A stretch of DNA of 52,856 bases from a virus, in the IMG/VR virus record IMGVR_UViG_3300042691_021002, positions 1-52,856 of that record; one strand, 5' to 3'. Below, piece by piece: positions 1 to 52,856 of this stretch. Numbering within the stretch: position 1 is the first letter of the stretch; every line of letters starts with the position of its first letter. The notes under the pieces were generated by a model. That model was given only the letters and a program-made list of their open reading frames with translations, had not been told where the DNA came from and did not search any database. The position numbers and the translations under genes were made by a program.

Positions 1-50
1 CGAGCGTTTAATAAAAGCATTTCAAACTTTGCTGGTACTTTTATGAACAT
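1..50 (-). CDS. partial unknown protein, N-terminus only
   Basis: The minus strand reads ATG at 50-48 followed by an open frame to the window edge (MFIKVPAKFEMLLLNA...). The ATG overlaps the TGA stop of the upstream gene (TGATG), the arrangement used by the other minus-strand genes here, which suggests translational coupling. Too short to assign. Confidence 0.45.
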   Translation of the reverse strand, partial: MFIKVPAKFEMLLLNA

Positions 51-565
51 CACACCACCTTCTTTCCGCACGGCGAACCGTCTAAATACTCCCAATACTC
101 AAATAGGTCTTTGGCTAAGATGGAGTTAATGTAAAACTTATCTTGATCTACATTAAATTCGTATGCCTGGAATTCAACCTCGTCGCCTTTTATCTTAAAC
201 CACTTTCCCCGCAACTCCTCCCTATCGTCCCAGGTGTACGGCACATACTGCGGAGCGATGCGACGACGATAGACGCTTCCATTCTGAACAACTCCGCCAC
301 TCCAGGTTAAGCATGCCCCAACCCAGTCCGCGACGCTATTGTAAAACTGATCGCCTTCTTGCAGCTTCTCACCAACCTCCAGCAGTCGCCAACCTTCGCC
401 TGGGTTGGGCTTGTCTTGCCATTCACCGATAATATCGCATTTCTTGCGCGAATACATAACACCTTCTACGAGGCCCCAAGTCACATCGTACTTATCGATT
501 GCAACTAATTTGTAAGGAAGCTCGGTTATATCAATGCGATACTTCTTGCCCACTTCAAGTTTCAT
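50..565 (-). CDS. hypothetical phage protein with EGDQFY/YRRR module
   Basis: 171 aa, soluble. The middle carries a short module (GWRLLEVGEKLQEGDQFY ... VYRRRI) of a kind that recurs in unrelated phage genomes, usually as a small protein or appended module of unknown function. The N-terminal part (MKLEVGKKYRI) looks like a small beta-barrel. I chose ATG 565, preceded by GAGGTG, over an upstream GTG at 577 that would place the start further inside the preceding gene. It overlaps that gene by 11 nt and belongs to a minus-strand run of five genes starting near 1770. No function can be given. Confidence 0.7.
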   Translation of the reverse strand: MKLEVGKKYRIDITELPYKLVAIDKYDVTWGLVEGVMYSRKKCDIIGEWQDKPNPGEGWRLLEVGEKLQEGDQFYNSVADWVGACLTWSGGVVQNGSVYRRRIAPQYVPYTWDDREELRGKWFKIKGDEVEFQAYEFNVDQDKFYINSILAKDLFEYWEYLDGSPCGKKVV

Positions 566-1055
566 CTTGCACCTCACAGCAATCCCAAGCTAGATACTCG
601 TCATCTATCAGAACAACAAAACGGTCGTCATGCGTTGAAACAAAAACACCTTCCAACACAGGCTCGCCAATATCCCAACATCGACAACTCTTCCCCTTAT
701 CCGCATCCGTTGGTACTCGCCAGTGTTTGCGTGGTGGATACTCGGTAGCGTTGCCCCAGTTGATGATTGGCTTACCATTTCCAAAATCAACGTAATAGCC
801 ACCGTGTGTTTTGTTAATTCTTTCAGCAAAAGGCCAGATAGTCTTATAGCACTCAAGCGCTTCCTGTGGACTGAGTTCTGTAGGTGTCGTTGTGTCTAGC
901 CAGTAGACCTGATGCCAGTTAGTAAAACGATCGCTAAGCACCTCGTACCATTCGCTGTCCTTCCAACAAGCAACAATACGTCGCTTCTTCCAATGATCTT
1001 CTTCCGGCTTTACCACCGCCCCATCACGCCAAAATCCCGCAAATGTCCTATCCAT
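555..1055 (-). CDS. hypothetical protein, Trp/Cys-rich
   Basis: 166 aa, rich in Trp, Asp and Cys, with no signal peptide or membrane segment. Start ATG 1055 follows GAGGAT at normal spacing; the GTG one codon earlier is less likely. The C-terminal part holds a CRCWDIGEPVLEG stretch and a CC pair near the end, possibly a small zinc or disulfide site. It overlaps the next gene by 11 nt. Not recognised. Confidence 0.7.
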   Translation of the reverse strand: MDRTFAGFWRDGAVVKPEEDHWKKRRIVACWKDSEWYEVLSDRFTNWHQVYWLDTTTPTELSPQEALECYKTIWPFAERINKTHGGYYVDFGNGKPIINWGNATEYPPRKHWRVPTDADKGKSCRCWDIGEPVLEGVFVSTHDDRFVVLIDDEYLAWDCCEVQDET

Positions 1056-1064
1056 CACTTATCC

Positions 1065-1256
1065 TCACATCAAATCAATCTGATTATTAAAATCCATCTC
1101 GCGAACTAAATCATCAATCGCCTTCTCAAGCTGCTCCTCAAACCTACCAGGGCGTCTCTTGCAAAGACGACGTAAGCGATAAACCCGTCGCCCCAACACG
1201 CTCTCACGCATCCTTCCAATATTGAAAGGCGGATCATCATCCCTCCATATAGCCAT
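1065..1256 (-). CDS. hypothetical small basic protein
   Basis: 63 aa, strongly basic in the centre (RRVYRLRRLCKRRPGRFEEQ), predicted mainly helical. The ATG overlaps the stop of the upstream gene as TGATG. The basic centre could bind nucleic acid, but this is inference from composition only. Confidence 0.6.
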   Translation of the reverse strand: MAIWRDDDPPFNIGRMRESVLGRRVYRLRRLCKRRPGRFEEQLEKAIDDLVREMDFNNQIDLM

Positions 1257-1570
1257 CAGTCAAAACCCTTTGTCCATGAAGCAATCTGCTCAATAGTCGA
1301 ATTGGCCCAAAATGCAAACAATCGCAAATCCACACCATACCTGTGAGCAACACACCGCCGAACCCTAGTTAACGCCCCCTTCAAGGCACCAACCTCCGCC
1401 TCCAAGCCAACAAGATACTCGTGATTGCGAGCTAACTTCCGCTTCAACTCGTCAATCCGAAGCATCATCATCTTCACCCGAACATCTCCACTGGCTTCCG
1501 CAAAAGCCCGCTTCTCCATGTCACCAAACAAAAAACGCTCACCATTCAATTCAACATTCACCTCGCTCAT
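1256..1570 (-). CDS. hypothetical coiled-coil protein
   Basis: 104 aa. Residues about 18-75 form a likely amphipathic or coiled-coil stretch (VKMMMLRIDELKRKLARNHE ... EAEVGALKGAL). A good ribosome site (GGAGGGAAGG) precedes ATG 1570. The 3' end overlaps the next gene by one base and its start overlaps the previous stop as ATGA, so the run 1770-50 looks like one operon. Function unknown. Confidence 0.65.
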   Translation of the reverse strand: MSEVNVELNGERFLFGDMEKRAFAEASGDVRVKMMMLRIDELKRKLARNHEYLVGLEAEVGALKGALTRVRRCVAHRYGVDLRLFAFWANSTIEQIASWTKGFD

Positions 1571-1770
1571 TTACCTTCCCTCCACCGATAACCCACTCCC
1601 GCAGATGTCTCAATCTCCTCCGCATAACCACGATCAACAAGCTCCTTCCAGTGAACGTAAGTCATGTAGTGCCGATCAACCAAAACGCCAATAAAAAAAC
1701 CTGCAATCAACACAAACATGATGACCATCACAATTAACTGACTAAAACCTGGCTCCCTAGAACCGTCCAT
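1567..1770 (-). CDS. small single-span membrane protein
   Basis: 67 aa from ATG 1770, which has GGGGGA four bases upstream; a TTG at 1785 is the alternative start. Residues about 10-31 (LIVMVIMFVLIAGFFIGVLV) form one clear transmembrane helix, followed by a short charged C-terminal domain. It is the first gene of the leftmost minus-strand operon. The role is unknown; a holin is possible by shape but nothing nearby supports lysis. Confidence 0.65.
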   Translation of the reverse strand: MDGSREPGFSQLIVMVIMFVLIAGFFIGVLVDRHYMTYVHWKELVDRGYAEEIETSAGVGYRWREGK

Positions 1771-2012
1771 AAATCCCCCAGTCAAGGAGTGCGCGCTTCT
1801 GGCGACTCCCTAATAGTATAAAGGTAGCCAATACGTAGGGACTTAACTACATGTCCCGACAAATCCTAACGAAAAAGAAAATAGAAGCAAGGGTCAATCA
1901 TTAACTTCTTGACCATCGCCATCTAACTGACGCCTACACCACAAAGGGGGGTCGGATTCTATATGGTGAAAAAATAGGGATGGGGAAGAGACTACGTTAC
2001 CTCGGATGCTCT

Positions 2013-2029
2013 GGGGGTCGTCCACCCCC
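2013..2029. other. GC hairpin nested in longer stem
   Basis: Perfect inverted repeat GGGGGT / ACCCCC with loop CGTCC. It is enclosed by a second pairing, AGACTA near 1990 with TAGTCT near 2033. No T-run follows on either strand, so it is not a standard terminator. Confidence 0.5.
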
Positions 2030-2112
2030 TATAGTCTGTCGTTTCGTTGTAAGTTGTTTACTGGCAATAGTTTACAGCGTCCGGCGTGGAACAATCCGCC
2101 TGCCAAGCCAGA

Positions 2113-2130
2113 AAAATTATATATAATTTT
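2113..2130. repeat. 18-bp perfect AT-only palindrome
   Basis: AAAATTATATATAATTTT equals its own reverse complement over all 18 bases. It lies in a gene-free block just upstream, in the minus direction, of nothing but regulatory sequence. It could be an easily melted site or a protein-binding site. Confidence 0.7.
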
Positions 2131-2151
2131 CATTGAATCCCCCCCCTCCAC

Positions 2152-2190
2152 CAACAAAAAAAGCCCCCTCAACCGTGAAGCTGAGAGGGC
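2152..2190 (-). terminator. intrinsic terminator of the gene ending at 2228
   Basis: On the minus strand GCCCTCTCA pairs with TGAGGGGGC (one mismatch, 10-nt loop) and is followed by seven Ts. It sits about 40 nt past the stop codon at 2228. Confidence 0.85.
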
Positions 2191-2227
2191 ATATCGTTGT
2201 TGTTCGTTGTCAATCGCCAGTTCTTGC

Positions 2228-2833
2228 TTAGCTTAGCTCAAGCGTTTGCGGCTGGCTAGTTTCGATCAAGTCCTGGTAGGCTTCCTCTATTAGATAGCGC
2301 CTGGTTTCGGGATTTATTGCGGTCACCGCCTTGATAAACTGCCGCATCTGAATGGGCGTTACAATGAGGTTCTTCCACTGGTTGCCTACGTCAAGGGCGA
2401 TCATGCCACTAGGCTTCCCCGATCCCTTCCAGACCTTCTTAGCCTTTCCGGTTTTCGGGTCTTTCCCGTCGATATACTCGCCCTTCTCAACTGCTCGTAG
2501 GTTGATAGAAGCCAGTCGGGAAGTGTCAATCTTTCCGGTTTTCGGGGTAACGGGTGAGGGCAACTCCATGATGCCCCATGGCGTTGGTAATTCTTCTTCA
2601 GCGTCAACTCCTTGTTCATCAACCTCCTTTGCCGATTTCACCTTTGGCGCTTCTGCCAGTGGAGCGGCGGCGGCGGCGGGTGTCTCTGCCAGTGGAGCGG
2701 CGGCGGCGGGTGTGGCGGTCAAGGCGTGTCTCGCTCTAGCCTCCTTCACCCACTCGGCGAATTCCTCCGGTGTGATTGCTCCACTCGCTAATAGGCTGCG
2801 GTAATCGGATACTTCTTGGGAATAAGTTTTCAT
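2228..2833 (-). CDS. hypothetical protein with Ala/Pro-rich linker
   Basis: 201 aa. A helical N-terminus (EVSDYRSLLASGAITPEEFA, residues 7-26) is followed by an Ala/Pro linker with a tandem repeat APLAETPAAAA (about 40-62), an acidic patch, and a C-terminal domain of about 110 residues (TGKIDTSRLASINLRAV ... IQMRQFIKAVTAINPETRRY). The linker is encoded by GCC/GCG-type triplet repeats that differ from the rest of the genome in GC and look prone to slippage. ATGA overlap with the upstream gene. It ends at a terminator. The layout resembles two small domains on a tether; function unknown. Confidence 0.7.
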   Translation of the reverse strand: MKTYSQEVSDYRSLLASGAITPEEFAEWVKEARARHALTATPAAAAPLAETPAAAAAPLAEAPKVKSAKEVDEQGVDAEEELPTPWGIMELPSPVTPKTGKIDTSRLASINLRAVEKGEYIDGKDPKTGKAKKVWKGSGKPSGMIALDVGNQWKNLIVTPIQMRQFIKAVTAINPETRRYLIEEAYQDLIETSQPQTLELS

Positions 2834-3375
2834 TGTCTAACCTTTCGTTTGCGTGTGACTGAATTAACGGTTCTAGCCTTCTGAATCTGTTTACGCCATT
2901 TCTTTGGGAGCAACTCTTCTATCTGCCACAATTCGCCAGCTATTTCAGAAGCGATATTGTTCGGTAGTGGTGCCTGCCCCCAGTAGCACGTTTCAACGAT
3001 AGGGCGTAGGTGGGTTGGTATAACTTCTACAATCCACTCCACTACGTCCGGCAAGTCAAGCCCGATCAATTCCGAATCTTCCGCCAGCATTTTATCTAGG
3101 GTTTCGGTGATAGGCTTGGTGTAATCGAATCGAACCATGGAAGCCAGTGTGGCGGTTTCTATTTCGTCGTACACTTCCCACACTGGCGGCGGATTTGGTT
3201 CGGTTTCGGTGTCCCACACTGGCGGCGGTTCCTCCTGCCAGTCTTCCCACGTTCCCATATGTAGGAAGGTTTGTAGCTTCCTCTCCTGGGCGTACTCCTT
3301 TTTCACTTCTCGCCAGTTGTGGCGGTTGCGGAGTATGGCGGCGGGTAGCCTGTCGCCCCTCCATTCTCTCTTCAT
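2830..3375 (-). CDS. hypothetical protein with PPPVW repeats
   Basis: 181 aa from ATG 3375, which has AAAGGGG at correct spacing; an upstream ATG at 3405 lacks this. Residues about 45-75 contain two copies of a P-P-P-V-W motif (EEPPPVWDTETEPNPPPVWE), then a helical domain, and a basic C-terminus (KKWRKQIQKAR ... RKRKVRQ). The paired PPPVW segments look like linear binding motifs. It is the first gene after an element-hairpin-promoter region (3429-3515). Not recognised. Confidence 0.7.
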   Translation of the reverse strand: MKREWRGDRLPAAILRNRHNWREVKKEYAQERKLQTFLHMGTWEDWQEEPPPVWDTETEPNPPPVWEVYDEIETATLASMVRFDYTKPITETLDKMLAEDSELIGLDLPDVVEWIVEVIPTHLRPIVETCYWGQAPLPNNIASEIAGELWQIEELLPKKWRKQIQKARTVNSVTRKRKVRQ

Positions 3376-3428
3376 TGCGTTCCCCTTTCGTTGTTGTTTC
3401 GGCAATACGTAGTGCCTGTCCTCTGCCT

Positions 3429-3458
3429 CATATCATCGGCATTTTTCGGGATTGTCAA
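3429..3458 (-). promoter_or_regulatory. sigma70-like promoter, minus strand
   Basis: On the minus strand TTGACA (3458-3453) and GATATG (3434-3429) are separated by 18 bp, upstream of the gene starting at 3375. The -10 is weak. Two other candidate promoters in the window (20552, 23575) share the TTGAC core and the 18-bp spacer. Confidence 0.5.
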
Positions 3459-3480
3459 GAGCAATCTATCTGGATTGCTC
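3459..3480 (-). other. hairpin following a 28-bp repeat element
   Basis: Perfect 8-bp stem GAGCAATC / GATTGCTC with a 6-nt loop, 7 nt beyond the 28-bp element at 3488-3515 in the minus direction. No T-run follows. Confidence 0.6.
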
Positions 3481-3487
3481 CACTGTT

Positions 3488-3515
3488 CACCGGCAATGGC
3501 GGAAATTTTCCCATC
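3488..3515 (-). repeat. 28-bp intergenic element, copy A
   Basis: Minus-strand element beginning GATGGGAAAATTTCC and ending GCCGGTG, one of eight copies of exactly this length between the GAT and CGGTG ends. It lies between genes, ahead of the gene starting at 3375, with CGTTATATA about 15-20 bp upstream and a hairpin just downstream. Confidence 0.75.
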
Positions 3516-3533
3516 TGTCGATCGCGTATATAA

Positions 3534-3616
3534 CGCATAGGGACATGGAGCCAGTGTTTTTTCGTGCGTGGCGCATAGGGAAAAGACGCGAACCAGCACA
3601 GTTACACGCATAGGGA
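3534..3616. repeat. three copies of CGCATAGGGA
   Basis: The plus strand carries CGCATAGGGA at 3534-3543, 3572-3581 and 3607-3616; a fourth exact copy is at 4046-4055 and a variant TGCATAGGGA at 4764-4773. All are intergenic in the 3.5-4.8 kb control zone. They read TCCCTATGCG on the strand of the flanking genes. Most likely a binding site. Confidence 0.6.
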
Positions 3617-3638
3617 AAAAGAGCCAGCGAACTGGCTC
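3616..3638 (-). terminator. intrinsic terminator with TTCG loop
   Basis: On the minus strand GAGCCAG-TTCG-CTGGCTC is followed by TTTTT. It sits just past the stop at 3660 of the upstream minus-strand gene. Confidence 0.9.
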
Positions 3639-3659
3639 CCTAAGTGCACACTGCGGCGA

Positions 3660-3917
3660 TTAGTCGTTATAGGAATCCATGGCGCCGAGCTTTTCAATCT
3701 TCGAGCTTAGCTCTTTGAGCGCTTGTTTACGTCGCTGCAACACAAAACTTGTAAGCTGCTTGAGCAATCCCTCCGCCGCTTCGTCGCTAACCTTAATTTG
3801 CACCTTGTTGCCACCATCGTCTGTGAAGCTAATCTCTGCGATAGACCATGCGCTTGTCAACCAGGTATTCATGGCGACGTGGTTGGCATCGAACTCAACT
3901 TTCTGGGTTACTCTCAT
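3660..3917 (-). CDS. hypothetical small protein
   Basis: 85 aa from ATG 3917, chosen because AAGGAG lies at the right distance; an ATG at 3938 would bury that site. N-terminal half is beta-like (VTQKVEFDANHVAMNTW ... IKVSDEAAEGLLKQL), C-terminal half a charged helix (QRRKQALKELSSKIEKL). It is monocistronic: a 28-bp element and hairpin precede it and a TTCG terminator follows. Not recognised. Confidence 0.7.
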   Translation of the reverse strand: MRVTQKVEFDANHVAMNTWLTSAWSIAEISFTDDGGNKVQIKVSDEAAEGLLKQLTSFVLQRRKQALKELSSKIEKLGAMDSYND

Positions 3918-3956
3918 AACCATCTCCTTGAAGTGCATAAAGCAAGTTACTTTGTC

Positions 3957-3972
3957 GGGGGAAACGCTTCCC
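3957..3972 (-). other. hairpin following a 28-bp repeat element
   Basis: Perfect 6-bp stem GGGGAA / TTCCCC with a 4-nt loop, 10 nt beyond element copy B in the minus direction and about 40 nt before the start at 3917. Confidence 0.55.
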
Positions 3973-3981
3973 CTCAGTAGT

Positions 3982-4009
3982 CACCGTCGAAGCCGAAAAT
4001 TTCCCCATC
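3982..4009 (-). repeat. 28-bp intergenic element, copy B
   Basis: Minus-strand GATGGGGAAATTTTCGG ... CGACGGTG, exactly 28 bp. CACACGTTATATCTC lies about 15 bp upstream and could hold a -10. It precedes the gene starting at 3917. Confidence 0.75.
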
Positions 4010-4072
4010 TATCAGAGATATAACGTGTGTGTATGTGTCATCTAACGCATAGGGACACGAAGCCAGCGTGGG

Positions 4073-4624
4073 CTAATCAACTGGGGCCAGGAACTCTAGG
4101 TGGCTCGTGATATATTCCGCCTGATCTGCAAACGCTTTGGGGAACGACGCCACAAATTCGCTACGTCGCACGCCATCACCACTGCGATCATCGCGATAGG
4201 CCAATCCGGCTTTACGAGAGAATACTTTGCGGGTGCTTCGGGATCCATTCTTGTGAATGAATAAGATCATAGCGTATCGCACGTAGAATCTTTTATCTAA
4301 ACCAACGTCGCCGTCCTGGGCTTTACAGTGCCGATCATAAAAGGCTGGCTGCGATATGATACCCTGACCGCGATCGTGCCTTAGCTTGCGAGCAGGATTG
4401 TGGACTGATGTGGTGGAACCCCTGGAGGTCTTTAGATAAACCTCCGCAATCCATTCGCCAGCATGATACACATCCAGCAGTTCACCATGCCCCTCAATAA
4501 CTGGCTTCGAGCGGGCGATTGCCATTGCATCCAGTTCCTCAAGAGCCAGCTTGCGTTCCGCTGGGTGCCCCGTTTCAGCAAGAATCATTAGCTCTATTTC
4601 GCGATCATTGACTTCAACTGCCAT
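4073..4624 (-). CDS. hypothetical protein
   Basis: 183 aa, no membrane segment. The N-terminal third is helical (EIELMILAETGHPAERKLAL); the rest is basic and mixed alpha/beta, with a run of Arg/His-rich segments (HNPARKLRHDRGQG, FYDRHCKAQDGDVG). It is transcribed alone behind element copy C. No family recognised; the basic centre could suggest nucleic-acid contact. Confidence 0.7.
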   Translation of the reverse strand: MAVEVNDREIELMILAETGHPAERKLALEELDAMAIARSKPVIEGHGELLDVYHAGEWIAEVYLKTSRGSTTSVHNPARKLRHDRGQGIISQPAFYDRHCKAQDGDVGLDKRFYVRYAMILFIHKNGSRSTRKVFSRKAGLAYRDDRSGDGVRRSEFVASFPKAFADQAEYITSHLEFLAPVD

Positions 4625-4665
4625 TGTTATGCCTCTACGTGTATTGGTTGCTAACTAACTATAGC

Positions 4666-4685
4666 CGGTGGCTCACCAACCACCG
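4666..4685 (-). other. hairpin sharing the CGGTG end of a 28-bp element
   Basis: Perfect 6-bp stem CGGTGG / CCACCG with an 8-nt loop. The first arm, in minus-strand reading, is the conserved CGGTG end of element copy C itself. Confidence 0.55.
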
Positions 4686-4708
4686 ACAGCGGCGAAAATT
4701 TCCCCATC
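4681..4708 (-). repeat. 28-bp intergenic element, copy C
   Basis: Minus-strand GATGGGGAAATTTTCGC ... TGTCGGTG, exactly 28 bp. Only 29 bp separate it from the divergent plus-strand copy D, so this is the divergent control point between the left and middle gene blocks. Confidence 0.8.
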
Positions 4709-4737
4709 CGTCAGATAAAACGTGAACAGATCTTTGA

Positions 4738-4765
4738 GATGGGAAAATCTCTGGTGCTGGCGGTG
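4738..4765 (+). repeat. 28-bp intergenic element, copy D
   Basis: GATGGGAAAATCTCT ... CTGGCGGTG, preceded by ATCTTTGA. It precedes the DksA-like gene at 4807. A CATAGGGACA motif follows directly. Confidence 0.8.
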
Positions 4766-4806
4766 CATAGGGACAGGTTTTCGTTCAGTTATTGGGAGAT
4801 TTATTT

Positions 4807-5016
4807 ATGAAATGTGCATCATGCGGACAGGATATAGACCCAGAACGACTAGAGGTTTTGCCAGATACAAGAACGTGCGTTATGTGCTCCAAGCAGCCAC
4901 GCAACGTGGTGTTTATGGAGTATGGACACAAAACCGCTGGCTACATCCAGATAGTAAATGGCAATGACGTAGAAGGCATACGTCGTGCGGAGCGAGCTTA
5001 TCGTAGATCAAGATAA
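4807..5016 (+). CDS. DksA/TraR-like zinc-finger protein
   Basis: 69 aa. Residues 3-27 form a four-Cys finger, C3-x2-C6 and C24-x2-C27, with the IDPERLEVLPDTRTCV context typical of the DksA/TraR finger. Family knowledge: such proteins bind the RNA polymerase secondary channel, and short phage versions can alter host transcription. The long coiled coil of full DksA is missing, as in TraR-size members. GGGAG precedes ATG 4807. It is the first plus-strand gene, which suits an early regulator. Confidence 0.6.
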   Translation: MKCASCGQDIDPERLEVLPDTRTCVMCSKQPRNVVFMEYGHKTAGYIQIVNGNDVEGIRRAERAYRRSR

Positions 5017-5029
5017 AGCTTGTCTTTGA

Positions 5030-5057
5030 GATGGCGAAATTTCTGGGGCTGGCGGTG
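5030..5057 (+). repeat. 28-bp intergenic element, copy E
   Basis: GATGGCGAAATTTCTGGG ... CTGGCGGTG, preceded by GTCTTTGA. It is nearly identical to copy G at 17449 over about 36 bp although the two are 12 kb apart. It leads into the small membrane gene at 5109. Confidence 0.85.
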
Positions 5058-5108
5058 ATGGGTGGAAGGACAAGCATCTTCACTTCTATCTTATCACAAG
5101 GATTGGTT

Positions 5109-5210
5109 ATGAAGAAATCTATAGAGTTTGGTGAACTCATGCTGATACTTCAGGTGATTCTGTTCATTGCTCTGCTGGTTAGTGTTTTCTGTAGACTCTT
5201 GAATTTGTAG
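5109..5210 (+). CDS. 33-aa single-span membrane peptide
   Basis: ATG 5109 with AAGGA upstream opens a 33-codon frame ending TAG 5210. Residues about 11-28 (MLILQVILFIALLVSVFC) form one transmembrane helix flanked by a charged N-terminus. It follows element copy E and is followed 11 bp later by the next gene, so it appears to be expressed early. Such tiny phage membrane peptides often act on the host, but the function here is unknown. Confidence 0.6.
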   Translation: MKKSIEFGELMLILQVILFIALLVSVFCRLLNL

Positions 5211-5221
5211 AAAGGTTCTGT

Positions 5222-5428
5222 ATGTTTAAGGTAGGGAACTCTGTACGTTACAAGGACACTACTCTTAAGTGGATGCGAGAGAAGCCAAGAGGGGCTATCG
5301 GTAAAGCTCGCGGCAAGGTCATCTCACTTCAGTCTCCACACGGAGACAAGTGGATCGAAGTCAAGTGGGACAGTGACAAGCTGACCCATCGCTACGACAA
5401 CATTCATCAACTCGTAAAGGTCAAATAG
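5222..5428 (+). CDS. hypothetical SH3-like small protein
   Basis: 68 aa, basic, mostly beta (VGNSVRYKDTTLKWM ... GKVISLQSPHGDKWIEVKW), ending in LVKVK. The pattern resembles a small KOW/SH3-like barrel seen in short phage proteins. AAAGG precedes the ATG. A 23-bp inverted repeat starts directly after its TAG. Confidence 0.65.
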   Translation: MFKVGNSVRYKDTTLKWMREKPRGAIGKARGKVISLQSPHGDKWIEVKWDSDKLTHRYDNIHQLVKVK

Positions 5429-5451
5429 TTTACTGAAGTCACTTCAGTAAT
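5429..5451. repeat. 23-bp inverted repeat after a stop codon, copy 1
   Basis: Arms of 11 bp (TTTACTGAAGT / ACTTCAGTAAT, one end mismatch) around a single central C. It begins on the base after the TAG at 5428. The same sequence begins on the base after the TAG at 27059. No T-run follows, so an operator or a processing site is more likely than a terminator. Confidence 0.7.
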
Positions 5452-5479
5452 GGACACCACCCACAATAAGGGAAATGAC

Positions 5480-5899
5480 ATGAGCGACAGGATTACATTA
5501 CAGAAGATCTTCGACTTGGCTTGGCAGGCTTTCATCATTGAAGATAGGCCGCCATCGTGTGGCAGAATCGCTTGCTTATACCAGGATGCCTATGGAAACC
5601 GATGTGCTGTGGGATTAGCGCTTCCGAATTATCACAACGCATTGATGCACGAAGGCGGATTTGAATGCCTGGTGGATGAGTACCCAGAATTGTTTGACGA
5701 ACAGGTCCTGAAATTAGTAAGCCTCAGATTCGGGGGGCCTCTAAATAAATTCCAGTCTCGTCTACATGACCATTGGGTCGACATTAAGACAAGGGAATGG
5801 AAAGGGACAAAGCAAGAACGTATGGAAGATTACCTCAAGGTAGCTGAGGAGTTCAACCTCACCATCCCAGCAGCCAGACCTGCATCTGTCACCGCCTAG
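5480..5899 (+). CDS. conserved phage protein with CAVG motif
   Basis: 139 aa from ATG 5480, which has AAGGGA upstream. Residues 20-45 (PPSCGRIACLYQDAYGNRCAVGLALP) match a family frequent in tailed phages, in which a Cys-containing strand leads to a G-x-x-CAVG motif followed by 'eGGfe.LVdeyPELF'. The family has no known function. The three conserved Cys could form a metal or disulfide site. Confidence 0.7.
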   Translation: MSDRITLQKIFDLAWQAFIIEDRPPSCGRIACLYQDAYGNRCAVGLALPNYHNALMHEGGFECLVDEYPELFDEQVLKLVSLRFGGPLNKFQSRLHDHWVDIKTREWKGTKQERMEDYLKVAEEFNLTIPAARPASVTA

Positions 5900-5906
5900 T
5901 ATCGCA

Positions 5907-5970
5907 ATCACCGTAGCTCAGTGGCAGAGCCCCTATCAGGGAGACGCATGTTCGATTCATGCCGGTGGCT
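5907..5970 (+). tRNA. tRNA-like element with shortened anticodon arm
   Basis: Acceptor ATCACCG (5907-5913) pairs with CGGTGGC (5963-5969) at six of seven positions; T8 A9; D-arm GCTC/GAGC (5916-5930); T-arm GCATG-TTCGATT-CATGC (5946-5962). Between D and T arms there are only 15 nt (about 23 expected): stem CCC/GGG, loop TATCA, then AGAC. If T5934 is U33 the anticodon would be ATC (Asp), but a normal 5-bp, 7-nt arm cannot be drawn. No CCA is encoded. It may be a degenerate tRNA or a tRNA mimic. Confidence 0.6.
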
Positions 5971-6008
5971 CTTGGTCTTTTACAACAACGAATCCAGGGA
6001 GATGCAAT

Positions 6009-6431
6009 ATGAACAAACCAAATGCAAAGCTTTGGGTGTGGCACAAGCATGGTTGGGTCAAGCTCAAGCTCAAGCCAGATGAGGGTGTTTCTCTATACGA
6101 CTGCGGCGAGACTGACGAAGGGTTCTTCCGATACCAGGACAACTTCTACTACGACTCAAACCTAAATCGTATAGATAATTTTTACCACAGATTCGAAAGT
6201 GATTGCGACGGGCGACACAACTACAGCGTGAGGCGATACTGCTCGGTCTCTCAGTTGCGTAGCATCGTGGCTGATGAGGCATGGGATAGTAAACCAGTGC
6301 GTGCCGTCGATGGCAGGTACAACAGTGGTATGCAGGACTTTGAGGTCATGTATCCATGCCCTCCTCGTCCAGAGTGGCAGGACTCAAGAAGTTGGCAGCG
6401 TGATTATTTCGCAGAGGCAATGGGGTACTAG
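6009..6431 (+). CDS. conserved hypothetical phage protein
   Basis: 140 aa, rich in Tyr, Trp and Asp. The N-terminus (KLWVWHKHGWVKLKLKPDEGVSLYDCGETDEGF) matches a small beta-sheet module seen in phage and planctomycete accessory proteins. AGGGAGA precedes the ATG. The gap of one base to the next gene places it in the same operon. Function unknown. Confidence 0.65.
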   Translation: MNKPNAKLWVWHKHGWVKLKLKPDEGVSLYDCGETDEGFFRYQDNFYYDSNLNRIDNFYHRFESDCDGRHNYSVRRYCSVSQLRSIVADEAWDSKPVRAVDGRYNSGMQDFEVMYPCPPRPEWQDSRSWQRDYFAEAMGY

Positions 6432-6432
6432 C

Positions 6433-6801
6433 ATGAAAGAGATAGACTTCGATTCATTTACCGAAGAGCAAAGAGATCTATTCGCACACTACTCTATCGT
6501 TCCTGGCCCATTGTTCGATGACTTTGGCAGGGAGTTTGGGGAGACTTATGTAACATCCTTCATATACCTGGAGCGAGAAGATTTGTCTGAGCATTACTAT
6601 GACATCTACTATACGCTAGATAGCTACGGCAAGTGCTCGGTTATCTACAGATCCAATCCAAGGTGGGAAGGGGATTACGGTTCCTTACCACTGAGCATAC
6701 TTATCACGCGCATCGATAGCTTTCACAGGGCAATGCTCAAGGCTATGAAGGGTGTAGGAACTATTGAGTATTCACTTAACAAAGGAGAACCCAATGACTG
6801 A
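6433..6801 (+). CDS. hypothetical protein
   Basis: 122 aa from ATG 6433, one base after the previous stop; the longer frame upstream overlaps the preceding gene and is rejected. Acidic and Tyr-rich, mixed alpha/beta, no motif recognised. Its 3' end overlaps the next start by 8 nt. Confidence 0.6.
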   Translation: MKEIDFDSFTEEQRDLFAHYSIVPGPLFDDFGREFGETYVTSFIYLEREDLSEHYYDIYYTLDSYGKCSVIYRSNPRWEGDYGSLPLSILITRIDSFHRAMLKAMKGVGTIEYSLNKGEPND

Positions 6802-7213
6802 CGACGACGTTCTTGAAACGTGGGAAATGAATAAAGACATCAAGCGACGGGATGAGATCATCTTCGGTGAATACAAGCCTGACGACTACAAGTTTGGAGG
6901 AGTGAAACGGTTTAGTAATTTATCACTGAACAGTCTAACTCTTCTAGTTGAAGAGGGCTTTCTGCACCCTGAGGACTATCAGAATTGCTCGCCTTATGCT
7001 GAGGATTTTGTCAACTTTCTTAAACAACATCCAGATTTCACGGCACACGGGTACTCAGTAGACATCTCAAGAGAAGACTATCGTGTCACTATTGAGGGCA
7101 TTGAGCTATCCGGCACTACATCTAGGGAGACAGAGAGAGAGTTCGTAAAGTTCGCAAGATGTGCAGATGAGTTCGAGGTCAGTGACAACGGACTCTATTG
7201 CTGGTGGGACTAA
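6794..7213 (+). CDS. conserved hypothetical protein (FxNLSLxxLxxLVExGFL family)
   Basis: 139 aa from ATG 6794 with AAAGGAG upstream. The core RFSNLSLNSLTLLVEEGFLH, then the 'PEDYQNCSP' and 'HPDFTAHGYSV' segments, belong to a family I recognise from bacteria and phages, where it is annotated only as hypothetical. The C-terminus (FVKFARCADEFEVSDNGLYCWWD) is also conserved. No enzymatic motif visible. Confidence 0.7.
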   Translation: MTDDDVLETWEMNKDIKRRDEIIFGEYKPDDYKFGGVKRFSNLSLNSLTLLVEEGFLHPEDYQNCSPYAEDFVNFLKQHPDFTAHGYSVDISREDYRVTIEGIELSGTTSRETEREFVKFARCADEFEVSDNGLYCWWD

Positions 7214-7248
7214 TGCTGACTGTTATAACACGTAAATGGAGTAAGCCA

Positions 7249-7719
7249 ATGAATTGTTCAATCTGCGATCAGCCTATTGAGATTGTGGCATCATGGGATA
7301 AGGGTCACAACGCACAGCCAGTGAATGATGGCAGGTGCTGCGACACATGCAACGCTAACGTGGTTGTTCCTGCGAGGATCTTTATGTTTAAGGATCAAGA
7401 GGAACTAGAGAGATTTCGGGAAGAGAAAGAAGAACTAGAGAAATTTCGGGCAGAGAAAGCCGCAATGAACGACATGTCTTGCATCAGATTGAATTGCGGA
7501 AGGTTAGTACATGAAGAGATAGAGAACTACCAGTGTCGCATGAAACGCAACGGTGTCGTGCAGCAATTCACCATAGCCAGGCTGCCTGTACTTAAATGTA
7601 CCCAGTGCGGCGATGAGTATTTCACACACGTTACTGAGGGGTGCATGGAAGAGGCTCTCAAGAAACATCTCGAACAAGGAGAGGGCAATGGCAATCAAGT
7701 CTATGACCGAAGCAATTGA
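7249..7719 (+). CDS. zinc-ribbon protein, phage Cys domain fused to YgiT-type finger
   Basis: 156 aa from ATG 7249, preceded by GGAG at 7-nt spacing. Residues 1-40 carry C-S-I-C ... CCDTCN within the GHNAQPVNDGRCC context of a small zinc domain common in phages. A charged helix with tandem 'ELERFREEKEELEKFRAEK' repeats links it to a second domain whose CTQCGDEYF motif resembles the YgiT/MqsA-type zinc finger. The fusion of these two is unusual. In YgiT/MqsA the finger accompanies an HTH antitoxin domain, which is absent here. The 3' end overlaps the next gene by 32 nt. Confidence 0.65.
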   Translation: MNCSICDQPIEIVASWDKGHNAQPVNDGRCCDTCNANVVVPARIFMFKDQEELERFREEKEELEKFRAEKAAMNDMSCIRLNCGRLVHEEIENYQCRMKRNGVVQQFTIARLPVLKCTQCGDEYFTHVTEGCMEEALKKHLEQGEGNGNQVYDRSN

Positions 7720-7879
7720 CAGGGCTATCCGTAGGCACAGAGAGACGCGACAACACTACGTAGTGTGCGAGATGGATGAGGGTGAAGGTCGGGTCATCAA
7801 GGTAATGCCTGAGTCTTACACTCACGGCGATGAGTTCGAGGCGTTTGAAGGCGTGGTCTTATACACAACTGAGGAATAG
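7688..7879 (+). CDS. hypothetical small protein
   Basis: 63 aa from ATG 7688, with AAGGAGAGGG upstream lying inside the previous gene. Acidic, with a helical start (MTEAIDRAIRRHRETR) and a beta-like end. Not recognised. Confidence 0.55.
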   Translation: MAIKSMTEAIDRAIRRHRETRQHYVVCEMDEGEGRVIKVMPESYTHGDEFEAFEGVVLYTTEE

Positions 7880-7881
7880 TG

Positions 7882-8409
7882 ATGACACCATACGAACATC
7901 TAGTGGTCAAGGCTGAGGAGATCGGCTGGCCTGCTTACTACAAGAATGATCTGCTTGTACATGACAGGGCTGCACTTGAGGGTCGCAATCCTGACGTACC
8001 GTTCATGTGGTTTGCCAGGGAAACAGGAACCCACCTAGTAACCAGTGATGGGCAAGGATTCAAGGGTGAGGGCGATGCCATAATCAGGCACGTTACTAGC
8101 CCGTTCAACTCGCAACACCGTGGCTACCTCTGGAACAACGGCAAGTTGACTGAGATTGATAAAGATGATTTCAGCAAGACATACACAAAGCATGTGTACG
8201 GCAGTGGGCCTGTCTGGAAAGTAAGCGTCGTATCTAGGTGGAGGCCAGCGGCTTGGGCAACTGAGCAGAAAAGCAGGAACACATACATGGTTAACTGGAG
8301 CAAGGACCATGACTCACTACGAGAGTACGTATATCTAAGGCTGCCACACTTTGAAACTCATACGATTGAGATTGTTTCAGCCACACCAGCAACGCAGGAG
8401 GTAGGGTGA
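7882..8409 (+). CDS. hypothetical protein
   Basis: 175 aa from ATG 7882 with GAGGA upstream. Mixed alpha/beta and Trp-rich. The first half ('PFMWFARETGTHLV') and the 'KVYVVSRW'-like central segment do not suggest a known fold to me. Overlaps the next gene by one base. Confidence 0.6.
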   Translation: MTPYEHLVVKAEEIGWPAYYKNDLLVHDRAALEGRNPDVPFMWFARETGTHLVTSDGQGFKGEGDAIIRHVTSPFNSQHRGYLWNNGKLTEIDKDDFSKTYTKHVYGSGPVWKVSVVSRWRPAAWATEQKSRNTYMVNWSKDHDSLREYVYLRLPHFETHTIEIVSATPATQEVG

Positions 8410-8831
8410 TGGATAAGCCAGATAGGTTATTTCGTCTGACTGAGGATATACCAAACCCTTTGTATGACAGAAGGTACAAGTATGGCTTGCGGGGGATAAA
8501 GTTTTTCGAGAAGGGAAGCATCATAAACGCTTTTAGTAACTCGGTAGCTAATGATAAAGAAAACAAGCCTATCTATTTTTACCAATTGATATACAAGGGA
8601 AAAAACACCCTCCTACAAATCGAAGACATCATCGGAAAAAGCGTGGAGATAATCTCCGCTGAACTTAACATTGATGAAGTCGCAGATAAGCTCAACGTGC
8701 ACACCTTGCGTTCGATCTTAATTGAGCTAGTGAACAGCGGAATCGTGACAACCCAGCAGATAATAGATGCTGGTATTAAGTGTGATGCTATCTGTCCTCA
8801 TGAGTTTGGGAGGGAAGCCAGTGGATCTTAA
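8409..8831 (+). CDS. hypothetical protein
   Basis: 140 aa, start ATG 8409 after AGGAGG. The N-terminal half is beta-rich. The C-terminal half (ADKLNVHTLRSILIELVNSG ... TTQQIIDAG) is helical and could be a small helix-turn-helix-like bundle, but no HTH family is recognised. The last bases overlap the GTG start of the next gene. Confidence 0.55.
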   Translation: MDKPDRLFRLTEDIPNPLYDRRYKYGLRGIKFFEKGSIINAFSNSVANDKENKPIYFYQLIYKGKNTLLQIEDIIGKSVEIISAELNIDEVADKLNVHTLRSILIELVNSGIVTTQQIIDAGIKCDAICPHEFGREASGS

Positions 8832-9048
8832 CGCATGTATCGAACGCATCTTCGACCACCTAGCCAATCGCAATCGTGAAGAGGCTGAGCTTGCTTTGCA
8901 GGATGCTAGACAATGGATTCGCAATGGTGGATCTATGGATGGCGGGCAGTATGACAGACTACGAAAGGCCAATGCTGACATCCAAGCCTTGCTAGTAGAT
9001 CAATCAATTGATTTGCAGCCAAGGGAATTTACTAACGCAAGTAAGTAA
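8821..9048 (+). CDS. hypothetical small helical protein
   Basis: 75 aa beginning with GTG 8821, which is preceded by GGGAGGG; no ATG in frame fits. Fully helical (VDLNACIERIFDHLANRN ... ELALQDARQWI). The start codon lies within an AGCCAGTGG motif. It is the last gene before element copy F and terminator 9098-9120. Confidence 0.5.
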   Translation: MDLNACIERIFDHLANRNREEAELALQDARQWIRNGGSMDGGQYDRLRKANADIQALLVDQSIDLQPREFTNASK

Positions 9049-9059
9049 TGGTTTGGGTC

Positions 9060-9087
9060 ATCGCGATTTTTGCGAGGTTCGTCGGTG
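9060..9087 (+). repeat. 28-bp intergenic element, copy F (divergent subtype)
   Basis: ATCGCGATTTTTGCG ... TTCGTCGGTG, 28 bp. It shares the layout and CGGTG end with the other copies and is closest to copy H at 14361 (both GGTCATCGC...TTCGTCGGTG). A terminator follows 10 nt later. Confidence 0.7.
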
Positions 9088-9097
9088 TTGGTGGGGA

Positions 9098-9120
9098 GGG
9101 CAGGCAACTGTCCTTTTTTT
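9098..9120 (+). terminator. intrinsic terminator with GCAA loop
   Basis: GGGCAG-GCAA-CTGTCC followed by seven Ts. It lies between element copy F and the gene starting at 9143. A transcript starting at the element would be terminated before the gene unless the hairpin is regulated. Confidence 0.85.
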
Positions 9121-9142
9121 ATGTACATACAAGGAGTGAATG

Positions 9143-9454
9143 ATGCAGTTCAATAGTTACACACTGAGAAACGGATGGAAAGACAGGTATGGTGAAGCAA
9201 CGGATGAGCAGAAGAAGTTTGTAGATCATGTCTACTGGCTATGCGAAACCAACTATAAGGCTGGTGGAAGTCAGATCGTAGAGACGTATGAGCCAAGGGA
9301 AATCCTCAGTGACTTCAGTAATCTCGGAGAAGTTGTTGAGTTCATTGCCTTGAGGGTGAACGAAGCACTGAATCAAAGATGGGGTGAGGACGATGACCCA
9401 CAGCTAGAGATGTACGAGAGATTCAATAACGCTGACTGGAGTAGGAAACCATGA
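9143..9454 (+). CDS. hypothetical protein
   Basis: 103 aa from ATG 9143 with AAGGAG at 6-nt spacing (ATG 9140 is too close). Acidic and helical (YGEATDEQKKFVDHVYWLCE ... VVEFIALRVNEAL). First gene after the terminator at 9098-9120. Not recognised. Confidence 0.65.
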   Translation: MQFNSYTLRNGWKDRYGEATDEQKKFVDHVYWLCETNYKAGGSQIVETYEPREILSDFSNLGEVVEFIALRVNEALNQRWGEDDDPQLEMYERFNNADWSRKP

Positions 9455-9729
9455 AGCCATTGGTCGTCAAGATTGAAAATGGGTTGATCGCTAATGACAG
9501 GCTATACGATTTGTACAGTGTAATCAATCGCAACAAGCCCAGCGATTGCGAGCTAACAAAGGTGCAGCTAATGCGTCAGATCCTTGATCTGGTTACAGAG
9601 AATCTGCGATCGACCAATGTTCTTGAGTTGCGAATGAAGAACGGTGAGGAGGTTGTCTTTATTGGACGACTCCCACCAAACATAACAGAGGGAACCATCG
9701 AACGAATACTGGAGAGGAGAGGGCAATGA
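9451..9729 (+). CDS. hypothetical protein
   Basis: 92 aa, ATGA overlap with the gene before. Beta-helix-beta pattern (LVVKIENGLIANDRLYDLY ... LELRMKNGEEVVFIGRL). GGAGAGGAGAGGG near its 3' end serves the next gene. Unknown. Confidence 0.6.
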   Translation: MKPLVVKIENGLIANDRLYDLYSVINRNKPSDCELTKVQLMRQILDLVTENLRSTNVLELRMKNGEEVVFIGRLPPNITEGTIERILERRGQ

Positions 9730-9875
9730 CTGAGATGTATCCGGCTCGAATCTATGTAGAGTTTAAGGACGGCTCATGGATTAACTCGCTGTGCCCTCAT
9801 TTTCAGGATGACCTTCAAGAACTTATTGAGTTACTTGGGCCTCCTGTATTAGTCGAATATCGACCGGCTAAATAA
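9726..9875 (+). CDS. 49-aa hypothetical protein
   Basis: ATG 9726 overlaps the previous stop as ATGA and a purine-rich ribosome site (GGAGAGGAGAGGG) lies just upstream. 49 codons to TAA 9875: MTEMYPARIYVEFKDGSWI ... LIELLGPPVLVEYRPAK. The coupling and ribosome site support a real gene. Function unknown. Confidence 0.55.
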   Translation: MTEMYPARIYVEFKDGSWINSLCPHFQDDLQELIELLGPPVLVEYRPAK

Positions 9876-9904
9876 TCATTCACAAAAATAGAAAGGAGAT
9901 GGCA

Positions 9905-10243
9905 ATGAGTCACACACCTGGGCCGTGGGAAGTGGTGTCTATGGGTAATGGGGAATCAGAAGTGTTAGCTAATGGACCGAATCGCGACGACGTAGCCAGC
10001 GTTTGCATGGTAGCTGGTGGATTGGGTCATGTCATTAGCGACAACCGAGACTACGAAAGCGAAGCCAACGCTAGTCTCATTGCGGCGGCACCTGAACTAC
10101 TGGCTGCACTGGAGGATTTACTAGACCAACTGGACTCTATCGGGATTCCCGACTGGCATGGAGCAGAAGGTCTTTGTCTTGAACAGTCTATGTCTGCAAT
10201 CAAGAAAGCGAAGTCTGCAATCAAGAAAGCGAGGGTAGGATGA
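9905..10243 (+). CDS. HTPGPW-family phage protein
   Basis: 112 aa from ATG 9905 (AAGGAG at 6-nt spacing; ATG 9899 is too close). It has the hallmarks of a very widespread phage family: N-terminal MSHTPGPWEV, a central sheet, and ANASLIAAAPELLAALEDLL at residues about 58-77. The family's function is not known. The C-terminus ends in an in-frame duplication (SAIKKAK SAIKKAR). Confidence 0.8.
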   Translation: MSHTPGPWEVVSMGNGESEVLANGPNRDDVASVCMVAGGLGHVISDNRDYESEANASLIAAAPELLAALEDLLDQLDSIGIPDWHGAEGLCLEQSMSAIKKAKSAIKKARVG

Positions 10244-10599
10244 GCCAGTTCAAGGTTGAGTTCGTAAAGTCTGGCTTCAAGCACAAGCCTGTATATGTCA
10301 AGTCAATAAGGGCTGCGATCCTTAAAGCTAAAAGCCAAGGATGGCATGGCGACAAAGGTGGTGACTGCTGGGATCCATGTCCAGTAGAGGTGAGGATCTA
10401 TCTGAAAGCAGGAGACAGACATGAGCTTGTTGCTAGGGTAGATCGGGACAAGGTTACTGCGATCGACATCGACAGCAGATTGTCAGTTCACTTGGCCAAG
10501 GACGCAATCATCGAAAGCCAGCTAGTAATTCAAGAGGCTGAAACACTTGTAGAGATTATCAATCGAATCGCACAAGGAGAGGACAATGATAGTCAATAG
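10240..10599 (+). CDS. hypothetical protein
   Basis: 119 aa, ATGA overlap with the upstream gene. Basic N-terminal half (VEFVKSGFKHKPVYVKSIRA) and acidic helical C-terminus. Overlaps the following gene by 14 nt. Not recognised. Confidence 0.6.
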   Translation: MSQFKVEFVKSGFKHKPVYVKSIRAAILKAKSQGWHGDKGGDCWDPCPVEVRIYLKAGDRHELVARVDRDKVTAIDIDSRLSVHLAKDAIIESQLVIQEAETLVEIINRIAQGEDNDSQ

Positions 10600-10804
10600 T
10601 ATCTCATTACGAATCAGAACCTTTGATAACGCTGCTATGCAGGAAGATCGCACTGCTGAGGTGTGCCGAATCCTGCGGGAACTGGCAGATCGAACCGAAG
10701 AGAATGGTGTGGTCAATGCTTTTGACGGGACTAGATTGCGAGACTCCAATGGCAACACGGTCGGTCACTGCACCTGCGATTGGGAAGAAGGGGACGACGA
10801 ATGA
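10586..10804 (+). CDS. conserved small phage protein (NAAM...AEVCRILRELADR family)
   Basis: 72 aa. The pattern DNAAMQEDRTAEVCRILREL ... LRDSNGNTVGHCTCDW is typical of a small alpha/beta family scattered through phages and plasmids, with the RILRELADR helix and the L-R-D-x-N-G-N hairpin conserved. Function unknown. Overlaps neighbours on both sides. Confidence 0.7.
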   Translation: MIVNSISLRIRTFDNAAMQEDRTAEVCRILRELADRTEENGVVNAFDGTRLRDSNGNTVGHCTCDWEEGDDE

Positions 10805-11166
10805 CAGTCATGTACTACGTGGCAGTAGATACTGAGATGGATGTACCACACCTAGTCGGGCCTTTCGATACAAGGAAGTATGCTGAAGATCATGCTGAAA
10901 CAATTATTGGATACGACACAGAGATAGTAATAGCAGAGGAAAAGATGAGGAAGCCAAGCAAGTCCTTGCAAGCGAACGGCGTTTCCTACGACATCGATTA
11001 CACCAGACGTAGGTATGGAAATGTAACATACACCTGGGTTGAGGTGAGAGTCGATGATGAATGGCATCACTTAGGAGACCCTTGGCCTTGCATTACACCC
11101 AAGAAATCAGAAGTTATTCGGGAAATCAATAACGTGTTATCAAGACTAGGAAAGGTAAGTGTATGA
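10801..11166 (+). CDS. hypothetical protein
   Basis: 121 aa from ATG 10801 (ATGA overlap). The first 40 residues (YYVAVDTEMDVPHLVGPFDTRKYAEDHAE) share the strand-'GPF'-helix pattern of the protein at 13196 and of many small accessory proteins that tag a 'GPF.t...A...A' segment. Function unknown. Confidence 0.6.
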   Translation: MTVMYYVAVDTEMDVPHLVGPFDTRKYAEDHAETIIGYDTEIVIAEEKMRKPSKSLQANGVSYDIDYTRRRYGNVTYTWVEVRVDDEWHHLGDPWPCITPKKSEVIREINNVLSRLGKVSV

Positions 11167-11357
11167 GACGGATCTTATTACTATTGATGATTGTTCCTAT
11201 CACTGGCTGTCATGTAGCCAGGGCGACAATCACCTATCACTTCGATGAACCAACTGTATCACTAACACTGGAGCCAGGATATGGAAAGAACATTAGAGCA
11301 AGCGATTGCCGACAACCGCAAGCGAAATGCGAGAGTGAGATGGGCACACAAAACTAG
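11163..11357 (+). CDS. putative lipoprotein
   Basis: 64 aa. Residues 1-15 form a lipoprotein signal: basic MRR, hydrophobic ILLLLMIVP, and lipobox ITG-C16. The mature part is about 49 aa and its last third is encoded in the region that overlaps the next gene by 77 nt. Family knowledge: small phage lipoproteins can be spanins, exclusion factors or moron products. An outer spanin is one possibility because those are short, but no partner is visible. The ATGA overlap puts it in the operon. Confidence 0.6.
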   Translation: MRRILLLLMIVPITGCHVARATITYHFDEPTVSLTLEPGYGKNIRASDCRQPQAKCESEMGTQN

Positions 11358-11487
11358 AACAGCAATACTCCTCCGCTACTATGACTATGAGGACGAGGGG
11401 AAGCTAGAGAAGTATCGACGAGTTAGAGATAAGTTGATCGCATTGATTGACCGAGGTGGTCGATCAGCTAAATCTTTACGTACTTAA
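11281..11487 (+). CDS. hypothetical small basic protein
   Basis: 68 aa starting inside the lipoprotein gene in another frame. Arg/Lys-rich and helical (MERTLEQAIADNRKRNARV ... YRRVRDKLIALIDRGGR). The ribosome site (GGAGCCAGG) is acceptable. The sequence is consistent with a DNA- or RNA-binding helix bundle but no family is recognised. The 77-nt overlap means either both frames are used or one is spurious. Confidence 0.5.
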   Translation: MERTLEQAIADNRKRNARVRWAHKTRTAILLRYYDYEDEGKLEKYRRVRDKLIALIDRGGRSAKSLRT

Positions 11488-11517
11488 CGTAGTGAGTTCA
11501 CTACAAAGGAGACTGTT

Positions 11518-11919
11518 ATGGGAATGGGATACGCTGCATGTAGGGCAACAGTGCTGGATGAGAAGTACGCCGAGACGTTTCCAGAATGGTGCCGCCTAGC
11601 ATCATGGCTAGGAGATGACATTGAAGACTTCGCCTATTACATATCAATTGATACTGAGCCAGACCCAGAGTTTAGCGACTGGACACAAGAGGACTTCACC
11701 AAAGCTGACAACATGTTTGAGGAGTTTCGTGAAGCGTTTGCTAAGCGACACCCTGGCTTGGCTGTGTGCCTTGGTTATCACGATCGGTCGCAAGATGGCG
11801 ACAGATACGACGACATCGACGGGCACTACCTTGAAGTCGTTGGCTTCTGGGTTGTATCACCTGAAGGCGAGAAGATTAAAGAGCATGTGACTGATTGTGG
11901 GTTCGTTCAGTTTGGATAG
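11518..11919 (+). CDS. hypothetical acidic protein
   Basis: 133 aa, acidic, aromatic-rich; AAAGGAG precedes the ATG. A GTAGTGA/TCACTAC inverted repeat lies in the 30-bp gap before it. Segments FAYYISIDTEPDPEFSDW and GHYLEVVGFWVVSPEG suggest an alpha/beta fold. Not recognised. Confidence 0.6.
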   Translation: MGMGYAACRATVLDEKYAETFPEWCRLASWLGDDIEDFAYYISIDTEPDPEFSDWTQEDFTKADNMFEEFREAFAKRHPGLAVCLGYHDRSQDGDRYDDIDGHYLEVVGFWVVSPEGEKIKEHVTDCGFVQFG

Positions 11920-11930
11920 GAGAATACGAC

Positions 11931-12152
11931 GTGACCTTAAAAGAATTCATCAAGCAAAACAAAGACGACATTGATAAGGCGATCAGAAGGGCAAGAGACT
12001 TTGTATCCAAGCAGGCAAGTTGCAACTGTCCTAAAAGTGGAACAGATCACTACCACGACAAAGGCTCGCTGAACAATGAGGAGCGGAGGCTTTGGATACT
12101 GAACGACGAAGGCTTGTATATGTGGGCGAAATCGCAGGGTGTTAACATATAG
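11931..12152 (+). CDS. hypothetical small protein
   Basis: 73 aa from GTG 11931, which has AGGAGA at 6-nt spacing; no ATG fits. Helical start (LKEFIKQNKDDIDKAIRRARDF), then a Cys/His cluster (CNCPKSGTDHYHDKGS) that could bind one zinc. Function unknown. Confidence 0.55.
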   Translation: MTLKEFIKQNKDDIDKAIRRARDFVSKQASCNCPKSGTDHYHDKGSLNNEERRLWILNDEGLYMWAKSQGVNI

Positions 12153-12160
12153 GAAGTGAC

Positions 12161-13186
12161 ATGAAAAAGATCAACTCTGACAGACTAATCAAGATCGCAG
12201 AGACTATGGAGCGTCAAGCCGAGGACAAGTTCCGTCCAAGGGAAACACACACCGCTAAGAAGTTGGCACAGGCTAGGCACGCAGAGCTAGAAGGTGCACA
12301 TCTAAAGCGGGCCGCTACACTTATTCGTTCGCTAGTCAAGGCGATCGGAGAGAACAGGGTACCCGACTGCATCTATGCTGCTTGTCCACTTAACAAAGAC
12401 TTCTTTATGACGGCAGCCAGGCTAGAGACTAAGCGCGTTAGCAACGGTTATCACGACTACTTAGTGGAGACTGATAACTACCGACACAACGAGAACGTCT
12501 ATCAATCTTTGCGTAGCTTGGAGAGCCAGTCACCTGAGAACGAAGCCAAGATGCAAGCCAGAATGCAAGAGGTTAAGCTGCGTCGAGCAATCGACAGCGT
12601 GCGTAACCAAGACATCCCTGGCTTCTTTCCCACACCAAGAAGCGTCATCAATAAGATGCTCTCTATAGTGGATCAGCATATCGTGCCAGGGGCCAGAGTC
12701 TTGGAGCCGAGTGCTGGCTTAGGTGACATCGTTGATGCGATCACCACTACATGTAAGGGAGTGCAGGTTGATGCAATCGAAATCAGCCCGACTCTTTGCG
12801 AAATCCTTAGGATGAAGCATATCCCTGTAATCAATGACGACTTCATGTTGTGGTCTCTTGATAACAAGTATGACTGCATTGTCATGAATCCACCGTATGA
12901 GAACAAGCAAGCGATCAAGCACGGTACAAAAGCCTACCAGCATTTGAAACCTGGAGGTGGTTTGGTATGTCTCATGCCACCTATCCATGCTGAGAAAGTA
13001 GTTGACTCTCTTATGCAGGAAGGATGCGAGGCGTGGGCTGTTGAGCCAGTGGATGACGGAGCGTTCAACAGTAAAGAATCCTTCCGTCGCACCGGAGTTA
13101 GTGTGGCTATCGTGTATGCCGTTAAGCATGAAGATAGCCCCGTCATTGTGGATCTACGCACAAGACAGCAAAGCCTTTTGTTTTAG
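12161..13186 (+). CDS. putative N6-adenine DNA methyltransferase
   Basis: 341 aa. The C-terminal two thirds is a class I SAM-dependent methyltransferase: SAM motif EPSAGLGD (about 181-188), acidic motif II 'VDAIEI', and catalytic NPPY (243-246), which defines amino-methyltransferases of adenine N6 type. A helical N-terminal domain of about 150 aa precedes it, with FFPTPRSV at the junction, as in phage and plasmid methyltransferases that follow a helicase. No restriction enzyme gene adjoins it, so it is an orphan enzyme that could protect phage DNA or mark it. GGAAGTG precedes the ATG. Confidence 0.8.
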   Translation: MKKINSDRLIKIAETMERQAEDKFRPRETHTAKKLAQARHAELEGAHLKRAATLIRSLVKAIGENRVPDCIYAACPLNKDFFMTAARLETKRVSNGYHDYLVETDNYRHNENVYQSLRSLESQSPENEAKMQARMQEVKLRRAIDSVRNQDIPGFFPTPRSVINKMLSIVDQHIVPGARVLEPSAGLGDIVDAITTTCKGVQVDAIEISPTLCEILRMKHIPVINDDFMLWSLDNKYDCIVMNPPYENKQAIKHGTKAYQHLKPGGGLVCLMPPIHAEKVVDSLMQEGCEAWAVEPVDDGAFNSKESFRRTGVSVAIVYAVKHEDSPVIVDLRTRQQSLLF

Positions 13187-13195
13187 GGGAATGCT

Positions 13196-13642
13196 ATGGA
13201 AGTCAAAGATTTTTATGTCATCGTTCACGGCAACCCAATGAGAGAACTAAATCTCACTGGACCATTTGAACGCTATCAAGATGCCGATCACTACGCACAC
13301 ACTAGACTTGAGCACGTATGGTACTGGATCAAAGAAGTCGCACCTTCCGATACCGGACCGAAACATCAAGAGCTAGCTGACGCACTTATGGCGTTCACCA
13401 AGAAGCATGTCCCTGGCTGCTGCGATGTTAACTTCTACAACAAGTACGAATGGGATAAGAGAGGCGAGGATATGTGGGCTGACGCAGACCTCACCATGAC
13501 ATTCGAGGGTGGTTTCTACCATGAGTGGAATCACCTTGGCAATCTAGAGATGTACCTAGAGCTTGACAAAATAGTCAAAGACCTTGGCTACACCTACGAG
13601 CAGGGATTTATGTGGTCACTTCATTTTTTCAAGGAGAAATGA
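13196..13642 (+). CDS. hypothetical protein
   Basis: 148 aa. N-terminus FYVIVHGNPMRELNLTGPFERYQDADHYAHT resembles the strand-GPF-helix start seen at 10801, suggesting distant relatives. The rest is acidic and Trp/His-rich, mixed alpha/beta. No function assigned. Confidence 0.6.
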   Translation: MEVKDFYVIVHGNPMRELNLTGPFERYQDADHYAHTRLEHVWYWIKEVAPSDTGPKHQELADALMAFTKKHVPGCCDVNFYNKYEWDKRGEDMWADADLTMTFEGGFYHEWNHLGNLEMYLELDKIVKDLGYTYEQGFMWSLHFFKEK

Positions 13643-14005
13643 ATGACACCGTGGCATCATGCACTATCAAGTGCCAAGAAGTTTGGTGGTAAGCCAGAGG
13701 ATTATATCAACATCCATGAGTGGTTTGATTGTACCAAGCAGTACACCGGAGACTGGACACACAGGGCAATGAGACATCATGCCGCTGGCATCCAGTGGTG
13801 CATTGAAACCTTTGGCGATGCGGTGCTAGCAGATGGGAAGATGGTGCCTGTCAAGTTAATTGCAGAGCAGCATGTGAACGAAGACTGCGGATACATACCT
13901 ACGATTCAAGACTGGCTTCAGCCGTTACGAGAGAAGCCAGGGGGGTGGATGCTCAAAGTTAAAGTTAAGTCTGTTTCATCACTTCAAGTTTCGGAGAGCG
14001 AGTAA
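13643..14005 (+). CDS. conserved hypothetical protein (HHALSSAKKFGGKPEDY family)
   Basis: 120 aa beginning on the base after the previous stop, behind AAGGAG. The motifs PWHHALSSAKKFGG, IHEWFD, THRAMRHHAAGI and ISEQHV-like 'IAEQHVNEDCGYIPT' identify a family widespread in bacteria and phages that I believe is DUF6915. The repeated His (WHHA, HRAMRHHA) suggest a metal site, but no activity is known. Confidence 0.75.
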   Translation: MTPWHHALSSAKKFGGKPEDYINIHEWFDCTKQYTGDWTHRAMRHHAAGIQWCIETFGDAVLADGKMVPVKLIAEQHVNEDCGYIPTIQDWLQPLREKPGGWMLKVKVKSVSSLQVSESE

Positions 14006-14006
14006 C

Positions 14007-14357
14007 ATGGAAATCGTACCACTACCAAAGAGAATCTATGACAAGGCCAAGGAGATTGGCACCACCAGCATTGAGCTTCAATTCCAAGGCGGCAGCGATG
14101 AAGGATTTCTCAATGTTTACATATCGTGTGATCAGGAAGGTGGGAAGTATTTTGATTTATATGATGAGATTGAGGAATGGGCGCAGGACGCATACCAATA
14201 CAGTGGTGCTGGCGACGGAAGCGATTACGGTGACAACATCGAATACAATCTGTCCAGTATGACAGCCTCTCATTCAGAGTGGCATACGGAGCGTGTCGAT
14301 GGCTCAAGCTGTGAGATCAAACTAGAGGTTGACGACCAAGAACCTGTCAAGGATTAG
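14007..14357 (+). CDS. conserved hypothetical protein with YSGAGDGSDYGD motif
   Basis: 116 aa, very acidic. The central YQYSGAGDGSDYGDNIEYN segment recurs in a small family of unknown function (possibly DUF6878-type) often near the family of the preceding gene. Starts one base after that gene. The operon ends here and element copy H follows. Confidence 0.65.
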   Translation: MEIVPLPKRIYDKAKEIGTTSIELQFQGGSDEGFLNVYISCDQEGGKYFDLYDEIEEWAQDAYQYSGAGDGSDYGDNIEYNLSSMTASHSEWHTERVDGSSCEIKLEVDDQEPVKD

Positions 14358-14360
14358 GTC

Positions 14361-21880: not shown

Positions 21881-23419
21881 ATGAGCAACAACATCGCTAG
21901 CCAGATTCGGTTCTACAATCGTCGTGGTGTGCCTATCTTGGCTATCAACTCGGCAGACCCCATTACTCTCCTGCGTGATACAGTGCTTGCACTGGAAGAC
22001 ATGGCAGTGCTTCGGTGGGACACCGTGACAGGTATCGAACTCGGAACAAGAAAGGTAAATTATTCTGACCTGGAGGAGCCAACGGATGTAAGCAAGTCTG
22101 CCTGGGCAACTCTAGGTGAAATCATTAAGAATCTTCCAGACGGGCAACGCAAGAATGCAGTTCAAGCTAACTACCAAATGAATGGCAAGGGTAGCCTTGA
22201 CTCTGTTCTCAACACGCTGTTCTTCTGCCCAGACAGAACAATCGTATTTGTACAGCACTGCGATCAGTTACTGAATCAACTCAATGCTCATGCTGCACAG
22301 CAAGCAATCATGAACCTGCGAGATCGATTCGCTCAAGCGGGTTGTATGCTGGTACTGATCGACAATGACATCGTACTACCTGAGTGCCTACGTAGTGATG
22401 TGATCGTCATTGATGATCCATTGCCTACCAGAGACGAGATCGAAGAGTCAGTGCTAATGATTGCCGAGAATAGTTCGATCGACATCTCCGAGCAGGTCAA
22501 TGCAACTCTTGGGTCTATCGTGGATGCAGTGGCAGGCTTGCCAAAGTTTCAAGCTGAGCAGGCTCTTGCTCTCTCATACACTGCGGACGGCTTTGACTTA
22601 CCTACGCTATGGCGAGAGAAGAAGAAGCTAGTAGATCAGGCCCACGGCTTGTCGGTTCACTATGAGGGTGTAGGCTTCGATGGCGTAGGCGGCTTGCTAG
22701 GTATCAAGAATTACTTTCATCGATTGATGAATGGGCCTAAGCCACCACAGTTGATCGTGTGGATCGACGAGATTGAGAAGTCAGGTATTGCTCATACTGG
22801 CGATAGCAACGGCATCAACGCTGACGCATTGGGTTTGCTGCTGTCACACATTGAGGATCACAATTCCTACTGCGTATCACTTACGGGACTTCCTGGTACC
22901 GGCAAGTCGTTGGTAGCCAAGACTGTTGGTGTTGAGTTCAATCGCATGGTGGTACGCTTAGACATCGGTGCTATGAAGGGGTCGTATGTCGGTGAGTCAG
23001 AAGCCAGACTGCGGGCTGCTCTGCGTCTAATCTCTGCTCTGTCTCAGGACAATGCTATGTTCATTGCAACTAGCAATACCGTCTCTGGCCTAGACACTGC
23101 TCTGCGTAGCCGCTTTGTCGACACCTTCTTCTTTCCTCTACCAACCAGCGAAGAACTGGCTCCGGTATGGGAGATTCATAAACGTAAGTATGGCATGTCA
23201 GGCGATAACCCCGAAGATACTAATTGGGTAGCCCGCAATGTCAAGCAGTGTGTAGAGCGTGCCTATAGGCTCGGCATGGACCTTGAGGAGGCAGCAGAGA
23301 CAGTGATACCTACTGGTGTTGCCATGTCTCATGAGGTCAGCAAGTTGAACGAGCAGGCACACGGTCGATTCTTGTCAGCAACCACTGGCTTCCGCTACGA
23401 ATACGAGGGAGCCTTCTAA
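21881..23419 (+). CDS. Ycf46-like AAA+ ATPase with permuted Walker motifs
   Basis: 512 aa. N-terminal domain (about 1-250) has the RecA-like 'GVPILAINSADPITLLRD' start of Ycf46 proteins. The C-terminal ATPase has its motifs in unusual order: LIVWIDEIEK (Walker B-like, 291-300) comes before GLPGTGKS (Walker A, 336-343), which is followed by MKGSYVGESEARLR and then directly by sensor 1 FIATSN (394-399) and LRSRF (about 408-412). In ordinary Ycf46 the IDEIEK strand lies between VGESE and sensor 1; here that segment is absent there. All catalytic residues remain. Substrate unknown; it follows the DUF1257/DUF2997 gene that pairs with Ycf46 elsewhere. Confidence 0.8.
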   Translation: MSNNIASQIRFYNRRGVPILAINSADPITLLRDTVLALEDMAVLRWDTVTGIELGTRKVNYSDLEEPTDVSKSAWATLGEIIKNLPDGQRKNAVQANYQMNGKGSLDSVLNTLFFCPDRTIVFVQHCDQLLNQLNAHAAQQAIMNLRDRFAQAGCMLVLIDNDIVLPECLRSDVIVIDDPLPTRDEIEESVLMIAENSSIDISEQVNATLGSIVDAVAGLPKFQAEQALALSYTADGFDLPTLWREKKKLVDQAHGLSVHYEGVGFDGVGGLLGIKNYFHRLMNGPKPPQLIVWIDEIEKSGIAHTGDSNGINADALGLLLSHIEDHNSYCVSLTGLPGTGKSLVAKTVGVEFNRMVVRLDIGAMKGSYVGESEARLRAALRLISALSQDNAMFIATSNTVSGLDTALRSRFVDTFFFPLPTSEELAPVWEIHKRKYGMSGDNPEDTNWVARNVKQCVERAYRLGMDLEEAAETVIPTGVAMSHEVSKLNEQAHGRFLSATTGFRYEYEGAF

Positions 23420-23564
23420 GCCTGTCGTTGGACGGTGCGACCCGTAGGATCAGGGCTGCTTGATCTAATGTCGTGGTAAGTCGTGAGAGCCGAGTTCGTC
23501 ATAGCTCAATCCACGAACCTGTGCGTGTGCGCGGTTGTCCCGATGCGTCATTCGGGACTTTTTT
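23420..23564 (+). ncRNA. structured 3' region or small RNA ending in terminator
   Basis: No open frame in this stretch after the ATPase stop. It can fold into GTCG/CGAC (23425-23442), GATCA/TGATC (about 23448-23465), GTTCGT/ACGAAC (about 23496-23518) and the terminator stem. This could be a structured 3' UTR or a small RNA released from it; no known family recognised. Confidence 0.4.
23537..23564 (+). terminator. intrinsic terminator after the Ycf46-like gene
   Basis: GTCCCGA / TCGGGAC with an 8-nt loop (itself partly pairing) followed by TTTTTT. It ends the 20.6-23.4 kb unit. Confidence 0.9.
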
Positions 23565-23574
23565 CTTTTAACTC

Positions 23575-23604
23575 TTGACAGTATTGACGGCACTACGCTA
23601 GGAT
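23575..23604 (+). promoter_or_regulatory. sigma70-like promoter
   Basis: TTGACA (23575-23580), 18-bp spacer, TAGGAT (23599-23604), directly after the terminator and 31 bp before ATG 23635. GGATTGCAATAC at the -10 resembles the CAATAC half-site seen at 27461. Confidence 0.65.
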
Positions 23605-23634
23605 TGCAATACATTATTCCATAAGGAGGGAAGC

Positions 23635-23955
23635 ATGGAACGTGTACTAACGACCGACGAATTGATTCTGATTGAGGCTGTTAAGGTAAGCATAGGCTGG
23701 GGAAGGATTGTTGAGAACAACTCGGTAGCGGGCATCTATAACCTATTAAAGATCAGCCCAGATAACGATGAAGAGATCGACACTGTAGATAGTTTTCTGC
23801 GTGGCGATCTAAAGATTATGGACATGGTACGAAAGCTCAAGGTGGAGATCAGGGATGGGCAAGAAGATCAACGGGTGCCAGAAGGGGAAAGTGGGGGAGA
23901 GGGAACTGAAGGAGGAACTGAACAGGATCCTTGGGACGACGACGAGACGAACTAG
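23635..23955 (+). CDS. hypothetical protein with acidic tail
   Basis: 106 aa, AAGGAGGG precedes the ATG. A helical domain (residues 1-70) is followed by a Gly/Glu-rich acidic tail (GEDQ..EGESGGEGTEGG..DDDETN) encoded in the 101 nt that also encode the start of the nuclease in another frame. Family unknown; the acidic tail may be a by-product of the overlap. Confidence 0.6.
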   Translation: MERVLTTDELILIEAVKVSIGWGRIVENNSVAGIYNLLKISPDNDEEIDTVDSFLRGDLKIMDMVRKLKVEIRDGQEDQRVPEGESGGEGTEGGTEQDPWDDDETN

Positions 23956-24298
23956 CCAGTATTGTGGGCAGACGGGAGAAGCCAGTGATTTAGTTGGTAT
24001 CCCTGGAATCCACATTGAGTGCAAGCGTGTCGAGTCTCTTAATATCAACGCCGCTATTACGCAGGCAGTTAGGGACAGTCAAGGAAAGAACTGTCCTGTA
24101 GTCTTCCATCGCAAGAACCGCAAGCCCTGGCTTGTTACGTTCCGACTGGATGACATCATTGACTTCATCACTACTATTAGTCGAGCAATTCCCCATGTCA
24201 ATCAATGCTGCCAACAGAGTGCGACTATTGAATCTATTGCGCCGGATGTCGCACGTAATTCCCAGTGTTTCCCCAAAGGAAGTGCTAACCAAGATTAA
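23855..24298 (+). CDS. PDDEXK-type nuclease, putative Holliday junction resolvase-like
   Basis: 147 aa. KGKVGERELKEELNR gives E15/E17, 'SQYCGQTGEASDLVGIPG' gives D45, and HIECKR gives E55-x-K57: the E...D...ExK core of PDDEXK nucleases, followed by 'AITQAVRDSQGKNCPVVFHRKNRKPWLVTF', the usual QA-helix and strand of phage Hjc-like resolvases. Likely acts on branched or recombination intermediates. Its 5' 101 nt and 3' 104 nt overlap the genes on both sides in other frames; the last 35 residues look unstructured. Confidence 0.75.
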   Translation: MGKKINGCQKGKVGERELKEELNRILGTTTRRTSQYCGQTGEASDLVGIPGIHIECKRVESLNINAAITQAVRDSQGKNCPVVFHRKNRKPWLVTFRLDDIIDFITTISRAIPHVNQCCQQSATIESIAPDVARNSQCFPKGSANQD

Positions 24299-25274
24299 GC
24301 TTGTATTCGGGCAGGATAGTCTTGAGATAATTGGGACCGATCTCAATCAGAATCTTAAGATCACAACGCCATGCGAAAGTGACGAGCCTGGAATAGCTTT
24401 GGTTAGCTACGAAAACCTAAAGGCAATTATCTCCAAGATGTCTGGAGAGATGATTAACTTTAGCTTTGCTCAAGGCAAGGTAATTGTTAGTGATAACTTT
24501 AGCTCGTTTGAGTTAGGAGGTCACTGTGACATTGACGAGTTTCCTGGATTCGGCAGTTTTCCCTCATGCGAAATATTTAGTTTTCCAGTGGATAAGTTGG
24601 TGACGATCGTTGATTCGATTGCGCACTGCATGGACAAGGAATCTACTAGATACTCACTGGGATCTGTGCAAATTTGTGGCATTAGAGAGCAAGGGGTTAT
24701 TAAGCTCACGGCCACGGATGGCCGCCGCATTTCGTTGTTTAAGTCTGCCTGCGAAGGCATAGGATCATTCTCTGCAATGATTCCTCACAATGTAGTCAAG
24801 GCAATACCAGCAATCCTTGGAGGGCTGGATGGGGACTGCATGATTAGAATCGATCCGTCTTGGCTAATGATCGAAACTCCGCATATCGTTTATCTGTGCA
24901 GGCAATCAGAGGGAAGGTTTCCTAACTGCCAAAGGTTTGAGAAGCAATTCGAAGAAGCCAATCTTGTTGAGCTAGACCTTGCTGCCATGAGAGCTATTGC
25001 CAGCCAAGGCTTGGCGGTATCAGAGAACGATGAAACAGGATTGAGCTTGCACTTCGATGGTCAAAGCGTGACAGCTAGCCATCATACTCAGAAAGCCAAG
25101 TTTAGGGCAACGATTCCACTTGCTCACCCAGAAGCGTCGGTAATCGTCAACGCTCAGTATTTGCACCAAGCTTTATCTAACTGCAAGAGTGCCAGTCTAC
25201 AGGTTGTAGACAACACTGTAACTATTCAAAGGGACAAGGAAGTCTACGAATGCATAATGGGAATGGCAAAATAG
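24195..25274 (+). CDS. DNA polymerase III beta sliding clamp, second copy
   Basis: 359 aa from ATG 24195. Clamp hallmarks: 'MDKESTRYSLGSVQICG', KLTATDGRRISLF and 'QSEGRFPNCQRFE', in the same order as the first clamp. The two proteins are clearly diverged, not a recent duplication. The C-terminal pocket strand reads YECIMGMAK instead of a MPMRL-like end, so partner binding may differ. A second clamp in one phage is unusual; it could be specialised for another polymerase, or form a mixed ring. It starts within the nuclease gene and overlaps the next gene by 25 nt. Confidence 0.85.
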   Translation: MSINAANRVRLLNLLRRMSHVIPSVSPKEVLTKIKLVFGQDSLEIIGTDLNQNLKITTPCESDEPGIALVSYENLKAIISKMSGEMINFSFAQGKVIVSDNFSSFELGGHCDIDEFPGFGSFPSCEIFSFPVDKLVTIVDSIAHCMDKESTRYSLGSVQICGIREQGVIKLTATDGRRISLFKSACEGIGSFSAMIPHNVVKAIPAILGGLDGDCMIRIDPSWLMIETPHIVYLCRQSEGRFPNCQRFEKQFEEANLVELDLAAMRAIASQGLAVSENDETGLSLHFDGQSVTASHHTQKAKFRATIPLAHPEASVIVNAQYLHQALSNCKSASLQVVDNTVTIQRDKEVYECIMGMAK

Positions 25275-25525
25275 GACGAAAGGTTCAGGAGCAGAAGCGT
25301 GCATTAGCAGCAGCCAATCGCATGCATCAACCTTGGCCGAGCTATCTTGACTACGAGAACGACGAAGACTTTTGGGACTGGTATACAGGGCAACACCTTC
25401 CAAGTCCTGAAGAAATTTTTCTATTGGAAATGAAACTAATCGATCGACGCATTGAGCAACACAAGGAGTATGAGCGTGACGGACTTGAAGAACTATCACG
25501 AATTATGTTTAAGAACAGAGGCTGA
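25250..25525 (+). CDS. hypothetical protein
   Basis: 91 aa, AGGAAG upstream of the ATG inside the clamp gene. Basic N-terminus (NGKIGRKVQEQKRALAAANR), then PWPSYLDYENDEDFWDWYTG and a helical end. Ends 50 nt inside the next gene. Unknown. Confidence 0.6.
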   Translation: MHNGNGKIGRKVQEQKRALAAANRMHQPWPSYLDYENDEDFWDWYTGQHLPSPEEIFLLEMKLIDRRIEQHKEYERDGLEELSRIMFKNRG

Positions 25526-26063
25526 TGATCACGCTATGCAGTCGGCTCGCATTCTTGAGTGCAATGGAATCCTAGTCAATCTGCTCGTTAGCTTCTGTGA
25601 TACGGCAGGCGGACTTGATGTTCTCAAGAAGCATGTTTATTACGGCAAGCCGCTAAGCGATAGGGACAAGGCGATCAAGGACAGCATTCCTGGTGAACTT
25701 GACTCAGTACAAAGACAACGGTTGTCTGAGCGCATACGTCTTGTACATGGAATCATTGGAATGATCACTGAATGCGGAGAGCTAGTAGATCAGTTAATGA
25801 ATCATATTGCTGCCGGAGAAACTTTGGATCAGGTAAATATCCTAGAGGAATGCTGCGACGTTGACTGGTACAAGAACTTGTGCCTAGACGCTGCTGGCTA
25901 TACTGCCGCCGATGTGCCCACCACCTTGATCCCAAAGCTAGAAGTGCGATATGCCAAAAAACAATTCAACGCCAAGCAAGCCATCGAAAGAGATCTCAGC
26001 GCCGAACGAGCAAGCCTGGAAGCCAACGCTACAGGAGATAAGGAAAAGACTCAAGGAAATTAA
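25476..26063 (+). CDS. MazG-like all-alpha NTP pyrophosphohydrolase
   Basis: 195 aa from GTG 25476 (AAGGAG at 7-nt spacing; ATG 25470 is too close). 'RLVHGIIGMITECGELVDQL', then VNILEECCDVDWYKNLCLDAAG and 'LIPKLEVRYAKKQFNAKQAIERDLSAE' form the E-x2-E ... E-x2-D helical core and the C-terminal RYP-like substrate segment of phage MazG-like NTP-PPases. Family role: hydrolyses nucleotides or alarmones, adjusting the nucleotide pool. A domain of about 85 aa precedes the core. Overlaps the next gene by 113 nt. Confidence 0.75.
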   Translation: MTDLKNYHELCLRTEADDHAMQSARILECNGILVNLLVSFCDTAGGLDVLKKHVYYGKPLSDRDKAIKDSIPGELDSVQRQRLSERIRLVHGIIGMITECGELVDQLMNHIAAGETLDQVNILEECCDVDWYKNLCLDAAGYTAADVPTTLIPKLEVRYAKKQFNAKQAIERDLSAERASLEANATGDKEKTQGN

Positions 26064-26199
26064 AGAGCGAAGGCGAAACGAAATTTTCGTGCCCATTAAA
26101 TACTGTAGGCTTCCAAGGCGATGCCGTAGCTGTGAAAACATGATTACTACAACGCCTTGTATCTACTGTAGGGATGTAAAAATGAGGCGTAGAAAATGA
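25951..26199 (+). CDS. small basic zinc-finger protein
   Basis: 82 aa, basic. The C-terminus holds CRSC ... CIYC, two Cys pairs separated by nine residues, which would bind one zinc. The helical Lys/Arg stretch LQEIRKRLKEIKERRRNE precedes it. The first third overlaps the NTP-PPase gene in another frame. Its stop overlaps the primase start (ATGA), so it may act with the primase; this is inferred from position. Confidence 0.6.
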   Translation: MPKNNSTPSKPSKEISAPNEQAWKPTLQEIRKRLKEIKERRRNEIFVPIKYCRLPRRCRSCENMITTTPCIYCRDVKMRRRK

Positions 26200-27059
26200 C
26201 TTATTGCATTGAGAAGCCAGTGTGTGTGATTAGATCTTATGAGCCTCCGTGTATCATGAGTTCACTTCCAAACTGGGTCGTCTGGGGCTGGTGGAATAGA
26301 GACGGTAGCAAAGTAAAAATGCCCTACAATCCAAAGACTGGCAAGGCTGCAAAGACCAATGAGCCATCAACGTGGGGTACTTACAGCGAAGCACGTTACC
26401 GATACGAGAGAAACACTAAGAGATATGCTGGCTTGGGTTTTGTCTTTTCTGAAGGAACTGGCTTATTTGGCATAGACCTAGACGGCTGCCTGGATAAGGG
26501 GCGACTTAGTAACTGGGCAATGAACATAGCCAATAACTTCCTGACCTATTCCGAGGTATCTCCTAGCGAAACAGGCATCAAGATATTTGGGATCGGAGAG
26601 GTGCCTACCGGAGTAAAGCTGAAGATCAAAGTTGCTGGCGATCCGGTTGATGGTAAGAAGCCAGGGATTGAGGTTTACGGAAAGGCTCGCCTCTTTTGCT
26701 ACACAGGTATGCGGATCTCCATGCACACCGAATTGCACGATTGCAGTAGCGAACTGTTCCGCCTAATAAAAAAAATACAACCGAAGGAAAAGCCAATTCA
26801 ACTTAGCAGGAAGAATACTAGGGAGCATGGGGTAGCCAGGGTTGAGATCGCACGCAACTGGCTTGCTAAACACGGCCCTGCTTACTCAGGTCAATTCGGT
26901 CACACACATACGTACACAGCAGCACTGGCTCTGGTAGATGGGTTTGGCCTAGACCAACAGACTGCCCTTGATCTGCTTCGCGAGTGGAACACTTCATGCG
27001 TGCCACCCTGGAGCGAAAGAGATCTGGTACGAAAGATCCAGCAAGCCAGTAGGAGATAG
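26196..27059 (+). CDS. primase-polymerase (Prim-Pol) with PriCT-like end
   Basis: 287 aa. 'PNWVVWGWWNRDGSKVKMPY' and 'TWGTYSEARYRYER' are the entry segments of bifunctional Prim-Pol proteins; GIDLDGCL (D94, D96) is the metal-binding DhD motif, and 'SPSETGIKIFG' fills the usual SxSGxGxH position, with the Gly/His replaced. The C-terminus HTYTAALALVDGFGLDQQTAL, 'LREWNTSCVPPWSERDLVRKI' matches a PriCT helical domain. No helicase domain is attached. Start ATG 26196 overlaps the previous stop; ATG 26256 is possible. Likely makes primers for phage replication. Confidence 0.8.
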   Translation: MTYCIEKPVCVIRSYEPPCIMSSLPNWVVWGWWNRDGSKVKMPYNPKTGKAAKTNEPSTWGTYSEARYRYERNTKRYAGLGFVFSEGTGLFGIDLDGCLDKGRLSNWAMNIANNFLTYSEVSPSETGIKIFGIGEVPTGVKLKIKVAGDPVDGKKPGIEVYGKARLFCYTGMRISMHTELHDCSSELFRLIKKIQPKEKPIQLSRKNTREHGVARVEIARNWLAKHGPAYSGQFGHTHTYTAALALVDGFGLDQQTALDLLREWNTSCVPPWSERDLVRKIQQASRR

Positions 27060-27082
27060 ATTACTGAAGTCACTTCAGTAAT
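27060..27082. repeat. 23-bp inverted repeat after a stop codon, copy 2
   Basis: Perfect arms ATTACTGAAGT / ACTTCAGTAAT around one central C, beginning on the base after the primase TAG. It differs from the copy at 5429 only at the first base. Confidence 0.75.
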
Positions 27083-27121
27083 GAGCATACCTTGAAAGTG
27101 GTATTTGATAGGGGATTGAGT

Positions 27122-27143
27122 TCACTGAAGTCGTCTTCAGTAA
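27122..27143. repeat. inverted repeat, copy 3 (diverged)
   Basis: ACTGAAG-TCGT-CTTCAGT, with the same arms and a wider centre, 40 bp after copy 2 and 37 bp before ATG 27179. Confidence 0.6.
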
Positions 27144-27178
27144 TTACCACCCCCAGTTAGTAGTGAAGGAGCGAAGAG

Positions 27179-27412
27179 ATGCCAAAGAAAGCGGCTAGTC
27201 AGCCAGCTAAGGGCAAGGCAGTGGCTGTGAAGGTCGACGGTAAGAAGCGAAGTGTAGGGCAGGCTGGCGTTACGCCTAAACCTGGAACCGCCAAAGGCGA
27301 TGCCTACTGTGCTCGCTCAGCAAAGATCCCCAAGTGCGACAATCCTCCATGCGCCAATGACATAAGCAGAAAGAGATGGGCCTGCAAAGGTTCCAAGAGC
27401 ATGAAGAAATAA
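27179..27412 (+). CDS. conserved small Lys-rich phage protein
   Basis: 77 aa, GAAGGAG precedes the ATG. A disordered basic N-terminus (KKAASQPAKGKAVAVKVDGK) leads into 'PGTAKGDAYCARSAKI ... DNPPCANDISRKRWACKGSKS'. The GDAYCARS and SRKRWxCKGxKS motifs define a small phage family, often encoded near structural or packaging genes; function unknown. Four Cys may bind zinc. Confidence 0.7.
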   Translation: MPKKAASQPAKGKAVAVKVDGKKRSVGQAGVTPKPGTAKGDAYCARSAKIPKCDNPPCANDISRKRWACKGSKSMKK

Positions 27413-27454
27413 TTTCATTGTCATGGAATAAATCTTAAAGCTTTTCACTCTAAG

Positions 27455-27470
27455 GTATTGTCCGCAATAC
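27455..27470. promoter_or_regulatory. inverted repeat, candidate operator
   Basis: Perfect GTATTG-TCCG-CAATAC. The right arm continues as CAATACGTCG, which on the other strand reads CGACGTATTG, the motif also found near 1835, 3410 and 20561. It may be the site of the XRE regulator. Confidence 0.5.
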
Positions 27471-27550
27471 GTCGTGATTACTAAACTGTACTAGCTGACC
27501 TGCCATGTGTAGGGACAGTAACGTGCCCGTCGCAAGGCGGGTACAGCACG

Positions 27551-27619
27551 CAGGCTATAGCTCAAACGGAAGAGCGTAGGGTCGCCCCCTAATATGCAGG
27601 TTCGAATCCTGCTGGCTTG
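27551..27619 (+). tRNA. tRNA-Ala-like gene, anticodon CGC uncertain
   Basis: Acceptor CAGGCTA (27551-27557) pairs fully with TGGCTTG (27613-27619) and includes a G3-U70 wobble, the identity mark of tRNA-Ala. D-arm GCTC/GAGC, T-arm GCAGG-TTCGAAT-CCTGC (27596-27612). The anticodon arm folds best as TAGGG-TCGCC-CCCTA with a 5-nt loop; opening one pair gives a 7-nt loop GTCGCCC with U33 and anticodon CGC (Ala). Position 37 would be C, and the variable loop is 3-4 nt, both atypical. No CCA encoded. Confidence 0.65.
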
Positions 27620-27680
27620 CTTGAATTCAATGTTGTTTAATCTACATCGGTAGTGTTGATAGGAGAGATAAGAAGCCAGT

Positions 27681-27719
27681 GGTGTGGGGTTAGATCCTTC
27701 TAGCTCTGCACCTTTTTTT
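27681..27719 (+). terminator. strong intrinsic terminator
   Basis: 14 consecutive pairs (including G-U) between GGTGTGGGGTTAGA and TCTAGCTCTGCACC around loop TCCT, followed by seven Ts. It separates the tRNA-like gene from the structured stretch downstream. Confidence 0.9.
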
Positions 27720-28080
27720 GTTAGGTAGTGCAATATGTTCGTGGTGAACAATAGGGTTCCGTCTAACTGGATGTTATCCCTGGTAGGTGTTGTTAAACAC
27801 AGGCCGAAAAGATGCAGTTAATAAAGATCCTCAGCTTGCACCTGAGTAAACCTAGTAACGATGTGTGAAACCCAGGCAACGGAAGGTAATGGATCCCGAA
27901 GACGCTACGTCCTGGTTATAAGTCATGCCGAGCAATCGGTCCCCACATAAGCACAGAGAAGCTAGTCAACATCACCACAGTGGCTATGTCATAGCGCCAC
28001 CCCTTAATGACAAGGGAAGCGTTGCGCATTGTCTTGAGTTCACTCACTACTTACCGAGTAGACAGGAATCAGTCTAGCAC
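27720..28080 (+). ncRNA. candidate large structured noncoding RNA
   Basis: About 360 nt with no open frame and many compact helices: TGTTC-GTGGT-GAACA (27736-27750); TTCCGT (27757-27762) with ACGGAA (27879-27884), enclosing GGAT-GTT-ATCC (27769-27779), CCTGG (27779-27783) with CCAGG (27872-27876), GTGTT-GTTA-AACAC (27787-27800) and CTCAG/CTGAG (27830-27846). The loop of the last, TTGCAC (27836-27841), can pair with GTGCAA (27728-27733), a 6-bp pseudoknot. Then GACG-CTA-CGTC (27901-27911), CCGA-GCAA-TCGG (27928-27939, GNRA loop), GTGGC...GCCAC (27980-28000), CCCTT/AAGGG (28001-28016) and CTACT/AGTAG (28047-28061). The tRNA-adjacent, phage setting recalls GOLLD or ROOL RNAs, but I cannot confirm membership. 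Confidence 0.55.
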
Positions 28081-28091
28081 AAGGATTGGAC

Positions 28092-28649
28092 ATGAGATAC
28101 ACACTGGTTGGAGACCTGATAAAGCACCAGTACGTTTATGTAGACAGTCGCTTTACGCACAAGCAGCCAGAAGGCTTTATTCCTGCGGTGTGGTTTGGTG
28201 TCGTCAGTTTCCCTGGTCGAGCTTGGGGCTGCAACTTACTTTTGGAAAGTGGTGCGATTTATAGAAACATTCCGCTTCATGCCCTGGCTTTCTCAGCCTC
28301 ACCGGAGCCGATCGTGTGGAGCGAGGTCGGTTCTCAAACATGGGATTGTTATGGTTACGACTTTACGCTGATAGAGTACAGGTACCTTGCTGGCTTAAGG
28401 TGCAAGGCTAAGACAAAGCAGGGCGATTTCGCTGGCTCCTATCTGTTTACGGCAGCCCCTATAGGCGATGGGTTCTCTGAGAACGTGGAGCAAAGTAAGG
28501 AGTTTACTTTTGTGCGACTTGAGAATGATCGCATAACAGTGCAGCCCACAAATAACCTAGTGTTCGAAGAGCGAAGTTTCACTACGAACAAAGACATGGC
28601 ATGGCCCACTGGCTTAAAGCGCCAGACCGAAGTGTATACCGCCGAGTAA
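28092..28649 (+). CDS. conserved phage protein of unknown function
   Basis: 185 aa from ATG 28092 (AAGGA at 28081; TTG 28086 is possible). Aromatic, beta-rich. Segments GAIYRNIPLHALAF, 'QTWDCYGYDFTLIEYRYL' and 'GSYLFTAAPIGDGFSENVEQSKEF' with 'ERSFTT' belong to a family seen in phages of aquatic bacteria, annotated as hypothetical and likely virion-linked by its usual position near structural genes. Confidence 0.65.
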   Translation: MRYTLVGDLIKHQYVYVDSRFTHKQPEGFIPAVWFGVVSFPGRAWGCNLLLESGAIYRNIPLHALAFSASPEPIVWSEVGSQTWDCYGYDFTLIEYRYLAGLRCKAKTKQGDFAGSYLFTAAPIGDGFSENVEQSKEFTFVRLENDRITVQPTNNLVFEERSFTTNKDMAWPTGLKRQTEVYTAE

Positions 28650-28691
28650 AAGATAAACCCTGCTGCAAGGAAGAATACAGGGGATCAAGAG

Positions 28692-28922
28692 ATGGCTAAC
28701 GATAATGAGTATCGCGAGATTCAGATGAGCATACCTGAGGTTTACTTAACCCAGGTGGTAGGACCTAGTGCTATGGATGGAACAGAATTGGTGACGATTG
28801 AGATCACCAATATGGATGGCTCCTCAACTTTCCAGAACTTTCCAATTCCAGTAGCACTAGCTATTAGCGACCGCATGATGGTGTTGTGCATGGAGTCGCA
28901 AGCGAGGGATGCTAGGCGATGA
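28692..28922 (+). CDS. hypothetical small protein
   Basis: 76 aa, acidic and Met-rich, beta-like (EYREIQMSIPEVYLTQVVGP ... FQNFPIPVALAIS). An AGGGGATCAAGAG site precedes the ATG. ATGA overlap with the next gene. Unknown. Confidence 0.6.
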   Translation: MANDNEYREIQMSIPEVYLTQVVGPSAMDGTELVTIEITNMDGSSTFQNFPIPVALAISDRMMVLCMESQARDARR

Positions 28923-29350
28923 GATGGCTAGCTTGGCTATGGAGAAAGATAGTCCGTTTCTTTTTGTCGGCGCCCGTTCCACCGAGCGTGGTGCCTGTTC
29001 TAAATGGAGAAGTGTTTATGCCAGATGTTCGTGATGGGTTGGTGTATAGTGTAGAAGTTCCGGCGTTGCCAAGTGAAGGCGATCTTTCATCGCAAGAACT
29101 ATGCGTACACTATGATGGCAAGAAGAATAAGATTGCCGTCGATGCAGCGGGTGGCAGTGTGAGCTTTATGGTGCCTCAGGACGCAGATGCTGGCATTCAT
29201 TTAGTTTATATTGACAACGGTGGAAATGAGTCGGAAGGACCATTGTTTTCATTTAAGGCGGTTGATACTATTAACACGTTCACACCTCCTGGCTTCGGTG
29301 AGGTGAAACTTGTAGAAGAAGTATTCGGCGTTGACTGGGAAGACGACTAA
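28919..29350 (+). CDS. hypothetical protein, membrane-associated N-terminus and Ig-like domain
   Basis: 143 aa. Residues 1-18 (MRWLAWLWRKIVRFFLSA) form an amphipathic or membrane-inserting segment; the rest is a beta-sandwich-like domain (VPPSVVPVLNGEVFMPD ... GIHLVYIDNGGNESEG) of the Ig/fibronectin type. Such domains decorate phage virions. Last gene of the plus block. Confidence 0.55.
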   Translation: MRWLAWLWRKIVRFFLSAPVPPSVVPVLNGEVFMPDVRDGLVYSVEVPALPSEGDLSSQELCVHYDGKKNKIAVDAAGGSVSFMVPQDADAGIHLVYIDNGGNESEGPLFSFKAVDTINTFTPPGFGEVKLVEEVFGVDWEDD

Positions 29351-29394
29351 GCTGGTTGCCTAGTTTTTCGTTGTTGTTGGCTAGGTAGCTGGTG

Positions 29395-29433
29395 GGGTGG
29401 TACTCGTTGTGTGTCGGGTGCCACCCTGTTTTT
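29395..29433. terminator. bidirectional terminator between convergent blocks
   Basis: GGGTGGTAC and GTGCCACCC form the stem (one bulged base on each arm), followed by TGTTTTTATT on the plus strand. The minus-strand stop at 29432 lies within its T-run. A second weaker inverted repeat CCTAG/CTAGG precedes it. Confidence 0.8.
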
Positions 29434-32400
29434 ATTCTTCCATTTTCTTTCTATCAGACGCTCTCTTGTTTAGAAGTTTCATGAGGGCATCGATCTCTAA
29501 AGCATCTCTAGCTTCTTCAGGGCTCCAGTCTTCTTTTGCATAATCTGGGAAGTATGGTCTTGTATACATTCTTCCTCCGAAGTCTTTCATGATTCTGGCA
29601 AGTCTTTCTCTTAGGATTGCATCTTGTGCAGAAGGAGATACGTCTGCAACGCGAACACCTGTTCCTAAGTTGAGCAATAGCTTCCAGGGAATCACATCCC
29701 ACTTGCGAGGGTCGGTTGCAGTTCTGATTGTATTAAGCATGCGTCCAGGGCCAGCATTACTTATTGCATATTCTGTCCAAGGACTGATGAAAGGCTGCGC
29801 CCTTTCTGTCTTTTCACCCGTGATCAAATCACTGACGTTCGCAGCAATACGTCCTATAGTTGGGTCCAAGTCTTCTATCTCGCGACCACCAAATGGACCA
29901 GCTTGATAAAGCGATCGGCCTGTCATTGTCTCTATAAGGCTTTTCGGAATTGGGTTCATTCGTGAACCAACCTCACGCAACAATCCACTAACATTTCCTC
30001 TGGCTGCTTGAGCAAACTGCAATGGATCTTCGAACGGTAAACCGAAGCCAGTGATGTAAGATCGCGTTCCATCGTCAGAGACTCCAAGAGGAATGGAAGC
30101 TGTCTCTCGGATATAATCGGGCGTCACACCTTGTTCGTCCGTTTGCCCTGCTTGTGTGGTAGTCATTATGGTACGAGCCATACCACCACCAGGACGCTGC
30201 ATCAACTCACCGAAGACAGTTGGTGCCATACCTAGCGTGTAGGTAGCGAAAGGAAACAATCGTCGCGTGTACTCTCGGTTAAAGTTAGATAGATTCGTAT
30301 AGTCAACCTGAGCCCTATTGATCGCATTGGCTGCTGCTCTTGGGTCATAGCCTTGACGTATCATGGCGATAAAAGGAGCCAAGCGGTTTAAGCCTTCAGT
30401 GTATGAACCAAGGTCGCGACCTAGTTGGCCTGGGCGAAACACATCAGCATCAGACAAGACACCTTTACTCATCCAAGGCATTAGCCAGCGTTGAGCGAAA
30501 GTAGATTCTGGAGCCGCTTCCGACCACTTCCACGCAAGAGGATTGACGCCTCTTTTTGGATCAAGACCTGGGTACTGCGATGCTGCTGTACCAACAGTAT
30601 CCATAAGTTGCTCAGCGGAGAGCCCTTGCTTTTCACCAGTGATACCTTGAGCGTAAGCCATGCGTCTCAGTCTCTCGGTAGCTTGCTCGTCTGTGTATCC
30701 CAGCCCCTTAAACGCTGGAGCTTTAGATATGTCTTTTATCTCCTGTCCCGTCTGTAGTCTGTGGGCATCAGCAATGGGTGCTGTAAACTTTCTTATAGGA
30801 TTGAGCCAGGTCTTAGGATCTGCAAAATTAAACTCTTGAAATCTCGGATCGTTTTGAATTCCCAGATAGAAGTTGGATGCTTGTCCTGACCCAAGGTTAC
30901 GACCATGAAAGGATATGAAAGGCATCATACCAGTCTGCATCATCTTCCACATGTTAGTGGCTTTGTCGTAGCCTCTAACAATCGGTCCCATCTCCTCCAG
31001 TACACGAGGCCCCTTAACGAACTTGGTTACAGCACTTGCGATGTCATCTGGTATAACAAGTTCATTTAGTAAGTACTTGGGAGGTAGGTCGCTCTTGTAG
31101 TACTTTCCTACCTGATCAGGTGTCAGGTTAAGGGGATTCCTTAATACCACCGGAGGCGTCTCAATTATTTCATCATCAACAACTGTCCATCGAACTAGCT
31201 CAGCTACGCTTTTGTTGGGGTCTCTGAAGTTTACTCTTATGGTTAGGTCGTATAGGTCGCTATCTTCTTTTCCGGAATCAAAGAAATTCTTAATCCTGAT
31301 TGTTGAATTAGAGGGATCGAACGTCGCTGATTTTCCACCTGGATCAACATAGGCGGTACTTGGACTTGCAACTCCCTGTTCTATCTGTCGCATAGCCTCA
31401 TCGTATAACTGCTTTGCTTTGTCGACTCTGTTTTGAATTTCCTTAGCCCAGAATCTTTGATCGACTTGCAGCATTACACTGCCAGGGATTGAATTCATAA
31501 CCAAAGGTATGGCCTTTTGGTTGTCGTATTTTGACTCTCTGAGAACTTTATCTAGAGTTACCGCTTTCTTGGATTCGAGCAAGTCTCTTGGGGCAATGTC
31601 TCTTTTTATAAGATTGCGAATAACATTGGCTTGCATAATGGAACGGTGGTGATGTTCCAGTCTCAACTCAAACGCAGAAAATAGATCATTAGAGAACATC
31701 GGAATTTGAAACTCTGCATGGCGAGGATCAAGCTCCATTACTGCTCGCGTAAGTTCAGTTATCTTCTTTCCTGCAATCTTGTCGGTAGCAAGCATTTGCT
31801 CGAACGACATAGAAATTTTGTCAGGGAAAAGACGGTCCCTATATTTGTTCCAAAGCTTTTTCGCATACTCGTAAACTTCTTTATCTTGAAGATCCTCTCG
31901 AACCTTCTTTCTGGCATGCACTCCAGAAAAGTCAGGGTCTACGGAAATATCATTGACCACAGATGTTCCATCACTATATCCCACGAAAAAGTCTTTTCTT
32001 CGTTTTTGACTGGGATGAGTAGGATCAAGTATTTTCCCGTAGTTAGGATTCCACAGGGAGAAGTTGCTTCCAGGCAGATTCGGTGAAATACGTGGATAGT
32101 ATCCATCCAGCCAAGAAGTATTCACGCCAGCACCGTGTTCGTCTCTTATCATGTTAGCGATCTTTTGACGGAACGCGGTTAACATTCGAGACAACTGAAT
32201 TCTACGCTCTGGGTTCTCTATAATCCTACCGTCAATCTTTTCACGACCGACCCAAGCTGGTAACATTTCAGGCGTAACAACATGAGCGTTCGGACGAACT
32301 TTACCTTCTGAATCAAAAATACTACGCTCCATGATGCGACGTATATCGTTGACTCGTTCATTCTGTATTTTACGCGCGTCTACCAGTTGTCGCTTGGCTG

Positions 32401-35400
32401 CTAGCTTCTTGTCGCCGTTAGCAGCAGTCGTGTAATTTGCAAGTGACGGCAACTCCTCTTGAATAATTACGTCTTCACGAATGTTCGGTGTGTCATACCA
32501 AGTTCGCACATGGTCTGACATGAACTTTCTTTCTCGCAGAACTGATTCGCGATAAGCCGTGAATGCCATCCGAGCAATCTCTTGCCCAGCTTTAGTTAGC
32601 TGTCCAAGTACGCTTTGGTCGAACAGTGCGGTAAGTTGACGAGCTGGAGCGGTGTCTAAGATACGCTCACCGATCTGGTCCATACCCTTGGCTATCTTAG
32701 CTGACCGGAATTTCGACAGTTGTTCGGCAATCTCTGGACTAGTTAAAGTTTGGTCATATTCAGATTGGAGCAATCCTCTAGTTTCTCTGATTTCGCTAGG
32801 CTCCAACTCATCCATCAACCGCTGCGTCATCGTTGCGTCAGTGTACTTGCTGATCTCTGAACGATGACCATTCAGGAAGCTAGACATGATTTTCTTGGTT
32901 TGGTCATAGCCAAGTGTTTGTCTGATTGCATCCCAAATATACTCAAACGCTTCAAGTGCTTTAGTCCAAACCTTACCAATCAAATCAACTGGCTTCTCCC
33001 TGCCCAAGTACTTCATGCTCAGGTCAGTAACTTTGTGCGCGAAGAACTCATCTACACTAGACAATTCATACGGCAAAGCCTTATTGCCTTCTGACTTCTT
33101 GAATGCAGCGACAGCAGATTCGAATTCATTGCGTACAGAACGAACTTCATCCGGCGATACATACTTTGATAGGTGATGCCATAGCTCGTGAATCGTAGTC
33201 TTGTCTACGGTTTTGTTCTTAATTGCTGCATTGTAGATGTTGATGAAGCCAGTGTTCATGTCGATGTCGCCAGCAACGGTAGCTTTTGCACCATCGCCAC
33301 CCACTTGTAGCTTCACGTCATCGAATAGCTTTTGGCCTATCTTGGTAAGCATTTCACCAACAATAGGTTTAGCTTCTTCAGGCAAACCTTCAAGCGATTT
33401 TAGATTTACCATGCGAGGAGCAAGGCCATCACCTGCTGCGGCGCCGACCTCTGATTTTAGCTTGCCTTTTTTGGCTGCGTCTTCTGCCGCCTTAGCTGCC
33501 GCTTGGGCCTGCTTATTTGCCTGGTCACGCAAAAATCCGGCGCGCTTTGTCATCGCATCACCGAATTGTTTATTACCGCTAAACATGCTCCTGATGTTAG
33601 GATCAAGCGTTGACCACACATCGACGCCAGCACGACTCCCAATACTTGCGGGTGTATCTCGCATGATGTCGTAGTTCTTGAGATACACATCGGTTATGGC
33701 ATCTCTCATCTTACTTTGATATTCAGCAAGCTGAGCTTCTGTGATGAACTTTTCGTTCTTAGCTCGTTCTCCTAGTTTGGAAAAATTCAACTCTAAATCA
33801 AGTCCGCGTTCCTTGTAGTTTTTGAATTGGGACACGGCCCCATCTACATTACCAAGTGCAACAGAGCGAACGATCTCAAGTTCTTTTGGTCCGTATTTGG
33901 GGCGCCCATCAACCTGTATGCCACCTAATCTACGAACAAACTCGTTAGCTGTTTTTGTTTTCTCAGCGTTGGCAACTCTAGCTGGATCAAGAGCATCATC
34001 AACGGTTCTTGCTGCTGTGATAGCTTGTTCAATGACTGGTGCAGCCTCAGCAACTGGCTTCTCTTTCGCCCTACGATCTCTCTTGGCAACTTTAACAACC
34101 TCAGGCTCGAAGTTAGCTAGGCCCCGTTGCACATTAGCTGTTGGCTGCGTATTGAATGCGGCTGGGGTTTCTGCTACAGACGGCTTTGCTGTGTTTTGGT
34201 CTATGATAGACTTTAAGTTATCTCCCTGCTCCTTACTAAATGCCCCTTCGGTAATTCCGTCATCAATGATTTGCTTAAGTGTTTGTGGAGCGACTCCAGT
34301 GGTCAAAGCTTTCTCGTAGTCAGACTTTGACAAGTCGCCACTAGCTAGATATTCCTTGCTTGAAGTGGGGTACTTAGATCGCCAGCGGGCAATAGCATCC
34401 TGTCTTGCAGCCTGCTCTGCAATTGCCTTAGCCTCATCCCGTATCTCATTTGCAGCAATGGTTGTATTGTAGGCGTCTTTAGCTTCAGCCTCTGTCACCG
34501 GCTTCTGTTTCGCCTTTCGCCCACGCTTAGCAGCCTTAATCACTTCCGGCTCAAAGCCAGCAAGTGTCGGCTGAACTGTAGCGGGTGGTAAGGTTGATTG
34601 AGGTAAGGATTCAGCAACTGCTGGAGTTGTAACCACTTCAGGTTCGAAGCCCTTCAGTTCAGGCTGGATAGTCGCTGGCGGTAGCTCCGGTGCAGGAGCA
34701 ATCTCATTAACAGTAGAGGCAGGTGGAGATATATCGTCTACGGTAGGAGCAGCCTCTTGGATAGTCTCAGCAACTGGCTTCTTGAACTCATGCGTTGCAA
34801 TGTAACTCTGGGGAGACTTCAGCGCTTCAGCAAATGAAATGTCCAGCGGATTCCCAGTAGCCCGATCGTAGAAAGTTACATTGTCTTTACCAAAGACAGA
34901 AAGAAACGCCCCAAGTGCTTGAGAGTTATCAAACTTACCAGAGATAGATGAAGGGTTTTTATCTTTGGCCACTTCGACGATCTTATTGATTATAGCTCGC
35001 CCAGTACCAACACTGGCTTCAGGCATACGAGAGAAACTACTAATCAAAATAGCAGGATCTTCGGCTGCATCACTTGAGTATGCTACGACTGCTTTAGCGG
35101 AACCAGTTGGGCCTGCATCAATATCAATGTCTAACTCATCACCGCGAGGTGTAATCTTAGCAATCGGTTCAATGGGTCCACCGCCCTTAGGAGTAGGTGG
35201 ATCGATGACGGGCTCATTACGTGTTGGACCTTCAAGATCTGGCCCACCAGCAGGATTCATGGGACCGCCCGTAGTAGGTGCGGGACCACTAGGACCAGGG
35301 CTAGGACCAGACGGTGGCGGCGTTGGACCATCAACATCTGGCCCAGCAGGACCTGTACCACTTGGAGAAATGGACGGACCTTTATCATTAGGTGGAGTAT

Positions 35401-36241
35401 CTGGAATTTTTATTTTATCAACAGGAGGCTCGCCCCTTCCACGAATACGACCGACTCCAATAATACCTTCTTCATCTGTTAGCCCCCAAAAAGTTACTGG
35501 CTTCTTATTCCAAGTAAATGGCCTGTCCGTAAATGGAATAGAAATCTTAGCCAGCCCCCCAAGTGGTCTATCCAATCTAGCTTCATCGACACCAAAATCT
35601 TTGAACCTTTCAGTCAGTTCTTTTTCGTCAAAACGCCTTATATCATTCGAGGCATCCTCTATGAGCATTCTCGGTGTAACAACGTGGCGAGCCTCACGCT
35701 TTCCAACTTTGCGACCAAGTGCTTTCGATGCGGTATCGATAGCCCTATTCTCAAGATTCAAAGCCCTGGCTGCCTTCCCACCTTTAGTCATGGCGGAAGC
35801 GCCAAATGTCAAATATGACAACGGATCAAGTGCAATTTCAGCACCCAATCCAGTCAGGAAGTTCAGCATCGTGTCTTCTTTACCAGCAAGACCATAGCCT
35901 CGCATAAGATCACGACCAGTCAATCTGTTCTCATGCGTGAACGGAGAAGCCAATTGGTCAAACGGGTTCTGTGGTTTTGGTCCTCCAGGTAGCCACGAAA
36001 GTGTATCCCTGACCATGGAACCAGGTACGTCAAGCAAGTTACCTACCGTTGCGAGTCCACTGAGCGCAGTTCCGCCAGCGCGTTCAAGCAAACCAGGAGG
36101 GGCCTCCTTCACAATGTCAGCTTGTATTTTACTTCCCAGCTTGCGAACTGGATTCTTCTCTTCCTCAGGAACAGAAACAGGCTCCTGCCTTTTGGATGCA
36201 GCAAGAGCCCGTAAAGAAGCTTTCAGATTGAATGGATCCAC
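29432..36241 (-). CDS. giant polyvalent virion/ejection protein with zincin motif
   Basis: 2269 aa, starting at GTG 36241 (GGGG upstream). Residues about 45-150 (SGLATVGNLLDVPGSMVRDT ... NPFDQLASPFTHENRLTGRD) match the start of the neighbouring 346-aa protein. A Pro/Gly-rich linker (about 280-330) follows, then a possible GNAT-like segment (about 385-470), then a disordered zone with three GFEPEV-type repeats. HELWHHL (about 1017-1023) is a zinc-metallopeptidase motif. The region near 1770 (MWKMMQTGMMPFISFHGRNL) resembles the C-terminal LPD38-like part of phage polyvalent proteins. Such proteins are packaged and delivered with DNA. It ends at the shared terminator. Confidence 0.75.
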   Translation of the reverse strand: MDPFNLKASLRALAASKRQEPVSVPEEEKNPVRKLGSKIQADIVKEAPPGLLERAGGTALSGLATVGNLLDVPGSMVRDTLSWLPGGPKPQNPFDQLASPFTHENRLTGRDLMRGYGLAGKEDTMLNFLTGLGAEIALDPLSYLTFGASAMTKGGKAARALNLENRAIDTASKALGRKVGKREARHVVTPRMLIEDASNDIRRFDEKELTERFKDFGVDEARLDRPLGGLAKISIPFTDRPFTWNKKPVTFWGLTDEEGIIGVGRIRGRGEPPVDKIKIPDTPPNDKGPSISPSGTGPAGPDVDGPTPPPSGPSPGPSGPAPTTGGPMNPAGGPDLEGPTRNEPVIDPPTPKGGGPIEPIAKITPRGDELDIDIDAGPTGSAKAVVAYSSDAAEDPAILISSFSRMPEASVGTGRAIINKIVEVAKDKNPSSISGKFDNSQALGAFLSVFGKDNVTFYDRATGNPLDISFAEALKSPQSYIATHEFKKPVAETIQEAAPTVDDISPPASTVNEIAPAPELPPATIQPELKGFEPEVVTTPAVAESLPQSTLPPATVQPTLAGFEPEVIKAAKRGRKAKQKPVTEAEAKDAYNTTIAANEIRDEAKAIAEQAARQDAIARWRSKYPTSSKEYLASGDLSKSDYEKALTTGVAPQTLKQIIDDGITEGAFSKEQGDNLKSIIDQNTAKPSVAETPAAFNTQPTANVQRGLANFEPEVVKVAKRDRRAKEKPVAEAAPVIEQAITAARTVDDALDPARVANAEKTKTANEFVRRLGGIQVDGRPKYGPKELEIVRSVALGNVDGAVSQFKNYKERGLDLELNFSKLGERAKNEKFITEAQLAEYQSKMRDAITDVYLKNYDIMRDTPASIGSRAGVDVWSTLDPNIRSMFSGNKQFGDAMTKRAGFLRDQANKQAQAAAKAAEDAAKKGKLKSEVGAAAGDGLAPRMVNLKSLEGLPEEAKPIVGEMLTKIGQKLFDDVKLQVGGDGAKATVAGDIDMNTGFINIYNAAIKNKTVDKTTIHELWHHLSKYVSPDEVRSVRNEFESAVAAFKKSEGNKALPYELSSVDEFFAHKVTDLSMKYLGREKPVDLIGKVWTKALEAFEYIWDAIRQTLGYDQTKKIMSSFLNGHRSEISKYTDATMTQRLMDELEPSEIRETRGLLQSEYDQTLTSPEIAEQLSKFRSAKIAKGMDQIGERILDTAPARQLTALFDQSVLGQLTKAGQEIARMAFTAYRESVLRERKFMSDHVRTWYDTPNIREDVIIQEELPSLANYTTAANGDKKLAAKRQLVDARKIQNERVNDIRRIMERSIFDSEGKVRPNAHVVTPEMLPAWVGREKIDGRIIENPERRIQLSRMLTAFRQKIANMIRDEHGAGVNTSWLDGYYPRISPNLPGSNFSLWNPNYGKILDPTHPSQKRRKDFFVGYSDGTSVVNDISVDPDFSGVHARKKVREDLQDKEVYEYAKKLWNKYRDRLFPDKISMSFEQMLATDKIAGKKITELTRAVMELDPRHAEFQIPMFSNDLFSAFELRLEHHHRSIMQANVIRNLIKRDIAPRDLLESKKAVTLDKVLRESKYDNQKAIPLVMNSIPGSVMLQVDQRFWAKEIQNRVDKAKQLYDEAMRQIEQGVASPSTAYVDPGGKSATFDPSNSTIRIKNFFDSGKEDSDLYDLTIRVNFRDPNKSVAELVRWTVVDDEIIETPPVVLRNPLNLTPDQVGKYYKSDLPPKYLLNELVIPDDIASAVTKFVKGPRVLEEMGPIVRGYDKATNMWKMMQTGMMPFISFHGRNLGSGQASNFYLGIQNDPRFQEFNFADPKTWLNPIRKFTAPIADAHRLQTGQEIKDISKAPAFKGLGYTDEQATERLRRMAYAQGITGEKQGLSAEQLMDTVGTAASQYPGLDPKRGVNPLAWKWSEAAPESTFAQRWLMPWMSKGVLSDADVFRPGQLGRDLGSYTEGLNRLAPFIAMIRQGYDPRAAANAINRAQVDYTNLSNFNREYTRRLFPFATYTLGMAPTVFGELMQRPGGGMARTIMTTTQAGQTDEQGVTPDYIRETASIPLGVSDDGTRSYITGFGLPFEDPLQFAQAARGNVSGLLREVGSRMNPIPKSLIETMTGRSLYQAGPFGGREIEDLDPTIGRIAANVSDLITGEKTERAQPFISPWTEYAISNAGPGRMLNTIRTATDPRKWDVIPWKLLLNLGTGVRVADVSPSAQDAILRERLARIMKDFGGRMYTRPYFPDYAKEDWSPEEARDALEIDALMKLLNKRASDRKKMEE

Positions 36242-36298
36242 AGCTTAACCCCAAGATTAACTGACAGCGTGTAACGATTCTAGCGATGCGTTGCGATG

Positions 36299-37339
36299 CT
36301 ACTCACCGCTGAGCATCATCAACAACTGCTGGCTTAGATCTGGGTCTTCCATGAGTGCCTGAGCGATCATGTCTTCAAGAGATGGTTCATCACGCATATT
36401 CAGACCACCCATCGCATTGGCTGTATTGCCTGCAATAGCAGCAGATTGGAGCATAGCGTTGCGATCACCACCAAGTGCGCGACGACCTAGACCCATTGCT
36501 TGATCACGGATACCGCGAAGTCCAGCCATGCCACCAGAGTACATGTTGCTGCCAAGCTGCTTTGCCCCAACACGAGCACCTTCCACATAAGGAATTGCTT
36601 CAGCGGACGCAATCGCAATAGGGCGAGATTCCTTAAATCTGTCAAGTCTTTTAGTTCTATTAGCAAGTCGATCGGCGTAAAACCTCATTTGGTCATCAGC
36701 AGCTTGCGCCGCTGCCTGAAGCTCTTCAAGATTTGACACAGTAGCAGGTCCTCCGCCTTGACCAAGATAGGCGCCTTGACTCATTTCATTTCGTCGAGCA
36801 GCATCAGCAACCGCATCATCTATTTTTACTTTTCTAGCTAAAGCGTCGATAGTATTATTTTTTGACTTATCAAGCATTCCAGCCATTCTTGCTGATGGAG
36901 TGTTTAGCTTTGCTGCCTGATAAGAACCTCTGGCAGCCTTACCAACGCCTTTAGCACCCCTCAGTGCAGACATGCCAGCCTTGGCTCCAAGCTTACCAGC
37001 CGCAGCAGTACCACCCGTCATAAGCATTAACGGGTCTGTTAGCGTATCAATGAGCAAGCCAGCCATCTGGTTGCCACCGGAGTTCTCATCACCACCCATC
37101 CAGTACCGAGAAATCTCTGCACCACTGGTTCGATTCTCATCACTGAAAGGAGTCATTAACTGATCGAACGGATTAGAAAACGAGATCGCATCTCGCACCA
37201 TAGATCCTGGCAGGTTAATTAGATTACCAGCACCGCTCAACACATTACCCAAAACACCGTAGTCCATATCTTCGCCAGAATCAGGTTCTTCCATTGAAAC
37301 ATATCTAGGCGGTTCGTAACTAAATGGCGATCTATCCAT
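36299..37339 (-). CDS. paralogue of the polyvalent protein N-terminus
   Basis: 346 aa from ATG 37339 (AAGGAA upstream). Residues about 30-130 (GNVLSGAGNLINLPGSMVRD ... NPFDQLMTPFSDENRTSGAE) align with residues 45-150 of the 2269-aa protein; then helical, Ala/Gly-rich (LGAKAGMSALRGAKGVGKAA) and Met-rich. It may be a shorter ejection or internal virion protein sharing the same packaging module. Confidence 0.65.
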   Translation of the reverse strand: MDRSPFSYEPPRYVSMEEPDSGEDMDYGVLGNVLSGAGNLINLPGSMVRDAISFSNPFDQLMTPFSDENRTSGAEISRYWMGGDENSGGNQMAGLLIDTLTDPLMLMTGGTAAAGKLGAKAGMSALRGAKGVGKAARGSYQAAKLNTPSARMAGMLDKSKNNTIDALARKVKIDDAVADAARRNEMSQGAYLGQGGGPATVSNLEELQAAAQAADDQMRFYADRLANRTKRLDRFKESRPIAIASAEAIPYVEGARVGAKQLGSNMYSGGMAGLRGIRDQAMGLGRRALGGDRNAMLQSAAIAGNTANAMGGLNMRDEPSLEDMIAQALMEDPDLSQQLLMMLSGE

Positions 37340-37390
37340 CACGCACTTCCTTGTATTTGCATTTTTTAAGCTTTCCTAACACGCTCAAGT

Positions 37391-40198
37391 TTACCTATAT
37401 CTGTTTACACCAGTTGAAGGTGGACTAACTGGAGTCTGCACCTTCGGAGTAACTGGAGCCTGATTACTTTCTGTAGAACCCTGAGTCGGAGGTGAGCCAG
37501 AAAACGGAGTCATCGCTCTAGATTTTTCTCTTCGCCTCAGATCACTAGCCCTATCAACACCAAATAACTCCTGAAATGGATAAATAACATTTCTCCACCA
37601 CCAATATGGATTGTTATCTTGCTCATAATCGGCTATGTCAGATGGAGTTGCCCCTTGCCCAAAGTACGAATCTATCATTTGACTTGCTATCAACTCTTGC
37701 TGCTCTGCTGGCAATCTTGAAAATTGACTGTTATTCTTTAGCTTTTCCCTGTATGCAGCAATTCTTTCAGCCGTAGGTCTAGTGTCGTTTTCAATCCTAT
37801 CCGGCGATGGAACCCAACTAGGTATCGCGACTTGATCAGAACCAAAGCCGCCACTGTTACCCACCCCTGAACCCATAATGTAATTATCGAAAGTCTGAAG
37901 CCTTCTTTGCTTTTCTATATCTGGAACATCAGATACAAGTATTTGCTGACGAATTGCCTCATTTTGTTTTATCTTATCAATATCAGCCCTTGACTTCATT
38001 ATATCCTTTTGCCCTTCAACATACTGCCTCTCTCTTTCTGGGGCAGTTTGTGCCATGTATGATGGACCGTAATTACCAAACGCTTGATTTGGATCTTGCA
38101 TAGCGGCCAACGACATCAGGGCATTGAATCCATCCTGCCCACCACCAATAGCACCGCGACCCGCCACAAGGTTTCGCAACTGCTGAGAAGCGCCAGCCGC
38201 ATCAGCCGCAGCTTGGCGACGATTAGCAGCCATCTCTAGTCGGGTCTTCGTTTGATTCGCTAAGTCTTGTGACCTCGCTTCACGCTTAGCATTGATGCGA
38301 TCGCGATACACAGGGTTAGTCGCCATGTTCATCTTGTGTCTATAGAACTGAATCTCAGAGGGAGTCATTGCCTTAAGATCTTCGCGCTGGAAATTCCCGA
38401 TATTGGGATTGGATCCTGACTGAGGATTCGGGAACATGCCAGCGTCCTGCAAAGCCGAAAACTTTTGCTGATCCTCTCTGCGTCGATCCTGATTGGCAAA
38501 AGCCAAGAGATCCGGTTCCGGCATGTAGCGAATTAAGCCATCGGGACTTGGACCTCCCATAGCATCCTCTGCTCTCTTACGTCTTTCTTCTTGGTCAGCA
38601 CGAGCCGCCGCAGCAGCAGGTCCACCATCACCCAAAGGACGATTCTGGTTTTCCATAATTGCAGCATCACTTGGCAATGCACCCATGCCGGAACTAAAAA
38701 AGCCGGAACGTCTTTGCGATGGAGTTGCATAGTAACCCCTTTTGTCATAAAGATTGTTGGCCACAGTATTTTCTGCATCGATCCGACCTAAGCGAGAAGC
38801 ATCTTCAATATTCTCTGCAATACGATCACTAATTATCTTGCCCATGCTTTCACGTGGCTGTGCAGCCAATCGACGAGCCTCTGCATTGAAATCTGTCAAT
38901 GCATCTTCTGGAGTCTGCTGTCTCATAGGATTTGACAAAGACGACATATTACCTTGCGGTGCCGACGCTCCAAACATTTGCTGAAGCAATGGCGATTGAG
39001 GTGCAGCAGGTAAAGGTGCGCCTGCGCCAGGCACTGCTGGAGTAGCCGAAGACGGAGGAATTGTTTTCTCAGGACGTGTAACTCCATAACGATGGCGGCG
39101 TGCAAACCCATCGATCATGGAGTAGTCCGGTGGGCTGTAGAGCTTAATATTTCCATAATATGGATATATCTTATCGTACCCATCACCGTTCATAAACAAG
39201 TTCAGACCTTGCCTCACATCATAATCTAGACTTTCGTTGTCCGTACTATTTATATTCTGCACCCACGGATCATCTCCAGTCTTGTCAACATAAGGCTCTG
39301 TGCTTGGTGGAGGCGCAGGTGCCTCACCATAATCCGGAGCAAAAGCACGCCCTGAAGTAGCACTATCTGTCGACAATGGAGCAGAAGTAATCCGATCGCT
39401 ATTTGGGCTAAACGCTTTTTTGTAATAAGGTATAGTGTTCTTGGCAAAAAAATCATCAAGCTGAGCATTCGGCATCTCATTGATTGCAGCGACCCACTGA
39501 TTATTCTCCTCACTTCCAACCGGAGAGCCAGTGCGTCTTGCGGCTTGGCGCGATAAAAAGCCGTTGTACGAATTAAAGTATCCATCAGTAGACCGCATAA
39601 ATTGCCGAGGCATTGTACGAGACGCGTCATTCTTGCTATCAAACACAGAACCTCGCTGGAAGCCACTCGCTACAGGAATCGCAAAGTCATTGATGTTATT
39701 ACTGCCACCACCGAGCGGTATTTTGAAAGCCCCACCTTTATCAATCATCTCTCTCTTTGACATCGCAGGCGCATCAGGGTTAAACCTATACAACAAATCA
39801 TCATATTGTGGCTGCGTAGTTGAACTACTACCTCTCCCTGGCAAAAACGGCATCTGCTGCTGCCTACCCGAACCATAAGCAGACGGCGATGGCTGCGCAT
39901 TAGATGAGCGGCTTTGATTGCCTCCGGACATATAGTTGCTAATAGCGCTTCTGGCATCGGCCATATCTCTCTTAGGCATGTAGTATTCATCGTAGGGGCT
40001 TTGTGGTCGCAGCGGACTCATAGGATTGCCGCTTGGCTTAAAGGTAAGCAAGCCCTGCAATGGATTCTGATTACCCATGCCAGACTGAGAGCCAGGACGA
40101 CTCCCACCAAAGCTCATCGCATTGTTGCTTCTGTACTGAGACTGCTGAGGTCTTTCCATGCTTGGCATGCGATTCATCGGATCATTTAATCTTGTCAT
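37391..40198 (-). CDS. large disordered virion-associated protein
   Basis: 935 aa. The first 450 residues are Ser/Gln/Pro/Gly-rich and probably disordered; about 450-800 is helical and charged with Arg/Gln-rich stretches (RREDQQKFSALQDAGMF, KREARSQDLANQTKTRLEMA); the C-terminus is again Pro-rich. No enzymatic motif. By length, composition and place beside the polyvalent protein it could be an internal or ejected virion protein, or a scaffold; not recognised. Confidence 0.65.
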   Translation of the reverse strand: MTRLNDPMNRMPSMERPQQSQYRSNNAMSFGGSRPGSQSGMGNQNPLQGLLTFKPSGNPMSPLRPQSPYDEYYMPKRDMADARSAISNYMSGGNQSRSSNAQPSPSAYGSGRQQQMPFLPGRGSSSTTQPQYDDLLYRFNPDAPAMSKREMIDKGGAFKIPLGGGSNNINDFAIPVASGFQRGSVFDSKNDASRTMPRQFMRSTDGYFNSYNGFLSRQAARRTGSPVGSEENNQWVAAINEMPNAQLDDFFAKNTIPYYKKAFSPNSDRITSAPLSTDSATSGRAFAPDYGEAPAPPPSTEPYVDKTGDDPWVQNINSTDNESLDYDVRQGLNLFMNGDGYDKIYPYYGNIKLYSPPDYSMIDGFARRHRYGVTRPEKTIPPSSATPAVPGAGAPLPAAPQSPLLQQMFGASAPQGNMSSLSNPMRQQTPEDALTDFNAEARRLAAQPRESMGKIISDRIAENIEDASRLGRIDAENTVANNLYDKRGYYATPSQRRSGFFSSGMGALPSDAAIMENQNRPLGDGGPAAAAARADQEERRKRAEDAMGGPSPDGLIRYMPEPDLLAFANQDRRREDQQKFSALQDAGMFPNPQSGSNPNIGNFQREDLKAMTPSEIQFYRHKMNMATNPVYRDRINAKREARSQDLANQTKTRLEMAANRRQAAADAAGASQQLRNLVAGRGAIGGGQDGFNALMSLAAMQDPNQAFGNYGPSYMAQTAPERERQYVEGQKDIMKSRADIDKIKQNEAIRQQILVSDVPDIEKQRRLQTFDNYIMGSGVGNSGGFGSDQVAIPSWVPSPDRIENDTRPTAERIAAYREKLKNNSQFSRLPAEQQELIASQMIDSYFGQGATPSDIADYEQDNNPYWWWRNVIYPFQELFGVDRASDLRRREKSRAMTPFSGSPPTQGSTESNQAPVTPKVQTPVSPPSTGVNRYR

Positions 40199-40206
40199 GG
40201 CACTTC

Positions 40207-40560
40207 TCAGTTAGAAAAGACTTTGTACGAAACATCAACCGCCGCAGTATTGGCAGCGCAGTAAATGGCATTGTTTGCAACACGAAACGGAAAGCACTCA
40301 CCTGCGTTGATTCGGAAGCCACGCTGACCGGCAACAGTACCCACCGTGATGTAATTGGTTGTGTCAAGATTCTTAATCCAGACAATCCCAACAGAGCTAA
40401 CATCTCCAAGGACTAACTGCTCCTCAACCGTTCCGATATTCTGACGGCCACTCATACGGGCCGTACCAGATACCGTGATGCTGGTACCATCGGAAACCTG
40501 ATCGACATCACCACCCTTGGAATAGCTCAACCCAATTTGCAGACTCAATTCATTTGCCAT
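40207..40560 (-). CDS. small virion/tail-associated beta protein
   Basis: 117 aa. ANELSLQIGLSYSKGGDV, 'SGTARMSGRQNIGTVEEQLVLGD' and 'WIKNLDTTNYITVG ... INAGECFPFRV' match a small all-beta family that is widespread in tailed phages next to tail or fibre genes. Likely a decoration or fibre-associated protein. GAGGAC precedes the ATG. Confidence 0.75.
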   Translation of the reverse strand: MANELSLQIGLSYSKGGDVDQVSDGTSITVSGTARMSGRQNIGTVEEQLVLGDVSSVGIVWIKNLDTTNYITVGTVAGQRGFRINAGECFPFRVANNAIYCAANTAAVDVSYKVFSN

Positions 40561-40599
40561 AGCACAGTCCTCCCTGTATTATTCCATTGCATTTGTTTT

Positions 40600-41241
40600 T
40601 TACTTGACAGCCAATCTTGCATACCATTCGGTGTCATCGGGCGACTTCATCTGATACTGACTATGCGGGCAGCCAGTGTCGCTCCACCTAAACACATACG
40701 TTGGCTCTCCTAGCTGACACGGATCTCCGCAAGTGGTATTTGCTTTCCAGTAGTTCAAGCTTTGCTGATCGAAGTCAGCACGCTCCGTCTGGACAAAACC
40801 ACCTAGCCTTGAGAATTCCATGCAGCGAATCGCCAGCGAAGCCCAGAACCTACCACCACTGGCTTCCTTTTCCATCTTGCCGGTGTACGTACTCCACACC
40901 GTCGATGGATAGCTCATGTTGTGATTATTTAGTATCTGCGAGTGAAACAGCAGGTGATTCGGCAGATAGATGTCATCGTCATCCCAAAGGGCTATAGCAT
41001 CAAAGTCACCAAAACGCTCAGACAGCTTGAGCATCTTGTTGTATTTAGCAACAATCCCTGGCTCTCGCTCCGTGGTTGTGATGATCGCCATGTCATCATC
41101 TACCTCCTCGTTGAGCGTACCCAGATCATCGTAGATCAGAAGAAACGCATCCGAGTGAGCCTGGCTTCTGAAGCAAGCAACTGATTGCTGGATTAAATGC
41201 TGCGGTCGATTATAGGTCGGGCAGAGACAAAGAAATCTCAC
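40600..41241 (-). CDS. glycosyltransferase family 2-like (GT-A)
   Basis: 213 aa from GTG 41241 with GGAGG upstream; the longer frame lacks a site. 'RFLCLCPTYNRPQHLIQQSVACF' is the GT2 nucleotide-sugar entry, and ALWDDDDIYLPNHL (about residue 95) holds the DxD metal motif. It overlaps the methyltransferase stop by 4 nt (GTGA). Together with the next two genes it forms a sugar-modifying cassette between virion genes. Substrate unknown. Confidence 0.8.
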   Translation of the reverse strand: MRFLCLCPTYNRPQHLIQQSVACFRSQAHSDAFLLIYDDLGTLNEEVDDDMAIITTTEREPGIVAKYNKMLKLSERFGDFDAIALWDDDDIYLPNHLLFHSQILNNHNMSYPSTVWSTYTGKMEKEASGGRFWASLAIRCMEFSRLGGFVQTERADFDQQSLNYWKANTTCGDPCQLGEPTYVFRWSDTGCPHSQYQMKSPDDTEWYARLAVK

Positions 41242-41834
41242 TGGATACCTCCGTCGTAAAACCAAATACTTCCTGGGCCTTTCTGAGCATCAGGAAGCAC
41301 CTCAGCCAAGACTTCAGAAACTCCAGGCCAGTGACGATCGTGACCGCAAAGCAAGCCAATAGGACTGATTAACTCTTTCCATTTCAGCAAGTCGCTACGA
41401 AACGAATCGGTATCATGAGCCCCATCCAAAAATATCATGTCGGCACCACCACGATCCGCCAGGATAGGACGCAGAAAATCGGCAGCCCTCTCCGATGACA
41501 TAATCAGTGGAACGCACTTACCTTGGTCAATCATCTCCATGAGATTCTGCATTGCTTTGGTCATCACCTCGCTACGACCTGTTCCGGTCTGCATAATCGA
41601 ATGAGCGTTTGCTAGCTCCTCCGGAGAACCCTGCCAGTGATCTACAGCGTAGACAATACCAGTAGTACCAAGGCACATCGCCGTAGTGCTCCTGCCTTGC
41701 CATACACCTACCTCTACAATCAGAGATGCTTTCCTGGCTTGCTCGTAAAGCCAAAGTAACTCATCGTCGTACATCCAGCCTTGAATTGGCTTGCACTTAT
41801 TTAGAACCTCATCACTAGCTATTCTTGCAATCAT
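41238..41834 (-). CDS. SAM-dependent methyltransferase (Methyltransf_24-like)
   Basis: 198 aa from ATG 41834 (GGGAGGG upstream, ATGA overlap). 'LIVEVGVWQGRSTTAMCLG' is motif I, 'VYAVDHWQGS' the acidic ribose-binding strand, and 'ADMIFLDGAHD' the D-G-x-H motif of the cephalosporin hydroxylase/Methyltransf_24 group. Such enzymes often modify sugars or small molecules. It lies between two glycosyltransferase genes. Confidence 0.8.
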   Translation of the reverse strand: MIARIASDEVLNKCKPIQGWMYDDELLWLYEQARKASLIVEVGVWQGRSTTAMCLGTTGIVYAVDHWQGSPEELANAHSIMQTGTGRSEVMTKAMQNLMEMIDQGKCVPLIMSSERAADFLRPILADRGGADMIFLDGAHDTDSFRSDLLKWKELISPIGLLCGHDRHWPGVSEVLAEVLPDAQKGPGSIWFYDGGIQ

Positions 41835-43807
41835 AACTTGCACCCTCCCTGACATCCTTCTTTGGTGCAGGTCTGCTTGCACTCAGCCCGACGAATCGCT
41901 TCGCGTATCAGCGATCCATGTATGTCTGTTGGATCGATCTTCCAGGCTAGATTCCAAGTCGTTGGATTAAGCACGTTGATCGCTGCAACGCGCAGGTAAT
42001 CTGTCCATGACCAGTTCGTTGCATTCTGGTTGACCTGATTCAAGATCCACTGGAAGTTCTGAGGATCGCGACAGCCCTCAACTCCCCAGATGTCCATCTG
42101 GTTTGCTGTTGCCTTGCACGAACAGTTAGGTTTGTCTGTCACGCCAATGTCCTTGAGCATCTCAAACATCTCAGTGCCAGGACCAAATCCAGGCGGCCAC
42201 AACCATATAGCTTCCTTAGGCCGATCCTCTGGATTTTTCGCAAGCACAGTGAGCCCGTACTGATTTTTGTTGTGGTGTGATATGAACCACAAACCTTTTT
42301 CAATGAGCGGACGGATAGCAGAATACAGACCTCCCTGCCCATCGTCACCTGTAAACCCATTGGTCTCAGTATCGTGAAACACAATGTACTTACGAACGTG
42401 ATCTTTCCACAACGCAAGCTCTTTCATTGCCCTGTTAGCATTGTGCCGTGTGTCGATGAACAACAGATCGACTTCTTGAGTAGGAAGCGGAATGTCATTT
42501 AGGCTACCAACAGCCATAGACAATTCTGTATTGCCGTCTTTCAGTCTCTCTAAGACATCTAGGATCGCATCATTTTCTTCCTGATAGCTAATCATCTTCT
42601 TTGGCTTAGCTGCTAAGAGTGCTACTGTACTCTCTCGTCGCTTAGTCATCTCAGCTACATACTCACACTTTTCAGCCAAAGCACGCAAGGTTGGCATATG
42701 CTCATTCAAGTCGCGAGGCTGCTGCGAAACCCACCTATACACCTCCTCCAGGCTGTAGGTGTTTGTAGGCTGTGGTTGCAAAACTGGTCGACCACTAGCA
42801 CTGGTTAGAACAGCCGAGTTCACCGTGAAGTTGACTGGATCGGCAACAATCTTCTCCCAGACTCCTGGCTTCATTCCTTGAGAAGCGAAGTGGGATCGAA
42901 TCTCCTCTAGGTCTCTGCCTAACTCCAAGAAGCCAAGAACGTAATTGCGAATCTTATCCTCTTGAGTCAGTGTGTATCTGACACCGTTCGGCCTAGCAAA
43001 CCGATGGTTCCAAACCAAGAATGGTAAGCACATGGTCTTGTGTCCATGCTTACGGTACTTCTCGTGGATATAACCTTCCTCGCCACCAAACGCTCGAAAG
43101 TGTTCATTGAATCCAAGCCATGCTTCTTTGCGACATGTAAACAGTCCGAGCCCTTGAGCAGGTATCTCAAACGGTTCATCGTCTGGGCTACCAGCAGCCA
43201 GCTTGTAGCCTCTGGCAAGTAACTCCTGAACCGAACCAAAGTAGTCAAGCTTAGGTAAGCCCCACTCCTCTGGAACAGGAGTCATCTCTGGGTTCAAAAT
43301 AAAGTAGCCAGCTTTATTTTGTTCGATTTCGTGAACTGTAAAGTAACCATGTTCACACTTCCACGCTGTTCCCCAGATGCCCCACATCTGATCTCGCCAC
43401 CTGAGATCGAAGTGAGTGTAGGACCAATTAAGCTGATCTAGGATCATTGGCCCCTGGTAAAGATCGATAGTGTCTGGATGCTGACGATACCACTGCTTGA
43501 GCCGAGATATTGCTTGAGATGCCAACAGAATGTGACAGTCCATGCACAACACAATGTCGCCGGTCGCTTCTTTGAAGACTCGCTCTCGCGTTTGCGTTGT
43601 ACCACTGGCTCCCTGCATTGGTATGTATCGAACACCAGTTGACTCACAGAAGTTCTTGACAGCGTTACCCTGAGCAGTTCCAGGGCTATTGTCCACAACT
43701 ATGATTTCATCATCGGGAGATAACCCCTGATGCATCCTCAAAGACTGGATGGTAAAAAACACACCATCGAAGTCCTCATACGTTGCCATTCCAATAGTCA
43801 GTTTCAT
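41831..43807 (-). CDS. glycosyltransferase-methyltransferase fusion protein
   Basis: 658 aa. Residues 1-330 are a GT2 glycosyltransferase: 'MKLTIGMATYEDFDGVFFTI', 'IIVVDNSPGT', and DIVLCMDCHILL with the DxD (D-C near residue 95-97). A second domain (about 400-540) has 'VDLLFIDTRHNANRAMKEL' and 'KYIVFHDTE', the D-x-x-H end of a Methyltransf_24 domain, but the SAM-binding GxGxG half is not evident, so it may be inactive or incomplete. The C-terminus is Cys-rich (CKQTCTKEGCQGGCKL), perhaps zinc-binding. Large size and fusion suit dedicated modification of a virion glycan. Confidence 0.75.
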   Translation of the reverse strand: MKLTIGMATYEDFDGVFFTIQSLRMHQGLSPDDEIIVVDNSPGTAQGNAVKNFCESTGVRYIPMQGASGTTQTRERVFKEATGDIVLCMDCHILLASQAISRLKQWYRQHPDTIDLYQGPMILDQLNWSYTHFDLRWRDQMWGIWGTAWKCEHGYFTVHEIEQNKAGYFILNPEMTPVPEEWGLPKLDYFGSVQELLARGYKLAAGSPDDEPFEIPAQGLGLFTCRKEAWLGFNEHFRAFGGEEGYIHEKYRKHGHKTMCLPFLVWNHRFARPNGVRYTLTQEDKIRNYVLGFLELGRDLEEIRSHFASQGMKPGVWEKIVADPVNFTVNSAVLTSASGRPVLQPQPTNTYSLEEVYRWVSQQPRDLNEHMPTLRALAEKCEYVAEMTKRRESTVALLAAKPKKMISYQEENDAILDVLERLKDGNTELSMAVGSLNDIPLPTQEVDLLFIDTRHNANRAMKELALWKDHVRKYIVFHDTETNGFTGDDGQGGLYSAIRPLIEKGLWFISHHNKNQYGLTVLAKNPEDRPKEAIWLWPPGFGPGTEMFEMLKDIGVTDKPNCSCKATANQMDIWGVEGCRDPQNFQWILNQVNQNATNWSWTDYLRVAAINVLNPTTWNLAWKIDPTDIHGSLIREAIRRAECKQTCTKEGCQGGCKL

Positions 43808-43816
43808 AATGCCTCG

Positions 43817-46800
43817 CTAAAAACCTGGGGGAGGTGACGGGGGAGATCCTGTAGTTCCAGCGCTAGTTGTCGTAGTGCTGGTGCTAGTACTTGTGCTTGT
43901 TGTTGGCGCCGCAGTCGTCGTAGTCGTTGTCGTAGTCTGGCAAGAGCATGTCGTGCAATTCCACACCGAACCAGGAGCACATGATGGACTTGGCATAGTA
44001 GCTTGAGGGCATGAGCAGTCTGTGTAGCAGCATGCACATGGGCAAGCTGTTGTGGTTGTGCTTGTACTTGTCGATGTACTGGTACTTGTGCTAGTCGAAG
44101 TTGAAGTAGAAGTACTTGTGCTAGTCGTCGTGGCAGAAGTCGTTGTGCTTGGTGATGCACAAGTAACACCGGCACAGGTTGTTCCAGCCCCCATGAAGGT
44201 ATGACCAGCCGCCTGACAATATGCCTGCGTCACCCCCTGATAACACGCACCCGTTGATGGAATACAACATGCGCCATTTTGCGAGGAACAGTAATTGACG
44301 CTGGCACAAGTACTGCCATTACCTTGATATGTTCCGCCAACGGATGTGCAACTAGATTGGCTTCTTTCAGAACACCCGCCTATCGGCATACAGCACGCAC
44401 CAATTGGAGTTGTCGTTGTCGGGCTAGCTGTAGTGCTGGATGTGGTTGTGTAGTACCGACAAGAAACACCAAGTACTTGGCAGTCATCAGTCCCTGGAGT
44501 ACTTGGTGCCGAACTGCAACCGCAAGATCCGCACTGGTCAGATATCAGCACCCAAGAGCTTGCGGCACTATTCCAGCGATAACGGCATGGGCCTGGGCAA
44601 GGATCTGGAGTTGTACTTGTGGTCGAAGAAGTTGTCGTGCTAGGTGCAACTGTCGTATAGCAAATATCGCAGGGACTAGGAGGCTGAGAGGTCGTTGTAG
44701 TTGTGGTGGGTAAAGGAGTAGTCGCTTCGCGAACACATGGAGTCGTTATGTAAAGACCACACGGACATGTATCACTATCCGTTGGATAAGAGCACCTACA
44801 ATCTCCTGAGGTAAAGCAGTCACTATTTTTTTGATCGTACCACCACCCTCTACCCTCTCCTAAGCAAACCCATTCGCATTTACCAACACAAGGCTGAGGT
44901 GGAGGAGGTGGAGGATCAGGAGGATCAGGAGTAGGTATGCAAAATGTAGTAACGCACGTACAAATTTCTAATTGTCCAGTATACGGATTGCATGGGCATG
45001 ACGGGTCGCACTTGTTTTCAAGCGTGATTGTTCCATTAGGCAGCAGACACCATTCACAACCATCGCTACAGTTTGGGCTGAGGCTAGTAGTGGTAGTAGT
45101 TGAGGTTGAACAATCACATGGCGTCGTCGAAGTGGTAGATCCAGCCGAGGTAGTCGTGCTTGTGGTTGACGAAGTTGTTGAAGACGTGCAGGCATTATCT
45201 ACTGTAAAGTTACGATCGCAGTAGGTCGTCGTGCAGTCACCTACGGTAATTGGGCAGAACGTAGGAGGAACACACTCACAATTACCACCCGAAGTTGTTG
45301 AAGTCGGAGTGGGAGTTAAGGTCGTCGTCGCACACGGATGAGCCGTCGTAGTCGATGTAGTCGCACCAGGGCTAGTGCTAGACGTTGACGTAGAAGTCGA
45401 TGTCGATGTTGTGCTATTAGAGCAAGTATTCTCATCGATTACCCATACCAAGCCATCGTTACTAATCCACTTGCACGTTCCCTGACAAGTCGAAGGTATA
45501 GGAGGAACCAGTGTGGTGGTTGTCGTGGTAGCAACCGTACCACCCTTCTCCACTATGAAATACTCGCCACTGTAAAAATCCAGACTAGCAACCACCCAAG
45601 TACCGACAGCCACTGCCGACGTACCTATATGGCTCAAGGTGACTATCTCGTAGGGTATCTCTGATAAAGAACTTCCTGGTTTTTGGTAGACCTGAGCCTT
45701 ACCCCTGGCTGGAGTTTCGCCAGTCTGAGCCGCTATCGATTCGATCGTCTTGCATACAAGCGTCTTACTGACATCCCACTCATCGTTCCTGGGACTAGGA
45801 AGGCTTATCTCAAAGTCTTCATACTGCTCAATCGTTGTGGTAACACCAATACGACGAGTCATCTGATAACAAACGTGACTGACTTCTTCGCCAGGATGAA
45901 CTAAGACCACCCCTGCGTACACACGCATATTGCGTGAATGATTCGCGCGAGCAACACCCCTTATCGTCCTTGCTAAGTCATCGCGTCGGTAGTTAAGCTG
46001 AACCAAGTTCTTTATAGTAGATGTCTCGGAACAGTATTTGGTTCGCGAGGTATCGGTAACGTAATGAACCGAGCCCAGCTTCGCCCCTGGCAGACCCGTA
46101 TACACACTGGCTTTCGAGCCATACTCATCTGCCGATAAAGGCAAGCGAAAACTAAGTGCAGTGCGTGACGGCCTAAACGAAACACCTACCGATGCAGGAG
46201 CATTGCCACCATTGATACCGACAGGATTGTCACCATCCCACAGCAGTTTATCCCTGCTCTGCTGTAGAATAATTGCAAGGTTAGCTTGGGTGCCATCTCT
46301 AGTTAAAAAAGAGTAGGTACCATTGGTCGGATTGAAGTAGCCAACATGACCACTCGCAGAGAGTATCTTGTGGATACAACTCCAAACCGTATCACCTTCG
46401 CACCAGATATTCTCAGCGTAACTAGCTGGAGTCGTAGCTAGCGTTGGGCACACCACACTGGCTCCCTTGTGGAAGCTAGGCATCGCCTCCCAATACTGAG
46501 CAATAACTTGCTGATACGTGTAGGTGCTGTTGTTCGGCCAGATCTCCTCTTCCCATGTATTGGCAATCACTGCCGCTGGAGTTTTGGCAACGGTCGTAAC
46601 CATGTGCCTGGGATCTTTAAGCGTCACAAAGAACAACTGGCTTGGCGAATCATCCTGGCCTATTGCTTCGACATTCGTAATCGTCCAGTAGTTGGACGTA
46701 AACAGAATATTATCTCTGTCATCCAGAATCTCAATCTCATGCGATACAGCATTAACGCCAATGAGATCCAGAGTCTGCTTGCTGATTATGAGATAAGCTT

Positions 46801-46936
46801 CAGAGGGGCGCTCACCCCGATAGAGATGGATAGAGCCAGCCTTGCTGAAATAACCCTGAGAATATCTCGCAAGAGGTTCTAACCGAACTTCGGCTGGATC
46901 GATGCAGTATTGACCGTCAATCCTAAAGTACGTCAC
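43817..46936 (-). CDS. mucin-like tail protein
   Basis: 1039 aa. Residues 1-465 are a folded tail or tail-hub-like domain, beta-rich with aromatic strands (FRIDGQYCIDPAEVRLEPLA, 'SNYWTITNVEAIGQDD'). Residues about 465-1039 alternate Thr/Ser runs with Cys-rich modules, including 'GACCMPIGGCSERSQSSC' and 'GACCIPSTGACYQGVTQAYC', each followed by GGTYQG- or GHTFMG-type segments. This planctomycete-style module set and the Thr/Ser runs look like a mucin: a likely O-glycan carrier. The glycosyltransferase cassette starts 10 bp downstream. Confidence 0.7.
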   Translation of the reverse strand: MTYFRIDGQYCIDPAEVRLEPLARYSQGYFSKAGSIHLYRGERPSEAYLIISKQTLDLIGVNAVSHEIEILDDRDNILFTSNYWTITNVEAIGQDDSPSQLFFVTLKDPRHMVTTVAKTPAAVIANTWEEEIWPNNSTYTYQQVIAQYWEAMPSFHKGASVVCPTLATTPASYAENIWCEGDTVWSCIHKILSASGHVGYFNPTNGTYSFLTRDGTQANLAIILQQSRDKLLWDGDNPVGINGGNAPASVGVSFRPSRTALSFRLPLSADEYGSKASVYTGLPGAKLGSVHYVTDTSRTKYCSETSTIKNLVQLNYRRDDLARTIRGVARANHSRNMRVYAGVVLVHPGEEVSHVCYQMTRRIGVTTTIEQYEDFEISLPSPRNDEWDVSKTLVCKTIESIAAQTGETPARGKAQVYQKPGSSLSEIPYEIVTLSHIGTSAVAVGTWVVASLDFYSGEYFIVEKGGTVATTTTTTLVPPIPSTCQGTCKWISNDGLVWVIDENTCSNSTTSTSTSTSTSSTSPGATTSTTTAHPCATTTLTPTPTSTTSGGNCECVPPTFCPITVGDCTTTYCDRNFTVDNACTSSTTSSTTSTTTSAGSTTSTTPCDCSTSTTTTTSLSPNCSDGCEWCLLPNGTITLENKCDPSCPCNPYTGQLEICTCVTTFCIPTPDPPDPPPPPPQPCVGKCEWVCLGEGRGWWYDQKNSDCFTSGDCRCSYPTDSDTCPCGLYITTPCVREATTPLPTTTTTTSQPPSPCDICYTTVAPSTTTSSTTSTTPDPCPGPCRYRWNSAASSWVLISDQCGSCGCSSAPSTPGTDDCQVLGVSCRYYTTTSSTTASPTTTTPIGACCMPIGGCSERSQSSCTSVGGTYQGNGSTCASVNYCSSQNGACCIPSTGACYQGVTQAYCQAAGHTFMGAGTTCAGVTCASPSTTTSATTTSTSTSTSTSTSTSTSTSTSTSTTTTACPCACCYTDCSCPQATMPSPSCAPGSVWNCTTCSCQTTTTTTTTAAPTTSTSTSTSTTTTSAGTTGSPPSPPPGF

Positions 46937-46939
46937 GCA

Positions 46940-47686
46940 TTACCTCAGCGTTGGCAAAATCAAAGAAGGATTGGGGAGTATGTAGTGATACGTCCAGTGA
47001 ACCGTATAAACCATGTAGCCCTGTGCGTATCTCTTCGGACTGTCCCTCTGGATAACCGTTTTGTCGCCCAGCAAATAAGGTCTTGAGTAAAGAGGCGAGG
47101 GAGGAATCGGATACGCATCAATCGCCTGCATGTGCCCAGAGTGGCTGTAGTAAACAAAACTTTGAGCGTTTCTTATTTGAAACCCAGGAGATCCAAAGCG
47201 AGTGTTGTACCACTCCACAACAGGCCCACCGTCACCAACCTGCTGAATCCTATCCTGATATTCGATGATCTGGCTGTACGAGTTCTTAAACAGTGCAGTG
47301 ATACCAATCGTAAAGGTACGTTTCGTTGCGTACTCATTACCGTCACCCATTGGCCAGTTGCGGTGACTGATGACATTACCAGTCACATTGTCAGGGTGAT
47401 TGTTTGGAAGCACATGAGGAGTTGGCAAACCATTGTCTTGATAGAAGCCAGCGTCTTTGTAGTCGTCCTTGTACGCATTGATTAAGGTGTTGATCTTATT
47501 GGTCAGATTGGCTTGGCAAGCCACCTTATCTGTGATACCGTCATCGACGTACAACTCACCTTCAAGGTGCATTGAGTAGTGCGTACCCAGTCTAAACCCT
47601 TGCTGATTGCGCTGCGGTACAATCTGAAAGTGAGCTAAAGTCACTTCATTTGCGGGATGCTGATAGTTGCCGTATCGAAAATACAT
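46940..47686 (-). CDS. tail protein
   Basis: 248 aa, aromatic, beta-rich, no signal peptide. The N-terminus (MYFRYGNYQHPANEVTLAHF) and 'HLEGELYVDDGITDKVACQA' are of the kind found in distal tail or baseplate proteins of planctomycete phages. Overlaps the upstream gene by one base (TAATG-type). Position between tail tube and mucin-like protein supports a tail role. Confidence 0.6.
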   Translation of the reverse strand: MYFRYGNYQHPANEVTLAHFQIVPQRNQQGFRLGTHYSMHLEGELYVDDGITDKVACQANLTNKINTLINAYKDDYKDAGFYQDNGLPTPHVLPNNHPDNVTGNVISHRNWPMGDGNEYATKRTFTIGITALFKNSYSQIIEYQDRIQQVGDGGPVVEWYNTRFGSPGFQIRNAQSFVYYSHSGHMQAIDAYPIPPSPLYSRPYLLGDKTVIQRDSPKRYAQGYMVYTVHWTYHYILPNPSLILPTLR

Positions 47687-48747
47687 TAGAGTCTATCCAC
47701 TACTGATTCGATATTGCGAACCTTAACCGCCAACGCCTGTAGCTCTGTTGCTAGCTTGCCCATCACATTGACCATGCTCTGTGCAAACTCAGTAGCCTTC
47801 GATGCCGCTGCATCCATCGCCCCTAGCTTCTCGCCATCGTTAACTACTTGCTGCTCACCTTGAGCACCAGGATCTGAGATAGGTGCAGGCTCAGGAATCC
47901 CAGCAACAGGTGGCGGAACTTGCTCACCACGCTGCCGCCTAAAATTCCTAGCAGCAGCTTCCTTCTCTTTCTGTGCTGCCTCACGACGCTTCTGAACTCT
48001 AGGGCTAATCTTGCCCTTACTCTCGCTTCCCTTAGCCTTAGGCGTGCTCGCAGACCCCTGGCTAGGCGCATTCCCAGAACCAGAATCCATTCCACCTAAG
48101 TCAGGAGCGTCAACCCTAAAGTCAAACTTCACACCCAGCATGTCTGAAAAGAACTGGTCGCTCTTAGGATTTTGAACGAATACATCCAGTTGATCAGACT
48201 TGCTATTATCTTCTGGAACCTCTACGAAAGGATTCTCGTCTGGTATCTCTACAAAAGGATTCTCGTCAGTAGAGTTCGCAAGAAAGTTCTCATCGGAAGC
48301 AGGATCGTCTTTTTTGTCTACGACACCAGTAAGCAGAGAAGGTGATCTAGGTTTCGGTGGCTGATCACTACGGGCTTCTGGCTTTTTCTCTTCTTGTACT
48401 CTACCACCCTTCTGCGGCGACTCCTGACCTGAGGTGGCCTCGTCTTGGCCTTGCTCAGTATCTTCTCCCTCTTCCATCCCGTCATCGACTTCTGGCGACC
48501 CGCCGACGATTCCCTTTGTGAGTACATCAAGGACTCCAGTTAGACCCGCAAACAAACCAACATCAAACTGAGAAGTAGCCTTCCTGATCCTGGCCTGATC
48601 TCGCTTCTTCTTTTTGTTCGTCCTCTTCTGGCTTCTCTTTTCAGTCGACTTCAGTGCAGACGATCTACCAAACTGCCCTGGCTCCATTGCCCGAAACAGC
48701 CGATCATCAGCCTGCATGATTTTCTGAAGTCGTTTGTCAACGCTCAT
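47686..48747 (-). CDS. tail-region protein with basic N-terminus and NPFVE repeats
   Basis: 353 aa. Residues 1-60 very basic (TEKRSQKRTNKKKKRDQARI); the middle is acidic, Pro/Ser-rich and disordered, with a tandem 'DENPFVEIP DENPFVEVP' repeat encoded by a near-perfect 27-bp direct repeat (about 48219-48270); the C-terminus is a coiled coil (VMGKLATELQALAVKVRNIE). By place it could be a tail assembly or chaperone protein, but the length is far too short for a tape measure. Confidence 0.6.
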   Translation of the reverse strand: MSVDKRLQKIMQADDRLFRAMEPGQFGRSSALKSTEKRSQKRTNKKKKRDQARIRKATSQFDVGLFAGLTGVLDVLTKGIVGGSPEVDDGMEEGEDTEQGQDEATSGQESPQKGGRVQEEKKPEARSDQPPKPRSPSLLTGVVDKKDDPASDENFLANSTDENPFVEIPDENPFVEVPEDNSKSDQLDVFVQNPKSDQFFSDMLGVKFDFRVDAPDLGGMDSGSGNAPSQGSASTPKAKGSESKGKISPRVQKRREAAQKEKEAAARNFRRQRGEQVPPPVAGIPEPAPISDPGAQGEQQVVNDGEKLGAMDAAASKATEFAQSMVNVMGKLATELQALAVKVRNIESVVDRL

Positions 48748-49697
48748 TAGGTGGTGCTATCGTTTACAAAGCGAATTTCGTAGCCAGTGGCTTGGGTCGC
48801 CAAACAATCAAAGCTCATCGCCAATGGAATCTCTGTCTTGCCTGGAACCGTTGGCGTCTCATAGCTGTTTCGCAAGTGAGGGAATGTCGCAGTCAGCGAA
48901 TAAGGACCAGCCGTAAACGCCAGTGATCCAGCAAACCCAGTCGACCAAGAATTGAACGCATTCGTGTGCGTCGTCGTCAAAAATGGATTCTTGACCTGCA
49001 AGCGAACTGTTCTTCCAAGCGGCAAGAAACAGGTAGGCGTAAGACTGTTTCGCATACGAGGCGCAATACGATTATCGATCGACAACGCAAACTCATCGAA
49101 AGGACGAGAGTTGCCATCCAGGGTCAGAACGCCCTGACCGAAGACATACGGATCATGCTGCCCACCTTCCTGTAGCGCTGGAGCCGTTCCAGGCCAAGTC
49201 GGAGGCGATGCATCGTCAGGGCCAACCTCCGTCTTGGCGTAGATGAGCAGCACCATGTCAATGACTTCAGCCTCACCACCTTCGCTCGGCCCAGACTGGC
49301 CACGGAAGATAGCCTGCCCCACCACACAGTCGTCGTATCGGAACACTCCGTTGTCACGATGAACCAACATACCGAACGACGGCAAGGTCTCAGCAGGATC
49401 AATGTTATTCCCTACCTTGCTGCCACCCAGAATGCGAGGAAGCCAGTTGTCTAGTGCTAGCGGTCCTGGCTGCAAGTGCAACCGCCCCACCGGCACATAA
49501 GATGTCTTGACTCGCCGCGAAGACGGCTCAGCCCTGGTCCCCCAGATAACGCGACCACCTGCTGTAACGCGACGGGTCTGCATCGACTCGTACACAAAAG
49601 CGTATGGCTCGCTGTTAGCATCAAACACATGCACTGAAGCCCCTGGCTCCACAAGCAGTTTTGTTAAGGAGCCTATTGCTCCGCATGTTCCTGGCAT
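48747..49697 (-). CDS. putative tail tube protein
   Basis: 316 aa from ATG 49697 (GGGAGGGA upstream; TTG 49703 alternative). Beta-rich, with long strands alternating with Gly/Pro loops and no membrane segment: 'ASVHVFDANSEPYAFVYESM', 'YVFGQGVLTLDGNSRPFDEF', 'IPLAMSFDCLATQATGYEIRF'. It looks like a siphovirus tail tube-type protein by place and fold impression, not by a diagnostic motif. Confidence 0.5.
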   Translation of the reverse strand: MPGTCGAIGSLTKLLVEPGASVHVFDANSEPYAFVYESMQTRRVTAGGRVIWGTRAEPSSRRVKTSYVPVGRLHLQPGPLALDNWLPRILGGSKVGNNIDPAETLPSFGMLVHRDNGVFRYDDCVVGQAIFRGQSGPSEGGEAEVIDMVLLIYAKTEVGPDDASPPTWPGTAPALQEGGQHDPYVFGQGVLTLDGNSRPFDEFALSIDNRIAPRMRNSLTPTCFLPLGRTVRLQVKNPFLTTTHTNAFNSWSTGFAGSLAFTAGPYSLTATFPHLRNSYETPTVPGKTEIPLAMSFDCLATQATGYEIRFVNDSTT

Positions 49698-49740
49698 TGT
49701 CAATCCCTCCCTGAATTGTTCTCTCTACGTGGCTTTCTCT

Positions 49741-51459
49741 CTACGGTGCGTACACCAACTTGACTGGACCTGCCAGCAATACTTCCTCACCAGCACTCAT
49801 ATCACGCAAAGAAAACCGCAGCGTAGATAGCTCGTATCGTGTAAAGATAAGACTCTTGGTGAACGTCACCTTATTTGTAAGCGTTACCGAAAGCGAACCG
49901 TTTGAAGTTTTCGCCGTGTACAGTGTCTTCTTACTGGCTGTATCGGCAAACCGAAGCTCAAGGTTCTTGCCGGTCAGATTGATTGGATTCTGGTCTGCAT
50001 CGATCGCAAAGAAATACTGCGTGCCTGATTCACCTGTGTAAATCTTGATCGGTGCCTCAACTGCCCTATCCTCTTGCTGAAGCTGAGTTGGGTAAACTGT
50101 CACATCGCTAGTCACATCGTACAGATGCAGATTAAAGTATTTCGTGTAAGTACCATCCGTCATCTTGTAACGAATCGTACCTTCTACGTTTAATCGATCA
50201 TTCGCGTTGTAAGCCAGTGTGTAGTAATGACGATTAGACTCGGTTCTCAAGAATGCAATCGCACCTGATACTGCTGAGTAGGCACCATTGTCAATTGATT
50301 TCTGTCCGGTGATGGTTGCACCAGATACAGGCCAGGAGAAGGTAATTGCCTTGGTATCATCTACGGTACGCTGAACAGCAACAGGAGCATTAGGGGATAG
50401 TGCTGACTGAAGTGCAGATGCTAGAATTGATTCTGTAATAATTGCCGTTCCCACCGTATTGTCCACTGGGACACCGAGGGCCACAGAGCCAGCAGGGGGA
50501 ACAGCCAGGGAGCCTGTGAATTCGTTCGAGACACCAAAGACAGTACCCTGTCTCACATTGTTAGCCGTTGGCTGGCCGAGGTTCTGACCGCCTGTATAAA
50601 GGGAACGGGCTGCACCAGGAGTACCAGCATTATTGACGCGATACTGATGCTCCATTGTCGCAGATGAGCTAATAAGATACGTGGTAGCCGAAAAAAACAT
50701 TCTACCGTTTGCTGGCGCAATCAAATTGCCATTATGTACAATCGTAGAACCGCTACCTTCAAGACTTATAGCGGAGGCCGATCCTGAACTCGTTATTGTG
50801 CCGTTAATAGTTACTCTTGGGGTACTTGATAAGCTGCGTATTGCTACGCCTCCAAGCGAATTCACTGTTCCTGTAATAGTCAGAAAGAATGCCGTGTTCC
50901 CTAAAATAGCATTGGCTGCATTTGTACAGGAGACATCGCCGGTAATGTTTATGGTACCAGTTGAGGTTATCCTTAACCCCTCTGCACCTGCTTGAGACCC
51001 TGCCGTACTGACGTTACCTATAATGTTAAGAGTGTGAATGTTTGTACTTCTAACGCCAACCTGCTCATTAGAAGAACCACCGACGACATTTCCGGTGATA
51101 GTTAGCGTACCTGTTCCACTGAATAGAACACCGCTAATGAATTGCGATCCGCCTGGACAGGACACATTCCCAACAATACTGGCTGTCCCGTTTGTGTAGC
51201 TTACGGTAACACACGTTGCGTTTGATGCAATAATGTTGGCAACCAGGGTTAGCCCTGAATTCAGAATAAAACCACCACCAGCAGTCCCGCCGGTTCTCTG
51301 TGAATTTCTAAGTGTTCCTGTTCCAATATTGACATTTTCGTCTATCGTGACAGTCTTATTGTCGGCATAGACATCGTCGCCAGTCTGGGGCTTTGTGCCT
51401 CCGTTCCAGTTGGCAGCATCAGACCAGAGACCGTTTGCCAGGGGCCATTTATCAGCCAT
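49741..51459 (-). CDS. adhesin-like tail fibre protein with beta-helix
   Basis: 572 aa. Opens with NGLWSDAANWNGGTKPQTGDDVY and 'ADNKTVTIDENVNIG', the start common to phage and planctomycete beta-solenoid proteins; residues about 50-330 are repeats of hydrophobic strands 'TGTLTITGNVVGG', 'TGTINITGDVSC' (beta-helix rungs). The C-terminal 130 residues (NLTGKNLELRFADTASKKTL ... YELSTLRFSLRDM) resemble the N-terminal BppU-like baseplate module. Probable receptor-binding or fibre protein. Confidence 0.7.
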   Translation of the reverse strand: MADKWPLANGLWSDAANWNGGTKPQTGDDVYADNKTVTIDENVNIGTGTLRNSQRTGGTAGGGFILNSGLTLVANIIASNATCVTVSYTNGTASIVGNVSCPGGSQFISGVLFSGTGTLTITGNVVGGSSNEQVGVRSTNIHTLNIIGNVSTAGSQAGAEGLRITSTGTINITGDVSCTNAANAILGNTAFFLTITGTVNSLGGVAIRSLSSTPRVTINGTITSSGSASAISLEGSGSTIVHNGNLIAPANGRMFFSATTYLISSSATMEHQYRVNNAGTPGAARSLYTGGQNLGQPTANNVRQGTVFGVSNEFTGSLAVPPAGSVALGVPVDNTVGTAIITESILASALQSALSPNAPVAVQRTVDDTKAITFSWPVSGATITGQKSIDNGAYSAVSGAIAFLRTESNRHYYTLAYNANDRLNVEGTIRYKMTDGTYTKYFNLHLYDVTSDVTVYPTQLQQEDRAVEAPIKIYTGESGTQYFFAIDADQNPINLTGKNLELRFADTASKKTLYTAKTSNGSLSVTLTNKVTFTKSLIFTRYELSTLRFSLRDMSAGEEVLLAGPVKLVYAP

Positions 51460-52072
51460 CGATTAGAGCCTCCAAGATCGGGTTCACTGCTGCGATCAAG
51501 TCACCGTTGACCACCAACTGGGGCTCTCCCCTGGAAACCACCTGGCCATCCTTCAGACCCACTGGTGTGACCCTGGCCATAGCCAGTGTTGTACCATCGG
51601 GTTGACGATTCACCGTGAGCAAGACTTCGTGAGACTGAACATCTGGAACCACTGGCACTAATGCTGCTTCAACCTCTTCGACAGTAGGAAGTGACGATAA
51701 GCCAAGTTGCTCATATCGATTGATTGTCTTGCTACCGAGCGAAAGAACTTTGCTCTTTAATTCTTCCCCCCACTGAGCAGCATCAGCCATAGTAGACACA
51801 AGTTGCTGTCTAGCGGGTGAGGCGAGTTCCAATCCCGTACCTGTGGACATTGCGATGTAAGCAGAATTGAATAGTGGAGTTGATTGCAAAGTGCCAAGTA
51901 TCTGATTCACCTCATTGAGAGTGAAGTGACCACTAACAACCATATCCTCAAAGTCTTTGACTGTATAAGCCTTGTCGTTAGAAACGGTAACAGACTCTCC
52001 CATATATCCAAGAATTTCCTGGGAAGAAAGAGATTGATAATTAGGGATACTCTTAATTACATCAGCGAGCAT
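51452..52072 (-). CDS. phage tail-associated hypothetical protein
   Basis: 206 aa. The N-terminal half is helical (MLADVIKSIPNYQSLSSQEI); the C-terminal half has beta strands ('VLLTVNRQPDGTTLAMARVTPVGLK'). It overlaps its neighbours by 8 nt and 1 nt. Unknown; probably part of the fibre module. Confidence 0.6.
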   Translation of the reverse strand: MLADVIKSIPNYQSLSSQEILGYMGESVTVSNDKAYTVKDFEDMVVSGHFTLNEVNQILGTLQSTPLFNSAYIAMSTGTGLELASPARQQLVSTMADAAQWGEELKSKVLSLGSKTINRYEQLGLSSLPTVEEVEAALVPVVPDVQSHEVLLTVNRQPDGTTLAMARVTPVGLKDGQVVSRGEPQLVVNGDLIAAVNPILEALIDG

Positions 52073-52656
52073 TAGTAAGCCTCCGTTGGGGAGTTATTTT
52101 GTAAGCTGGTTATGTCAGATGCTGAAGCAGGGTCAGCGGGCAAGTTGTCCGTCTTGGCTTTAACACCGTCAACCTTTCCTTCTACTGTCGTTAATTGTGC
52201 TGACGTTGCACGACTACTAACTGTAGCATCAATGCGACCAAGCTCGGTTGCCAGTTCTGTTCTTACCTGTGGTGCTGTCAGAGTGCTAATCGCTCCCGAT
52301 AATGTGGCAATCGCACCCGTCGCGGTCAGCAAACCACCCGTTGCATTGGTTGCTGTGCTGACAAGAGCATCGTAAACGGAAGCCACGATAACATTCCATC
52401 TAAAGACTGTCATGCTCATCGTTGTATTGTTAACGTAGATAGCAGCGATGCCGAGAGTGTCAGTGTTCGATGTTGTCAAAGCCAAGGAATAATAACCATT
52501 TCCCAGGCTTGTCAAGGTTTGCGTAGTCAATGCTGCTGCTGTACCGTTCTTGGCGAGGCTAAAATTAGTCACCACACAACTAGTAACAGCAACCCCATCC
52601 GCATCTAGCACTGGGCCGATAACGACAACTTGAGAAGTCGATTGACGTAGAAACAT
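52072..52656 (-). CDS. conserved phage fibre-region protein (FLRQSTSQ family)
   Basis: 194 aa. 'MFLRQSTSQVVVIGPVLDADGVAVTSC' followed by 'VTNFSLAKNG ... NGYYSLALTTSNTDTLG' is a widely distributed phage beta-sandwich family found beside tail fibre genes. The C-terminal 70 residues are helical, 'VYDALVSTATNA' then 'VEGKVDGVKAKTDNLP', a trimeric coiled-coil-like tether. Its ATG overlaps the upstream stop as TAATG. Confidence 0.75.
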   Translation of the reverse strand: MFLRQSTSQVVVIGPVLDADGVAVTSCVVTNFSLAKNGTAAALTTQTLTSLGNGYYSLALTTSNTDTLGIAAIYVNNTTMSMTVFRWNVIVASVYDALVSTATNATGGLLTATGAIATLSGAISTLTAPQVRTELATELGRIDATVSSRATSAQLTTVEGKVDGVKAKTDNLPADPASASDITSLQNNSPTEAY

Positions 52657-52856
52657 TATGGCATCCCCGTTAAGATTCTTCGGCGTTTGCTGCCGGATGG
52701 GAATTGATAGTAAGTGAATTGCTTGGGTCGTGGCTGGAGGCCGATGCCACGGCGAGAGGCTAGGAGGCGGATTTCGGGAGGGGTTAGGGCACGATTATAA
52801 AGTCGAACGTCGTCGAGTTGACCATTGAAATATCGTCCCAGGTTTGCTCCGCCCGA
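52656..52856 (-). CDS. LamG-like tail/adhesin protein, C-terminal 66 aa only
   Basis: Open to the window edge; stop TAA at 52658-52656. GQLDDVRLYNRALTPPEIRL is the signature end of a LamG/concanavalin-like glucanase-fold domain, then 'LASRRGIGLQPRPKQFTYY', a C-terminal tail typical of planctomycete and planctomycete-phage proteins. The rest of the gene lies beyond the window. Likely binds surface sugars or acts as an adhesin. Confidence 0.8.
   Translation of the reverse strand, partial: SGGANLGRYFNGQLDDVRLYNRALTPPEIRLLASRRGIGLQPRPKQFTYYQFPSGSKRRRILTGMP

Follow-up and report, generated by a model that had tools for sequence, protein, structure and literature searches.

A phage clade of Ycf46-type AAA+ ATPases with two exchanged core segments and a probably working ATP site

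Introduction

The AAA+ core is among the best-studied folds, and Walker A followed by Walker B is the order assumed in annotation and in evolutionary models. The window analysed here (the whole stretch of 52,856 nucleotides of IMG/VR virus record IMGVR_UViG_3300042691_021002) encodes an ATPase, P0001, in which Walker B comes first. This raises the question of what kind of rearrangement produced such an order, whether the ATP site still works, and how widely the arrangement is found. A sequence-only reading of the window had proposed a circularly permuted core of probably preserved activity. Our analysis points with high probability to a different rearrangement, a segment swap with a working ATP site in a Ycf46-family AAA+ ATPase of the classic AAA clade, with a Vps4/p97-like core.

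Results

Motif order of the window ATPase

The P0001 reading frame (21881-23419, plus strand) is open over 512 amino acids. LIVWIDEIEK at residues 291-300 and GLPGTGKS at 336-343 lie exactly where the sequence-only reading had put them, followed by YVGESE at 369-374 and the sensor 1 motif FIATSN at 394-399. The protein thus runs from Walker B (WIDEIEK, 294-300) to Walker A, VGESE and sensor 1, which is not the collinear order of a Ycf46 core. Profile searches return it in pieces: Pfam AAA matches at 4.9e-17 in two stretches, the best of them covering profile positions 3-54 of 131, and phrog_8638 matches at 5.6e-42 in four. The blocks and motifs are given in Table 1, together with the neighbouring genes.

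A separate acidic Walker B was looked for after residue 343. No second acidic strand was found between Walker A and sensor 1 of P0001, in agreement with the sequence-only reading, which had reported none between VGESEARLR (YVGESEARLR from 369) and sensor 1. Few residues separate the Walker A block from the sensor 1 block in the HMM alignment, leaving no room for a hidden Walker B strand. The sole acidic strand end of this stretch, VVRLD (D361), was considered as a displaced Walker B and rejected, since beta 2 of ordinary Ycf46 has the same conserved ending (consensus LLRLDVG).

Table 1. Features of P0001 and its conserved neighbours in the window (HMM, profile of ordinary Ycf46 proteins unless otherwise stated)
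Feature	Coordinates	Strand	Evidence
DUF3150-like helical protein, 322 aa	19581..20549	+	ATG start probably 19650; conserved partner
DUF1257-like/DUF2997 fusion protein	20552..21163	+	DUF2997 at residues 149-192, 6.3e-8
88-aa protein, family unassigned, conserved in the module	21166..21432	+	Homologs in 8/13 loci; 4.5e-26 with an HMM that leaves out the window
Segment-swapped Ycf46-type AAA+ ATPase P0001, 512 aa	21881..23419	+	Open ORF; Pfam AAA; phrog_8638
Block N, residues 1-290: N-terminal region and GG box, usual place	21881..22750	+	HMM 10-256 = residues 4-281, E 2.1e-22
Moved block b3-a3, residues 291-331, with Walker B	22751..22873	+	HMM 334-374 = residues 291-329, E 8.8e-7; predicted strand 291-295, helix 312-326
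LIVWIDEIEK, Walker B (D296, E297)	22751..22780	+	D296, E297, K300 invariant in 88/88 aligned rows
Block b1-a1-b2-a2, residues 332-390, with Walker A and YVGESE	22874..23050	+	HMM 277-333 = residues 333-389, E 2.5e-20
GLPGTGKS, Walker A (K342)	22886..22909	+	K342 invariant in 88/88 rows
YVGESE, second conserved Ycf46 motif, residues 369-374	22985..23002	+	Sequence
Block C, residues 391-512: sensor 1 strand, arginine finger and lid, usual place	23051..23419	+	HMM 375-493 = residues 391-491, E 1.7e-9; N399, R411 invariant in 88/88

Two inner segments are exchanged

As a reference for block order we used a profile HMM built from 109 ordinary Ycf46 proteins (530 positions, with Walker A at 280, Walker B at 337 and sensor 1 at 380). 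All 109 match it as one collinear domain each and none in the swapped order (0/109), a result that checks order and not detection, given that the same proteins built the profile, and that agrees with the placement of Walker B after Walker A in standard Ycf46 by the sequence-only reading. The permuted proteins, on the other hand, align in four blocks which in chain order cover approximately positions 10-256, 334-374, 274-333 and 376-510, while the linker preceding b1 (positions 257-273) is absent. The search for further proteins of this order, suggested in the sequence-only reading, was fruitful: the four out-of-order blocks are found in 14 of the 14 members of our first set and in all 74 scored proteins of a wider scan. 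The spacing of the motifs presents the same division, with Walker A 39-46 residues after Walker B in the permuted clade, in contrast to 56-57 residues before it in ordinary proteins; by this measure the first-round relatives fall into two kinds, at 56-57 residues before and at 41-45 after Walker B, with no values in between.

Judged from these alignments, two adjacent inner blocks, b3-a3 and b1-a1-b2-a2, are exchanged, and both domain ends are unmoved. The exchange is non-circular, because the N-terminal region and the part from sensor 1 to the C-terminus stay put while the inner two blocks alone swap. A circular permutation of the whole AAA+ core, as in the circularly permuted GTPases, would join the old ends and open new ones inside the domain; it could equally produce a Walker B ahead of Walker A, and it is what the sequence-only reading had proposed. 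We consider it highly unlikely, since all scored members retain the GG box and N-terminal region ahead of the exchanged blocks, with sensor 1, arginine finger and lid after them (order N-B3-B1-C). No joining of old ends with new inner termini was found, the ends being unchanged in every scored member, and a circular permutation could apply at most to the inner sub-block from b1 to a3.

The window being an IMG/VR virus record, its motif order might also stem from faulty assembly or binning of the metagenomic contig. The identical order, however, is present on dozens of independent contigs and in the isolated phage Tunturi_3, whose genome record is complete, so that the probability of an artefact is negligible.

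Predicted structure of the reordered core

An AlphaFold model of the P0001 monomer, obtained with 11 family rows as input, has a mean pLDDT of 81 and a pTM of 0.74. Local pLDDT is about 88 at residues 291-300 and 91-92 at 331-360 (P-loop) and 391-400 (sensor 1). The model displays strands at 291-295, 330-336, 356-360, 392-398 and 414-418 and helices at 312-326, 342-352 and 372-388, so that the Walker B segment begins with a confidently predicted strand. Its ASCE core sheet and helical lid superpose on solved classic AAA domains (Z 15-16 and rmsd 2.6-3.6 over about 190-215 residues of Vps4, p97-D2 and spastin), and the closest predicted viral structures are ordinary phage Ycf46 proteins, for example that of Pseudomonas phage SM1 (TM 0.66).

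Folded likewise, an ordinary-order relative from a viral contig (L045) presents identical elements in the usual order. The P0001 and L045 models align to identical solved chains over 200 and 237 residues (4d82), 197 and 230 (6g2v), 201 and 242 (3cf0), 213 and 252 (3d8b), and 214 and 250 (6bmf), respectively. The deficit of 33-42 residues compares with a moved block of 39-41, and would correspond to the loss of this block in a sequential alignment if VIA-align is sequential, as we assume.

We infer that strand 291-295 sits between beta 2 and beta 4 of the sheet. Coupling maps of the permuted and ordinary families agree slightly across the moved block, an agreement that may reflect column conservation and does not extend to the strongest pairs, which are unshared; among the strand-strand couplings in the 88 permuted rows, b3-b4 and b3-b2 are slightly above those elsewhere. 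Along the chain, the N-terminal region leads into beta 3 (Walker B) and alpha 3; beta 1 (Walker A), alpha 1, beta 2 and alpha 2 come next, and sensor 1, the arginine finger and the lid complete the protein as usual. The reordered strands would regain their usual sheet places to form a normal ATP site. These places are plausible because, in the usual 5-1-4-3-2 sheet, each new connection links neighbouring parallel strands.

AAA+ proteins function as rings, and the monomer model leaves room for an exchange in which the moved strand-helix completes the core of the neighbouring subunit, giving a segment-swapped oligomer. All three new connections are short, with 7 residues leading into strand 291 from the helix before it, 3 joining a3 to b1 and 3 joining a2 to b4; this and the confidence of the monomer model in the moved region make such an oligomer very unlikely.

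Conservation of the catalytic site

D296, E297, K300, G336, G339, K342, T397, N399 and R411 do not vary in any of the 88 permuted rows of the alignment, which represent about 80 distinct proteins, and the complete Ycf46 motif set is present: Walker A, VGESE, the W(I/Y)DEIEK Walker B, the sensor 1 Asn and the arginine finger. Residue 341 (window 22901-22903), the last glycine of the Walker A pattern GxxxxGK, is less constrained, being Ala in 40 and Ser in 5 of the 88 permuted rows, whereas among the 109 ordinary proteins about one (L062) has Ala there. Ala or Ser at this position may be tolerated, or even preferred, by the reordered site. With this glycine replaced in roughly half of the members, ATP hydrolysis may be slow in part of the clade.

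The same substitutions (45/88 rows) would fit a reading in which the WIDEIEK of residues 291-300 is a leftover or decoy, the protein being a non-hydrolysing AAA+ (a scaffold) or using another acidic residue as Walker B. This we find unlikely: D296, E297, K342, N399 and R411 do not vary despite pairwise identities that go down to about 26% in the first set, which is the pattern of a selected active site; the 291-300 segment aligns with the ordinary Walker B block; and no alternative acidic strand fits. The conserved residues argue for a normal ATP site and hydrolysis in the permuted proteins, which we regard as likely, in line with the active fold that the sequence-only reading had expected from the retained motifs.

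Extent of the permuted clade

From the first scans of IMG/VR, GTDB genomes (among the matches listed) and GenBank phages, the permuted set comprised P0001, nine other viral contigs, gp103 of the phage isolate Tunturi_3 and a contig whose bin is assigned to Myxococcales (L070); with two viral contigs added later, this set comes to 14. A wider scan used a 13-row alignment as query and retained the best 80 of 208 related loci. The order N-B3-B1-C was present in 74 of the 75 loci where the motif filter picked a protein; in the exception, L228, the filter had picked the adjoining AAA gene, and its own match is permuted. Outside the filter, L191, L260 and L261 proved permuted on re-examination, while L262 and L266 contain the other three blocks, with the Walker B block unscored. 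With some of these loci duplicating earlier contigs, the best 80 of 208 relatives and the first set together amount to about 80 distinct permuted proteins. The adjoining gene of L228 (4547-6310), directly downstream of the permuted ATPase gene, encodes a second, different AAA protein of ordinary motif order.

No other permuted member was found in a sample of 284 genomes from the phylum of the L070 bin, which together with its phage-type neighbours suggests that the L070 contig is viral. The scanned permuted members match phrog_8638 and general ATPase families and have no PHROG of their own. Searches of 5.39 million open-access PMC papers brought up neither a permuted AAA+ protein nor a permuted Ycf46 protein. 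The best reading of the sequences is a rearranged, apparently phage-specific sister clade of Ycf46 rather than ordinary members of that family. The sequence-only reading had mentioned a similar order in some phage AAA proteins and thought of a poorly described clade; the clade is indeed distinct and apparently undescribed, but much wider than that wording implied.

Origin of the swap

In trees of block-reordered sequences (reordered for alignment only), the permuted rows fall on one side of one branch with an SH-aLRT of 100. The N-terminal region, which holds none of the moved blocks, places them likewise with a support of 100, both with 13 permuted rows and with 87 against 108 ordinary ones. 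The permuted proteins being thus set apart by a single branch even in trees free of the moved blocks, one event suffices, and the swap probably arose once. The nearest ordinary-order relatives, grouped with the permuted clade at an SH-aLRT of 100, are found on a contig binned as Bacteroidota (L073) and on two viral contigs (L045 and L046); unlike the permuted clade, all three have Walker A ahead of Walker B. L073 has a module like that of the permuted loci (DUF3150-like 2.7e-58, DUF1257-like 7.9e-42, DUF2997 1.3e-9), while L045 and L046 share with the clade a shortened arginine-finger loop, which in the permuted proteins has lost two residues relative to ordinary Ycf46 (LLRKGRFD to LRRF). No duplicated or intermediate forms were found among the 109 ordinary proteins. 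A likely route would be a tandem duplication of b1 to a3, after which the outer copy of each part was lost.

Neighbouring genes

The 322-residue DUF3150-like protein has a homolog in all 13 permuted loci examined, and lies within 3 kb of the ATPase in 71 of the 80 wider-set loci (best 80 of 208). Its relatives beside ordinary Ycf46 genes match DUF3150 (PF11348) at 1.9e-9 to 1.6e-24, and the window protein scores 2.2e-52 against a family HMM built without it. The DUF1257/DUF2997 fusion proposed in the sequence-only reading is solid in its DUF2997 half; the DUF1257 half is weak, reaching 7.6e-5 with an HMM of its counterparts that leaves out the window, and is unmatched by Pfam. In most records DUF1257 and DUF2997 proteins lie close to the permuted ATPase, and in the window they are fused. 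The DUF2997 consensus of the permuted loci has a conserved GKACKSLTASLEKALG stretch with a single cysteine.

About 45 cellular loci also have DUF2997 close to an ordinary Ycf46 gene, so the partnership of the ATPase with DUF2997 probably predates the swap. Three cellular contigs (L097, L101 and L108) contain two closely spaced, co-oriented ordinary Ycf46 genes of unequal length in the vicinity of DUF2997 genes. No function for DUF1257/DUF2997 or DUF3150 was found in the open-access PMC literature. In Synechocystis there is a gene cluster DUF2997-ycf35-fed7, of which fed7 is a ferredoxin gene (PMC4284462).

Among the other products encoded in the region are a clamp loader, two sliding clamps and a nuclease of RusA/PDDEXK type, a content that hints at early or middle expression. 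The sliding-clamp genes (DnaN-like, phrog_947; 9.3e-45 and 1.4e-32), at 18418-19581 and 24132-25274, flank the region, and two per phage are unusual. A short clamp-loader-like AAA protein (214 aa, 6.2e-19 to phrog_168) is encoded at 17547-18191, and a protein resembling it is present in the corresponding neighbourhood of L070 (2480-3130).

Discussion

Taken together, we think it likely that a non-circular exchange of two segments, fixed once, founded a widespread phage clade of working ATPases which form, with DUF3150, DUF1257 and DUF2997 proteins, an undescribed module. A ring of the permuted ATPase would hydrolyse ATP and, with these partners, remodel or translocate a protein early or in the middle of infection. 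Such a remodelling or translocase role is usual for the classic AAA clade, and we rate it, from family and neighbours, as plausible, about as likely as not.

The clade offers a natural test of how much rewiring a P-loop fold tolerates with its catalytic residues all kept, and an ordinary-order near relative with matching gene neighbours is available for comparison. Since profile searches show such proteins as fragments (two stretches with Pfam, four with PHROGs), others may be hidden. The conserved phage module of AAA+, DUF3150, DUF1257 and DUF2997 is, moreover, partly common to cyanobacteria and other bacteria.

Comparison with known systems

Ordinary Ycf46 proteins, such as gp100 of Mycobacterium phage Firecracker, other phage members (phrog_8638) and those of many bacterial genomes, are homologous to P0001 over the whole length, including the N-terminal region that precedes the AAA+ core in P0001 and the other full-length permuted members. 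Their GG box, Walker A, VGESE, WIDEIEK, sensor 1 and arginine finger are identical in kind, and DUF2997 and DUF1257 neighbours occur there too. What distinguishes the permuted clade is the exchange of two core segments, the absence of the b1 linker and an arginine-finger loop shorter by two residues.

Vps4, spastin and p97-D2, of the classic AAA clade, have a core fold that is alike according to the model, and act in membrane and protein remodelling; unlike P0001, they present the usual motif order and other N-terminal domains. The circularly permuted GTPases RsgA/YjeQ and YlqF are likewise P-loop NTPases with an altered motif order and a retained site. In them, however, a whole GTPase domain is circularly permuted, whereas the phage clade presents an internal segment exchange in an AAA+ ATPase.
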